52,525 bases of DNA from Candidatus Termititenax persephonae (lineage in GTDB: Bacteria > Margulisbacteria > Termititenacia > Termititenacales > Termititenacaceae). Position numbers and translations under genes: made by a program. Every line of letters begins with the position of its first letter. Positions within the stretch are counted from its first letter, which is position 1. The notes under the pieces were generated by a model, which worked only from the letters and a program-made list of their open reading frames with translations, was not told the origin of the DNA and did no database searches. The stretch covers positions 1 to 52,525 of the forward strand of contig BGZO01000006.1 of assembly GCA_003864475.1 (NCBI GenBank), given 5' to 3'. Shown here in pieces: positions 1-52,525 of the stretch.

Positions 1-183
1 AATGTTGTTATACTTCTGCATAAGGGAGAACTCCTTGCGGTTGTGGTTAACTTTAAGGATTCTCCCCCAGGCTCAGCCTTCGATGCAATCTCTCCACCGC
101 TTTGAAGTATTCCTCCCCCATCCCTCTCAATTTCCTCAGGGGGGTACCATGTCTCGTGCCCGCACATTTGCCGTATTATTTCT

Positions 184-411
184 ATGCAATTATATGACGC
201 TAAGTTACGATATAATTGCCTAGGAGGCTTTACAATAGCAGCAACGCCGACGCTTGAGGGAGATGACGCAAAAAGATTTTACGAGGAAATGGCTGAAAAT
301 GAGAAAAAGAAAATGTCTAACGAGGAATTCGAAAGTATTACAAATGATGCCAGAGAAATTCTAAACGCAAATCCGCAAATAAAAAGGATGTTCGGCATCA
401 ATGTCATATAA
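184..411 (+). CDS. Small putative antitoxin-like protein upstream of a GNAT toxin-like gene; exact start uncertain
   Basis: 75-aa acidic/helical ORF overlapping the downstream GNAT ORF by 11 bp; arrangement typical of GNAT-type toxin-antitoxin modules. Confidence 0.45.
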   Translation: MQLYDAKLRYNCLGGFTIAATPTLEGDDAKRFYEEMAENEKKKMSNEEFESITNDAREILNANPQIKRMFGINVI

Positions 412-955
412 CATAAAGGCGCTTGAAACTGGCGACAAATACGAATTTGATTGTGGTGATTCGGATCTGAACGAATTTTTTCACAAAGATGCATTACCGC
501 ATAAACGCGACTTGATTGGTGTAACGTACTTCATGTACGAAGAAGGCAAAGATACAGCAGCGGCCTTTTTTACTGTAATGAATGATGTTGTAAAAACAGC
601 GAAACTTAGAAACGACGAAGTAGTCGCTCAAAAACTCTATAAATTTTATCCGGCTGTTAAAATTGGTCGTTTTGGTGTTGATAAAAAATATCAGCGGCAG
701 CGTATCGGTGTAAAAGTAATGAACTCTATAAAATATTTATTTACATACGAAAATAAAACTGGTTGTCGATTTTTGACTCTTGATGCCTATAATAAACTGG
801 AGGTTTTAGCCTTTTATCAAAAATGCGGGTTTACGTTTTTTACAAATGATGCGGATCGCCGCACCCGCGCTATGAAATACGACTTGAAATTTTACAGCGA
901 CGAACTGAACGTGCGCTTGCAAGCCACGGGCGGTAGCACATACTCAAACAGATAA
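401..955 (+). CDS. GNAT-family N-acetyltransferase (possible TacT-like toxin)
   Basis: Translation contains GRFGVDKKYQRQRIGVKVM (acetyl-CoA loop region) and LAFYQKCGFTFF typical of GNAT C-termini. Confidence 0.75.
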   Translation: MSYNIKALETGDKYEFDCGDSDLNEFFHKDALPHKRDLIGVTYFMYEEGKDTAAAFFTVMNDVVKTAKLRNDEVVAQKLYKFYPAVKIGRFGVDKKYQRQRIGVKVMNSIKYLFTYENKTGCRFLTLDAYNKLEVLAFYQKCGFTFFTNDADRRTRAMKYDLKFYSDELNVRLQATGGSTYSNR

Positions 956-1001
956 ATATGACACAGCCTCCGCCCGGACAAAGAAAGTCCACCCACTGGC
1001 G

Positions 1002-1145
1002 ACCAGCGCACGGAGTGCGACTGCGCCTGGAATACCTAGCAGGCGCAGAAGTCCCAGCGAGCAACCAGCGCACGGAGTGCGACTGCGCCTGGAATACCTA
1101 GCAGGCGCAGAAGTCCCAGCGAGCAACCAGCGAGCGGAGTGCGAC
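1002..1145. repeat. 62-bp tandem repeat: two identical copies plus a partial third, with internal hairpins
   Basis: Copies start at 1002, 1064 and 1126; each full copy contains CGCAC-GGA-GTGCG and CTGCGCCTG-N10-CAGGCGCAG inverted repeats. Confidence 0.9.
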
Positions 1146-1328
1146 CGAGGGCGAAATTCCTTGCGCGGCGCGTCGAACTTAACAAGCGGAGCGAAGTTAA
1201 GTGAGGCTCACAAGCACGGAACGTGCGACGTGTGGAAGTCCCAGCAGCCAACCGGGCTGCGGAGTGCCGCCTAAGTTATTGGCAAAACAGGTCGTCCATA
1301 ACTTTTAGTGTTAGAATATTTATCATTT

Positions 1329-2363
1329 ATGAAAAAGCTGTTGTTGGGGTTGTTCTGTTGTCTGTCTGCGGGGCTGCCCGCTGTCGAACATGGCGGGCAG
1401 TTGACGTTCTGGCACAGAGAAACGACCGCTGGTCAGCCCAATCAACTTGGTGTGCGCTATTTGCCGGATTTTTTCTGGGACAAGCCGTTGCCTTTTCTGA
1501 CCGATGCGGATATCGCGCTCAATATTTACAATTTTACGGGCGGCGAACAGGACTGGAAGTTTTACCGTTTCTGGACGCGTTACACTGCCGAGCAATGGGA
1601 AGTCCGCGTTGGTCTGCAGAAAATCAATTTCGGCTCGGCCACGCTTTTCCGTCCGTTGCAATGGTTTGATACCATTGACCCGCTTGACCCGCTGGGCTTC
1701 ACGGAAAGCGTCAAAGGTCTGTTGGTGCGGTATTACCTGCCCAACAACGCCAATTTTTGGCTGTGGGGTCTTTACGGCAATGAGGAGCTGAAAGGCTCGG
1801 AAATAATTCCGACTAAAAAACAGGATTTAGAGTTCGGTGGACGTTTGCAGCTGCCGCTATTCAACGGCGAGGCCGGACTGACCTATCATCAACGCCGTTT
1901 GGATTTTGGCAGAAGTCCGACTTTTTCTATATTGTCCGACGAGATAGCGCCGGAGCGGCGCGTCGGTCTGGACGGCAAATGGGACCTCGGCCTTGGCGTG
2001 TGGCTGGAGGCGGCCAAGATAGAGCAGGAGACGGCAAGCGCGGAGCAGATGCCCAAAGAGCAGTTCCTGACCACCATCGGTGCGGACTATACTTTTGCCA
2101 TCGGCAATGGCCTGCACATTTTGCTGGAAAAATTCAATCAAGACAGCCCGGCGGAAAAATATAATAGGCAGATGTATGGGCTGTTGATTGACTATCCACT
2201 AGACCTCTATGATAAACTGATTTGCCTGCGTCAGTTTAATGCGGATGGCGGAGTGTCGCAGTTAAGTTGGCAGAGGGTCTATGATGATTTGGTTTTGCAG
2301 GTCTCGGTGGCTCAGCAGGAAAAAAATAACAGCTGGCAGGTCAACGCGACCTATAATTATTAG
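1329..2363 (+). CDS. Putative outer-membrane beta-barrel protein
   Basis: N-terminal signal-like MKKLLLGLFCCLSAGLPA, alternating aromatic/hydrophobic strands, C-terminal strand WQVNATYNY; sits directly upstream of an ABC transporter operon. Confidence 0.55.
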   Translation: MKKLLLGLFCCLSAGLPAVEHGGQLTFWHRETTAGQPNQLGVRYLPDFFWDKPLPFLTDADIALNIYNFTGGEQDWKFYRFWTRYTAEQWEVRVGLQKINFGSATLFRPLQWFDTIDPLDPLGFTESVKGLLVRYYLPNNANFWLWGLYGNEELKGSEIIPTKKQDLEFGGRLQLPLFNGEAGLTYHQRRLDFGRSPTFSILSDEIAPERRVGLDGKWDLGLGVWLEAAKIEQETASAEQMPKEQFLTTIGADYTFAIGNGLHILLEKFNQDSPAEKYNRQMYGLLIDYPLDLYDKLICLRQFNADGGVSQLSWQRVYDDLVLQVSVAQQEKNNSWQVNATYNY

Positions 2364-2372
2364 GGGGACAAG

Positions 2373-3059
2373 ATGACCATCATCAGAATAGAAAACCTGA
2401 CGCGCAGTTATCAAATGGGGTCGACAACGCTCAACGCCTTGGACAATGTTTCGCTGACTTTTGCGACAGGCGAATTCAGCGGCTTGATTGGTCCCAGCGG
2501 TTCGGGTAAAACCACGCTGCTCAATATCATCGGCTCGCTGGACTTGCCGACCAGCGGCAGCGCGGAAGTCTTGGGCAAAAAAATCGAAACCCTCACGCCG
2601 AGACAGGCGGCGGCTCTGCGCAATTATGAGATTGGCTTTATTTTTCAGACTTTCAACCTGTTGCCGGTTTATACTATCTACGAAAATATTGAGTTCCCAC
2701 TTCTCTTGCAAAAACAGTTGAAGCCGCCGCAGCGCCGTGCCATGGTCAAGCAGGCGCTGGAGTGGGTGGGCTTGGCGGACCGGGCGGCCTCTCTGCCCAA
2801 GCAATTATCGGGCGGGCAATGCCAGCGTGTTGCTATCGCCCGGGCTATTGTCAAAAAACCACGGCTGGTGCTGGCGGACGAGCCGACCGCCAATCTCGAC
2901 GCGCAAAATTCCGCCAATATCATGGAGATAATGCTGAGGCTCAATCAAGAATTAAACACAACTTTTATTTTCTCCACGCACGACGAGAAAGTTATCCGGC
3001 ATCTGCGCCGTAAGATTAAGCTGGCGGACGGACGGGTCGTCGGCGGCGAGAGTATTTAA
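2373..3059 (+). CDS. ABC transporter ATP-binding protein (LolD/MacB-type)
   Basis: Walker A GPSGSGKT, signature [14 protein letters not shown], Walker [13 protein letters not shown]. Confidence 0.92.
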
Positions 3060-3061
3060 TT

Positions 3062-4246
3062 ATGCCGGTGTTAAAACTAGCCCTGCGTAATCTGCTCGGC
3101 GCGGGTCTGCGTTCTTGGCTTAATATTTTTATTTTGTCGGTGTCTTTCGTCATCATCATCGGCTGCCAAGGTTTATACAAGGGCATGGGTCAGCAAATGG
3201 AACGCCACTCCATCGACAGTTATTTTGGCGGCGGACAGTATTGGCAGGTCAATTATGACCCTTTTGACGTGCTGACGCTGGACGACGCGCAGGGGCGTGT
3301 GCCGCCCGTCCTGCAAAAAATGATTGACGAGGGCAAGGCTTTGCCGCTGCTCAAAAGGCAGGCGACGCTCTATCCGCGCAACCGGGTGCTGAATATCACG
3401 CTCAACGGCATTCAGCTTGACCAGACCGTGCTGGATATTCCGACTGCGCTGTTGCGGGATGCCGACGCGGCGATTCCCGCGCTGATTGGCGACGCGATGG
3501 CCAAAAGCACGGGATTGCGCCAAGGCGACACGGTGGTTCTGCGCTGGCGGGACGCGCACGGGACTTATGATGCTGAGGAGATTTATATTGCGGCGGTGCT
3601 GAATACGCCTGTGGGTGAGATTGACGGCGGCCAGGTCTGGATTCCGCTTGACCGTATGCAAAAAATGACTGGCTTGCCCGGCGCGGCCACGCTGATTGTC
3701 GTGGCTCGGGGCGGCAATCCTCAGCCGCTCGGCGGAGAGGCGGGGCAGGACTGGGTGCTTAAAGATTTGGCTTTTTTGCTGGCGGACACGCGCGGCATGA
3801 TGGCCTCGCAATATGTCGAGGGCGGTGTTATGTACGCGGTGTTTTTGTTCTTGGCGATGCTGGGGATTTTTGACACGCAGATACTGGCCATTTACCGCCG
3901 CGTCAAGGAGATGGGGACGCTGTTGGCGCTCGGCACGACCAAGTCCGACCTGGTTTGGATTTTTACGCTGGAAGGGACGTTGCATTCTGTCTTGGCCGCC
4001 GCGCTGGCCTTTGTTTACGGCACGCCGTTGCTGTTGTGGTTTGCGCGGGTAGGCTTTGTCTTGGGCGATAGTTACGACCAGCTGGGTTTTGCGCTGGGCA
4101 AGGCAATTTATCCGATATACACGCCGGGCATTGTGGCCGGCACAACGGTATTTATTATCGCCTTGACGGCCTTGGTCAGCTATCTGCCCTGCCGCCGCAT
4201 CGCCAAGCTGACCCCGACCGAGGCTCTGCGGGGGAAAATCACATGA
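3062..4246 (+). CDS. ABC transporter permease, FtsX/MacB-like
   Basis: N-terminal TM, large extracytoplasmic domain, three C-terminal TM segments; follows the ATPase gene. Confidence 0.82.
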   Translation: MPVLKLALRNLLGAGLRSWLNIFILSVSFVIIIGCQGLYKGMGQQMERHSIDSYFGGGQYWQVNYDPFDVLTLDDAQGRVPPVLQKMIDEGKALPLLKRQATLYPRNRVLNITLNGIQLDQTVLDIPTALLRDADAAIPALIGDAMAKSTGLRQGDTVVLRWRDAHGTYDAEEIYIAAVLNTPVGEIDGGQVWIPLDRMQKMTGLPGAATLIVVARGGNPQPLGGEAGQDWVLKDLAFLLADTRGMMASQYVEGGVMYAVFLFLAMLGIFDTQILAIYRRVKEMGTLLALGTTKSDLVWIFTLEGTLHSVLAAALAFVYGTPLLLWFARVGFVLGDSYDQLGFALGKAIYPIYTPGIVAGTTVFIIALTALVSYLPCRRIAKLTPTEALRGKIT

Positions 4247-5514
4247 TAAAATTTTTGCTCCAAGGTCTGTGGCGCGACCGTTCCCGTTCATTTTTCCCGG
4301 TGCTGACCGTGGCGTTTGGTGTGTTCCTGATAGTTTTTCTGGAGGCCTTTTTTAACGGGGCGTTGGACAATATGTACGACACGATGGCGCATCACAACAC
4401 GGGTCATGTCAAAATCATGACCCAAGCTTACGCCGCGGAAGCCGAACAGTCCCCCAATGATTTGGCCTTGCTGGGACTTGCCGAGTGGCTGGAAATCCTG
4501 CGCGCGCAATACCCCGATTTGGTTTGGGTGCCGCGGATTAACTTTGGCGGTTTGCTGGACATTCCCGACCAGTATGGCGAGACGCGCCTGCAGGGGCCGG
4601 CGGCTGGTCTGGCGGTGGATTTGCGCGCGGGCAGTCCGGAACTGGGTTTTCTCAATCTCGAAAAATCCTTGGTGCGCGGGCGGTTGCCGCAAAACCCCGG
4701 TGAGATTTTGCTGGCGGAAGATTTTGCCCAGAAACTGCAAGTTACGCCCGGGGCTACGGTTACACTGCTCGGCTCGACGATGCACGGCAGTATGGCGGTC
4801 AATAATTTTACGCTGTCCGGCACACTGCGTTTTGGCGTGGCGGCAATGGACCGCGGTGCGCTTATCGTGGATTTGCGCGACGCGCAGGATGCTCTGGATA
4901 TGCAGGATGCCTCCGGTGTGATTTTGGGTTTTTTTGCGGACGACGCTTATGACGCGGCGCAGGCCGAGAAGCTGACCGCCGCTTTTAACGCCCGCTTCCG
5001 GCAAGCCGCTGACGAGTTCAGTCCGGTCATGCGGACGCTGGTTGAGGACAGCGGCATGGCGAGTTATTTTGAGATGGCCAGCGTTACAATGTTTTTACTG
5101 GCTCTGGTTTTTGTGGCAGTCATGGCCCTCGTCCTTTGGAATGCGGGGCTGATTGGCGGACTGCGCCGCTATGGCGAGATGGGTGTGCGGCTGGCCATCG
5201 GTGAAAGCAAAAGACATATTTACTTCAGCCTGCTGGGCGAGGCGGCCTTGATAGGTATTGGCGGTTCGCTTATTGGCACGTGCTTTGGTCTCCTGCTGGC
5301 TTATTGGCTGCAGTATCACGGGCTAGACTACGGCGCGGTCTTTAAAAATTCGACATTGATGGTTGAAAATGTCTTACGCGCACGGGTTACGCCGAGCTGT
5401 TATGTGGTCGGTTTTTTTCCCGGAGTGCTGGCGACCTTTATCGGCAACGCGCTGGCGGGTCTCGGTATTTTCCGGCGGCAGACGGCGCAATTATTCAAAG
5501 AATTGGAAGCGTAG
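4243..5514 (+). CDS. ABC transporter permease, FtsX/MacB-like (second subunit)
   Basis: Overlaps the previous permease by 4 bp; same topology; GGLRRYGEMGVRLAIGESKRHIYF motif typical of FtsX domains. Confidence 0.82.
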   Translation: MIKFLLQGLWRDRSRSFFPVLTVAFGVFLIVFLEAFFNGALDNMYDTMAHHNTGHVKIMTQAYAAEAEQSPNDLALLGLAEWLEILRAQYPDLVWVPRINFGGLLDIPDQYGETRLQGPAAGLAVDLRAGSPELGFLNLEKSLVRGRLPQNPGEILLAEDFAQKLQVTPGATVTLLGSTMHGSMAVNNFTLSGTLRFGVAAMDRGALIVDLRDAQDALDMQDASGVILGFFADDAYDAAQAEKLTAAFNARFRQAADEFSPVMRTLVEDSGMASYFEMASVTMFLLALVFVAVMALVLWNAGLIGGLRRYGEMGVRLAIGESKRHIYFSLLGEAALIGIGGSLIGTCFGLLLAYWLQYHGLDYGAVFKNSTLMVENVLRARVTPSCYVVGFFPGVLATFIGNALAGLGIFRRQTAQLFKELEA

Positions 5515-5546
5515 AAAAACACTAGATTGCTTGCGGCAAAGATATT

Positions 5547-5561
5547 TACCCCGTCGGGGTA
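5547..5561. terminator. Intergenic hairpin TACCCCG-T-CGGGGTA after the ABC operon (terminator or other RNA stem)
   Basis: Perfect inverted repeat between co-directional operons; no long U-tract follows. Confidence 0.4.
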
Positions 5562-5609
5562 TAAAATATTTAGGACAAATCGTGAAAGAATAATTCAGCA
5601 AATTTCTGC

Positions 5610-5638
5610 TTGACAAGCAATTAACACATCTGTATAAT
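5610..5638 (+). promoter_or_regulatory. Consensus sigma70-type promoter TTGACA-17 bp-TATAAT
   Basis: TTGACA at 5610-5615 and TATAAT at 5633-5638, upstream of the 5715 CDS. Confidence 0.85.
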
Positions 5639-5653
5639 GCCGCGCATTATTAA

Positions 5654-5694
5654 ACAAATTTGTATTAATATACTTTAATATTACAAATTTGTAA
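5654..5694. promoter_or_regulatory. Paired palindromic operator candidates ACAAATTTGT
   Basis: ACAAATTTGT at 5654-5663 and 5683-5692 (second extended to TTACAAATTTGTAA), 29 bp apart, just downstream of the consensus promoter. Confidence 0.65.
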
Positions 5695-5714
5695 TAAATC
5701 CAAGGAGGCCGAAA

Positions 5715-6851
5715 ATGAGCAGCGCGAAGGTTGATTTTTTATATTTGAATGAGGAAGATATGCTTAAGGCGGGCGTAACTGACATGGCTGGCTGTGTGGC
5801 GGCGATGGAAGATATGTTTGCCGCCATGGGCGCGGGCGATTATATGATGGGCGGCGCCAATCAAAACTCCCACGGCATCATGCTGGCTTTCCCCGACCAG
5901 CCTGAGCATCCGGGTATGCCCAAGAACGGTCCCGACCGCCGCTTCATGGCGATGCCCGCTTACCTCGGCGGCAAATTTCAAATCGCTGGCATGAAATGGT
6001 ACGGCTCCAATGTCGAAAATAAAGACAAAGGTTTGCCGCGCTCTATTCTGATGGTTTTCTTGACGGACAAAGACACTGGTGCGCCGCTGGCGCTGTTGTC
6101 CGCCAACCTGCTCTCCGCCTGCCGCACTGGAGCTATTCCGGGGGTCGGCGCCAAATGGCTGTCCCGCCCGGACTCTAAGGTGGTCGGCGTGATTGGGCCG
6201 GGCGTGATGAGCAAGACCGCGCTGGATTCTTTTGTGGTGGCGCGTCCCGGGATTGACACTGTGCAGATTTGTGGGCGTAGCCAGCGGGGCATTGATTCTT
6301 TTGCCGCGTATGTTCGGGAAAAACAGCCGCAGATTAAAAACATCAAAGTGGCCAAAACTTTTGCGGAGGCGGTGGACGGCGCGGATATTATCAGCGTGGC
6401 GACTTCTAGCCCGCTTAAGGTTGAAGACTACCCCTATCTTGAGGAAAAGTGGCTGAAACCGGGCGCGCTCTTGACCCTGCCTGGCTCAATCCGTCTGGAC
6501 GATGATTTTCTGCTCAAGCGCGCCGGCCTGGTCGTGGACAATTGGAAGCTTTACGAGGCGTGGGGAGAAGAAATACCTTATCCGGTTTACGCCAACGGTA
6601 TTCCTCTGCTGGGCGCACATTTGATTGATTTGTTCCATGACAAAAAAATTGAGCGCAGCCAGATTCGCGATATTGGCGAGATTATCGCGGGCAAGATTCC
6701 GGCGCGCAAGTCGGCTGAAGAAATTTTGGTCCTGTCGGTTGGCGGCATGCCGACTGAAGATTTGGCGTGGGGGCTGACTGTTTACCAGAACGCGGTCAAG
6801 AAAGGCCTCGGTCAGACCCTCAAACTCTGGGACGTTCCGGCGATGACCTAA
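5715..6851 (+). CDS. Ornithine cyclodeaminase/mu-crystallin family protein (similar to proteins annotated tyramine oxidase subunit B)
   Basis: SANLLSACRTGAIPGVGAKWLSRPDSKVVGVIGPGVMS Rossmann region; RBS aaggagg upstream. Confidence 0.8.
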   Translation: MSSAKVDFLYLNEEDMLKAGVTDMAGCVAAMEDMFAAMGAGDYMMGGANQNSHGIMLAFPDQPEHPGMPKNGPDRRFMAMPAYLGGKFQIAGMKWYGSNVENKDKGLPRSILMVFLTDKDTGAPLALLSANLLSACRTGAIPGVGAKWLSRPDSKVVGVIGPGVMSKTALDSFVVARPGIDTVQICGRSQRGIDSFAAYVREKQPQIKNIKVAKTFAEAVDGADIISVATSSPLKVEDYPYLEEKWLKPGALLTLPGSIRLDDDFLLKRAGLVVDNWKLYEAWGEEIPYPVYANGIPLLGAHLIDLFHDKKIERSQIRDIGEIIAGKIPARKSAEEILVLSVGGMPTEDLAWGLTVYQNAVKKGLGQTLKLWDVPAMT

Positions 6852-6882
6852 GGCATCCAAATAAAAAATTGGCGGCGGCAAG

Positions 6883-7194
6883 ATGACGAGAATAAATGAA
6901 CATCCAATCTTAGGCGTTTACCAAAAAGGCGAGCCAGTGGAGTTTACTTTTGACGGTCAGCCTCTGCGGGGGCGGGCTGGCGAGCCGCTGGCACTGGCTC
7001 TCAAGGCCGCCGGGGTGCTGATTCACCGCTACACCGCCAAGCTGCGCCAACCGCGCGGGATTTTTTGCGCCATCGGCAGATGCACGGACTGCGTGATGAT
7101 TGTGGATGGTCGCCCCAATGTCCGCACTTGCCTAACGCCTCTGGCGGCGGGCATGGACGTGCGGACACAGTACGGCAGGGGAGAAAAACAATGA
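6883..7194 (+). CDS. (2Fe-2S)-binding subunit, HcnA/sarcosine-oxidase-alpha N-terminal type
   Basis: PVEFTFDGQPLRGRAGEPLALALKAAGV... FCAIGRCTDCVMIVDGRPNVRTCLTPL; Cys cluster typical of HcnA-like subunits. Confidence 0.82.
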   Translation: MTRINEHPILGVYQKGEPVEFTFDGQPLRGRAGEPLALALKAAGVLIHRYTAKLRQPRGIFCAIGRCTDCVMIVDGRPNVRTCLTPLAAGMDVRTQYGRGEKQ

Positions 7195-8768
7195 AGCGGT
7201 ATGATGTGCTGGTGGTTGGTGCGGGTCCGGCTGGCTTGTCCGCCGCGGTGGAGGCCGCCCGGCTGGGTTTGCGGGTCGCGGTCTATGATGAGAATGCCAG
7301 ACCCGGCGGTCAGCTTTTCAAGCAGATTCACAAATTTTTCGGCTCCCGAGAACATAAAGCGAAAATCCGCGGCAATAAAATCGGCGAGGAACTTTTGCAG
7401 GAAGCCGCCGCCGCCGGGGTAGAGGTCATGCTCAACGCGGCGGTCATCGGTGTTTTTGCGGAAAAAGAAGTGGCTGTCCGCGTGAATGAACAAATTCTGT
7501 GCCGCCAAGCCGATGCGCTTATTATCGCGACTGGCGCGAGCGAAAATATGGTTAATTTTCCCGGCTGGACTTTGCCCGGTGTGCTTGGCGCAGGTGCGGC
7601 GCAGACGATGATGAATCTCCACGGGGTCAAACCGGGCGAGCGGATTTTGCTACTGGGCAGCGGCAATGTCGGTTTGGTCGTCAGTTATCAGCTTTTGCAG
7701 GCGGGCTGTGCGGTGGTTGCCGTGGTTGATGCCTTGCCGCGTATTGGCGGCTACGGGGTACACGCCGCCAAAATTGCGCGTTGCGGCGTGCCTTTTTACA
7801 CCTCACACACGATAGTTCGTGCCGAGGGCGTGAACCAGGTAACCGGGGCAGTCATCGGCGAATTGGACAAGGACAGGAAAATTATTCCCGGCTCAGAAAA
7901 ACATTTGGCTGTGGACACGATTTGCCTGGCGGTAGGCCTGTCGCCGCTCTCCCTGCTTTGCGCGCTGGCTGGCTGTGCCATGGAGGACAATCCCGCTAAG
8001 TCCGGCTATGTACCGCTGGTCAATAGATATGGCGAGACTTCGGTCGCGGGTATTTTTGCGGCGGGCGATGTGTCCGGCATTGAGGAAGCCAGTGCGGCGA
8101 TGATTGAGGGGCGGATTGCTGGTCTGGCGGCGGCACAGCGGCTGGGCTTCTTGACCCAAGAAGATTTGGACGCGCGGGTTGCCGTTCAGGAGAGAGCCTT
8201 GGCCAGCCTGCGGCAGGGGATGTTCGCGCCGGGCAGTCGCGGCCAGACTTTTACGGCGACCACCGAGGGTTGCCCGCTTTCACAAAATCTTTTGCGGCAA
8301 GGTTATCTGACGGACACGGAGTTGTCCGCCTATCCCGGTGTGGTTTGGGCTGAAGGCCTGCACCCGATTATCGAATGTACGCAAAATATTCCCTGCAATC
8401 CCTGCCGGGATGCCTGTCCCAAACAGTGCATTACTGTGGGCGCCACGGCGGGACAGATTACCGCATTGCCGATTTTTGACGCGCAAAAAGGTTGCACTGG
8501 TTGCGGTCTGTGCGTCGCCGCTTGTTCTGGTCAGGCGATTTTCTTGGTTGACGAAGAGGCTGGCGAGATTACTCTGCCGTATGAATTTCTGCCACTCCCG
8601 CAAAAAGGTGAGCAGGGCTTGGCGCTCGGACGCTCCGGGCAGGAAATTTGCGCCGCCGAAGTGGTGGACGTGAAGACCGCCAAGGTTTTTGACCAGACTA
8701 ATTTATTGACCATCCGTGTCCCGGTGCAGTACGCGCGGCAAGCGCGTTTTTTTCGGCGGGCGCCATGA
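7191..8768 (+). CDS. FAD-dependent oxidoreductase, HcnB/opine-oxidase A-like, with C-terminal 4Fe-4S ferredoxin-like domain
   Basis: ATG at 7191 overlaps the upstream stop (ATGA). VLVVGAGPAGLSAAVEAARLG dinucleotide fold; C-terminal CNPCRDACPKQC and CTGCGLCVAAC clusters. Confidence 0.85.
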   Translation: MKRYDVLVVGAGPAGLSAAVEAARLGLRVAVYDENARPGGQLFKQIHKFFGSREHKAKIRGNKIGEELLQEAAAAGVEVMLNAAVIGVFAEKEVAVRVNEQILCRQADALIIATGASENMVNFPGWTLPGVLGAGAAQTMMNLHGVKPGERILLLGSGNVGLVVSYQLLQAGCAVVAVVDALPRIGGYGVHAAKIARCGVPFYTSHTIVRAEGVNQVTGAVIGELDKDRKIIPGSEKHLAVDTICLAVGLSPLSLLCALAGCAMEDNPAKSGYVPLVNRYGETSVAGIFAAGDVSGIEEASAAMIEGRIAGLAAAQRLGFLTQEDLDARVAVQERALASLRQGMFAPGSRGQTFTATTEGCPLSQNLLRQGYLTDTELSAYPGVVWAEGLHPIIECTQNIPCNPCRDACPKQCITVGATAGQITALPIFDAQKGCTGCGLCVAACSGQAIFLVDEEAGEITLPYEFLPLPQKGEQGLALGRSGQEICAAEVVDVKTAKVFDQTNLLTIRVPVQYARQARFFRRAP

Positions 8769-9088
8769 TGCTGGAGCGCGGAGATATCGGCGGGTATATT
8801 CCCGCGCCGGATGATGACCTGCTGGTCTGTCGCTGCGAAGAGATTAGCCAGGGCGAAATCCGCCGCGCGATTCACGACGGCTTGTTTACCCTGACCGAAC
8901 TGCGCCGTTTTTTGCGTACGGGCATGGGGTTGTGTCAGGGGCAGACTTGCGGCCGTCTGGTCAAGGCGATTGTGGCCAAGGAGTTGGGCGTGTCTCCCGC
9001 GGAGCTGGAACCGATTACGGCACGTTCGCCTGTGCGCCCCGTGGAGATGCGGGTCTTGGCGCGCAATCAGGAGCAGAAAAATGGTTAA
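8765..9088 (+). CDS. BFD-like (2Fe-2S)-binding domain protein
   Basis: DDLLVCRCEEISQGEIRRAIHDG... LRTGMGLCQGQTCGRLV; C-X-C and C-X4-C pattern of BFD-like domains. Confidence 0.8.
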   Translation: MMLERGDIGGYIPAPDDDLLVCRCEEISQGEIRRAIHDGLFTLTELRRFLRTGMGLCQGQTCGRLVKAIVAKELGVSPAELEPITARSPVRPVEMRVLARNQEQKNG

Positions 9089-10208
9089 TAAAACGGCGGA
9101 TGTGCTGATTATTGGCGGCGGCATCGTGGGCTGTGCGGCGGCCTATTATCTGGTCAAGGGCGGCTGTTCGGTCATCGTGCTGGAAAAAGAGGAGACCATC
9201 GGTTCCGGCGGCTCCTCACGCAACGGCGGCGGGGTGCGTCAATCTGGCCGCGACCCGCGCGAACTGCCCCTCGCCATGCACGGCATTAAAAATATTTGGC
9301 CGACACTTTCCGCGGAGCTGGACTGTGATGTGGAGTACTGTCAAAAAGGCAATCTACGCCTCGGTCAGACGGAAGCGCAACTGAGAATATTAGAAAGTCT
9401 CACGCAAAAAGCCGTCGCCTGCGGACTGGAGGTGCGGATGATTTCCGGGGACGAGGCACGGCAAATAAATCCTTATTTGTCCGAGGCCGTGCTGGGAGCC
9501 AGCTGGTGTCCGACTGACGGTCATGCCAATCCGCTGGCGGCGACACTGGCTTTTTATCGGCAGGCGCGGCGGCTGGGCGCTGTGTTCATCAGCGGCGAGG
9601 CCGCCCAGGAAATTCGCCAAAGCAAAGGTCAGGCTCGTACGGTTACCGCCGCCCACGGAGTGTATGAGGGCGGCACAATCATTGTGGCGGCGGGATTGGG
9701 TAGCCGCCCGCTCTTAAATACCGTAGGCCTTGATGTGCCGCTGCAGCCAGCGCTTTTGGAGACGCTCGTTACGGAAGCTGTCGCGGAGATGTTTCCGCAA
9801 ATGCTGGGTACGGCGGCGGCGGATTTTTATGGACACCAAAGCGCACGGCATGGCTCGTTTATTTTTGGGATTACTTCCGGCTATGAGTTCTGCGCCAGAC
9901 CGGGATTTCCGCGTTCCTCGGCTGCCGCCGCCTCGGCTGCCTGCCGCAGTATTTTAGCTTATTTCCCCTCGCTGGCGGACGTTAAGATTATCCGTTCTTG
10001 GGCGGGCTGGATGGACGATTGTGCCGACCATGTACCGGTCATCAGTTTTGCGGCTGAAGTGCCGGGCTTGCTGATGGCTTGTGGTTTTAGCGGGCATGGC
10101 TTCGGCATCAGTCCGGCGGTGGGCGAATTGTTGAGCGAGATGGTTATCGCCGGACGACCGTCGCTGGATTTGACGGAGTTACGTCACGACCGTTTTGTGA
10201 TGAAGTAA
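9081..10208 (+). CDS. FAD-dependent oxidoreductase, HcnC/D-amino-acid-oxidase (DAO) family
   Basis: ATG at 9081; VLIIGGGIVGCAAAYYLVKGG; C-terminal WAGWMDDCADHVPVI...GFSGHGFGISPAVGELL typical of DAO family. Confidence 0.85.
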   Translation: MVNKTADVLIIGGGIVGCAAAYYLVKGGCSVIVLEKEETIGSGGSSRNGGGVRQSGRDPRELPLAMHGIKNIWPTLSAELDCDVEYCQKGNLRLGQTEAQLRILESLTQKAVACGLEVRMISGDEARQINPYLSEAVLGASWCPTDGHANPLAATLAFYRQARRLGAVFISGEAAQEIRQSKGQARTVTAAHGVYEGGTIIVAAGLGSRPLLNTVGLDVPLQPALLETLVTEAVAEMFPQMLGTAAADFYGHQSARHGSFIFGITSGYEFCARPGFPRSSAAAASAACRSILAYFPSLADVKIIRSWAGWMDDCADHVPVISFAAEVPGLLMACGFSGHGFGISPAVGELLSEMVIAGRPSLDLTELRHDRFVMK

Positions 10209-10284
10209 AAATCGGCAGGGCAGGAAGGAGCGCTGGCGCGGCAAATATTGGTAGGCTGTTTAATCATTGGGAAAGGAGAAGATT

Positions 10285-11667
10285 ATGAGCGCAATAATAG
10301 GAGAAAAAAAGAAAATGGGTTTGTTTAGCGCGATTTGCGTGTGCGTCGGCTTGATTGTCGCGTCGAGTTGTCTGCTGTCGCTGGGGCAGGGCGTGGGTTT
10401 GGGCGGTCAATGGTTTGTCTTGGCTATCTGCATTGTCGCGGTGCTGAATATTTGCGTGGCTCTGTCTTTTGCGGAACTGCACGATTTGATGCCGAATATT
10501 GAGGGCGGTCTGGGGCAATATACGCAGGTGGCTTTGGGTCCGGTAGTTTCAATTATCTCCAACACTAGCGCGTATGTTTTTGTGGCCTTGCTGGCCGCGC
10601 CGATAGAAATGGCAATGTGCGGCATGATTTTGCATGAATTATTCCTGCCCGGAATTCCCGCCGCGCTGATTGGCGTAATTTTTGCCTTGTTGCTGGGGAT
10701 AGTCAATTATTTTGGCGTGGATATTTTTTCTAAAGTGCAAAATCTAGTTGTGGGCGCGTTATTATTTTCCTTGGCGGCCTTAGGTTTTATCAGCTTTTTT
10801 AAACTGGGTCTCGGCACGGTTGTTGTCCAGACTATGCCGCCCTTGGCCGGGAGCGGGTTTGGCACGGCTCTGGCTTTGACCGCGCTGGCTTTTTGGCTGT
10901 TCATTGGCGTGGAATACGTTATTCCAGTGGCCAAAGACATTAAAAACCCCAAAGTAACAGTCCCGCTGGCGATGGTGCTGGGCATAATTTTACTGTGCGT
11001 TATTCAGGCTGTGCTAGGCAGTGGAATGAGCAATTATGTGGCTTACGCGGATTTGGTTAATTCGGAACTGCCGCACATGGTTTTTGCGGAAAATCTTTTA
11101 GGCAAGGCCGGATTGTTCTGGATGGGCATAATCACTTTTCTGGCTTCGATTAGCACCGCCAATACCTTGCTGGGTTCGATACCAAATATCCTTTCCGGTA
11201 TGGCCAAGAATGATATGATGCCGGAGATATTTAGTAAAAAGAATAAGTACAATATTCCGGTGGCGGGACTGGTTTTGATAACCGCTTTTTTAGTGTTTAT
11301 GGTCGGCTCTGGTTTAACCCAGTCGGCGGGACTGGTCAACGGTCTGCTGGTGGCTTCCTGTTTTTGGCTGACTTCCTATATATTGGTTAGCCTGGCGGTG
11401 CTGGTGTTGCGCGTGCGTTATCCGCATCACCCCGGACGCAACAAAAAACTGGTGTTTTTTGGCTTGCCGCAAATCGCCTGCCTGCTCGGCAATATTTATA
11501 TGATTTGGCATATCAGCGACGATTCTGACGCGAGAATGTTGATTTACAAAATATTCTTTATTTTGCTGGCTATTTTGGTGATTTATGCCTTGGTCTGGAC
11601 TGGCTTGGTCAAGAAAAAGCCGCTTTTTGCCGGGGCAGATATTGAGGGTGTGCTGAGCAACGAATAA
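10285..11667 (+). CDS. APC-superfamily amino acid permease
   Basis: About 12 hydrophobic segments, GLFSAICVCVGLIVASSCLLSLGQGVG N-terminus; RBS ggagaa upstream of ATG 10285. Confidence 0.85.
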   Translation: MSAIIGEKKKMGLFSAICVCVGLIVASSCLLSLGQGVGLGGQWFVLAICIVAVLNICVALSFAELHDLMPNIEGGLGQYTQVALGPVVSIISNTSAYVFVALLAAPIEMAMCGMILHELFLPGIPAALIGVIFALLLGIVNYFGVDIFSKVQNLVVGALLFSLAALGFISFFKLGLGTVVVQTMPPLAGSGFGTALALTALAFWLFIGVEYVIPVAKDIKNPKVTVPLAMVLGIILLCVIQAVLGSGMSNYVAYADLVNSELPHMVFAENLLGKAGLFWMGIITFLASISTANTLLGSIPNILSGMAKNDMMPEIFSKKNKYNIPVAGLVLITAFLVFMVGSGLTQSAGLVNGLLVASCFWLTSYILVSLAVLVLRVRYPHHPGRNKKLVFFGLPQIACLLGNIYMIWHISDDSDARMLIYKIFFILLAILVIYALVWTGLVKKKPLFAGADIEGVLSNE

Positions 11668-11710
11668 GTTTTGGGGGGATTTCTGTCCCCCTCTTGTTTA
11701 GGAGGCTGAG

Positions 11711-12157
11711 ATGGTGGAGTACACAAAATCGAACTTGCCGAGGGAGAAAAAAATGAATTTAACACGCACAAATTATTCATCAGGCTCGCCGCTGGAGGAA
11801 AAAATCGGCTACAGCCGGATGGTACAGGCCGGGCCTTTTATTTACATCGGTGGCACGACTTCCGTTCAGCCGGACGGGAGCGTGGCTGGCGAGGGCAGTG
11901 TTTACGAGCAGACCAAATATATTTTGCAAAAACAAATTGGCCTGCTGACCCGGGCTGGTGCCAAAAAAGAAGAGGTACTCAAGATTAAGGCTTACCTCAC
12001 GGATATTACGCAGGGGGCGGAAGCGGCACGGGCTTATTCCGAATTTTTTAAAAATATCCGGCCACTTTTTACTATGGTTGAAACGCCGCGGCTGAATCGT
12101 CCGGCACAGCTTATTGAAATTGAAATGGACGCGGCGCTGGGGGCAAGTATTTTATAG
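11711..12157 (+). CDS. RidA/YjgF family protein (possible start at 11753)
   Basis: YSRMVQAGPFIYIGGTTSVQPDG, KAYLTDI..., RPLFTMVETPRLNRPAQLIEIEMDA. Confidence 0.85.
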   Translation: MVEYTKSNLPREKKMNLTRTNYSSGSPLEEKIGYSRMVQAGPFIYIGGTTSVQPDGSVAGEGSVYEQTKYILQKQIGLLTRAGAKKEEVLKIKAYLTDITQGAEAARAYSEFFKNIRPLFTMVETPRLNRPAQLIEIEMDAALGASIL

Positions 12158-12209
12158 GCGCGGCTTGCCGGACACTAGCGCCGGGCGGTCGAATTGTTTT
12201 AGGCAGGCT

Positions 12210-12965
12210 TTATTTTGTTAAATAAAGGAAAAATTCTTTGTTCCCGTCCGTGCCGGTAATAGGCGAGACGGTTTCGCCGAGGATTTGAAAGCCGGACTGC
12301 TCCGCATAGCCGCGGGTCTTTTGGCGCACCGCCTCATGCACCGCCGCATCCCTGACAATCCCGCCCTTGCCGACCGCGCCGCGCTCCGCCTCGAATTGCG
12401 GCTTGACCAGCGCGATGACCTTGGCCGTCTCAGTCAGGATGGCAAAAAGCGGCGGAAAAATTTTCTCCAGCGAGATGAAGGATACGTCGATGACCGCGAG
12501 GCGTAAAGTGAGCGCGGACAGCCGGGTCAGCTCCAGCAATTGTCCCAAGGTCAGATAACGGAAATTTGTTTTCTCAATGACTAGCACGCGCGGGTTACTG
12601 CGGATTTTCCAGTCGAGTTGATTGTGTCCCACATCGAGGGCGATAACCTGTGCCGCGCCGCGTTGTAGCAGGCAGTCCGTGAAACCGCCTGTCGAAGCGC
12701 CGATGTCAATGGCCTGCCACCCGCAGGGGTTTACCTGAAAGTCGTCCAAAGCCCCGGCGAGTTTCAGTCCGCCGCGGCTGACGTAGGGACAACGGTTGCC
12801 CAGCAGGCGGATGGCCGCGTCGACAACCACTGCCGCACCGGGTTTTTGGCTTTTTTGCTCATTGACGAGTACGTCTCCGGCGATGATGAGAGCCTGCGCT
12901 TTTTCCCGCGACGGCACGAGATGGCGCTCGACGAGGAGCTGGTCGAGACGGATTTTTTTGCCCAT
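12210..12965 (-). CDS. tlyA: TlyA family rRNA methyltransferase / S4-domain protein
   Basis: N-terminal S4 domain RLDQLLVERHLVPSREKAQALI; YVSRGGLKLAGAL, DIGASTGGFTDCLLQRGA, DVGHNQLDWKIR. Confidence 0.9.
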   Translation of the reverse strand: MGKKIRLDQLLVERHLVPSREKAQALIIAGDVLVNEQKSQKPGAAVVVDAAIRLLGNRCPYVSRGGLKLAGALDDFQVNPCGWQAIDIGASTGGFTDCLLQRGAAQVIALDVGHNQLDWKIRSNPRVLVIEKTNFRYLTLGQLLELTRLSALTLRLAVIDVSFISLEKIFPPLFAILTETAKVIALVKPQFEAERGAVGKGGIVRDAAVHEAVRQKTRGYAEQSGFQILGETVSPITGTDGNKEFFLYLTK

Positions 12966-13744
12966 CAGCGGACTCTTTTGCGGAAAATCTCGATATGGTG
13001 CAGAAGGCTGGCGGCGGCGCGCCGCGTCAGCCAGCGGCTGATTTGCGCGATTAACCAGTGTTGAAAATACGGCACCAAGTAAATTTTCTTCTGATACAGG
13101 GCTTTGACTGCCCGCCGCGCGGTCAGTTCAGGCGAGACGAGTTTGTAAAGAAAACCCGGCACCCGCGGCTTGCCGTATTGGAAAAAATTGGTATCCGTAA
13201 TGCCCGGGCAGAGAGCGGTTACGCCGACCCCGCTGTCTTTCAATTCCATGTGCATCGCCTCGGACAACGACAGGACAAAAGCCTTGGACGCGCCATAGAC
13301 TGCCGCGTAGGGCAGAGGCTGGAAAGCCGCAGTGGAGGCGACGTTGAGAATATAGCCGTGTTTTCTTTTTTGCATTTCTCTGCCAAATAACATGCTTAGT
13401 TTCAGCACCGCCCCGGCATTGAGCTGAAACAATCTGTCCGTCTCTGCCAAGTCCTGTTCAGTCTGCCGCGCCGCGCCCAGTCCGAAGCCAGAATTGTTGA
13501 CCAGCACGGAGACTGTCTTGTCCTGACACGCGGCGAAAAGTTTTTCCGGTGCGCCGGGACTGCTCAAATCAATGGTCAGACAGACGACCGTAATTCCGTA
13601 TTTGGCCAGCCATTCTTTTTGATATTCCTGCATTTTGACCGTGTTGCGGCTGGCGAGGATGAGGTGGTGGCGGCGTTTGGCGAATTCAATGGCGAGGGCG
13701 CGGCCAATGCCGGAAGTTGCGCCAGTGATTAGGGTATATTCCAT
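12965..13744 (-). CDS. Short-chain dehydrogenase/reductase
   Basis: TGATSGIGRALA, NNSGFG, YGASKAFV (YxxxK). Confidence 0.9.
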   Translation of the reverse strand: MEYTLITGATSGIGRALAIEFAKRRHHLILASRNTVKMQEYQKEWLAKYGITVVCLTIDLSSPGAPEKLFAACQDKTVSVLVNNSGFGLGAARQTEQDLAETDRLFQLNAGAVLKLSMLFGREMQKRKHGYILNVASTAAFQPLPYAAVYGASKAFVLSLSEAMHMELKDSGVGVTALCPGITDTNFFQYGKPRVPGFLYKLVSPELTARRAVKALYQKKIYLVPYFQHWLIAQISRWLTRRAAASLLHHIEIFRKRVR

Positions 13745-13793
13745 AACCGAATTTTAACTTAAAAAAAGAGTTTATGGTATAATATAAAACAGT

Positions 13794-14270
13794 ATGAAAA
13801 AAATTAAACTTATTTTATTAGCGGCGGCGTTGTTGTTTTTAACTGGCTGTAACGGCCGCTTGGTTGTTAAAAATGCCGAGGTCGACGAGATTATCCCGCA
13901 GTTTAAGGAATTTGTCGCGCTATACGGCTACAACCTGACCTATGCCAATGACAAGACCGGCGCGTACCGCGTGGAAATGGGGCAGGTTTATCTCCCCGCG
14001 CAGGCCGAGACAGTTTACCAGAGGGCGACTATCGCCACGGAAAATCTCTATACCACGCCGCCCCTCAATTCTTATGCGGAGAGTACTTGGAAAACTGTTT
14101 CGGCGCGCGACCGTTATGTGCTGGTCGCGGTCATGGCGCGGGTTACGCAGAGAGACGCTGACGTGGTGATTCAGCTGGATTCCACCGAGAGCATCGGTCC
14201 CAGCTCCAGCCAAGTCAATTTACTGCGGAAGTTTTTTCGAGATTTAGGCTACCAAGCGGAATTTGAATAA
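13794..14270 (+). CDS. Predicted lipoprotein, unknown function
   Basis: LLAAALLFLTGCNG lipobox; TATAAT-like -10 upstream. Confidence 0.7.
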   Translation: MKKIKLILLAAALLFLTGCNGRLVVKNAEVDEIIPQFKEFVALYGYNLTYANDKTGAYRVEMGQVYLPAQAETVYQRATIATENLYTTPPLNSYAESTWKTVSARDRYVLVAVMARVTQRDADVVIQLDSTESIGPSSSQVNLLRKFFRDLGYQAEFE

Positions 14271-14551
14271 TGAAGTTCGCGGACAAAGTGGCTAAAGGGG
14301 CGGTCAAAATCTTTGTAGTACATTCGTCCCGCGAGGAGCAGGAGTTGTCCGAGCAAGCCAAGTCCGGCAAGGTGTTGTTGGTGGATTTTAAAAACACTGA
14401 TTTACACACTAGGCAGCTGATGCTGTCTTTTTTAGAAGGCACGATGTTTGGTTTGAATGGTCGGCTGATTCCTCTGCGCGAGGATTTGGTTTTGTTAGTT
14501 CCGCCGGGTGCGTTAGCCGACGATGTGTCGGAGGTGTACAAAGTTGCGTAA
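14270..14551 (+). CDS. Conserved-looking small protein, unknown function
   Basis: 93 aa, translationally coupled to the preceding lipoprotein ORF. Confidence 0.6.
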   Translation: MKFADKVAKGAVKIFVVHSSREEQELSEQAKSGKVLLVDFKNTDLHTRQLMLSFLEGTMFGLNGRLIPLREDLVLLVPPGALADDVSEVYKVA

Positions 14552-15266
14552 GTTATTTTTTATTTTTTTGTTATCCAGTCTTTTTGCCGCGGAATACAGT
14601 TTGTATTTGCCGCAGCGCGTGGAGATTCCGTGTCCGCGCGGGCTGACTATGGTGGGGACTTATTATGCGGTCAATTCAACACAGAATTACGCGGTCATTT
14701 TGATTCACGGCTTGGGACGCAACCGCGGCGACTGGAACGACTTGGCACGTTATTTGCAAAAAGAAGGCATTGCCGCTCTGTCCATCGACCTGCGTGGCCA
14801 CGGCGAGTCTCTGGCCTCCGACAAACGTAGCTGGCGGTCGTTTGGCGACGCGGACTACGCCGCTTTTGTCAATGACTTGAGCGCCGTCCTGCAATACGCC
14901 GGGCGCAATTTGAAATTTACGCCGCGCAAAACCGGGCTGCTAGGGCAGGGCTTGGGCGCGAATCTCGCCTGCCAATTGGCGGAGCGCAATCCCAATATGC
15001 CGGGAGTGATTCTCCTGTCGCCGGGGCTGGATTACAAGGGCGTGAAATTGACGGTCAAGAATTACCGTAAGCCGATTTATGCGCTGTGCAGTCGTTTTGA
15101 GGAAAATTCTTTGGAAGCGTTGGAGTATTTGCGGACGAATTATACGGGCAAATATAAGTCCGATATTTACGACCATAAAGGCACGCTCATCTCGCTTTTT
15201 CGGCAAAAATTTACTTTGCCTGAAAATGCCGCCAAGTGGTTCAAACAGATTTTTGCCGACACATAA
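14523..15266 (+). CDS. Alpha/beta hydrolase with N-terminal signal (possible TTG start at 14544)
   Basis: VILIHGLGRNRGDWNDLARYLQKEGIAALSIDLRGHGES; nucleophile elbow GLLGQGLGAN is atypical (Q for S). Confidence 0.75.
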   Translation: MCRRCTKLRKLFFIFLLSSLFAAEYSLYLPQRVEIPCPRGLTMVGTYYAVNSTQNYAVILIHGLGRNRGDWNDLARYLQKEGIAALSIDLRGHGESLASDKRSWRSFGDADYAAFVNDLSAVLQYAGRNLKFTPRKTGLLGQGLGANLACQLAERNPNMPGVILLSPGLDYKGVKLTVKNYRKPIYALCSRFEENSLEALEYLRTNYTGKYKSDIYDHKGTLISLFRQKFTLPENAAKWFKQIFADT

Positions 15267-15313
15267 ATATAAAGTATAAATCCGCTTAAATATCTTGTAT
15301 AATTATTAATTCT

Positions 15314-16312
15314 ATGCGTTTTTTTAGGTTATTAAGCGGAATTTTGCTGTGGGGTCTGCTTTCCGCCTACTCCAGCGGCGAAAATCAAGCGTTTATCTTG
15401 CTTTCTCCAGCAGAGGTTGTGGTTACGGGCAATGCCGCCGCGGCCACCACGCTGGTCGTCAAGGGGGCTGTACCCAGCGTCTCGGAAAATCCGGGGACGG
15501 AGTTGGTTACGTTCAATCTCACGACCGGGGCGGAGTTACTTTGTCTGGATGGGGTAATTTTCCTCAGCGAGGCTTCTACGCCCAACGGCGGTAAATATTC
15601 TGGCGAGAAAATTCGGCAGGCGGAGTTGCGGATTGGTTTGAATGATGTAACGGTCGGCTGGCCGGGAGCCTCGCCGCTGTATCAGCTTAAGATTTTGCGC
15701 CTGCCGCTGTTTAATGACTTGGCTAAAGTGGACGAGCGGGGCAGTATTTTGGCCTTGGCTGCCTTGGGCGCTCTTCCCGGCGACTTGCCTCATGCCTATA
15801 ATCCCCGGCGTTTGGTTCGCCGACAAGAACTGGCGGCGGCCATCCTGCATCTGCAAGGTTTTGCCGCTCCCGCCCTGCGCGGCGTACTGGACGAGATTGA
15901 CCTGCTGGCCAACCAGGGCGTTATCGTCGGTTATCCAGACGGCTTGCTGCGTGCCAATGCTGATTTGACCAAAGGTGAACTGGCCTTGACGCTGGCGCGT
16001 TTGCTGGACTTGCCGTTGCGCGCGGCGCGGACGCAAAGCATCGTCAACCGCGAGCATTGGGCTGACCCGGCGATTGGCGCACTGGTGCGGTCTGGGCTGT
16101 ATGTCCAGAGCGATTTTGTCCCGCGCGATGGCGGCGTAACCAAGGCTCATTTGGCGGAATTGCTGGCGCGTTTGCCGCAGGTGTCCGAACGAATCCGGGC
16201 TTTGGCGGACTATCAAGATGTTTCCTTGCCCTTGCCCAGCGGCGGCGGCCATGTCCAGCCGGATACCGCAAGAGATTTGCGGCTTTTTGGCGAAATTATC
16301 TATTCTCAATAA
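15314..16312 (+). CDS. Secreted protein with S-layer-homology (SLH)-like repeats
   Basis: Signal peptide; EIDLLANQGVIVGYPDGLLRANADLTKGELALTLARLL typical of SLH. Confidence 0.75.
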   Translation: MRFFRLLSGILLWGLLSAYSSGENQAFILLSPAEVVVTGNAAAATTLVVKGAVPSVSENPGTELVTFNLTTGAELLCLDGVIFLSEASTPNGGKYSGEKIRQAELRIGLNDVTVGWPGASPLYQLKILRLPLFNDLAKVDERGSILALAALGALPGDLPHAYNPRRLVRRQELAAAILHLQGFAAPALRGVLDEIDLLANQGVIVGYPDGLLRANADLTKGELALTLARLLDLPLRAARTQSIVNREHWADPAIGALVRSGLYVQSDFVPRDGGVTKAHLAELLARLPQVSERIRALADYQDVSLPLPSGGGHVQPDTARDLRLFGEIIYSQ

Positions 16313-16575
16313 TGTACTCGGTCTACATACTGCAATGCGTGGACGGTACTTATTACACGGGTATCGCGCTGAATACCGCCGCGCGTCTGGCGGCGCATAA
16401 TGCCGGACGGGGCGCGAAATATACCAGAGGCCGTCGGCCAGTCAAACTGGTCTATCAAGAAAACGGCTATGACCGGGGTACTGCGCTGCGCCGGGAACAG
16501 GAGATTAAGAATTTGTCGCGCCCGGAAAAAGTAGTTTTGCTGCGCCTTACTTGCGCCGCCGAAACGGATTCCTGA
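16312..16575 (+). CDS. GIY-YIG nuclease-domain protein (UPF0213/YhbQ-like)
   Basis: YSVYILQCVDGTYYTGIALNTAARLAAHNAGRGAKYTRGRRPVKLVY. Confidence 0.9.
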   Translation: MYSVYILQCVDGTYYTGIALNTAARLAAHNAGRGAKYTRGRRPVKLVYQENGYDRGTALRREQEIKNLSRPEKVVLLRLTCAAETDS

Positions 16576-17944
16576 AACCGCGCGGTTTAGCCCGCGTAAA
16601 ATAATTTCCGGTGTCGCTGGAGTCCTGTGAATACAGCGGCTTGTCCTGCGATGCTCTGTCCGAGCGCCGTCTTTCTGGGAATTTTTCTTTGGCGGGCGGC
16701 GGCTCATATTTTTCCAGTTTGCGGAAACCGTGAGTTTTTAAACTGCCACGCCTATTGTGCCGCGGATTGGGCGGTCTGTCCGCGCGGACAGCCGTCCCGT
16801 CAAATCGCAAAACTTCCTCGCCGGAATGTTTCACTATGTTGATGGATTTTTTGAGCAGACGCTCGATGTCCCGGACGAGCCTGCCTTGGTCGGGCGTGGC
16901 GAGGGAAACGGCTTGCCCGGTCTGCCCGGCGCGTCCAGTCCGCCCGATGCGGTGAATATAACTCTCCGCCTCGTCCGGCAGGTCATAGTTGATGACGAGT
17001 TGAATATCCTTGACATCGATGCCGCGTGCGGCAATGTCTGTGGCGATGAGGATGCGGTATTTGCCAGAACGGAAACCGTCAATGGCAGTCTGCCGCTGAT
17101 ACTGACTGCGGTCAGAATGAATCTCGGCGACTGGATAATTTTTGTGCAAGGCTTTGGTCAACTGTGCCGCCAGACGCTTGGTTCGCACGAAAACCAGCAC
17201 CGAACCACTGCTCTCGTCCAACAGCTTGGCGAGAACGTTTTTTTTCTGGTCGCGGCGCACTAGATAGAGGCTCTGCTCGACAGTCTGCGCAGCCGTTCCC
17301 GCCGGGGCGACCTCGACCGTCTCCGGTACCTGCATATATTTGCGCGTGATTTGCCTGATGGCGGGCGGCATGGTCGCGGAGAAAAGCATGGTCTGCCTCT
17401 GTGTCGGCACGGCTTCCAAGATTTTCTCAATCTGCGGTTTGAAACCCATATCGAGCATTCTGTCCGCCTCGTCCAAAACTAGGAAACGGACATTGTGCAG
17501 GCGGATAGTGCCTTGCTGGAGATGGTCAATCAGCCGTCCCGGCGTGGCAATCACTACGCGCGGCTGTTTGCGCAGGTTTTGTAGCTGTAAGTTCATTGAT
17601 GCGCCGCCGATGAGCAGGCAGGTGTGCATGTGGAAAGGGCGGCAGATAAGGTGCAGGGTGTCCGCGACCTGCTGTGCCAACTCGCGCGTGGGGACGAGGA
17701 TGAGCGCGTTGCCGCTGCTGGCGGACAGGGTCTGCACTATGGGCAGACCAAAAGCCAGCGTTTTGCCTGTGCCAGTCTGGGCGATGCCGAGGATGTCCTT
17801 ACCCTGCAGGGCAAGCGGCACGGCGCGTGCTTGGATAGGCGTAGGGGTAATCCATTTGTTCGCGTCGAGGACGCTTAACAGTGTGGGATTTAAACTCAAA
17901 TCACTAAACGTCAAAGCGGTCTCTATCATACTTACAGTATTCAC
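16547..17944 (-). CDS. DEAD-box ATP-dependent RNA helicase (RhlE-like)
   Basis: AQTGTGKT, DEAD, SAT, ARGID, HRIGRTGRAG motifs; basic C-terminal tail. Confidence 0.93.
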   Translation of the reverse strand: MNTVSMIETALTFSDLSLNPTLLSVLDANKWITPTPIQARAVPLALQGKDILGIAQTGTGKTLAFGLPIVQTLSASSGNALILVPTRELAQQVADTLHLICRPFHMHTCLLIGGASMNLQLQNLRKQPRVVIATPGRLIDHLQQGTIRLHNVRFLVLDEADRMLDMGFKPQIEKILEAVPTQRQTMLFSATMPPAIRQITRKYMQVPETVEVAPAGTAAQTVEQSLYLVRRDQKKNVLAKLLDESSGSVLVFVRTKRLAAQLTKALHKNYPVAEIHSDRSQYQRQTAIDGFRSGKYRILIATDIAARGIDVKDIQLVINYDLPDEAESYIHRIGRTGRAGQTGQAVSLATPDQGRLVRDIERLLKKSINIVKHSGEEVLRFDGTAVRADRPPNPRHNRRGSLKTHGFRKLEKYEPPPAKEKFPERRRSDRASQDKPLYSQDSSDTGNYFTRAKPRGFRNPFRRRK

Positions 17945-18086
17945 TGGAGTGGAGTATAAACCTGCTGGCGGATTTTGTACAGGCTTAGGGGAGTTCGGTT
18001 GCGTTACTTAACTTAACGGATGAAAATATTGCTTTCCCGTAGCAAATTTTACCTAGGGCAAAATTTTCTGTGCTATAATCTCCGCC

Positions 18087-18536
18087 ATGTTAGAAATTCT
18101 CATCAAAAAACTGCCGGGAACGGACGACCTGCCGTCCATGCAATACATGAGCAGTCAAGCGGCGGGCATGGATATTTATGCGGCATTGACCGAGCCGGTT
18201 ACGCTACAGCCGGGCGAGACGAAGCTGATTCCGACAGGTTTTCAAATGGCTCTGCCGGCTGGCTATGAGGCGCAGGTGCGTCCGCGCTCCGGGCTGGCGC
18301 TCAAAAAAAATATCGGCGTGCTGAACAGCCCGGGAACTATCGACGCGGATTACCGCGGCGAGGTCGGCGTGATTCTGACTAATTTTGGCCATGAGCCTTT
18401 CACGGTACAACGCGCGGAACGCATCGCCCAGATGGTCATCGCGCCAGTCATAACCGCCAAGCTGAGTTTTGTGCAGGAGCTGCCCGATTCCGCGCGCGGC
18501 TCCGGGGGATTTGGGTCTACTGGCCTGCAACACTAG
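18087..18536 (+). CDS. dut: dUTP diphosphatase
   Basis: MDIYAAL, RPRSGLALKKNIGVLNSPGTIDADYRGEV, RGSGGFGSTG motifs. Confidence 0.95.
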   Translation: MLEILIKKLPGTDDLPSMQYMSSQAAGMDIYAALTEPVTLQPGETKLIPTGFQMALPAGYEAQVRPRSGLALKKNIGVLNSPGTIDADYRGEVGVILTNFGHEPFTVQRAERIAQMVIAPVITAKLSFVQELPDSARGSGGFGSTGLQH

Positions 18537-18538
18537 CC

Positions 18539-19201
18539 ATGCTGGAAATCAGATATTTTGGACATTCCTGTTTTTGGGTGCGGTCTGCTGATGGTCTGCG
18601 GGTGTTGACTGACCCCTACAGCGATGTGCTAGGTTATGTTTTGCCGCGGACCGAAGCGGATATCGTGCTGATTTCGCATAATCACGCGATGCACAATTGT
18701 CTCGAAGCGGTCGGTGGCTGCCCGGCAGTGATTCAGAGCGACGGTTACCGCGAGCTGAACTGGGTCAAAATCCGCGGGATTCCGTCCTACCACGACAAGG
18801 AGCGCGGTACGCGGCACGGCGGCAATACGATTTTTTGCTGGGACATGCAGGCAGTGCGCTTTTGTCATCTGGGGGATTTGGGGTGCCTGCCCGATGTGGA
18901 TTTGCTGGCGCAGATTGGTCCGGTCGATGTTTTGTTTTTTCCGATAGGCGGTGGTCGGACGCTGACTCCTGCCGAGGCGGTTGAGTTGCTTCGGCTTATC
19001 CCTTACAAATATGCCGTGCCGATGCATTACCGCACCAAGTACAATCCGCGTCCACAGTTTGGCTTGGCGGAGTTTATGGAGCGGCAAAAAGATATTATAA
19101 TTCCTTGTCCGCAAAATGTTTTGAGTTTGCGGCGGCAGGATTGCAAAGGTGCGCCTAAGGTTGTCGCCTTGACTTATCTGCCCGTTGAAGGAGAAAAATA
19201 A
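18539..19201 (+). CDS. MBL-fold metal-dependent hydrolase (UPF0173-like)
   Basis: YFGHSCFWVRSADGLRVLTDPY, VLISHNHAMHN, HLGDLG, MHYRTKYN. Confidence 0.82.
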   Translation: MLEIRYFGHSCFWVRSADGLRVLTDPYSDVLGYVLPRTEADIVLISHNHAMHNCLEAVGGCPAVIQSDGYRELNWVKIRGIPSYHDKERGTRHGGNTIFCWDMQAVRFCHLGDLGCLPDVDLLAQIGPVDVLFFPIGGGRTLTPAEAVELLRLIPYKYAVPMHYRTKYNPRPQFGLAEFMERQKDIIIPCPQNVLSLRRQDCKGAPKVVALTYLPVEGEK

Positions 19202-20070
19202 TGGCTAAAAAAAACAAAGAATTGTTGGGCGGTCAGGCGCTGATTGAGGGCGTACTGATGAAAAGTTCCACTGCGCTGGGCTATGCCGTCTATATGCCGA
19301 ACGGCGAGCTGCGGACTAGGCGCGTGCAGTACGTGCCTTGGAAAAAGAAGTATCCTATCCTGGGCTGGTTTCTGATTCGTGGTTTTGTCAATCTGGTGGA
19401 AATGCTCTGCCTCGGCGTGAAAGCCCTCGATTATGCGCTGAGCATTGCTTTGCCCGATGAGCATCAACGCCAGTCCAAGTACGAACTGTCCTTTTCACTG
19501 CTAACCTCACTGCTTATTTCTTTTGGCCTGTTTATTTTTTTGCCCGCTTTTGTTTTTACAAAATTGCAGAGCCTCTCGGACGATACGTTGCTCCTAAACC
19601 TCTTGGAAGGTATGACACGTATTTTGATTTTTATTGTTTTTTTACTGCTGGCTGGTTTAGCCAAGGATATGGCGCGGGTTTTCGGATTCCATGGTGCGGA
19701 GCACATGGTTGTTCATGCTTACGAGGCTGGGGTGCCGTTGACCGTGGACGAGGTGCGCCGCTACTCGCGTCTGCATCCGCGTTGCGGCACGTCTTTTTTG
19801 CTGATTGTTTTTATTGTCTCGATTGTGGTCTTGGCTTTGTTCGGACAGACGACGCTGCTCTCGCGGCTGGTTATCAAGCCGCTGATGCTGCCTGTCGTGG
19901 CCGGAGTGAGTTATGAATTGGTGCGTCTGATGATTGCCTTGCCGCCTTGCTTAACGCGCCTGTTTTTAGGACCAGGCTTGTTGTTGCAGCTTTTGACTAC
20001 GCGCAGGCCTGACGACCAGATGCTCCGCGCGGCAATTGCGGCATTGACTACGGCCAAGGGAGTAGATTGA
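19201..20070 (+). CDS. DUF1385 family membrane protein
   Basis: [14 protein letters not shown]-terminus, [25 protein letters not shown]; position directly before prfA matches common gene order. Confidence 0.88.
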
Positions 20071-21140
20071 TGCTGGACAAGCTGGAGGCGTTAGTCAAAA
20101 AGTATAAGGACAATGAGCTGGCCTTGTATGACCCCCAGATAACCGCAGACTTGAAGCGTTACCGCGAGCTGATGCGGGCGCAGTCCGAGATGAAAGAGCT
20201 TGTGGAGAAGTATCAAGAGTTTAAAAAAATGCGGCAGGCCGTCGAGGACGCGCAAGCAATCATGGAAGCGGCCGCTACGGAACAAGAGATGCGTGAACTG
20301 GCCGTGGCGGAATGGAAAACCAGCGGCGAACAGCTAGCTGTGCTGGAAGAGGAGTTGAAATTTTTACTGGTACCCCAAGACCCTGATGACAATAAAAACG
20401 CTATTTTGGAAATACGCCAAGGTACTGGCGGCGAAGAGGCGGCCTTGTTTGCCTCGGACCTTTTTTCGATGTATCGGCGTTATGCCGAGCGCAACGGCTG
20501 GCGTTTTCAAGTAATGTCCTTGACCGAGGCGGAGCAGGGCGGATTTAAAGAAGTGATTGTCGAGATTAGCGGCGAGGGCATATATGGCCGGATGAAATAC
20601 GAGTCCGGTGTGCATCGTGTCCAGCGTGTGCCGACCACCGAGGCGCAGGGACGGGTGCATACTTCGGCGGCGACCGTGGCGATTATGCCGGAAGTCGAGG
20701 ATGTGGATATTGCCATCAATCCCGCCGACCTCAAGATTGACACTTACCGTTCCTCTGGCGCGGGCGGCCAGCATATCAATAAAACCGATTCGGCTGTGCG
20801 CATCACGCATTTGCCGACTGGCACGGTCGTAACCTGCCAGGACGGACGTTCCCAGCACGCCAACCGCGACAGTGCCATGCGTGTTTTGCGCAGTCGCCTA
20901 TATGAAATGCAGGAAAACGAGCGGCTCAAAAAAGAAAAAGATTTACGCAAAACACAGGTCGGTTCCGGCGACCGTTCAGAAAAAATCCGCACTTATAATT
21001 ATCCGCAAAACCGCGTTACCGACCACCGTATCGGACTGACTCTCTATAATCTGGATGATATAGTTAAAAGCGGTGATTTGTCCGCGCTTACCAACGCCTT
21101 GATTCAAGCCGACCGCCTCGCCAAGCTACAGGCGGCGTAA
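20070..21140 (+). CDS. prfA: Peptide chain release factor 1
   Basis: [62 protein letters not shown] (GGQ). Confidence 0.97.
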
Positions 21141-21145
21141 AGAAA

Positions 21146-22006
21146 ATGTCCGAGCAGGTCTGGACAATACTCGCTGTCCTCAAATGGTCGGAGAAATTTT
21201 TACGGACAAAAGGCGTAGCCGCGCCTAGGCATGATGCGGAATGTTTGCTGGCTTTGGTCTTGGGTTGCCAACGCCTGGATTTATATCTGCGTTTTGAACA
21301 GCCGCTGACTGTCGCCGAGCGTACGGCTTACAAAAAACTGCTGGGGCGCCGCGCTCAGCGCGAACCTTTGCAGTATATTATCGGCGCGGCATATTTTATG
21401 GGTATGAAGTTCAAAGTTACACTTCACACTTTAATACCGCGTTATGACACGGAGATACTGGCGGAGACGGTCTTGGCTCGGCTTGAGCAGGCCGAGGCGG
21501 TGCTGGACGTGGGGACTGGCGCGGGGATTCTGGCAATTGTCTGCGCGGCGCGGGGCAAAAAGGTTTATGCGCTGGACATCTCGCCGGAAGCCTTGGCGGT
21601 GGCGCGGGAAAATGCCGCCGCGCAGCAAGTGGCGGATAAAATAGAATTTATCTGCACGGATTTGCTGACTGGCGTTAATATCCAGCCGCCGCGCGGCATT
21701 TTTTTGGTCTCCAATCCGCCCTATGTTACGCCGGACGAATACGCCGCCCTAGAGCCGGAAGTGCGGGATTATGAGCCGCGGCTGGCCTTATTGGCTGGGG
21801 ATAACGGTTTGGAGTTTTATCAGAAAATTTTAGAGCAGGCCGTGGCTTGGCAAGACAGCTTGCGGGGCGTGTTTTTTGAGGTTGGCTGGCGGCAGGCCGA
21901 GGCGGTCGCAGGATTATTGCAAAAATATTTCTCTGTGCCGCCCCAGACCGTCAAAGACCTTGGTGGAAGAGAGCGCGTGGTGTATACTTTGCTTAGAGGG
22001 GCCTAA
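21146..22006 (+). CDS. prmC: Release factor glutamine methyltransferase
   Basis: LIPRYDTEIL, LDVGTGAGILAI, VSNPPYV (NPPY). Confidence 0.95.
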   Translation: MSEQVWTILAVLKWSEKFLRTKGVAAPRHDAECLLALVLGCQRLDLYLRFEQPLTVAERTAYKKLLGRRAQREPLQYIIGAAYFMGMKFKVTLHTLIPRYDTEILAETVLARLEQAEAVLDVGTGAGILAIVCAARGKKVYALDISPEALAVARENAAAQQVADKIEFICTDLLTGVNIQPPRGIFLVSNPPYVTPDEYAALEPEVRDYEPRLALLAGDNGLEFYQKILEQAVAWQDSLRGVFFEVGWRQAEAVAGLLQKYFSVPPQTVKDLGGRERVVYTLLRGA

Positions 22007-22025
22007 AAGAGGGGAAATTTGCAGG

Positions 22026-23054
22026 ATGAGCAGGAAATTAATTTTCTGGGGAATATTTCTGGCGTTTGGCTTAGCGGCCTACGACCCTCTGGCCGATTTG
22101 CTGGAGCGGAAAGATTATGCCACACTTTTTCAAATGTCTAGGGACGCGGTGATTATCAAGGAGACCGCGCGTAATTATTATTACTTAGCCGCGGCCTATA
22201 CGGGTATTCGGCGGCATCGGCTGGCCGCCAAGGCTTATTTGTTGGCCTTGGACAAACCGGATCTCAATCACGAAATGGGTACCAATATTGCCAATTATTT
22301 TGAGAACAGAGAAGATGCGGATACGGCCCTGCTCGTTTATCAAAAATTGTTTCAAAAATTCCCTAAAGAAAAGGTCGCCACTGCTCAGAAAATTGTTGAT
22401 AATTTTTCTAAAAATGGCAAGTATCAGGAAGTCGTGGAATATTTTATTGGCCTCTTGGATGATGAAGATCCGGCCACTTACAATCCTTACGCTTATTTTG
22501 TGGGTTTGGGTTATTACCAGCTGGGAAACTTAGCTGAGGCGGAGAATTATTTTCAAAAGGCGCTGAAGGCCGATTGCCGGGAAATAGACTTGTTGCTCAA
22601 ACAGGGCGAGTTAAAGGTCAGGAAAAAAGAATGGCAGACCGGGCTGACGTTGATTAGCGGCGGCTTGCAACTCGGCGGTATTTTGTTCAAGCCCGAGGCG
22701 GACACCTACAAATATCTTGGGCAAGCTTATGCCGGAGTGGAAGACCGCCGCAATGCGGCGGACAATTTACGCAAGGCGATTGCCGCCGGTAACCGCGAAG
22801 AGGAAGTATATTTACAGTATGCTTTGAATGCCTTGCAGATTAGAGATTTTCAGGGGGCCATTGTGGTGCTGGAGCCGCGCGCGGAAACTTTCGCTAAAAG
22901 CCCCGATTTTCAATATTACTTGGGCAACGCTTATGATAATCTTGGCCAGCCGGCCATGGCCATCCAGTATTATCAAAAGGCCTTGGAGGTTGGTTACCGA
23001 AATTCAGCCTATATCCGCCAGCGAATTAATGTCCTCAGCGGCAATGAAGAGTGA
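22026..23054 (+). CDS. TPR-repeat protein with signal peptide
   Basis: Repeated ~34-aa helical units (NPYAYFVGLGYYQLGNLAEAENYFQKAL..., YLGNAYDNLGQPAMAIQYYQKAL). Confidence 0.85.
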   Translation: MSRKLIFWGIFLAFGLAAYDPLADLLERKDYATLFQMSRDAVIIKETARNYYYLAAAYTGIRRHRLAAKAYLLALDKPDLNHEMGTNIANYFENREDADTALLVYQKLFQKFPKEKVATAQKIVDNFSKNGKYQEVVEYFIGLLDDEDPATYNPYAYFVGLGYYQLGNLAEAENYFQKALKADCREIDLLLKQGELKVRKKEWQTGLTLISGGLQLGGILFKPEADTYKYLGQAYAGVEDRRNAADNLRKAIAAGNREEEVYLQYALNALQIRDFQGAIVVLEPRAETFAKSPDFQYYLGNAYDNLGQPAMAIQYYQKALEVGYRNSAYIRQRINVLSGNEE

Positions 23055-23571
23055 GAAACTGCTTCTGCACGTGTGCTGTGCGCCTTGCGCTTCCGCCGTG
23101 GTTGAAAAATTGAATGCTGATTATCAATTAACTTTGCTGTATTGTAATCCCAATATTCAGCCGGAGGCGGAATATTTTCGGCGCCGGGAGTCCGTGCAAA
23201 AATTGGCGGAGCGCTATGCCTTGGACTTGCTCACTCCCCGGTATGCGCCCGAGCCGTGGCAGGCAGCTGTCCAGCAATATGCCGCCGAGCCGGAGGGCGG
23301 ACGGCGTTGCGAGCTTTGTTTTGCTTACCGTCTGGCGTGGACGGCGGAGCAAGCCCGGGACGGTTATGCTGGTTTTGCGACGACGCTCTCCATCTCGCCG
23401 CACAAGAACTTGGCGCAAATCAACAGGGCTGGCCAGTCCGCCGCCCAAAAATACGGCGGAAAGTATTGGGCTTTTGATTTTCGGAGTTTGTATCAGCGTA
23501 GCGTGAGTTTGGCCAAGGAACTCGGCCTCTATCGGCAGAAATACTGCGGCTGTGTCTATGGGCAAATCTAA
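23044..23571 (+). CDS. queH: Epoxyqueuosine reductase QueH (DUF208)
   Basis: LLLHVCCAPCAS, CNPNIQPEAEYFRR, CELCFAYRL, TTLSISPHKN, YCGCVY. Confidence 0.92.
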   Translation: MKSEKLLLHVCCAPCASAVVEKLNADYQLTLLYCNPNIQPEAEYFRRRESVQKLAERYALDLLTPRYAPEPWQAAVQQYAAEPEGGRRCELCFAYRLAWTAEQARDGYAGFATTLSISPHKNLAQINRAGQSAAQKYGGKYWAFDFRSLYQRSVSLAKELGLYRQKYCGCVYGQI

Positions 23572-23594
23572 AATATTTTTGCTAGAATACCCTC

Positions 23595-24188
23595 ATGTCT
23601 GAATATGAAGAGTTGAGGGCGGCCTGTCTCCAATGCACCGCCTGCGCTTTGGCCGAAAAGCGTCGGCAAGTGGTTTTTGGCGTGGGGCCTGTGCCGTGCG
23701 ACTTGATGCTCATCGGCGAAGCTCCGGGCGCGGATGAGGACGAGCAGGGCATTCCTTTTGTGGGGCGCGCTGGGCAGCTGCTGACCAAGATGCTGTCCTC
23801 GGTCAATATCAACAGGGAGGCGGATATTTATATCGCCAATATTTGTAAATGCCGCCCGCCGGAGAACCGCAATCCTGAGCCGGAGGAAGCTAATGCCTGC
23901 AAGCATTGGCTGCAAGACCAAATCAGGCTGGTACAACCCAGAATCATGGTGCTGGCTGGCTCGGTGGCGATGCGGAATATGCTGGGCGAGGAAATGCCCG
24001 GCATCACCAAGGCGCGTGGTCAGTGGACGGTTTGTGAGGGCATTGACACGCTGATTATTTTTCATCCGTCCTATCTCCTGCGCAATGCCTCCTCAGCGGT
24101 GGGCAGTCCCAAGTGGCTGACTTGGCAGGATTTGCGGGCGGTTAAGTCGGCTCTGGAATACAAAAAATTAGAAGGGCAAGAAAGTTAA
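23595..24188 (+). CDS. Type-4 uracil-DNA glycosylase
   Basis: [62 protein letters not shown]. Confidence 0.95.
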
Positions 24189-24189
24189 A

Positions 24190-25059
24190 ATGAATTTTCA
24201 GCAAATGATTCTGGCTCTGCAAAATTATTGGGCGGATAAAGGCTGTATTCTATTACAGCCCTATGACATCGAGAAAGGCGCTGGCACGATGAATCCGGCG
24301 ACCTTTCTGCGCGTACTGGGTCCGGAGCCGTGGCAGGCCGCTTACGTGGAACCGTCGCGCCGCCCGACCGACGGGCGTTACGGTGAGAATCCCAACCGCC
24401 TGCAACATTATTTTCAATATCAGGTCATTCTCAAACCGTCGCCGCTGGAAGCGCAGGAGCTGTATTTGGCAAGTCTGCGCGCGATTGGCATTGTTCCTGA
24501 GGAGCATGATATTCGCTTTGTCGAGGACAATTGGGAGTCGCCGACCTTGGGCGCTTGGGGCGTGGGCTGGGAAGTCTGGCTGGACGGCATGGAAATCACG
24601 CAGTTTACTTATTTTCAGCAATGCGGCGGCTTGGATTTGCGGCCGATTGCCGTGGAGCTTACTTATGGCTTGGAGCGTTTGGCGATGTTCATTCAGGGCA
24701 AGGATTCGGTGTATCAGGTGGAGTGGGTGGACGGTGTGCTTTACGGTGATGTGTATCGGCAAAATGAGCGCGAGCAGTCCAAATATAATTTTGAAGTGTC
24801 GGACACCGCGATGCTGCTGAATATTTTTAATCTGGCGGAGCATGAGGCCAAACGTTGTCTGGAAAATAAAATCGTGCTGCCCGCTTATGACCAGGTATTG
24901 AAATGTTCACATACTTTTAATTTGCTGGACGCGCACGGTGCGATTTCAGTAACAGAGCGCACGGGCTATATTGGCCGTATCCGTAGTCTGGCCAAAACTT
25001 GCGCACAAATGTATGTTGAGGAGCGGGAACGTTTGGGTTTCCCGTTGCTGAAAAAATAG
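24190..25059 (+). CDS. glyQ: Glycine--tRNA ligase alpha subunit
   Basis: [58 protein letters not shown]. Confidence 0.97.
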
Positions 25060-25117
25060 TGTTTAGGCGGAGCGAATATATTTACTCCGTATAATAAATA
25101 ATAAGATAGGAAAAAAT

Positions 25118-27136
25118 ATGGCAGATTTTTTACTAGAAATAGGCGTTGAGGAAATTCCCGCTAGATTTATGCCGGGAATGTTGGACAGTTTTGACAAAGC
25201 GTTTCGCAAGTTTTTGTCGGACAATGTTTTGCCTTTTGACAAGTTGTCCGTTTATGGCACCGACCGCCGCCTTGCGGTTTTAGTCAATGGTTTAGCCGAA
25301 CGTCAGGCCGACCGCCGCTTGGAGTTAAAAGGCCCACCGCTCAAGTCCGCCTATGCCGACGGCAAATTGACGCAGGCGGGCGCGGGCTGGCTGAAAAAAA
25401 ACAAGCTGACTGAGCAGGACGCGGAGAAAAAAGATTTTGGCGGAACGAAATATCTCTTTGCCATGCAAGAAAAAAAAGGCCGCGCCGTTGCCGATATTTT
25501 GCGTGAGTTCTTGTCTGGTGCTTTGTACGCCGCGGTTTACCTGCCGTTGGCGATGCGCTGGGGCGATTTAACTTTAGAATTTATCCGTCCGCTTCATTGG
25601 TTTGTCGCCTTGCTGGACGATGCGGTGGTGGATTTTGAATATGCGGGGATAAGGTCTGGTCGTTATTCGCGCGGGCATCGTTTTTTTGCCAGCCAGCCGC
25701 TTGAAATTAAAACACCACAGGAATATGTCGCGGTTTTGGCGGCAAATAAAGTTTATGTACAGCAGCAGGCGCGGCAGGAAAAAATCACGACGGCCGTTCG
25801 CAGTTTGTCAGAAGAGAAAGGATTGACTGCGGTCTGGGACGAAAGAATTTTGCAGGAAGTAACTTTTATCAATGAGTGTCCCGAGGCGGTGCTGGCGGAA
25901 ATAGCGGAAAAATATCTCTCCGTGCCGCAGGAATGTCTCATCACGACGATGCAGAAAAATCAAAAGTATTTTCCCTTGCTGGATAAACAGGGCAAGCTGA
26001 CCAAATATTTCATTTTGATTTCTAATAATGTAAATGAAAAATCTCTAGCCAATATTATTAGCGGCAATGTCAAGGTCGTAACTGCGCGGCTGGAGGACGC
26101 TAAGTTTTTTTATGAAGAGGATTTGCAAACGCCGCTGGAGACAATGCTGGCTGGGCTAAAAAAAGTAACCTATCAAGAGAAAATTGGAACTATTTACCAG
26201 AAAGTTGAGCGTCTGGTCAAAATCGCCGAGTGGCTGGCGGATAAATTGCAGTTTTCGGCTGAACAGCAGCGCTTGGTCTCCCGCGCGGCTTGGCTGGCCA
26301 AGGCGGACTTGAATTCCAAAATGGTCTATGAATTCCCGGAACTGCAGGGCGTGATGGGCAAGTATTACGCCCAAGCCGCTGGCGAAGCCCCGGAAGTGGC
26401 GCAGGCTTTGTTGGAGCATTGGCGGCCGCGTTATGCTGGCGAGGATATCACACAGGTTGCCCCGATTTCCGCGCTGGTGGCGATTGCGGACAAAACGGAC
26501 TCACTGGCCTCCTGTTTTGCCGCCGGATTGATTCCCACCAGTTCCGCCGACCCATATGCCTTGCGCCGCGCTGCCCAAGGCATAGTGGCGTTGATTCAGG
26601 CTTTGCGGCTGGATATTGACTTGCCGTCCTTGCTAAAGTTTGCGTTGGATTTGCTTAAAGGTTCTGAGGAATTGCAGGCGGAAATTTTGCAATTTTTTAA
26701 GTCGCGGATAAAGTCTGTCTTGCAGGAAATGCATTACTCTTATGACGTGATTGACGCGGTGCTGGCCGTGCCGCAGGAAGATATTTTGCGGTACAGTGCG
26801 CTGGCAGAGGCCGTCCAGCAAAGCAAGGCGGATAAGAAATTTATCGAGACGGCGGTGCGGGTCAACAATATTGCCGGCCAATATAACGGCGATTTTACAG
26901 AAAAATATTTGTCGGCTCCGGAAGAAAAAGAATTATGGCGGTCTTGCCAAGCCGCCGAGCGGGCAGAAGATATTTTTGCCGCCTTGCGCTCTTTGGTCGC
27001 GCCGACCGAGATTTTCTTTGCCAAAATTTTGGTCATGGACGAGGACGAGAATATTAAAAACGCGCGGCTGGGTTTGTTGAAAAAGATTGATGCCTTATTT
27101 AAGAAAACGGCGGATTATACTAAAATCGTGCTGTAA
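25118..27136 (+). CDS. glyS: Glycine--tRNA ligase beta subunit
   Basis: LLEIGVEEIPARFM, TDRRLAVLV, RPLHWFVALL, RAAWLAKADLNSKMVYEFPELQGVMGKYYA, DPYALRRAAQGI. Confidence 0.97.
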   Translation: MADFLLEIGVEEIPARFMPGMLDSFDKAFRKFLSDNVLPFDKLSVYGTDRRLAVLVNGLAERQADRRLELKGPPLKSAYADGKLTQAGAGWLKKNKLTEQDAEKKDFGGTKYLFAMQEKKGRAVADILREFLSGALYAAVYLPLAMRWGDLTLEFIRPLHWFVALLDDAVVDFEYAGIRSGRYSRGHRFFASQPLEIKTPQEYVAVLAANKVYVQQQARQEKITTAVRSLSEEKGLTAVWDERILQEVTFINECPEAVLAEIAEKYLSVPQECLITTMQKNQKYFPLLDKQGKLTKYFILISNNVNEKSLANIISGNVKVVTARLEDAKFFYEEDLQTPLETMLAGLKKVTYQEKIGTIYQKVERLVKIAEWLADKLQFSAEQQRLVSRAAWLAKADLNSKMVYEFPELQGVMGKYYAQAAGEAPEVAQALLEHWRPRYAGEDITQVAPISALVAIADKTDSLASCFAAGLIPTSSADPYALRRAAQGIVALIQALRLDIDLPSLLKFALDLLKGSEELQAEILQFFKSRIKSVLQEMHYSYDVIDAVLAVPQEDILRYSALAEAVQQSKADKKFIETAVRVNNIAGQYNGDFTEKYLSAPEEKELWRSCQAAERAEDIFAALRSLVAPTEIFFAKILVMDEDENIKNARLGLLKKIDALFKKTADYTKIVL

Positions 27137-27156
27137 CTAGAACAAAAGGAGATTTT

Positions 27157-27591
27157 ATGAGCATAGTGGAGAACTTAAACGCGGAAATCAAAACCGCCAT
27201 GAAAGAAAAAAATGCTAAACGCCTGGGCGTGGTTCGGATGCTCAAGTCTAAAATTCTCAACGTCAACGCGCGTGGCGAAGTAAGCGAGGCGGAGGCTGTC
27301 AAAATCATTAAGACTTATGCCAAGTCTTTGCAGGAAGCGGTCGCCTTGGCCAAGACGGCTGGCCGGACGGACACGGCGGCGGAAGTCGAGGCGGAGCTGG
27401 CGATAGTCAAAGAATACCTGCCGCCCGAACTGAGCGCGGAACAACTGGAGGACGTGTTGCAAGGCGTGGTCAGTGAGCTGGGCAAGGACAAAGCCAAATT
27501 TGGACTGCTGATGAAGACGGCCTTGGGCAGGCTGGGGGGACAAGCCGACGGCGCACTGGTCAAAGATATGCTCAATAAATTGCTGGGCTAG
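27157..27591 (+). CDS. yqeY: GatB/YqeY domain protein
   Basis: LNAEIKTAMKEKNAKRLGVVRMLKSKI, EYLPPELSAEQLE. Confidence 0.92.
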   Translation: MSIVENLNAEIKTAMKEKNAKRLGVVRMLKSKILNVNARGEVSEAEAVKIIKTYAKSLQEAVALAKTAGRTDTAAEVEAELAIVKEYLPPELSAEQLEDVLQGVVSELGKDKAKFGLLMKTALGRLGGQADGALVKDMLNKLLG

Positions 27592-30012
27592 ATGACTGGC
27601 ATTGCCTCAAGTCCCGGCGATTTGCGCGCGGAATTAAAGAGCGGCAGGCCTTTAATTTTTGATGGCGCAATGGGAACTGTCCTGATGCAACAGGGCTGGG
27701 GTGGCGTTCTGGCGGACAAACTCAATGTGGATAATCCGGCGGTCATCGCACAAATTCATCGGGAGTATGCGCTGGCCGGGGCAGATTTGGTCGAGACGAA
27801 TACGTTTAATTCCAGCCTCTTAAAATTACAGGAATTGGGTTGGGCTGACCGCTTGGCGGAGTTTAATCAAGCCGCCGTGCGCAATGCTCGCTCTGCCGGA
27901 GCGCGTTATGTGGTCGGTTCGCTGGGTCCCACCGGCAAGCTGTTGGAGCCGCTCGGTGCGCTGAGTTTTGCCGCCGCCTATGACTCGTATCGCGCGCAGG
28001 CGGAGGCTCTGGAAAAAGCCGGAGTGGACGCTTATCTGGTCGAGACTATCAGCGACATTCAGGAGATGCGCGCGGCCCTACTGGCGATTAAGGACACCAG
28101 TACCAAGCCGTTGATTTGTTCGCTGACCTACGATGAGCAGGGCAGGACTTTGACTGGCACGGATATTTTTACCGCCGGGGTTACTTTGCGCGAATTGGGC
28201 GCGGACGTTCTCTCTATCAATTGCTCGATTGGTCCGGAGGGCGTGGTTAGTCTATACAAAAAGTATTATAAAGATTTGGGCGGACTGGGGGTGCCGCTCA
28301 TGGTCATGCCCAATGCGGGAATGCCGGAACTGCTTAATGAGCAGCTGGTTTACACCATGACCCCGGAGCAGTTTGCGGAAATCATGGCGGAGTTGACCCA
28401 ATACGGCGTGCAGATTTTCGGCGGCTGTTGCGGCACTACTCCGGCGCATATTGCCGCCCTGTCCAAGGTGCTTAAAAATCTATCAATAAAATATCATAAT
28501 TCTGATAGCACTAAGAAAGAAGTTTATTTTACCAGCCGCACTAAGGTGGTGCGTTTGTCGGAGGCTCAGCCGTTCTTAAAAATCGGCGAAAGTTTGAACC
28601 CCACCGCGCGCCAGAAATTTGCCGAAGAATTAAAAACTGGACAGGAAAATTTTCTGCGTGAACAGGTCAAGGAACAGGCGGCGGCGGATTTGCTGGATAT
28701 CAATGTCGGCGTTCCCGAACTTGACCAAAAACAGTTGATGCGAAAATGTGTGCAAACCCTGACGCTGGTTACCGACAAGCCCTTGTGCTTGGATTCTGAT
28801 GATGCGGCAGTGCTGGAAACCGCTTTGCAAAACTATCCAGGCATTGCCTTGATTAATTCCGTCAACGGCAAACAGAAATCTCTGGAGCAAATCGCCCCCT
28901 TGGCAAAACGCTACGGCGCGGCCTTGGTTGCGCTGACGCTGGATGAAAAAGGTATCCCCCCGCAGGCCGAGTCTAGAGTCATTTTGGCTCAGAAAATAAT
29001 GCAATATTTGCAGGGAGCCGGGCTGGCCGCGCATAAAATCTTTTTTGACGGGCTGGTCATGACTCTGGCTTCGGAGCCGCAGGCCGTCTTGGAGACCCTG
29101 CGCACGACAGAAAAAATAACCAGACTGGGCTGGCAGACCTCGCTGGGTGTGAGCAATGCGTCTTTTGGCCTGCCGCAGCGTAAAAACATTAACAATGTAT
29201 TCCTGAAACTACTGGAACAGGCAGGCTTAAAGGCGGCTATCCTCAGCGCGGCGACCTATCGGCGCGTTGACCAATATACGCCAGAAGAGCGGTGGGCGGA
29301 AGATGTTATCTTAAATAAAGACCCCGGAGCGAAAAAATATCTCGCACAAGTCGCCGCGCGTTCCCCGGCTGTTTTGCCGAGGGCTAAGCTTCAGCCGACG
29401 CTTTCGCTTTTTGACGCGATTGTCGAAGGCAATGAGGCGATAATCTTAGATTTGGTCAAGCAAGCCTTGACTGCGGACACGCCTCAGAATATTTTGAGTG
29501 GACAATTGCTTCCCGCCTTGGAAAAAGTCGGGGAGTATTATTCCGCGGGTCAATATTATCTGCCCCAGATGATTGCCTCGGCCAACACGATGAAAAAAGC
29601 CTTTACTTATCTGAAACCCTTGATGCCCAAGGACGCGACTGCCGCCAAGAAAACCGCGATTGTCTGCACGGTCGAGGGAGATATTCACGACATCGGTAAA
29701 AACATTGTGGCGATGATGCTGGAGAATAATGGCTTTCAGGTAATTGATTTGGGCAAGGATGTTGCGGCGGACAAAATAGTCGCGGCAGTCAAGGAACAGC
29801 GGGCAGATATCGTCCTCTTGAGTGCGCTCCTGACCACGACGATGCTGAAGATGAAAGAAGTCAAAACCAAGTTGCTGGAACAAAATATTGATATTCCGAT
29901 AATGGTCGGCGGCGCAGTAGTTACGGCAGAATTTGCCGCTAATTTTGGGGTACACCATACGACGGACGCGGCTGCGGCGGTCAAGAAAGCCAAGGCCTTA
30001 CTGGGACCGTAA
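27592..30012 (+). CDS. metH: Cobalamin-dependent methionine synthase-like protein lacking the AdoMet activation domain
   Basis: FDGAMGTVLMQQGW, ETNTFNSS, GGCCGTTPAHI; pterin-binding domain; cobalamin motif VEGDIHDIGKNIVAMMLENNGF; ends after the B12 domain. Confidence 0.9.
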   Translation: MTGIASSPGDLRAELKSGRPLIFDGAMGTVLMQQGWGGVLADKLNVDNPAVIAQIHREYALAGADLVETNTFNSSLLKLQELGWADRLAEFNQAAVRNARSAGARYVVGSLGPTGKLLEPLGALSFAAAYDSYRAQAEALEKAGVDAYLVETISDIQEMRAALLAIKDTSTKPLICSLTYDEQGRTLTGTDIFTAGVTLRELGADVLSINCSIGPEGVVSLYKKYYKDLGGLGVPLMVMPNAGMPELLNEQLVYTMTPEQFAEIMAELTQYGVQIFGGCCGTTPAHIAALSKVLKNLSIKYHNSDSTKKEVYFTSRTKVVRLSEAQPFLKIGESLNPTARQKFAEELKTGQENFLREQVKEQAAADLLDINVGVPELDQKQLMRKCVQTLTLVTDKPLCLDSDDAAVLETALQNYPGIALINSVNGKQKSLEQIAPLAKRYGAALVALTLDEKGIPPQAESRVILAQKIMQYLQGAGLAAHKIFFDGLVMTLASEPQAVLETLRTTEKITRLGWQTSLGVSNASFGLPQRKNINNVFLKLLEQAGLKAAILSAATYRRVDQYTPEERWAEDVILNKDPGAKKYLAQVAARSPAVLPRAKLQPTLSLFDAIVEGNEAIILDLVKQALTADTPQNILSGQLLPALEKVGEYYSAGQYYLPQMIASANTMKKAFTYLKPLMPKDATAAKKTAIVCTVEGDIHDIGKNIVAMMLENNGFQVIDLGKDVAADKIVAAVKEQRADIVLLSALLTTTMLKMKEVKTKLLEQNIDIPIMVGGAVVTAEFAANFGVHHTTDAAAAVKKAKALLGP

Positions 30013-30285
30013 TTGTTTTCTGATTTGCAGGGCTTGAAGCAGGGGGCTGTTTTTTTTCTGGAGTTCGCGTGAGCCGCGGGTGATTTTGCACAGTGAGGTT
30101 TTGAGCGTTTGGGCTATCTCACGCTGGGCCTTGCCCGCCGCCAACATTTTAATGATTCGCCAGCGTTGGCATAGCTCGCGGAGTTCATTGGGGGTCAGGA
30201 TGGCGCGTAAGAACTCCCCCGAGAGTTTCGGACAGCATTTAGCTAGAATGGCGCAGAGTTCCTGAAGTTCTTGGCTGTCCGACAT
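29998..30285 (-). CDS. TrpR/YerC-YecD family DNA-binding protein
   Basis: FLRAILTPNELRELCQRWRIIKMLAAGKAQREIAQTLKTSLCKITRGSREL HTH; convergent overlap with the metH 3' end. Confidence 0.85.
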   Translation of the reverse strand: MSDSQELQELCAILAKCCPKLSGEFLRAILTPNELRELCQRWRIIKMLAAGKAQREIAQTLKTSLCKITRGSRELQKKNSPLLQALQIRKQLRSQ

Positions 30286-30316
30286 GTTACTATTAAAAGA
30301 AACGGCGGGCAAAATG

Positions 30317-30970
30317 TCAAATGATTATTTCTTGGATATTCTCGATGACCCAATCGGGCGGATTACTGCGGAACGGCTCTGCGCCTTGGAAACCCCACGC
30401 GCAGCCGATGGTCAGGATACCCGCGTTTTGCCCGGCCAGCACATCGTAAATCGAGTCGCCAAACATGACTGCTTGGTCGGGGGGAGTCTTCAGTGTCGCG
30501 CAAGCATGGAGCAGGGGGAGCGCGCTCGGCTTGCGTTCGGGCAGGGTGTCCGCGCCGATGATGAGGTCGAAAGCCACAGGCGATTTTAGATGTTCCAGGA
30601 TTTGGACGAGCAGGTGCCGTTGTTTATTGGAGACTATGCCGAGTAATTTTTGCGCGGCGCGGAGCCTTTGCAGAAAAACGGCGAGACCGGGATAAAAGCG
30701 GATTTGTTCGTACATATGAGTGTCGTGATGCTCTTGGAAGAGCAGGGTGGCTGCCGCACGGTCGATTCCCGGCTTCTCGATAAGTATGCCGTCCAGCAAA
30801 TTGCCGCGCCCCGTGCCGATATGCTGTCTGGCTTGTTTAAAATCCAGCGCGGGCAGGCCGTAATGTTCCCGCGTATAGTTTATTGAGGACAGGATGCCCG
30901 CGGCAGTATTGACCAGTGTGCCGTCGAAGTCAAAGAGGAAAAGTTTTTTGGCGGTTAAATTTAAGGGCAT
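30317..30970 (-). CDS. HAD-family hydrolase (phosphoglycolate-phosphatase-like)
   Basis: LFLFDFDGTLVNTAAGI, GIVSNKQ, GDSIYDVLAGQNAGI. Confidence 0.9.
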   Translation of the reverse strand: MPLNLTAKKLFLFDFDGTLVNTAAGILSSINYTREHYGLPALDFKQARQHIGTGRGNLLDGILIEKPGIDRAAATLLFQEHHDTHMYEQIRFYPGLAVFLQRLRAAQKLLGIVSNKQRHLLVQILEHLKSPVAFDLIIGADTLPERKPSALPLLHACATLKTPPDQAVMFGDSIYDVLAGQNAGILTIGCAWGFQGAEPFRSNPPDWVIENIQEIII

Positions 30971-31025
30971 TGAATATTTGTAACTTACAGGACTTGATCT
31001 GTCAATCGAGAACTGGTCGGCGCGT

Positions 31026-31460
31026 TCAAGTTTTGGTTTTTCGCGCAAAATAGCGTTCTTTGGCCAGCTGCTCCAGCGATTTCTCGTGAATTTTACTCGT
31101 GCCGGCCGCCAGCGCAGTCCGGTAATACCAGCATTTATACAAAATTTTTTGACGGGCTTGGCGCAACGTTTGGATTTGTTTTTCTACTTCGGCTTTGCGC
31201 TCCAAAAATAATTTATATCTTTGTTTTAGCGTGGTGTCGCCTTGCATAGCCCAGTCAATAAATTGTTTGATTTTCTGGAGCGGCAGGCCGGTCTGCTTTA
31301 AACATTCGATAATCGCCAGCCATTCAAAATCCGTTTCTTTAAACAAGCGCGCACCGCTGGCGGATTTGTTGACAAAAGGCAGCAAACCTTCTTTGTCGTA
31401 GTAGCGCAAAGTATGAGCAGTCAAACCAATTTTGGCCGCCGCCGCGCTGATAGTGTACAC
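31026..31460 (-). CDS. MerR-family transcriptional regulator
   Basis: MYTISAAAAKIGLTAHTLRYYDKEGLLPFVNKSASGARLFKETDFEWL. Confidence 0.93.
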   Translation of the reverse strand: MYTISAAAAKIGLTAHTLRYYDKEGLLPFVNKSASGARLFKETDFEWLAIIECLKQTGLPLQKIKQFIDWAMQGDTTLKQRYKLFLERKAEVEKQIQTLRQARQKILYKCWYYRTALAAGTSKIHEKSLEQLAKERYFARKTKT

Positions 31461-31481
31461 AGCCCAAGCTCCTTTCCGCTA

Positions 31482-31512
31482 TTGACTTAGAGTTGACTCT
31501 AATCTGTATATT
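31482..31512 (+). promoter_or_regulatory. MerR-type promoter/operator upstream of the flavodoxin gene
   Basis: TTGACT (31482-31487), 19-bp spacer containing the perfect palindrome TAGAGTTGACTCTA (31488-31501), TATATT (31507-31512). Confidence 0.8.
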
Positions 31513-31553
31513 ATATTTAGTCAATCTTAAAAATCAGAAAGGAGCATTTATCA

Positions 31554-32138
31554 ATGAAAAGAAAATTTTTGTCTGCAGGAATAATTGTTTTATTGGTTTG
31601 TGTTTTGAGCGGAATAATTTTTGCGCAAACTGTGTCCCCGAACGAAAGGAGAGAAAAAATGCCCAGAATATTGGTGGTTTATTATTCACATTCCGGCAAC
31701 ACGCGCGAGATTGCCAGGATGCTCCAAGATTTGGCTGGCGGCGATGTCTTTGAAATTCAGACCGTAACGCCGTACCCTGTGGAATACAGCGCGATTGTGG
31801 AACAGGTGAGAAAGGAAAAAAGCGCAGGTTTTAAACCAAAAATCAAGGGCGGTTTTGCCGGAGGCCAGGATTATGATATCGTGCTGCTCGGCTCGCCCTG
31901 CTGGTACGGCACAATAGCGACACCTGTCGAGACATTTTTATCCGAGCAGAATTTTTCCGGCAAAACGATTGTTCCTTTTATTACGCACGGCGGCAGCGGT
32001 CTGGGCAGCGCGGCGCAGGATATTAGTGCGCTGCAGCCGTCGGCCAATGTCGCGCACGGCAAAGCTTTCAGCCGGAGCAGCATGCGCTCCGCCCAAAACC
32101 AAAAGGAAATTGCGGACTGGCTGGCCTCTTTTCTTTGA
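31554..32138 (+). CDS. Flavodoxin with N-terminal signal/anchor
   Basis: Signal-like LSAGIIVLLVCVLSGIIFAQ, then ILVVYYSHSGNTREIARML, LLGSPCWYGTIATPV. Confidence 0.9.
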   Translation: MKRKFLSAGIIVLLVCVLSGIIFAQTVSPNERREKMPRILVVYYSHSGNTREIARMLQDLAGGDVFEIQTVTPYPVEYSAIVEQVRKEKSAGFKPKIKGGFAGGQDYDIVLLGSPCWYGTIATPVETFLSEQNFSGKTIVPFITHGGSGLGSAAQDISALQPSANVAHGKAFSRSSMRSAQNQKEIADWLASFL

Positions 32139-32219
32139 CAAATACGGTGCTGGCCGAAACCGTAGAGACTCTGGCTGGACAAGGCAAATCTACCTGAATC
32201 GGCAACCAATCAGACAAAA

Positions 32220-32880
32220 CTAATTTTCCCAAAGTTCTACCAATTTGCGGGACAATTCTTTCATCATTTTTTCCGGCAACTGCATCTTACGGGAAAACAC
32301 GGTGCCAGCTGGATAACGCAAGATTACCGTATGTTCCCGCTCCGCCAGCGGCACCGGGATGGGATTTAAATCCTGTCCGCCAAAACTCTTGATGACCAGC
32401 ACCCTGAACAACTCAATTTTTGCCAGACACCGTTTTTAACAGTGGGCAATTTTGCATTATTACCGCACACAAAAACAACAACTTTAATGCCTTGCTTTAT
32501 GGCTTCTAAAACTGTTCCGCAAGTCCCTCTGCTCTTGCCGTACAGAAAAGCCACCAGACCAATTGCAGACCTGACCAGTCTTTTATTGCGGGATAACAAA
32601 CCATGAACCACTCTCCGCCTATCGTCATACGGCTGGACTAAACGGGGAAACCCGGCAACGAAAGACCATGCGGAAAGTATCAGGACTCTGGAATACGCGC
32701 CCCGTGCCAAGACAGCCTCAAGCGCGTACATATCCGCGCCCAATGCTCCGCCGCTGTGTATATGCCGCAGCCTTTATCTATAAGATACCGTACAACATCT
32801 GAAACCTGCGCCCGAAAATCTGACGGCAAAGCCCTCGCCCCGACAATTCCAACACCAAAACCGTCCGTACCTATCCGGCC
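32220..32880 (-). pseudogene. Frameshifted SLOG/DprA-like (DNA-processing A-like) gene remnant
   Basis: Three frames join as GVGIVGARALPSDFRAQVSDVVRYLIDKGCGI / HSGGALGADMYALEAVLARGAYSRVLILSAW...KNGVWQK / FRVLVIKSFGGQDLNPIPVPLAEREHTVILRYPAGTVFSRKM; breaks near 32760 (apparent TA duplication) and near 32420 (A5 tract). Confidence 0.75.
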
Positions 32881-32922
32881 ACCTCTTTTTGTGTAGATGG
32901 CTCACTAAAAACATTTTGCGCA

Positions 32923-32948
32923 TCGAACTTAACAAGCCCTTAAGTGAG
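32923..32948. repeat. Palindromic element TCGAACTTAACAAGC..TTAAGTGAG related to the one at 1173-1205
   Basis: 15-mer and 9-mer shared exactly with 1173-1187 and 1197-1205; stem ACTTAA/TTAAGT. Confidence 0.7.
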
Positions 32949-33074
32949 ACCAACAAGCGCAGAGCGTGCCGTTAGTGCGCGAGGTCAAGGCCGCCGTTAG
33001 GCGCTTTGTTTTAGCCTTGACGGAGTGCGAACGAAATGTTTTTCCACGCATTATTTAATGATATACTTGATTAA

Positions 33075-35057
33075 ATGACACATTACACATACAACATTCA
33101 TGGAGATAATATCGTAGAATGTGAACGAACATTGTCTTTAATCGTTAGTGCATTTGGTCAAGAAACATCTGTTGAATTTCCTCAAGGGACTGCTTTTTGC
33201 CCAGTCTTTATTGTTCATTCAAAAAAGCATGGAGATTTCAAATTTTCATTTTACCCTGGATTTGGTAGGTGGGATGATGATGTTTTGGCGTATATAAAAA
33301 GTAATGGTGGAGTTTTAAGAGAAGCCCCGGATGTAATTATTACAAGAGTCGTTAATGGTAATCAAGAAATTCCAGTTTTTGCAATGGAGTATAGTGGGGC
33401 ATTACCGGCAGGAAATCAAGCTTGGCAAAGGAGTGGCAGAGCTTTTTCTTCTGGACAAGCCCATGTTAGATACCTTTATATCGCTGAAATTGGTGGTTAT
33501 GAGTTGGATAAAAATAGAAAAAATAAATCAACTCGCTATCCAAATCCGATAGTTCCTTTTAGTTATTATTCATACTCAAGGTTAATGAATACGTTGGTGT
33601 TACCGATTTTTCTAAAAAATCCTGCTATTAGCAATGAAATAAAAGAGAAACTTGATACCATTTTTGGTAATGAAGTTTTATTAAGTGTCATCAAAAATGT
33701 TTTACTTAATAAAGATATAAAAATTGAATATGAAATTTTAAAAAGTAAAACGTTGAGTTTTGTAAAAGCTTTAGCTGCAAACAAAAGCAATAGGTTTAAC
33801 TGGCAACAGTTTATTGATAAAGTGGAAAACAATGAGTCAATTATAAATTATATTATGACCGCACCTAAAATATTATGGAAGAAAACAGCATATATCACAG
33901 GGCTTACTAAAACCGTAAGAAAATTAATGTATATAACATCAAAATATGCTCTTGGTATAACATCTAATAAATTGCCATTTTGTCTTATTCCTGCAGATAA
34001 TAGAAAAAAGTATTTTTTAGAAGTGTGTGATTTATATCCAAATTTAACATCAGAATTTCAACAATGGTTAAATATAGAGAAGCCTTTGGTTATATGTTGG
34101 ATAATGGGTTTTAAACCCAAAGGAGACGATGCTCGTCCCGATAGAGGGTTAACCTCTTTGGCTAGAATGTTGGTTGGTAATAATGTTGATATGTTAACTG
34201 TCATATATGGTCCGGCAAAAACAAGCGTATGGACAATGTTTAAAAAGTATCCAGAACAATTAATTGCTCAAAACGGTTTATGGGAATCCATATTAATGCT
34301 AAGCGATTCCGTCTTGATTGATGCTATAACCGACAAAGGAATTACAGATAAAGGATACACAAATAAGCATTGGAGAAATAATACAAATTTACCTAAAAAA
34401 GAAAAGCTTTTTGTTACCCCATGGCCAATAAAGAAAACAGAAAATGATGTTGATACGGCATTACATATTTTATTTCAAAAATTTGGGAATGAATATGTGT
34501 TTGAAGGTTTATGTAATCCACCTGGAGGCGATTGGAGCGGTCTTTCTTTACTTGCGAACAATAAGAACACGGAATTGCGTTGGTTATCATTACCTCGAGT
34601 TAGTGGTTCGGCGACAAAGCGTCCAGATCATGTATTACAATTATTTGGTATATTAACCAGACCGATAATATTATCTATAGAATCAAAGGAGAATAGTTCT
34701 GCTATAGAGAACAATATAGGAGAACGACTTAATAATTATATAAAAACACTTTTAAAATCACGAGCAAATGTAGAATCTGATAATGATAATATTGGAATAA
34801 ATAGGTTATGGATAAAAGCCAAAGATTCAATAAATGTGGACAATGTCCATTGTGCCTCTGCTGTTGCCTTTTTAAGTAAGGATGATGATTTGAAAGTTGT
34901 ATCTAAAAAAACTAATTGTGACATAATAATAGGCATATCCATTGATATTCCAACAAATAAATGTAAGTTATTGTTATATAGCAATAGCGATATTGGCAGA
35001 AAAATAGAATGTTTTATAAGGCGAATAATAGGCAAGACAAATATGTTTATAATTTAG
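33075..35057 (+). CDS. Putative restriction endonuclease (660 aa, PD-(D/E)XK-like motif)
   Basis: RPDHVLQLFGILTRPIILSIESK fits PD-Xn-ExK; gene abuts two DNA adenine methyltransferase genes (4-bp convergent overlap). Confidence 0.65.
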   Translation: MTHYTYNIHGDNIVECERTLSLIVSAFGQETSVEFPQGTAFCPVFIVHSKKHGDFKFSFYPGFGRWDDDVLAYIKSNGGVLREAPDVIITRVVNGNQEIPVFAMEYSGALPAGNQAWQRSGRAFSSGQAHVRYLYIAEIGGYELDKNRKNKSTRYPNPIVPFSYYSYSRLMNTLVLPIFLKNPAISNEIKEKLDTIFGNEVLLSVIKNVLLNKDIKIEYEILKSKTLSFVKALAANKSNRFNWQQFIDKVENNESIINYIMTAPKILWKKTAYITGLTKTVRKLMYITSKYALGITSNKLPFCLIPADNRKKYFLEVCDLYPNLTSEFQQWLNIEKPLVICWIMGFKPKGDDARPDRGLTSLARMLVGNNVDMLTVIYGPAKTSVWTMFKKYPEQLIAQNGLWESILMLSDSVLIDAITDKGITDKGYTNKHWRNNTNLPKKEKLFVTPWPIKKTENDVDTALHILFQKFGNEYVFEGLCNPPGGDWSGLSLLANNKNTELRWLSLPRVSGSATKRPDHVLQLFGILTRPIILSIESKENSSAIENNIGERLNNYIKTLLKSRANVESDNDNIGINRLWIKAKDSINVDNVHCASAVAFLSKDDDLKVVSKKTNCDIIIGISIDIPTNKCKLLLYSNSDIGRKIECFIRRIIGKTNMFII

Positions 35058-35878
35058 AAGTTAAGGTATAGTGATTCTCGTACACTCTCGTTGATTTTCC
35101 CCATAACTTTTCTAAAGCTGGAATTGCCTGATGATAACAAAATATGACGTTTATATAGTTCTTTTGGAAGTGAAAAAATAAAATTCTTGCTGCCTCTTGT
35201 TCCGTCAAAAGAAAGAGCATATTTTATGTGTTTCTTGTTTAGGTTATACAAATACTCAAAGAAAGTATTAAAATCTATTTTTCCATAATACCGCCCCTTT
35301 GTATTGAAATATGGTGGATCCAAATATACAAAATCATGACTCGTTATATTTTTTGTCGTATTTATATAAGAATCTGCCATAAAAACAACATTTTGTATGG
35401 CAGAAGACCATAAATAAACAAGCTTCTTTAAAGAAGAAGGATTTATCCCTTTTCTAGTATAGTGTAATGAATTGTTAAACTTACCTTCAAAATTAAACCT
35501 GATTAAACCGTTCACACAAGTCCTAGAAAGAAAGAATAAGTCCAACGGATTAAAATCAGAATTAAATCTATCCCGAATTTCATAATAAACAGTATATCCC
35601 TGTGTAGATAAGCGTTCCCATTCTCTTGTATAATGAACTAGTAGTTTTTTCGGATCATCTTTTATGACTTTCCAAAGTTGAATTAACGGTTTGCAAATGT
35701 CTCCGCATGTAGCCTTTTGTGGGGTTAGAGCATAACAAACAGAACCTCCGCCTATAAATGGTTCATAATAGTTATTAAATTTTGGAAAATATTTTATTAT
35801 TTCATAAGCTTGTAATCGCTTACTCCCGCTCCATTTTATTATTGGGGAAAATAACTTATGTTTATCACTAAGCCGCAT
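35054..35878 (-). CDS. DNA adenine methyltransferase, Dam/D12 class
   Basis: IIKWSGSKR, YYEPFIGGGSVCY, GDICKPLIQLW, VYLDPPYFN (DPPY). Confidence 0.92.
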   Translation of the reverse strand: MRLSDKHKLFSPIIKWSGSKRLQAYEIIKYFPKFNNYYEPFIGGGSVCYALTPQKATCGDICKPLIQLWKVIKDDPKKLLVHYTREWERLSTQGYTVYYEIRDRFNSDFNPLDLFFLSRTCVNGLIRFNFEGKFNNSLHYTRKGINPSSLKKLVYLWSSAIQNVVFMADSYINTTKNITSHDFVYLDPPYFNTKGRYYGKIDFNTFFEYLYNLNKKHIKYALSFDGTRGSKNFIFSLPKELYKRHILLSSGNSSFRKVMGKINESVRESLYLNF

Positions 35879-36713
35879 GTGCTAATTCAAGTCGATTTTT
35901 TTGCATTTCACCCATTGCCGTTATTCGTTTTAAGGACAAATTGTAATAATCTGTATTTGTCTCAAACCCAATATAATTTCTATTTAAACGTTTTGCTGCT
36001 ACACATTCACTCCCTGAACCACTAAATGGAGTTAAACAAATATCTCCTAGTTTACTTGTTGCAGAGATAATTCTGCGTAAAAGTTTTTGCGGTTTCATGG
36101 TTGGATGTTTGCCATATAAAAGTTCTTCTTTATCCTTATTATTTGGAATATCCCAAACTGTACGCATTTGTTTGTCTTGTTTTTTCATTAAATCTTCTGC
36201 AAAAAAACCATTTTTTGTATATACATAATCAAAGTAATATTCTCTTTTTTTCTCGCCGACATGCCCCCATAGTAATGTTTCATGACTGGCAGTGAATCTT
36301 CTACCAGCCAAGTTTGGGAAAGCATTTCTCTTATACCAGATTATTTCATTTATTATTTCTATTCCAAGTTTCTGAAATAAGATATTGATAATCCCCATAT
36401 TATGATATGTCCCACAAACCCATATTGAGCCTGTAGGCTTTAGGATTCTTTTTGCCTCAGACAACCATTGCTCTGTAAAATTCCAATAGTCTTCAAACGA
36501 CATATTGTCCCAGTTTTCCATAACTTTATTCCAATTTCCGCCCATACCCTTTAGAGAGATGCTATTATCCCATTTCCAATGGCCACCTTTCGACAAGTTA
36601 TAAGGGGGATCAGCAATTATCAAATCAATGGACATGTCAGGAATTTTTTTCATTCCTAATATGCAGTCTGTATTTTGAATAGTGTTTATAATATTATTTA
36701 TTTGCTTACACAT
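35868..36713 (-). CDS. DNA methyltransferase, N6/N4 type, DpnA-like (catalytic motif first)
   Basis: DLIIADPPYNLSKGG, GSIWVCGTYHNM, KHPTMKPQKLLRRII, PFSGSGSECVAAKRLNRNYIGFE. Confidence 0.92.
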   Translation of the reverse strand: MCKQINNIINTIQNTDCILGMKKIPDMSIDLIIADPPYNLSKGGHWKWDNSISLKGMGGNWNKVMENWDNMSFEDYWNFTEQWLSEAKRILKPTGSIWVCGTYHNMGIINILFQKLGIEIINEIIWYKRNAFPNLAGRRFTASHETLLWGHVGEKKREYYFDYVYTKNGFFAEDLMKKQDKQMRTVWDIPNNKDKEELLYGKHPTMKPQKLLRRIISATSKLGDICLTPFSGSGSECVAAKRLNRNYIGFETNTDYYNLSLKRITAMGEMQKNRLELAHAA

Positions 36714-36765
36714 AATAAAACCTCAACAGTATTATACATTATTTAGTCATTTATATAGCTAATTA

Positions 36766-37410
36766 TTAATCCGGTCTTTTTATTACTTTTACTATTATTC
36801 CGCATACTTTATAAATATCTGAATCTCCTTGATGAATAAATATTGGCGGATAGTTTTTTGTGGATTCTGATTCAAGAACAATCTGACAATGTTTTTCTCT
36901 ATCATCAATGTATTTTTTTATATTGGCTAATCCATTTATTACAGACAGAATATACTCTTTATTTTTAGGGGCATACTTTGTACTGTCAACAATAACGTAA
37001 TCTCCATCTTCTATCGATAAACGTTCTGCTCCGACCCTTGCTCTATTCATTGAGTCGCCCTTTGCTTTTACGATAAACAAACCTTTTTTTGCATTAGGTA
37101 ACGTACTTGGGGAGACTTGTACATACCCAGTAATATTTTCTTCTGCAAATAATGTAGCAATCCCACAATTCGCCGACCCCAGAACTGGCAGAACAATAAA
37201 ATCATTATTACGTTGTTTCTTTTTTCGTATAGTAGAACTCAATAGATCTCGTTCTAAAAAGCCATTTTTTATCAATTGTTCTATATGATGTTTTATTAAT
37301 TGCGGCTTTTCTGGAATAAGACCAATGCGGGTAGAAATTTCTCGTAGAGTTAACTTACCCAAATCAACACCATCGGCCAAATCTAATAATTTTTTTTGTT
37401 TGGGATCCAT
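36766..37410 (-). CDS. LexA-like S24-family regulator with N-terminal winged-HTH-like region
   Basis: SANCGIATLFAEENITGYVQVSPSTL (candidate Cys-Gly cleavage site), KAKGDSMNRA (catalytic Ser), VINGLANIKKY (candidate Lys). Confidence 0.82.
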   Translation of the reverse strand: MDPKQKKLLDLADGVDLGKLTLREISTRIGLIPEKPQLIKHHIEQLIKNGFLERDLLSSTIRKKKQRNNDFIVLPVLGSANCGIATLFAEENITGYVQVSPSTLPNAKKGLFIVKAKGDSMNRARVGAERLSIEDGDYVIVDSTKYAPKNKEYILSVINGLANIKKYIDDREKHCQIVLESESTKNYPPIFIHQGDSDIYKVCGIIVKVIKRPD

Positions 37411-37461
37411 ACTTGGATATTACTTTAGTTGTGTAAATTAATCAAGAAATAATTTAATCTA

Positions 37462-37490
37462 TTGACAGTACTTAATTAGAATTGTATCTT
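37462..37490 (+). promoter_or_regulatory. Promoter TTGACA-17 bp-TATCTT upstream of the CBASS-like operon
   Basis: TTGACA at 37462-37467, TATCTT at 37485-37490. Confidence 0.75.
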
Positions 37491-37512
37491 ATTGTAAGAA
37501 AATAAGCAAAGG

Positions 37513-37536
37513 GGGAGCTGAAAGGCTCCCTTTTTT
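37513..37536 (+). terminator. Intrinsic terminator in the leader of the CBASS-like operon
   Basis: GGGAGC-TGAAAG-GCTCCC followed by TTTTTT, between the promoter and the RBS/ATG at 37563. Confidence 0.85.
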
Positions 37537-37562
37537 ATTAATTTAATACAGGAGTAATAACA

Positions 37563-38081
37563 ATGGTCGTTCTCTCTTCTATTTGGAATTTTACTGAGAA
37601 CATAATAACTGCAAGAGACATACTATGTGTGTTAATAGCTATTGGACTTACTTTTTTTTTGTTTATAAAGTTTTTATTTAAGAAAGAATTGATAATGGTT
37701 AAGAATATATCTCGACCTATGCTCATGCTTTGCTCTAAAGAGAATACTTTGGAAAAAGAATATAAACTACTACAGAACGTTGGATTATTTAAACCTGATA
37801 CCCCTGTGAAAGACATTCGCATATTAGATGAGATTAGCGGGTACGGATTATTGATAATTGGATACTCGAAAAATTTTGGCATTAAAAATCTCAGGAAAAT
37901 TATTGATTCGGCACGTGTTAATAATATTCCAATATTGCTATATGCAAACGGTATAACGTTGGAACACAAAATATATGATGAGGTCGTTAATTCATATACT
38001 TATATATCTATATGTAATACCCCTATAAGGTTAATTAGCGATGTCTTTGCTGTCATGTCATCTTTCAAGTCATGCAAATAA
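37563..38081 (+). CDS. Single-TM protein with Rossmann-like cytosolic domain; candidate CBASS-like effector
   Basis: TM DILCVLIAIGLTFFLFIKFLF, then alternating strands/helices (PMLMLCS, GYGLLIIGYS, NLRKIIDSARVNNIPILLYA); overlaps the CD-NTase gene by 10 bp. Confidence 0.65.
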   Translation: MVVLSSIWNFTENIITARDILCVLIAIGLTFFLFIKFLFKKELIMVKNISRPMLMLCSKENTLEKEYKLLQNVGLFKPDTPVKDIRILDEISGYGLLIIGYSKNFGIKNLRKIIDSARVNNIPILLYANGITLEHKIYDEVVNSYTYISICNTPIRLISDVFAVMSSFKSCK

Positions 38082-39463
38082 ATCCAACAGTAGATACGGC
38101 TATAAAAGCCTATATAAAGGAACATATTTCTCCAAAAGAAACCGAGAAATGCATGGTTCGTAAACATTATGAAATAATCCAGAAAATTCTTGGAGAGAAC
38201 ACATTTCAGAGTGGCTCATTTGCTAGATTTACAGCCGTTACGCCAATCCATGATTTAGATATTATTTGGGTATTACCAGATGATGTTTTAAGCAAAAGTT
38301 TTGCTATAACGGAAGCCATTGACCCTTATAAATTAAAAATTAAAGAAACTATGGATATTTTAAGAACAAAAATACAACAAGGTTATTCTTCCGTGGGAAT
38401 AAGTGTAACGGTAAAAGTACAATCACATTCAATAGGAATCTCATTTGTTGATGGTTTTTCTATTGATGTTGTTCCTGCTATTAGAAGCGGAAAGAAAAAT
38501 GAATACGGTGATGATATATTCTCAGTACCGGAAGTTCAAAAAATTGCTGTTAATAAGCGAATAAATAACTACAGTAATGTCACATCAACTAAACCAATTA
38601 AGTGGATTAAGTCTGATCCGAAAGGATATATTCGTGAATGTATTGATTTAAATTTAAAAAATCAGAATTTTCGTCGAGTAGTTAAGTTCTTAAAATTCTG
38701 GAAAGATAAATGTAAACTTCAAATTCCTACCCTTCCTTTAAAATCTTTTCATGTAGAATGTATTGTATCTGAAATTGTAAAAACCAATCCAAATGCAGAT
38801 TGTTTAGAATTGATAATATTGTTTTTTCAATATTTATATACATATTTAGAACGACCAAGAATAAATGATAAAGCTGATAGTTCAACATTTGTTGACAGCT
38901 ATATTCTAGAGATACCAGTTACTACAAAAGAACAACTTTTAAATATTGCTGAAACTCATGTTATTTCTCTTGAAAATGCAACGGAATCAGATAATATCAA
39001 TGATTTACTCGACAATATTTTATCTGGAAGACCATATTTAAATCGTGAAGTTTCAGAACATTTTTTGTATGATGATGACATTCATATGATGTTACAACCA
39101 ACGATATCAATACGAATTGATGGTGTTTTAGAAACAAAGAACAATTCTGTTGGCGGTTTTCGTAACGGAACATACTTAAGCATGGTAAATGGTATTATTG
39201 GTAAAAACCATCGAATTTATTTTGATATTGTAGATGAAAAATTAGGAAGTATCGACTCTCAAGAAATATCATATAAATGGAAAGTTAAAAACAAAGGCGT
39301 TGAAGCTTGTAATGCTAGCTGTTTACGGGGAGAAATTACAGATCACCATACTCGCTATCAACCTGAATCAACAGCATATAAAGGCTCACATTATGTTGAA
39401 GTTTATGCAATAAAAAACAATGTATGTATTGCTAAAGATAGAATCCAAGTAGAAATCCGATAA
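38072..39463 (+). CDS. CD-NTase (cGAS/DncV-like nucleotidyltransferase) with AGS-C-like C-terminal domain
   Basis: FQSGSFARFTAVTPIHDLDIIWVL (GS...DxD), third acid in GFSIDVVPAI; C-terminal YKWKVKNKGVEACNASCLRGEI...STAYKGSHYVEVYAIKNN matches the AGS-C pattern. Confidence 0.88.
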   Translation: MQINPTVDTAIKAYIKEHISPKETEKCMVRKHYEIIQKILGENTFQSGSFARFTAVTPIHDLDIIWVLPDDVLSKSFAITEAIDPYKLKIKETMDILRTKIQQGYSSVGISVTVKVQSHSIGISFVDGFSIDVVPAIRSGKKNEYGDDIFSVPEVQKIAVNKRINNYSNVTSTKPIKWIKSDPKGYIRECIDLNLKNQNFRRVVKFLKFWKDKCKLQIPTLPLKSFHVECIVSEIVKTNPNADCLELIILFFQYLYTYLERPRINDKADSSTFVDSYILEIPVTTKEQLLNIAETHVISLENATESDNINDLLDNILSGRPYLNREVSEHFLYDDDIHMMLQPTISIRIDGVLETKNNSVGGFRNGTYLSMVNGIIGKNHRIYFDIVDEKLGSIDSQEISYKWKVKNKGVEACNASCLRGEITDHHTRYQPESTAYKGSHYVEVYAIKNNVCIAKDRIQVEIR

Positions 39464-39493
39464 AATTAACTTAATCACGATAAAGTAAATCAA

Positions 39494-39569
39494 TAGCGCA
39501 AAAACACGAACTGTCATAGGGTCGCGTTAGCGGCTTGCGAAGTCCTTGACAGCGAGTGATTTTGTGCTA
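39494..39569. terminator. Nested inverted repeat between convergent CBASS-like and Gabija-like operons (possible bidirectional terminator)
   Basis: TAGCGCAAAA (39494-39503) / TTTTGTGCTA (39560-39569) outer stem; CTGTCA (39511-39516) / TGACAG (39547-39552) inner stem. Confidence 0.55.
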
Positions 39570-39592
39570 CTGGCTGAGTAAGCTATTAATAA

Positions 39593-40615
39593 TCATTTTA
39601 GTTTTTTGCAATACTCATTCGGCAATATATAAACATCATTATTTGCTCTAGAAAGAGCAACATATAATTTATTTTTTGTTGTCGGAGTCAGATTATTTAC
39701 ACTATTTTCCGAGAGCATTTCATAAATTTCTTTATTGACCACTATACAAATATCATTATACTTATCTTCACCTTTGCAATCCCCCCAATTTCTTGAATAA
39801 CAGTTATATTTATAATGTTCCTTGTAAAACAATTTTACTACAATAGGGTTAGCTAATATACTTTTTGCATGTTCAAAATCATTAATTATATTAATATTAG
39901 TTGGTTCTGTTTTATGAGAATTTATTTCAATTCCTAATTTATTTGTTATCAGCGAGCAAGTTGTTGGACTACACCTATAACTTTTATTTAAGGTAGTATT
40001 ATCGATAACAATCCCTGTTTCTTTTAGTTTTTCAATATATTTATCATAACTATTGTATAAATCTTTATTTACATTTCCATCGTTACTCGTGTTGAATGTG
40101 TGTTGATAAAAATCACCAACAAGCAGAATGGCTACTTTTGCACCGAGTAAACTAATTAATAAATTAAAATCATTACCTGCAAAATCTTGTACTTCATCGA
40201 TAAATAAATTGTCAAAGTATTTTGATATTCTTTGATTAATAGCCGGAAATATATTTTTTTCTTTTAATAATTTCGCAATTCTATTGCTATATAATCTGTT
40301 AGAATTGTCTCTATAATGATTTAATGTATTCTTTCTTGTGTACTGGTTTGGTTTTTCTTTGAAATTTATTCCCTTAGCGCAAATTTCATATGATAAAAGC
40401 GGATTGAAACAAAATGAATATAAAAACGAAAAATATGTAAATAGTGTGATATTCTGTGGAAAAAAGTTAAATTTTTGTATAATTTTATCTCGCAAAACAC
40501 GATAATTCGTGTCGGTATAGGTGATTATCAAAGAATTATCTGCTAAATTAAGCCTATTGATTATATGGTTAGTTTTGCCGGAGCCAGCTACAGCTAATAT
40601 TAATTGCTTATCCAT
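39593..40615 (-). CDS. UvrD-like helicase, GajB-like (compact)
   Basis: AVAGSGKT, LFIDEVQDF, LLVGDFYQHTF, KSYRCS, YVALSRANNDVYI helicase motifs; adjacent to a GajA-like gene. Confidence 0.85.
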   Translation of the reverse strand: MDKQLILAVAGSGKTNHIINRLNLADNSLIITYTDTNYRVLRDKIIQKFNFFPQNITLFTYFSFLYSFCFNPLLSYEICAKGINFKEKPNQYTRKNTLNHYRDNSNRLYSNRIAKLLKEKNIFPAINQRISKYFDNLFIDEVQDFAGNDFNLLISLLGAKVAILLVGDFYQHTFNTSNDGNVNKDLYNSYDKYIEKLKETGIVIDNTTLNKSYRCSPTTCSLITNKLGIEINSHKTEPTNINIINDFEHAKSILANPIVVKLFYKEHYKYNCYSRNWGDCKGEDKYNDICIVVNKEIYEMLSENSVNNLTPTTKNKLYVALSRANNDVYILPNEYCKKLK

Positions 40616-42162
40616 TTTATGGCTTCCTGTATGTAATCTGGAATAACAATATCATTAATTTTGTTTTCTAATAATTTAAAAGCTACTTCGGTTTTTCTTC
40701 TCAACATATAATCTTGAACAGATAATCTTTTCCTGTCTGCCTTAAACAAATCATCACAAATTTTTGCATTGTTTTTATATATACACACCTCAAAAGTATT
40801 GTTGGAATTATCTAAGTCAAAAAAAACTTTTATTTCATTTGTTACATAGTTGGAGTAATTATCAACGCAATTACTCTGACAATCCTTATCATTATCCCTA
40901 ATCACGGCCGTCTTTATTTTTAAAATTTTCGCAATATTAAGATAATGCTTAAAACTTATTCCACCAACAGAAATAATATGAACATTGTCATCGGCAGGCT
41001 TGGATAATTTAATTTTCTCATACATGGCTTCTATCAACATATACTCCGCGTTCCCCTCAACTAAAATTACTTTCTTAGCCAAAACAAACTCTAAAATATT
41101 ATTATCTGGAGCTTTTATAAAGAATTTGGCTGTTTGTTCTGATGTGTCCTTTAGTGTTGCGGGAGTTGTATCATTATTACTATTTAATAGAATAGCTTTC
41201 CTCAAATCTAACCTAGCACTAATTAGGCTGTTATGTGATGTAAGAATAAGCTGTTTATCCTGCATAGAAATAATTTTATTTATTAATTTCTTCATATTAA
41301 CATGACTTAAATGATTTTCGGGTTCCTCTAGTAAAATAACATTCAAGTCATCACTAGCCTTATTCAAAGCAAATTCTGTTTTTATAAAACATTGTGTCCC
41401 TTTGCCTTTATTTTCAATATAAATACTATTCTGTGTAAGTGTTAAATCGGTTTCTATATTTGCTTTTGAAGTGTTTTTTACTGCGAATGAATAATCCGTT
41501 ATTTTACAATTTAAATTTGCTAAAACATCTTCTGTGAACTCTCGCTTGTGTTTTCTATATTCATTTTGATATTTGCTTCTTTCTACCCCCGTAGCATGTG
41601 CAAGATACATTTTATGCACATATTCTTTTATTGCATATTCACTGCTGATTTGCGAATTGTCAATAATAATGTGGCTTAAGAATTTCTTATAGGAAGTATA
41701 AGATGTTCCTTCAAACGTCTTAAATGAAATTATATAATACTCAAAAGGAAAGTTTAATTCTGTTTGATTCAAAATATCAGAGATTTCATTACTAACTTCA
41801 TCATTCGGTTTACATTGCATAACGAGCCCATCCGTGATAATACCATCAGAGTTATACTTACCATTTAACTGATGATTATTCTGTTCGTTTAAATAAATCT
41901 CAACGTATAGCTGTGGTAAATCCTTATAATGTTTGTTAGATTTTAGAAAATTATCCACAACTTCTGCATTAAATAATTCTTCTAGTCCTAGAGTTTTAAC
42001 TTTGTTGGTACTTCCACTTAGAACTAAATCAATGGCGGAAAGAATAGAGCTTTTTCCAGACTCATTATCGCCTATTAATAGGTTTAATTTTTCGTCAAAC
42101 TCAATACAGTAATCTTTAAATCTTTTAAAATTATGTAATTTCACCTTTTTGATTATATGCAT
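40600..42162 (-). CDS. OLD-family ATPase/TOPRIM endonuclease, GajA-like
   Basis: LIGDNESGKSSILSAIDLVL (Walker A), VILLEEPENHLS (Walker B), TOPRIM ILVEGNAEYMLIEAMYE and AVIRDNDKDC. Confidence 0.88.
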   Translation of the reverse strand: MHIIKKVKLHNFKRFKDYCIEFDEKLNLLIGDNESGKSSILSAIDLVLSGSTNKVKTLGLEELFNAEVVDNFLKSNKHYKDLPQLYVEIYLNEQNNHQLNGKYNSDGIITDGLVMQCKPNDEVSNEISDILNQTELNFPFEYYIISFKTFEGTSYTSYKKFLSHIIIDNSQISSEYAIKEYVHKMYLAHATGVERSKYQNEYRKHKREFTEDVLANLNCKITDYSFAVKNTSKANIETDLTLTQNSIYIENKGKGTQCFIKTEFALNKASDDLNVILLEEPENHLSHVNMKKLINKIISMQDKQLILTSHNSLISARLDLRKAILLNSNNDTTPATLKDTSEQTAKFFIKAPDNNILEFVLAKKVILVEGNAEYMLIEAMYEKIKLSKPADDNVHIISVGGISFKHYLNIAKILKIKTAVIRDNDKDCQSNCVDNYSNYVTNEIKVFFDLDNSNNTFEVCIYKNNAKICDDLFKADRKRLSVQDYMLRRKTEVAFKLLENKINDIVIPDYIQEAIKWISN

Positions 42163-42187
42163 TTTTATCCCCTAATTATTAAGTTAC

Positions 42188-42206
42188 ATAATTATACCGT
42201 AATTAT
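42188..42206. promoter_or_regulatory. Inverted repeat ATAATTA-TACCG-TAATTAT between divergent Gabija-like and C5-MTase genes
   Basis: Perfect 7-bp arms in the divergent intergenic region. Confidence 0.45.
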
Positions 42207-42269
42207 TAACCATTTGATTATACGCAGTTATTATTGATATAACTAAACTAGATTTTGAGTGTACATATT

Positions 42270-43295
42270 ATGAAAACTTACAAGTACATCGACCTTTTCT
42301 GCGGCATTGGTGGCTTCCGTTACGCTATGGAAGCTGCGGCAAGGAAAAACCATGTTAAATCTCAATGTGTGTTTTCAAGCGACATAGACGCATATTGCCA
42401 AGATTCTTATGAGGCCAATTTTGGGGAAAGACCTGCTGGGGATATTTCTAAAATTAATGCCAAAGATATTCCCAATCATGATATTTTGCTTGCAGGATTT
42501 CCCTGTCAGCCGTTCAGCATTATAGGGCAGATGCGAGGATTTAATGACACGCGTGGCACTTTATTTTTTGAGATTGCCAGAATCATAGCGGAGAAAAAAC
42601 CGCAAGCCTTTGTTTTGGAAAATGTTAAATTATTAGTTGGGCATAACAAGGGACAAACTATAAAAACCATTGTCGAAGTGCTAGAACTGCTTGATTACAA
42701 AATTGCTTACCGCGTCCTGAACGCTTTAAATTTTGGTCTGCCGCAAAAGAGAGAGCGTATTTTTATAATTGGCTTGAGAAACAATGCGCCTTTTTCATGG
42801 TCTAAAAAAGAGATAAAAATGAAGTCTCTAGACGATGTATTGGAAAAACGCGTTAATAAAAAATATTTTGTGTCTGAAAAAATAAAGAATAAAAGACTTG
42901 CCAAGAAAAGCAAGACAGCAGAGACAACAATCTGGCATGAGAATAAAGCCGGAAATATTAGTGCCTATCCATATTCGTGTGCTTTGCGCGCCGGAGCATC
43001 ATATAATTATCTTTTAGTGAATGGCGAAAGAAGACTGACCGAAAGAGAAATGTTAAGGCTGCAAGGTTTCCAGGAATCTTTTAAAATAATTCAGGGGTAT
43101 ACTCAAGCCAGAAAACAAGCTGGCAATAGTTTGCCAATTCCTGTAGCTGAATCTGTGATTTCTAATGTATTGTTATCCTTAGCTGAAAGCCAGATAGGTT
43201 ATGTTGATAAAAAATATTTTATGTTAGAGAATGTTACTTATGAAACGCCCAAAACTGCGAACAGTAGAAAAACACCAATCCCTGTACCAGCTTAA
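42270..43295 (+). CDS. DNA (cytosine-5-)-methyltransferase
   Basis: YIDLFCGIGGFRYAME, LLAGFPCQPFSIIGQ (PCQ), FVLENVK (ENV), GLPQKRERIFIIG, QAGNSLPIPV. Confidence 0.95.
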   Translation: MKTYKYIDLFCGIGGFRYAMEAAARKNHVKSQCVFSSDIDAYCQDSYEANFGERPAGDISKINAKDIPNHDILLAGFPCQPFSIIGQMRGFNDTRGTLFFEIARIIAEKKPQAFVLENVKLLVGHNKGQTIKTIVEVLELLDYKIAYRVLNALNFGLPQKRERIFIIGLRNNAPFSWSKKEIKMKSLDDVLEKRVNKKYFVSEKIKNKRLAKKSKTAETTIWHENKAGNISAYPYSCALRAGASYNYLLVNGERRLTEREMLRLQGFQESFKIIQGYTQARKQAGNSLPIPVAESVISNVLLSLAESQIGYVDKKYFMLENVTYETPKTANSRKTPIPVPA

Positions 43296-43312
43296 CAAAT
43301 TTCCCAAAAATT

Positions 43313-43969
43313 TTGGCCATTAATTTGGGCAAGGAAATTATTTATTTGCTTTCAACAAGAGGCACTCCGAGGCTAGAAGGTAACGACTGGGAAGAGATGT
43401 TTGCCCGAATAATCAATGCCACGTGGAAACCGTCAAATGTTGGTCTTGATGATATTGTGCATGAACAGACAGCATGGAGCGCAAAAACTGTAAAAAACAA
43501 CAGCCCAGCAACAGTTTCTAAAATTCGGTTGATTTCCGGCAGAAATTCTCCCGTATATTCTTTTGGTGACCAAAAAGTCAGCAAGCGAGACCCCAAAAAT
43601 CTAGGCAACAAGATTCTCTCAATCTGGAATGAACGAGTCGCCGCCGTGCGGAAATCATACCAACATCTGCGCACTGTCGTTTTAATAAAATCAAATAATT
43701 TATTAGAATTATCCGTTTTTGAATTCGATACAGTTATGTATCCTACGGTTGATTATTGGTGGCAATGGAACGAGCAGCAAAATCTTGAAGGATATAACAA
43801 ATTAGACCAACATATTTTTACATGGCAGCCGCATGGCTCTCAATTTACAATAGTTGAAGATGTGCCAAAAGACAGACTTTCTATAAGAATAAAACAACCG
43901 CCGATAATTTCCAAAGGCGATGTCCTAGAAAAAATAAAATTTAATGAATCGTGGATAGAAATACTTTAA
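43313..43969 (+). CDS. Putative type II restriction endonuclease partner of the C5 methyltransferase (TTG or other non-ATG start)
   Basis: Follows the C5 MTase by 17 bp, same strand; LDDIVHEQTAWSAKTVKNN compatible with a PD-(D/E)XK-like core; no ATG in frame downstream of the in-frame stop at 43265-43267. Confidence 0.6.
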   Translation: MAINLGKEIIYLLSTRGTPRLEGNDWEEMFARIINATWKPSNVGLDDIVHEQTAWSAKTVKNNSPATVSKIRLISGRNSPVYSFGDQKVSKRDPKNLGNKILSIWNERVAAVRKSYQHLRTVVLIKSNNLLELSVFEFDTVMYPTVDYWWQWNEQQNLEGYNKLDQHIFTWQPHGSQFTIVEDVPKDRLSIRIKQPPIISKGDVLEKIKFNESWIEIL

Positions 43970-44113
43970 AAGTGTTCAACAATTATAACGCAAATTAGAT
44001 TTGCGCTGACGGTTTTGTCGATGATTATTTTTAGTATGGATACCAATAACATTGCAAAGGGCAGAAAAATAAAATGAATAGTGGAAAACCCTAAAAATGA
44101 ATCTTGGGCAATC

Positions 44114-44189
44114 TGGAGCGGGCTATCGGGCTCGAACCGACGACCTCGACCTTGGCAAGGTCGCGCTCTACCAACTGAGCTAAGCCCGC
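44114..44189 (-). tRNA. tRNA-Gly (anticodon GCC), CCA encoded
   Basis: Reverse complement GCGGGCTTAGCTCAGTTGGTAGAGCGCGACCTTGCCAAGGTCGAGGTCGTCGGTTCGAGCCCGATAGCCCGCTCCA folds as a cloverleaf; U73 and overall similarity to tRNA-Gly. Confidence 0.97.
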
Positions 44190-44289
44190 AAGCAAAAGGG
44201 CAGTTAGTATACCAAATCCGCAAGCATTATGGCAAGTTTGGGCAATATGCTATATAATTTAGGCTAATAAATTTGAGCGGGGGTAGTTT

Positions 44290-44766
44290 ATGGTAGACAT
44301 CAGCGGCATAGGACAGAATCTAGGGTTGGACGCGTCGCTAGCGGCTGGCGCGGCGGCGGCGGCCGGAGTGGCGAACAAACAAAAGGCAGTGCGCAAGCGT
44401 CCCTTGGCGAGTGACAAAGGCTTGGGGCTGGAGGATATTCCTGACGATATTCCCGCCGTGCCTGTAGAGACTGCCGAGGCTGAGAAAGTTCCGGAGAGTA
44501 CTCAGGCTGCCGAATCCGCACCAGCCTTGGAAGAGGTTGCGGCCACGGATTTTGACGAAGAAGAAAACAATGCCACGCTGGCCAAAATTGATTATGAATT
44601 GGCGAGTGTGCAGGTGTTGTTAAAAAAAGTGCTTTTTAAGAAAATTGCTTTGGCGGACAAGAAACACGATGATAAGGATTTGCAGCACCGTCTCTTGGTG
44701 GGCGTGGCGGAGCATTGCAAGGATGCCTATGCCAAACTCAAAGAAGTCCGCACCTTGCTGGGCTGA
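44290..44766 (+). CDS. Unknown function, Ala-rich/acidic N-terminus and helical C-terminus
   Basis: Open reading frame with TATAAT-like upstream sequence, coupled to proA by a TGATG junction. Confidence 0.65.
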   Translation: MVDISGIGQNLGLDASLAAGAAAAAGVANKQKAVRKRPLASDKGLGLEDIPDDIPAVPVETAEAEKVPESTQAAESAPALEEVAATDFDEEENNATLAKIDYELASVQVLLKKVLFKKIALADKKHDDKDLQHRLLVGVAEHCKDAYAKLKEVRTLLG

Positions 44767-46013
44767 TGGCTCGCCTGAAAACCAGCGAAGTTTGGCGCAA
44801 GGCCCGTAAGGCGCGGCTGGCGGCGCGTGCGGCGGCCCGCTTAGATTCCCAGACCAAGAACAAGATTCTGCTGAGCATGGCGGACTATCTGGAGCAAGGC
44901 TTGGCGGTCGTGCTGAAAGCCAATGCCCAGGATGTTATGGCCGCCCGTCCCAGGTTACCCGCCAGCCTGCTCGACCGCCTGATTTTGAATGAGCGGCGGG
45001 TTAAGGTGATGGCGGACGGTTTGCGGGCGGTTGCCAAATTGCCTGACCCGAATAAGAGGCTGGTCGAGAGGATTAAGCGTCCCAACAGGTTGCGTATCGA
45101 GAAAATTACCGTGCCGCTGGGCGTGATTGCTTTGATTTACGAGGCGCGTCCCAATGTTACGGCGGACGCGGCGGGATTGTGTTTGAAGGCTGGCTCGGCG
45201 GTAATCTTGCGCGGCGGGTCGGACGCGGCGCGTTCCAATCAGGTCATTGTGCGGATTTTGCGCAAGGCTTTGCGTGCCAATAACGCGCCGGAGGATATTG
45301 TCCAGAGCATTGAGACGACCAGCCGCCGGGCGGTTACGGAACTGCTAAATCTGCGCGGCTATGTGGATTTACTGATTCCCCGCGGCGGAGCCGGACTGAT
45401 TCAAAAAGTGGTGGCAGAGTCCTCCTTGCCGGTGCTGGAAACCGGCACGGGCAATTGCCATGTCTATGTCGATGAGTATGCTGATGTGCGCAAGGCCGTG
45501 CGGATTACAGTCAATGCCAAATGTCAACGTCCGTCGGTTTGTAATGCCGCCGAGTCTTTGCTCGTGCATCAAAAAATTGCCGCCCGATTTTTTGGCGCAT
45601 TGAAAATGGACGAGGTGCTTTTCTATGCCTGTCCACGTGCGCGCCGTTATCTGCCGCAGGCCAGGCCTGCTCGGGAGGCGGACTATGCCCGGGAATATCT
45701 GGATTTGGCAATGTCCGTCAAGATTGTTGACAGTCTGGATGAGGCCATCGAACACATTTACCGCTACGGGACCAAACACACCGAGACTATTGTTACGGAA
45801 AACAAACAGAACGCGGAGAAATTTTTGCGGGAGATTGACGCGGCGGCGGTCATGGTTAATGCCTCGACGCGTTTTACGGACGGCGGAGAATTTGGCTTCG
45901 GTTGTGAGATTGGCATTTCGACGCAAAAACTCCACGCCCGTGGGCCGCTGGGCTTGCGCGAACTGATGTCCTATAAATATTTAGTGCGCGGGCAAGGGCA
46001 GGTTCGCGCATGA
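44766..46013 (+). CDS. proA: Gamma-glutamyl phosphate reductase
   Basis: VPLGVIALIYEARPNVTADAAGLCLKAGSAVILRGGSDA, VLETGTGNCHVYVDEYAD, NASTRFTDGGEFGFGCEIGISTQKLHARGPLGL. Confidence 0.96.
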   Translation: MARLKTSEVWRKARKARLAARAAARLDSQTKNKILLSMADYLEQGLAVVLKANAQDVMAARPRLPASLLDRLILNERRVKVMADGLRAVAKLPDPNKRLVERIKRPNRLRIEKITVPLGVIALIYEARPNVTADAAGLCLKAGSAVILRGGSDAARSNQVIVRILRKALRANNAPEDIVQSIETTSRRAVTELLNLRGYVDLLIPRGGAGLIQKVVAESSLPVLETGTGNCHVYVDEYADVRKAVRITVNAKCQRPSVCNAAESLLVHQKIAARFFGALKMDEVLFYACPRARRYLPQARPAREADYAREYLDLAMSVKIVDSLDEAIEHIYRYGTKHTETIVTENKQNAEKFLREIDAAAVMVNASTRFTDGGEFGFGCEIGISTQKLHARGPLGLRELMSYKYLVRGQGQVRA

Positions 46014-46777
46014 TGCCTCCAGCCGCGGCGGCCACAGCTGCCGCCCCGTCCCAGCAGCGCGCGCGCGGTATTCTTGACGGCATTGTCCGTACCGGACGTG
46101 TCGCCAATGGTTATATCTTTGCGGGCGCACCGGGTTGCGGCAAGACGGCGGCGGCGCGGGATTTTTTTCAGAAACTGACTAGGACAGACAAAATAAAATC
46201 CGTGGATTTTTACGAATTGACGACGGACAAGGCTCAGATTGCCATTGAACAAGTCCGCGCCTTGAAGCAGTTTGTGCAGTACGGCCCGCGCGAATTGGCT
46301 TATTTGCTGGTGGTCATTCAGAACGCGGAAAAATTTTCCGCCGCCTCGGGCAATGCTTTTTTGAAATTGCTGGAGGAGCCGCCTGACGGGGTGGTTTTTA
46401 TCCTAGAGACATTCAGCCCAGAAGCTTTGTTGCCCACCATCGTCTCGCGTTGCCAGTTAATCACTTTTGACTCCGCGGCTTTACTCAAAGCGGGGACGCA
46501 GAATGCCGCAGCGGAAAATAATTGGCAGAATCTGCAAAATTTTATTCAAGACCTTCCGGGCAAAAACTTTTGGCAAATCAGTCAATTGGTGGATATTTGG
46601 GCGCAGGATCGGCAGCAGGCACAGCAGGACTTACTGCGCTTGGCGCAGGTTAAGCAGGGACAGGGCGCTTGGCGCCAAGCGAATCTTGTTTTGAAATATG
46701 CTAAGATGTTGCGCAGTAATATTAATCTCAGGCTGGCTATGGAAACTCTTTTCCTGAGGATGCGGGATTTGGCATGA
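46010..46777 (+). CDS. holB: DNA polymerase III delta-prime-like subunit
   Basis: GYIFAGAPGCGKTAAARDF, NAEKFSAASGNAFLKLLEEPPDGVVFIL, LLPTIVSRCQLI. Confidence 0.85.
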   Translation: MMPPAAAATAAAPSQQRARGILDGIVRTGRVANGYIFAGAPGCGKTAAARDFFQKLTRTDKIKSVDFYELTTDKAQIAIEQVRALKQFVQYGPRELAYLLVVIQNAEKFSAASGNAFLKLLEEPPDGVVFILETFSPEALLPTIVSRCQLITFDSAALLKAGTQNAAAENNWQNLQNFIQDLPGKNFWQISQLVDIWAQDRQQAQQDLLRLAQVKQGQGAWRQANLVLKYAKMLRSNINLRLAMETLFLRMRDLA

Positions 46778-47484
46778 CGGCGGCAAAATTTGCTTTGAAA
46801 TTGCGTAAACACGTTTCCAGCGTCTCTTTTGAGTTGCGCTTGGCTTCTTTTTTTATCAAACACGGCGATTTGCTGGTGGCGGAGACCAACCGCGGCGAGG
46901 AGCTGGCGCGGGCGGTGCGCCTGCCCGTCAACAGCGAGAAGCGCGGACTGCATGAGGATATTCGGATTCTGCACATTGTTCGCAGGGCGACCGCCGAGGA
47001 TTTGCAAATGACTGAGAATCTCAGCCAAGCCGAGCAGGAGTTGTTGATTAAGGCCAATGCTATTTTGGCACGCAACGCTCCGGACGTGAAATTGATTTCC
47101 GTGGAGCTTTTATTCAGCCGAAAGAAAGCTTTTTTTTATTATCGAACTTTGTTAGAAGAGGGCGGCGATAAGAAGAGGAAAAATTCCGCGCCGCGCAAAA
47201 CCAATCCCAAAGAGATTCAAAGGTTTTTGCATCAGGAAATGGATATGGCCGTGGAAGTCCGGGAGATGGGTGGACGCTCCTGCGCTTATGCGGTCGGCGG
47301 CTTGGGGCATTGCGGTTGCGGGCTGTGCTGTACCAACTGGCTGCGTAAGCCTCTGCCCGTGTCCGTCAAAATGGCCAAGGAGCAAAATCTTTCTGTCAAT
47401 ATTCCTAAACTGTCCGGCGTGTGCGGCAAATTGATGTGCTGTCTGGGCTATGAACTGGAAGAACAGCCTGCCGCGCTCAAATGA
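46774..47484 (+). CDS. PSP1-domain protein (RicT/YaaT-like)
   Basis: ELLFSRKKAFFYYR, EVREMGGRSCAYAVGGLGHCGCGLCCTNWL, PKLSGVCGKLMCCLGYE. Confidence 0.92.
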   Translation: MTAAKFALKLRKHVSSVSFELRLASFFIKHGDLLVAETNRGEELARAVRLPVNSEKRGLHEDIRILHIVRRATAEDLQMTENLSQAEQELLIKANAILARNAPDVKLISVELLFSRKKAFFYYRTLLEEGGDKKRKNSAPRKTNPKEIQRFLHQEMDMAVEVREMGGRSCAYAVGGLGHCGCGLCCTNWLRKPLPVSVKMAKEQNLSVNIPKLSGVCGKLMCCLGYELEEQPAALK

Positions 47485-48512
47485 AGCCTTCCTATGTGCG
47501 TATCGCCCGCATCCGTAGCGGTTTTTACAAGATAGAGCGCGTTTGTCATCTTTCCGGCCTGACCCCGGCAATGCTGCGTTATTACGAAAAGATTGGTTTA
47601 TTGCCGCCGCCCCTGCGCACGAGCGGAGGCACGCGGCTCTATCAAGACGAGCATCTCCGTCTGCTCTTGGAGATTGTCTCGGCGAAACGCCGGGGTTTGA
47701 GCTTGCGCGAGATTAAACGTAAGTTTACGCCGCGGGTGCAAAAAAATAAAACCTTGTTTTTGGTAGATTCTTTCTTTTCTCCCGACCCGGCGATTTTGCA
47801 AAGAGCTGCCGTGCGTGTGATGCCGATGAATATTCGTTTTGGCTATTACAAATATGCGGACTACACCACGCTCGACCCACGGAGATTTGCCGCCTTGGAA
47901 AATAAAAAAAAGATTTTGGCCGAGGCTACGCCGCCCACTGAGGGTGAGTACCGGGAAGCCTTGCTGCGTGCCGCCCAGGAAAAGGCTACCGTAGTTTCTC
48001 TGCACCCGGACTCCCGGTTTTGGGATTCTTATCGGCTGGCCAAGCTGGCCGCCAGCGGCTTGGCTCCCGCCCCGTTAAAAATTGTCGACACTGGTCTATG
48101 GGGCGGTCTTAATTTTTATTGGGAGAGGTTGCTGGCCGCGCCGCAAAACCTGAAGAATATTTTGGCCCAGGCGCAAAAAAGTGTTTCCGAAATATTTATT
48201 GTGCGCTCGCCGGAGCGGCTTTTTCCCGCCGGGCAGAACCAGCACTACAAGCTCTTTGACTTCACGCCGATTTTTCAGCATACGGCGCGTTCTGGACTAG
48301 TGCCGATTGCCAGAGAAAAAGATTTTGCCTCGGCCTGCCATTATGTCTGGCGGGAGATAAAATCCCTGTCCAAGATAATCGCCTACAGTTCGCCGGAGAC
48401 ACTGGCGGCGGCGCATCAGCTCGGCCTCCATGCGGAAAAAGAAATACCGCTCTCCTCAGCTTTTTTAGCGGTTTTTGGCCGAGAAATCCTGGCGATTTTT
48501 GTAAAAAAATAA
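47481..48512 (+). CDS. MerR-type HTH fused to a DegV-like domain
   Basis: FYKIERVCHLSGLTPAMLRYYEKIGLLPPPLRTSGGTRLYQDEHLRLL (MerR HTH), then DegV-like FLVDSFFSPDPAILQRAAVRVMPMNIRFG...TPPTEGEYREALLRA...LKIVDTG. Confidence 0.75.
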   Translation: MKPSYVRIARIRSGFYKIERVCHLSGLTPAMLRYYEKIGLLPPPLRTSGGTRLYQDEHLRLLLEIVSAKRRGLSLREIKRKFTPRVQKNKTLFLVDSFFSPDPAILQRAAVRVMPMNIRFGYYKYADYTTLDPRRFAALENKKKILAEATPPTEGEYREALLRAAQEKATVVSLHPDSRFWDSYRLAKLAASGLAPAPLKIVDTGLWGGLNFYWERLLAAPQNLKNILAQAQKSVSEIFIVRSPERLFPAGQNQHYKLFDFTPIFQHTARSGLVPIAREKDFASACHYVWREIKSLSKIIAYSSPETLAAAHQLGLHAEKEIPLSSAFLAVFGREILAIFVKK

Positions 48513-48524
48513 TATAATTAAGCG

Positions 48525-49238
48525 ATGGTCGACAGTTTAGTGGGCGGGATTTACGCCAATATCAACAAAATCAATCCCGAAACGTTGAGCGCGGAGGGCA
48601 AGCTTTTCTTGCGGCAATACCGGGAAAATCTGCAGCTTAGCCGGGCTATCGATAAGAATGCCGGCAATTTACTGGCGAAAACAATCAGCAAATATCACAA
48701 TGACAAAGGCGAGGACGTGATTCCGTTGATTCTGGAACTGACCACGGTCGCTTTTCATGCCATCGAGCCGCACCGTAAATATGCCGTTCACGTCGCGGAA
48801 TATTTATTGCTGGGGACGATTTTTGCCGCGCTGGTTATTACCGAGGACGAGGCCGAAATAAAATTGATTGTGGAGCAGACACTGATTGGCATTTTTACGA
48901 ATCCGATTTATGAATTTACCCCGACGGAACGGCGGAAAATCAGCGGCTTAGTTTATCAAGTCGAGGCCTATTTTGCGGCTTTGAGCTTTTGGTCGCGGCG
49001 TTTTGGCAAGTACAAAAATTTAATCCGTACGGCTCTGCGTGGCGGTCTGACCGAGGGCTTGGAGATTGCCAATGCCGGCGCGGAAGAGCTGGCGGCGGCT
49101 CAGCAGCTTAGGCAATTTTTTTGGTCGAGGTGCTGGGGGCGTTTAAAATTTTACTTTAATTTGTTCTGGCCGTTGTTTGACTTGAATGCCAATGCCCTGC
49201 TCCGCTGGGTTAATAAGACGGCGGGAATCACAGGTTGA
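48525..49238 (+). CDS. Conserved-looking alpha-helical protein, unknown function
   Basis: 237-aa ORF following the MerR-DegV gene; no recognised motif. Confidence 0.6.
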   Translation: MVDSLVGGIYANINKINPETLSAEGKLFLRQYRENLQLSRAIDKNAGNLLAKTISKYHNDKGEDVIPLILELTTVAFHAIEPHRKYAVHVAEYLLLGTIFAALVITEDEAEIKLIVEQTLIGIFTNPIYEFTPTERRKISGLVYQVEAYFAALSFWSRRFGKYKNLIRTALRGGLTEGLEIANAGAEELAAAQQLRQFFWSRCWGRLKFYFNLFWPLFDLNANALLRWVNKTAGITG

Positions 49239-49239
49239 T

Positions 49240-49776
49240 TTATTTAAGCACGTCTTTCTTAAATGTCCCGAAGACATACAAATCTTCTTGCTGGTCTCCG
49301 TCGCGCAGATAGCCGTACAGGACGGCTTCGGGTTCATGCTTGGCGGACTTATAGCGGGCGAGCTGCTTGCTGTCATAGCCCGCGATATAGGTGTAGACCT
49401 TGTGCAGATTTAGGTCTTTGAAAACATAATTGTAAACCTGTGCGGCGATGACCAGCCCTAAATCCGTGCTGCGGAACTCCGCCGGAATATAGATTTGCAG
49501 GACGGCACGGCGGTGCTGACGGTCGAGGTTTTGCAGGGAGATAAAACCAGTCAAGATTTCATTATTGGCTTCAGCGATGAGCAGGCGGGTGCGCGACTCA
49601 ATCAGACGGCCAAGCGCGATTTCTTTGAGCAGTTGATTTTTGAGCAGGCGCTTATTGTCATAAGGATAGGCGGTCAGGTTGTTCTGATAATAGTCCGCGC
49701 TGGACAGCCAAGAGATGACCTTGGGGATATCGCGCTTTTCCATGGCGCGCAGATAGATGACAATTTTCTCACTCAT
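49240..49776 (-). CDS. GNAT-family acetyltransferase
   Basis: YLRAMEKRDIPKVISWLS, VLQIYIPAEFRSTDLGLVIAAQVYNYVFKDLNLHKVYTYI. Confidence 0.78.
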   Translation of the reverse strand: MSEKIVIYLRAMEKRDIPKVISWLSSADYYQNNLTAYPYDNKRLLKNQLLKEIALGRLIESRTRLLIAEANNEILTGFISLQNLDRQHRRAVLQIYIPAEFRSTDLGLVIAAQVYNYVFKDLNLHKVYTYIAGYDSKQLARYKSAKHEPEAVLYGYLRDGDQQEDLYVFGTFKKDVLK

Positions 49777-50288
49777 TGGTAATAATCCTCTTTGCGTAAA
49801 CTCCAAACCTCTTGGTCATGGAACTTATTGTGGTAAAAAAGATGCTCTCGGAATTGTCCTTCTTTTTTGAAATAACAGTCGAGCAGGACTTTTTTTAACT
49901 CCTCTTCGTGGGTCAAGCAATGGCAGTAAAACTTTTCGAGATTGGTCTTTTTGAATAAATGTGTCAAAGCGGTTTCCAGAGCCTCGCGCAGAAGTTTGGT
50001 ATTGTTGCGCGACGGCTGCATGGTCAGGGCAACTTCGGCGGTGCGCCGTGGATTGTGGATATTGCTGAAAAGTAGCACACCGAGCGGCCGCTCGGCGCGG
50101 TCGTAAATAAGATAAAATTTGTGGTTGAGCGAGCTGATGAACAGAGACAAATCATCGGTGCTAATCATCAAAGTGGAGTTGTTTAAGAAAAAAGAATCAC
50201 GGGTTTTGATTGACCAACTGCGGACGAGGGCGATGTCCTGCGGTTTAACTATTTCGAGATAAATATTTTCCCCTTTTAATTCCGGCAT
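49773..50288 (-). CDS. GNAT-like acetyltransferase paralogue
   Basis: YLEIVKPQDIALVRSWS, AEVALTMQPSRNNTKLLREALETALTHLFKKTNLEKFYCHC; 4-bp overlap with the 49776 start. Confidence 0.68.
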   Translation of the reverse strand: MPELKGENIYLEIVKPQDIALVRSWSIKTRDSFFLNNSTLMISTDDLSLFISSLNHKFYLIYDRAERPLGVLLFSNIHNPRRTAEVALTMQPSRNNTKLLREALETALTHLFKKTNLEKFYCHCLTHEEELKKVLLDCYFKKEGQFREHLFYHNKFHDQEVWSLRKEDYYQ

Positions 50289-50313
50289 ATTAAAAAATTA
50301 TAACATACTTGAT

Positions 50314-50451
50314 TTAATTTAAAGACATGGCGACGGTCGCGGAGACTGTGCCGAAATCCATGTTATATTCCAAGGTCTTGATTTTCTGCGCTTTTTTGCA
50401 ACCTTCTTCGCCTGCTTTGCGGATAAGCTCTTTCAAATCTTTTTCTTTCAT
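50314..50451 (-). CDS. Small (45-aa) protein, unknown function
   Basis: MKEKDLKELIRKAGEEGCKKAQKIKTLEYNMDFGTVSATVAMSLN; coding-like charged helix, divergent from the 50581 ORF. Confidence 0.4.
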   Translation of the reverse strand: MKEKDLKELIRKAGEEGCKKAQKIKTLEYNMDFGTVSATVAMSLN

Positions 50452-50580
50452 GGCACGCCGCCTTTCGGTCTGATTATACCCATATATCGATGGTTTATAC
50501 CCTGCAGATGAATTGAAAGATTGTGTTGAAACAGAAAAAAGCGATGTGTCAAAGCGTGGGAAAGCAGGTATAATAAGCGC

Positions 50581-50904
50581 ATGAAACTTGAGCAGGTACA
50601 GCAGTCTGTCCAGCATATCGAAAAAGCGGCGTTCAAGACAGGTATTGCCGCCGCGCAAAACAAAAATGTGCAGAGCCGCCAAGAAGCGGCGCACAATTTT
50701 GCGGCGGCTTTTCAAGCGGCGGATCGGGCCGTAACCGTGGCGCAGGCGGACAAAAAGCAGAAAGAACAGGAACAGAAAAAAAGGCAGAAACATTTTAGCA
50801 AAGAGGACTACGAGGGGTACAACGAATTGGAAGATGTTTTGAGCGAGATAGACGAGCGGCTGGAAAGAATGTTGGAGATTGCCAAACAGTTGGACGAAAA
50901 ATAA
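50581..50904 (+). CDS. Small coiled-coil-like protein, unknown function
   Basis: 107-aa ORF rich in K/E/Q heptads. Confidence 0.6.
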   Translation: MKLEQVQQSVQHIEKAAFKTGIAAAQNKNVQSRQEAAHNFAAAFQAADRAVTVAQADKKQKEQEQKKRQKHFSKEDYEGYNELEDVLSEIDERLERMLEIAKQLDEK

Positions 50905-50973
50905 TCGGCCTCAGCCCTTTATTCCATTAAATTATAAACGAAAAAATTTGTCAGAAAAATCCCCCAGCAAAAA

Positions 50974-51042
50974 TCGATGCATGGAAAGTATGTTCCGTAA
51001 CGATATGTTGATGAGTATGAATGTGGAACCTCTCTGCATCGA
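50974..51042 (+). other. Structured leader candidate upstream of the transglutaminase-like gene
   Basis: Outer stem TCGATGCA/TGCATCGA, inner stem GTTCC/GGAAC in a ~230-bp intergenic region. Confidence 0.4.
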
Positions 51043-51132
51043 CTGTACATCTTCCTAATAATTAAAGGGAGAAAAAAACGTACAAGAAAGCGAGTAGCGA
51101 TACTTTAAAATAACTTTTCGGGGGAAGACGGC

Positions 51133-52525
51133 ATGGATTTACAGGCGCGTGGCGCAGTCCAGATTCTTGATGACCGCTTAGCGGCCATTGGCCTCAACCC
51201 GAATGTCAAAATGGAAGCTGGTTATCTGACCTTGGCCGCCGAGATGGGAATCGGTGCTGTCGACACTTTTACCCCCCCCCCCCCACTAATAGCGGTAGCT
51301 TCTCGCGCAGGGGCGCAATATATAGCGTTGATGATGATTCTTCTTATATTTACAATCTCAAGGAGTATGATGTAACCGGGCGCTTGAGCGGCGACCGCGA
51401 CTCCTATTATCTGGTGTCTTACAATTCAGAGCAGACCATAGTCGACGCGGCTTTTGGCTACAGCGACCTCTCCGGCGCTTACAACAGTGTGGACACTTAC
51501 ATCGACCCCTTCGACCCGGAAATCACCAAGCTGCTAGGTCAAATCCCTGGCCTCGACGACCCGCGCCTCTCCGCCGAGGACAAGCTGGTCAAGGTTTACA
51601 ACTACATCATCAATAATTTCAGCTATGTGCCGGACGAGAAAGACGACTGGAACTTCGTCAGCGAGACGATTTATCGGCGCGGCGGCGACTGCGAAGACTT
51701 AGCTATCCTGCTCAGTTCGGCCATGATTGCGGTCTTGCTGGCGGAGGGCGTGGACTACCAGACCGCCAATGGGCGTATCGCGGCGGTGGCGGGCCGACAC
51801 GCCGTCTACGGCGACCATGTCTATGTCGAGTACAAGGCGGACGACGGCCAGGTTTATGTACTGGACGCGGCCTTTGCTGAGCAGGGCAATATTGAGCGGC
51901 TGTCTGATTTAAAAAAAAACAGCGAGGTGAACTTCACCGTCTACTTTCGTTTTAATGACAACAAGGTTTTTCTGGACGCGGCGGCCTCAAACAGCGCCGA
52001 GGCCAAAGCGTCCTCCCAGATTGACCCGGAGCAGGAATGTCTGCAACCGCTCTTGGAGCGGTTCGAGCGGGAGACGGATTTGCGGGACGCGACGCGCGAC
52101 GAGCTGACCCTGAAGCTTTTTAATTTTCTTAGGACGGAGTTTGAGATTGTCGATTTACAAGAATTTTTCCCCAGCCTGGAACTGCTAACCCAGACCAAGG
52201 TCGGCAACTCGCAAGGGTTGAGCCTGCTGCTGGTCAATGCCGCGCTGGCCATGGCGCATACGCTGGGTCTGGAGTTGCCCAATATCCGTCTCTGCGAGGC
52301 GGAGCGGGACGGTGAGAAACAGTACATTGTTATTTACGAGGACGAGCTGGGCATCGACCGCGTGCTGGACTTCACGGACAAGATTGTCGACCCGCAGATG
52401 CAGCTGGATTTGGTCAACACGCTCAAGGATTTGTTCTCCATCAACGCCTATATGCCCGCCCAGGATTTGGCGGGGCTGGTCAAGTACGGACGGGAGTACG
52501 GCTTGGGCGACGACCTCTACGGCCG
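51133..52525 (+). CDS. Transglutaminase-like (cysteine protease-fold) protein, frame interrupted by a C13 tract; runs off the window
   Basis: ORF from 51133 meets C13 at 51272-51284; the alternative frame from 51285 is open to the window end and encodes IIYRRGGDCEDLAILLSSAM...AVYGDHVYVEYKADDGQVYVLDAAF (Cys/His/Asp pattern). Confidence 0.75.

What the first reader, a model, noticed from the sequence alone, without database searches (positions are those of the whole stretch)
51133..52525. C13 homopolymer as a possible phase-variation switch in a transglutaminase-like protein
The ORF from 51133 enters a run of 13 C (51272-51284) and leaves in a frame that ends at 51375. The frame starting at 51285 is open to the window end (>1.2 kb) and clearly coding (GGDCEDLA...H...D pattern). 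11 or 14 C would join them. Long poly-C tracts inside a gene are the classical substrate for slipped-strand contingency loci, and the downstream frame is absent from the supplied ORF track.
Basis: seen in the sequence. Interest (0 to 1): 0.75.

Follow-up and report, generated by a model that had tools for sequence, protein, structure and literature searches.

The report
Poly-C switch in giant surface-protein gene
A run of 13 C's near the start of a gene for a giant (about 4,900-residue) cell-envelope-type protein of a termite-gut bacterium puts the gene out of frame, and because the same genome carries more than 30 such hypervariable runs in front of or inside surface-type genes, it is most likely one of a whole set of on/off phase-variation switches not previously described in this phylum as far as we could find.

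Summary
In detail: C13 at 51272-51284 (0 expected in shuffles) splits an ORF starting at 51133 from an open frame running to the window end. The two halves are one gene. Both align to an uninterrupted ORF in a same-genome paralog and in sister species. The window holds only the 5' end: its last 127 bp continue, at two assembly branches, into a 4,478-aa and a >3,600-aa open frame. The encoded domain is a LapG-like transglutaminase-fold domain with the C/H/D triad invariant in ten homologs.

The host is a Candidatus Termititenax relative (Margulisiibacteriota, termite gut). Its draft genome has 34 poly-C tracts of 11 or more; other families of the phylum have almost none. Lengths are bimodal, and paralogous tracts with conserved flanks range from 11 to 20. 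The tracts sit (i) in 5' coding regions (glycosyltransferases, FkbM methyltransferases, lipoproteins, this gene), (ii) in promoter spacers, or (iii) in short leader ORFs before terminator-like hairpins, as in the S. gallolyticus pil1 attenuator. Two orthologs of this gene carry type iii tracts about 180 bp upstream instead.

Slipped-strand phase variation is therefore well supported by comparison but not observed directly: no reads were available.

The parts
51120..51124 (+). Shine-Dalgarno-like GGGGG upstream of the ATG; a GGGGGAA-type site precedes the start of the homologs too
   Evidence: sequence; homolog upstream regions
51133..51271 (+). N-terminal coding part (46 codons) of the giant gene, before the tract
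   Evidence: homologous to the continuous N-terminus of paralog G000:C37 (Smith-Waterman Z 12.6), G007 (9.2), G003 (7.5), G001 (6.0)
51272..51284 (+). C13 tract (proline codons), proposed slippage switch; current length leaves the gene out of frame
51373..51375 (+). stop codon reached by the upstream frame with the present tract length (80-aa product)
51285..52525 (+). main coding frame of the giant protein, LapG/transglutaminase-fold domain; runs off the window
   Evidence: Pfam Transglut_core 9.5e-07; 83% identity to paralog C37, 60-62% to orthologs; AlphaFold2 model best PDB match LapG 4fgp E 8.7e-05
51690..51692 (+). catalytic Cys codon (GGDCED)
   Evidence: invariant C136 in 10 homologs
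51816..51818 (+). catalytic His codon (YGDHV)
   Evidence: invariant H178
51864..51866 (+). catalytic Asp codon (LDAAF)
   Evidence: invariant D194
52399..52525 (+). 127-bp assembly overlap shared with the starts of contigs C1 and C44, where the frame continues
   Evidence: exact suffix/prefix match of 127 bp
50581..50904 (+). small coiled-coil-like gene upstream; a similar gene lies just upstream of the G007 ortholog (conserved order)
   Evidence: upstream sequence of L052

Best explanation
The C13 run is a slipped-strand (contingency) tract inside the 5' coding region, about codon 47, of a single gene for a giant, probably surface or envelope, protein with a LapG/transglutaminase-fold N-terminal domain. 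Polymerase slippage adds or removes C's. One of the three lengths modulo 3 joins the two frames and gives the full protein (about 4,900 aa or more); the other two, including the present one, give a short dead-end peptide. It belongs to a genome-wide set of poly-C switches in Termititenacaceae that act on glycan-modifying enzymes, lipoproteins and other candidate surface proteins through coding tracts, promoter-spacer tracts and leader-ORF tracts. Shown here: the tract, the frame break, the one-gene homology, the intact downstream frame, the repertoire, and length diversity among paralogous tracts. Inferred: slippage in living cells, ON/OFF expression, surface location and benefit.
For: (1) Both halves match one uninterrupted ORF in relatives. 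The downstream frame has no ATG before the conserved domain, and its first start-like codon (TTG 51384) would delete conserved residues, so it needs the upstream start. (2) The rest of the gene is intact: 4,478 aa open on C1 and >3,606 on C44. Decay alone would not leave that. (3) Repertoire: 34 tracts of 11 or more in G000, 3 to about 39 in its seven family members, and 0 or very few in 30 genomes of other families. (4) In 286 kb of this genome C/G runs fall 158, 36, 5, 1, 1, 1 for lengths 5-10 and then 36 tracts appear at 11-22; A/T runs stop at 9 except one. (5) One repeated leader family in this genome has conserved flanks but tract lengths 11, 12, 12, 12, 13, 14, 15, 18, 20. (6) Tract-bearing genes are the usual phase-variable kinds: GT2, GT11, sugar transferase, UDP-galactopyranose mutase, FkbM methyltransferases, lipoproteins. 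(7) Two orthologs of this very gene, in Ca. T. aidoneus and MAG Gx481_bin108, have C21 and C17 in a leader ORF 178-193 bp upstream of the start. (8) MutS1 and MutL genes are found in the family (MutS1 only partial in G001), so the tracts are not simply a by-product of lost mismatch repair.
Against: No reads or second isolate were available, so length change at this tract is not shown. No relative examined has a tract at this exact codon. The contig is a short-read-type assembly in which a run length could be miscalled. Expression and location of the protein are unknown, and no signal peptide or anchor was recognised.
Confidence: 0.8

Rival explanations
1. Assembly or sequencing error: the true tract has a fixed in-frame length, and C13 is a miscall in an otherwise ordinary gene.
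For: Homopolymers are error-prone, and several contigs in related MAGs end in poly-C or poly-G, which looks artefactual.
Against: The tract lies 51 kb into a contig assembled with a 127-bp overlap. Even if the length is off by one or two, a long C run is there, the class is bimodal and family-specific, and lengths vary among paralogs. A miscalled length would not remove the switch.
Confidence: 0.1
2. The frame break is tolerated because ribosomes or RNA polymerase slip on poly-C, giving a constant fraction of full-length protein; the tract is a dose or recoding element, not a heritable switch.
For: Runs of this length are known substrates for transcriptional slippage (general knowledge).
Against: Wide length differences among paralogous tracts (11-20) show DNA-level instability. 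Promoter-spacer tracts cannot work by recoding.
Confidence: 0.07
3. A decaying paralog: one frameshifted copy among several giant genes (C37, C1/C44), on its way to becoming a pseudogene.
For: The genome has at least two related giant genes, so one copy could be dispensable.
Against: The frame is open for the remaining codons (4,478 on C1) with no second lesion, the catalytic triad is intact, and the only lesion is at a hypermutable tract of a class found all over the genome.
Confidence: 0.05
4. Two separate genes: the 80-aa ORF is a leader ORF that regulates the downstream gene, as in the leader class, rather than its N-terminus.
For: Leader ORFs with poly-C tracts are common in this genome, including upstream of two orthologs.
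Against: The 46 residues before the tract are homologous to the continuous N-terminus of paralogs (Z 12.6), and the downstream frame lacks a usable start before conserved sequence.
Confidence: 0.03

Closest known systems
Coding-region homopolymer contingency loci (poly-G/poly-C) of Campylobacter, Helicobacter and Neisseria
   Same: Long G/C run in the 5' part of a coding region; one of three lengths is in frame; targets are glycosyltransferases, methyltransferases and surface proteins; dozens per genome.
   Different: Different phylum (Margulisiibacteriota, termite gut symbionts); MutS1/MutL genes are present; the target here is a ~4,900-aa protein with a LapG-fold domain.
Streptococcus gallolyticus pil1/pil3 phase-variable leader-peptide attenuator (PMC3894217)
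   Same: A slippage tract in a short leader ORF decides whether ribosomes reach an intrinsic terminator before a surface gene. Many Termititenacaceae leaders have this anatomy, including the leader of the G003 ortholog of the window gene (hairpin and frame relations).
   Different: pil1 uses GCAGA repeats at two loci of one species; here it is a C homopolymer at many loci across a family. The window gene itself has the tract in its coding region instead. No function is shown here.
Neisseria meningitidis opc-type promoter-spacer poly-C (from general knowledge)
   Same: Genes in G000, G001, G002 and G006 have TTGACT, then C11-C14, then TATAAT or TACAAT with 16-17 bp between the boxes.
   Different: Unrelated genes; not the arrangement at the window locus.
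LapG / bacterial transglutaminase-like cysteine protease domain
   Same: Fold match (4fgp, E 8.7e-05) and C/H/D triad.
   Different: LapG is a small free periplasmic protease; here the domain is the N-terminus of a giant protein. Activity is untested.

Membership tests
Simple-sequence contingency locus (coding homopolymer) | Homopolymer well beyond chance inside a gene | tested here: met
   C13; 0 in 100 shuffles; bimodal run lengths in the genome
Simple-sequence contingency locus (coding homopolymer) | The tract separates two frames of one gene, joined at one length in three | tested here: met
   frames out of register; both halves homologous to one ORF
Simple-sequence contingency locus (coding homopolymer) | Tract length varies between cells or isolates at this locus | not testable with these tools
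   no reads or second isolate; only indirect: paralogous tracts of 11-20 C with conserved flanks
Simple-sequence contingency locus (coding homopolymer) | Expression switches with tract length | not testable with these tools
   needs an experiment
Simple-sequence contingency locus (coding homopolymer) | Tract conserved at the same codon in relatives | tested here: not met
   C37, G001, G003 and G007 homologs lack a tract at this codon; two have one in a leader upstream. Supportive when present but not a strict requirement for the class
pil1-type phase-variable attenuator (for the leader tracts, not the window tract) | Leader ORF in which only one frame reaches the terminator-like hairpin | tested here: met
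   22 loci with such a hairpin: the long frame reaches it in 21 and both other frames stop before it in all. Shuffle support is modest because loci are related (product 2.4e-4 for at least one open frame in 18 loci)
pil1-type phase-variable attenuator (for the leader tracts, not the window tract) | Translation of the leader relieves termination | not testable with these tools
   needs reporter assays
LapG/transglutaminase-fold cysteine enzyme | Fold and C/H/D triad | tested here: met
   Pfam PF01841 9.5e-07; invariant C136/H178/D194; Foldseek LapG
LapG/transglutaminase-fold cysteine enzyme | Protease or cross-linking activity | not testable with these tools
   needs a biochemical assay

The most novel reading that the evidence does not exclude
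Termititenacaceae use poly-C slippage as a genome-wide regulatory layer whose main device is a portable cassette (promoter, short leader ORF with poly-C, terminator-like hairpin) inserted before many surface-type genes. This would be a family-wide, homopolymer version of the pil1 attenuator. The giant LapG-domain protein is switched this way in two species and by a coding tract in a third, so different switch architectures arose at one gene.
Probability: 0.5. Interest if true: 0.78.

Novelty: new member of a known kind. Interest (0 to 1): 0.6.

Why it matters
Phase variation by homopolymer slippage is best known from animal and human pathogens. Here a mutualist or commensal lineage of the termite gut, whose named members attach to spirochaetes of gut protists (general knowledge of Ca. 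Termititenax), carries a set comparable in size to that of Campylobacter, with MutS1 and MutL genes present. That suggests cell-surface diversification also matters in multi-partner symbioses. It gives concrete loci for testing tract-length diversity in natural gut samples, and a set of leader tracts for testing whether slippage-switched attenuation is a general strategy rather than a pilus-specific one.

Tried and rejected
Loss of mismatch repair as the cause of the tracts: rejected, MutS1 and MutL are found in all eight family genomes (MutS1 only partial in G001). Integron attC-like sites (GTTAAGT before many tracts): considered from the motif and dropped, because the motif lies inside a leader ORF and no cassette array was seen. 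Codon-position substitution bias in the leader ORFs: no clear third-position excess (that set also contained one misgrouped locus), so peptide-level selection on the leader N-termini is not shown. Known domains in the rest of the giant protein: none in Pfam or NCBIfam beyond weak coiled-coil-type matches. Viral relatives: only two weak hits. The Ca. Termititenax genome paper is not in the library, and searches found no paper on phase variation in this group.

Full report
Observation. The run of 13 C at 51272-51284 is exact, is never produced in 100 dinucleotide shuffles of the window, and stands alone in the window, where the next longest C or G run is 6. The ORF that starts at 51133 leaves the run in a frame that stops at 51375. 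The frame that opens at 51285 has no stop up to the window end.

One gene, not two. The 46 residues before the tract align with the uninterrupted N-terminus of a paralog in the same genome (contig C37; Smith-Waterman Z 12.6 against 1,000 shuffles) and, more weakly, with G007 (9.2), G003 (7.5) and G001 (6.0). The residues after the tract are 83% identical to the paralog and 60-69% identical to several relatives. In those relatives both parts are one ORF, with a short variable linker where the window has the C run. The downstream frame has no ATG before the conserved domain, and starting at its first TTG would lose residues conserved in all homologs.

A giant protein. The window is the complete contig C6 of a 1.83-Mb, 201-contig draft genome. 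Its last 127 bases are identical to the first 127 of two other contigs, C1 and C44, in which the same frame continues for 4,478 codons and for more than 3,606 codons. The two continuations are about 90% identical in their first 1,650 residues, 71% in the best-scoring stretch after that and about 90% again near the end; whether they are two gene copies or two strains is open. Orthologs are 4,559 to 5,144 aa. A shorter relative type (about 2,300-2,600 aa, G005 and G006) has the same N-terminal domain followed by PKD and Ig-like repeats, as in surface proteins. The N-terminal domain matches Pfam Transglut_core, keeps the Cys-His-Asp triad in ten homologs, and its AlphaFold2 model (mean pLDDT 66) is closest to Legionella LapG among solved structures. 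So 'transglutaminase-like' is right for the fold; protease activity is as likely as cross-linking.

Who it is. Relatives in named records are Candidatus Termititenax aidoneus and Margulisiibacteriota MAGs with bin names such as Gx481_bin108 and Kf353_bin111. The family is Termititenacaceae.

A genome-wide repertoire. This draft genome has 34 C/G tracts of 11 or more. All seven other genomes of the family have some (3 to about 39), whereas most of 30 genomes from other families of the phylum have none or very few. In 286 kb of this genome, C/G run lengths drop to single cases at 8-10 and then reappear as 36 tracts of 11-22; A/T runs end at 9 with one exception. These stretches were chosen for their tracts, so the 11-22 class is over-represented relative to the short runs; the gap at 8-10 is the point. 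Some tracts in related MAGs lie at contig ends and may be read artefacts; those within 150 bp of a fetched end were set aside, leaving 99 internal tracts. MutS1 and MutL are found in the family, although MutS1 is only partial in the fragmented G001 assembly.

Three architectures. (i) Tract in the 5' coding region: the window gene, glycosyltransferases (GT2, DXD sugar transferase; a GT11 gene has its tract just upstream), UDP-galactopyranose mutase, several FkbM methyltransferases and lipoproteins. (ii) Tract as promoter spacer: TTGACT, then C11-C14, then TATAAT or TACAAT, with 16-17 bp between the boxes, before genes that include lipoproteins in G000, G001 and G006. (iii) Tract in a short leader ORF with its own ribosome site, 100-300 bp before a gene. 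In 22 such or similar loci with a terminator-like hairpin, the longest of the three frames after the tract reaches the hairpin in 21 (stop in the loop, in an arm or beyond), and both other frames stop before it in all 22. Shuffles make at least one open frame likely at each single locus; over 18 loci the product is 2.4e-4, and since the loci are related this is only moderate support. The anatomy is that of the S. gallolyticus pil1 system, where repeat slippage in a leader peptide controls a terminator (PMC3894217).

Length instability. One leader family of this genome (peptide ...LGHSDNRAA...LSxIYPPP) occurs nine times with conserved flanks and tract lengths 11, 12, 12, 12, 13, 14, 15, 18 and 20. 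This is the closest available evidence that the tracts change length much faster than their surroundings.

The same gene switched elsewhere. The giant-gene orthologs in Ca. T. aidoneus and in MAG Gx481_bin108 have no tract at the window's codon, but each has a poly-C leader ORF (C21 and C17) ending shortly before the gene. By the frames listed, the first is in the long-frame phase and the second is not. Other copies (G003:C59, the second G001 copy, G007) have no such tract near their start. So the gene has come under poly-C control in at least two different ways within the family.

Mechanism and limits. Slipped-strand mispairing at C13 would alternate the gene between full-length and truncated products; the assembled length is an OFF length. 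This is inferred. No reads, second isolate or expression data were available. Assembly miscall, slippage at the RNA or ribosome level, and ongoing decay remain possible but explain less.

Novelty. The window tract is a new member of a well-known kind (coding homopolymer contingency locus) in a lineage where I found none described (the key genome paper is not held). The family-wide use of homopolymer leader attenuators would be a new variant of the pil1 mechanism if confirmed.

Noticed in passing
L011, L013, L014, L018, L026, L027, L028, L031, L034, L040, L041, L084, L110, L115, L123, L131, L162 (just after the tract): A 24-nt inverted repeat (TTTTTGGCGTA..TACGCCAAAAA type) follows the poly-C in 24 loci of several species and in unrelated genes. 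It has some compensatory changes but also mismatches; its role is unknown.
   Followed up: partly
L018, L108, L109, L118, L139 versus L084, L086: The motif TTAACAGTTA before the tract is read in two different reading frames in two leader families (LTV-T-PPP and INSY-PPP), and upstream and downstream modules recur in different combinations across the tract. This suggests mobility or recombination of modules at the DNA level.
   Followed up: partly
window 51285-51294; L132, L141, L046: The bases right after the window tract (CTAATAGCG) recur after poly-C tracts in other species and other genes.
   Followed up: no
L025 (G000:C40) 6650, 9118, 10957, 12628: Four nearly identical C11-C12 tracts about 2 kb apart, each about 50 bp upstream of a small ORF of about 106-119 codons.
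   Followed up: no
L073 (G001:C1, upstream of the second giant-gene copy): Three tandem copies of a ~58-bp unit (AAAGGTACGACCGAACGCGG...GGCATCGGCC) upstream of the giant gene, which could be another variable element.
   Followed up: no
G000 contigs C1 and C44, starts: Two giant open frames with the same 127-bp start diverge to about 90% protein identity: either a duplicated giant gene or strain variation.
   Followed up: partly
Leaders L013, L019, L026, L028, L034: Genes downstream of this leader family carry tail-fibre-like motifs (for example 'STDDQYPSSKAA'), with no Pfam match in those tested.
   Followed up: partly
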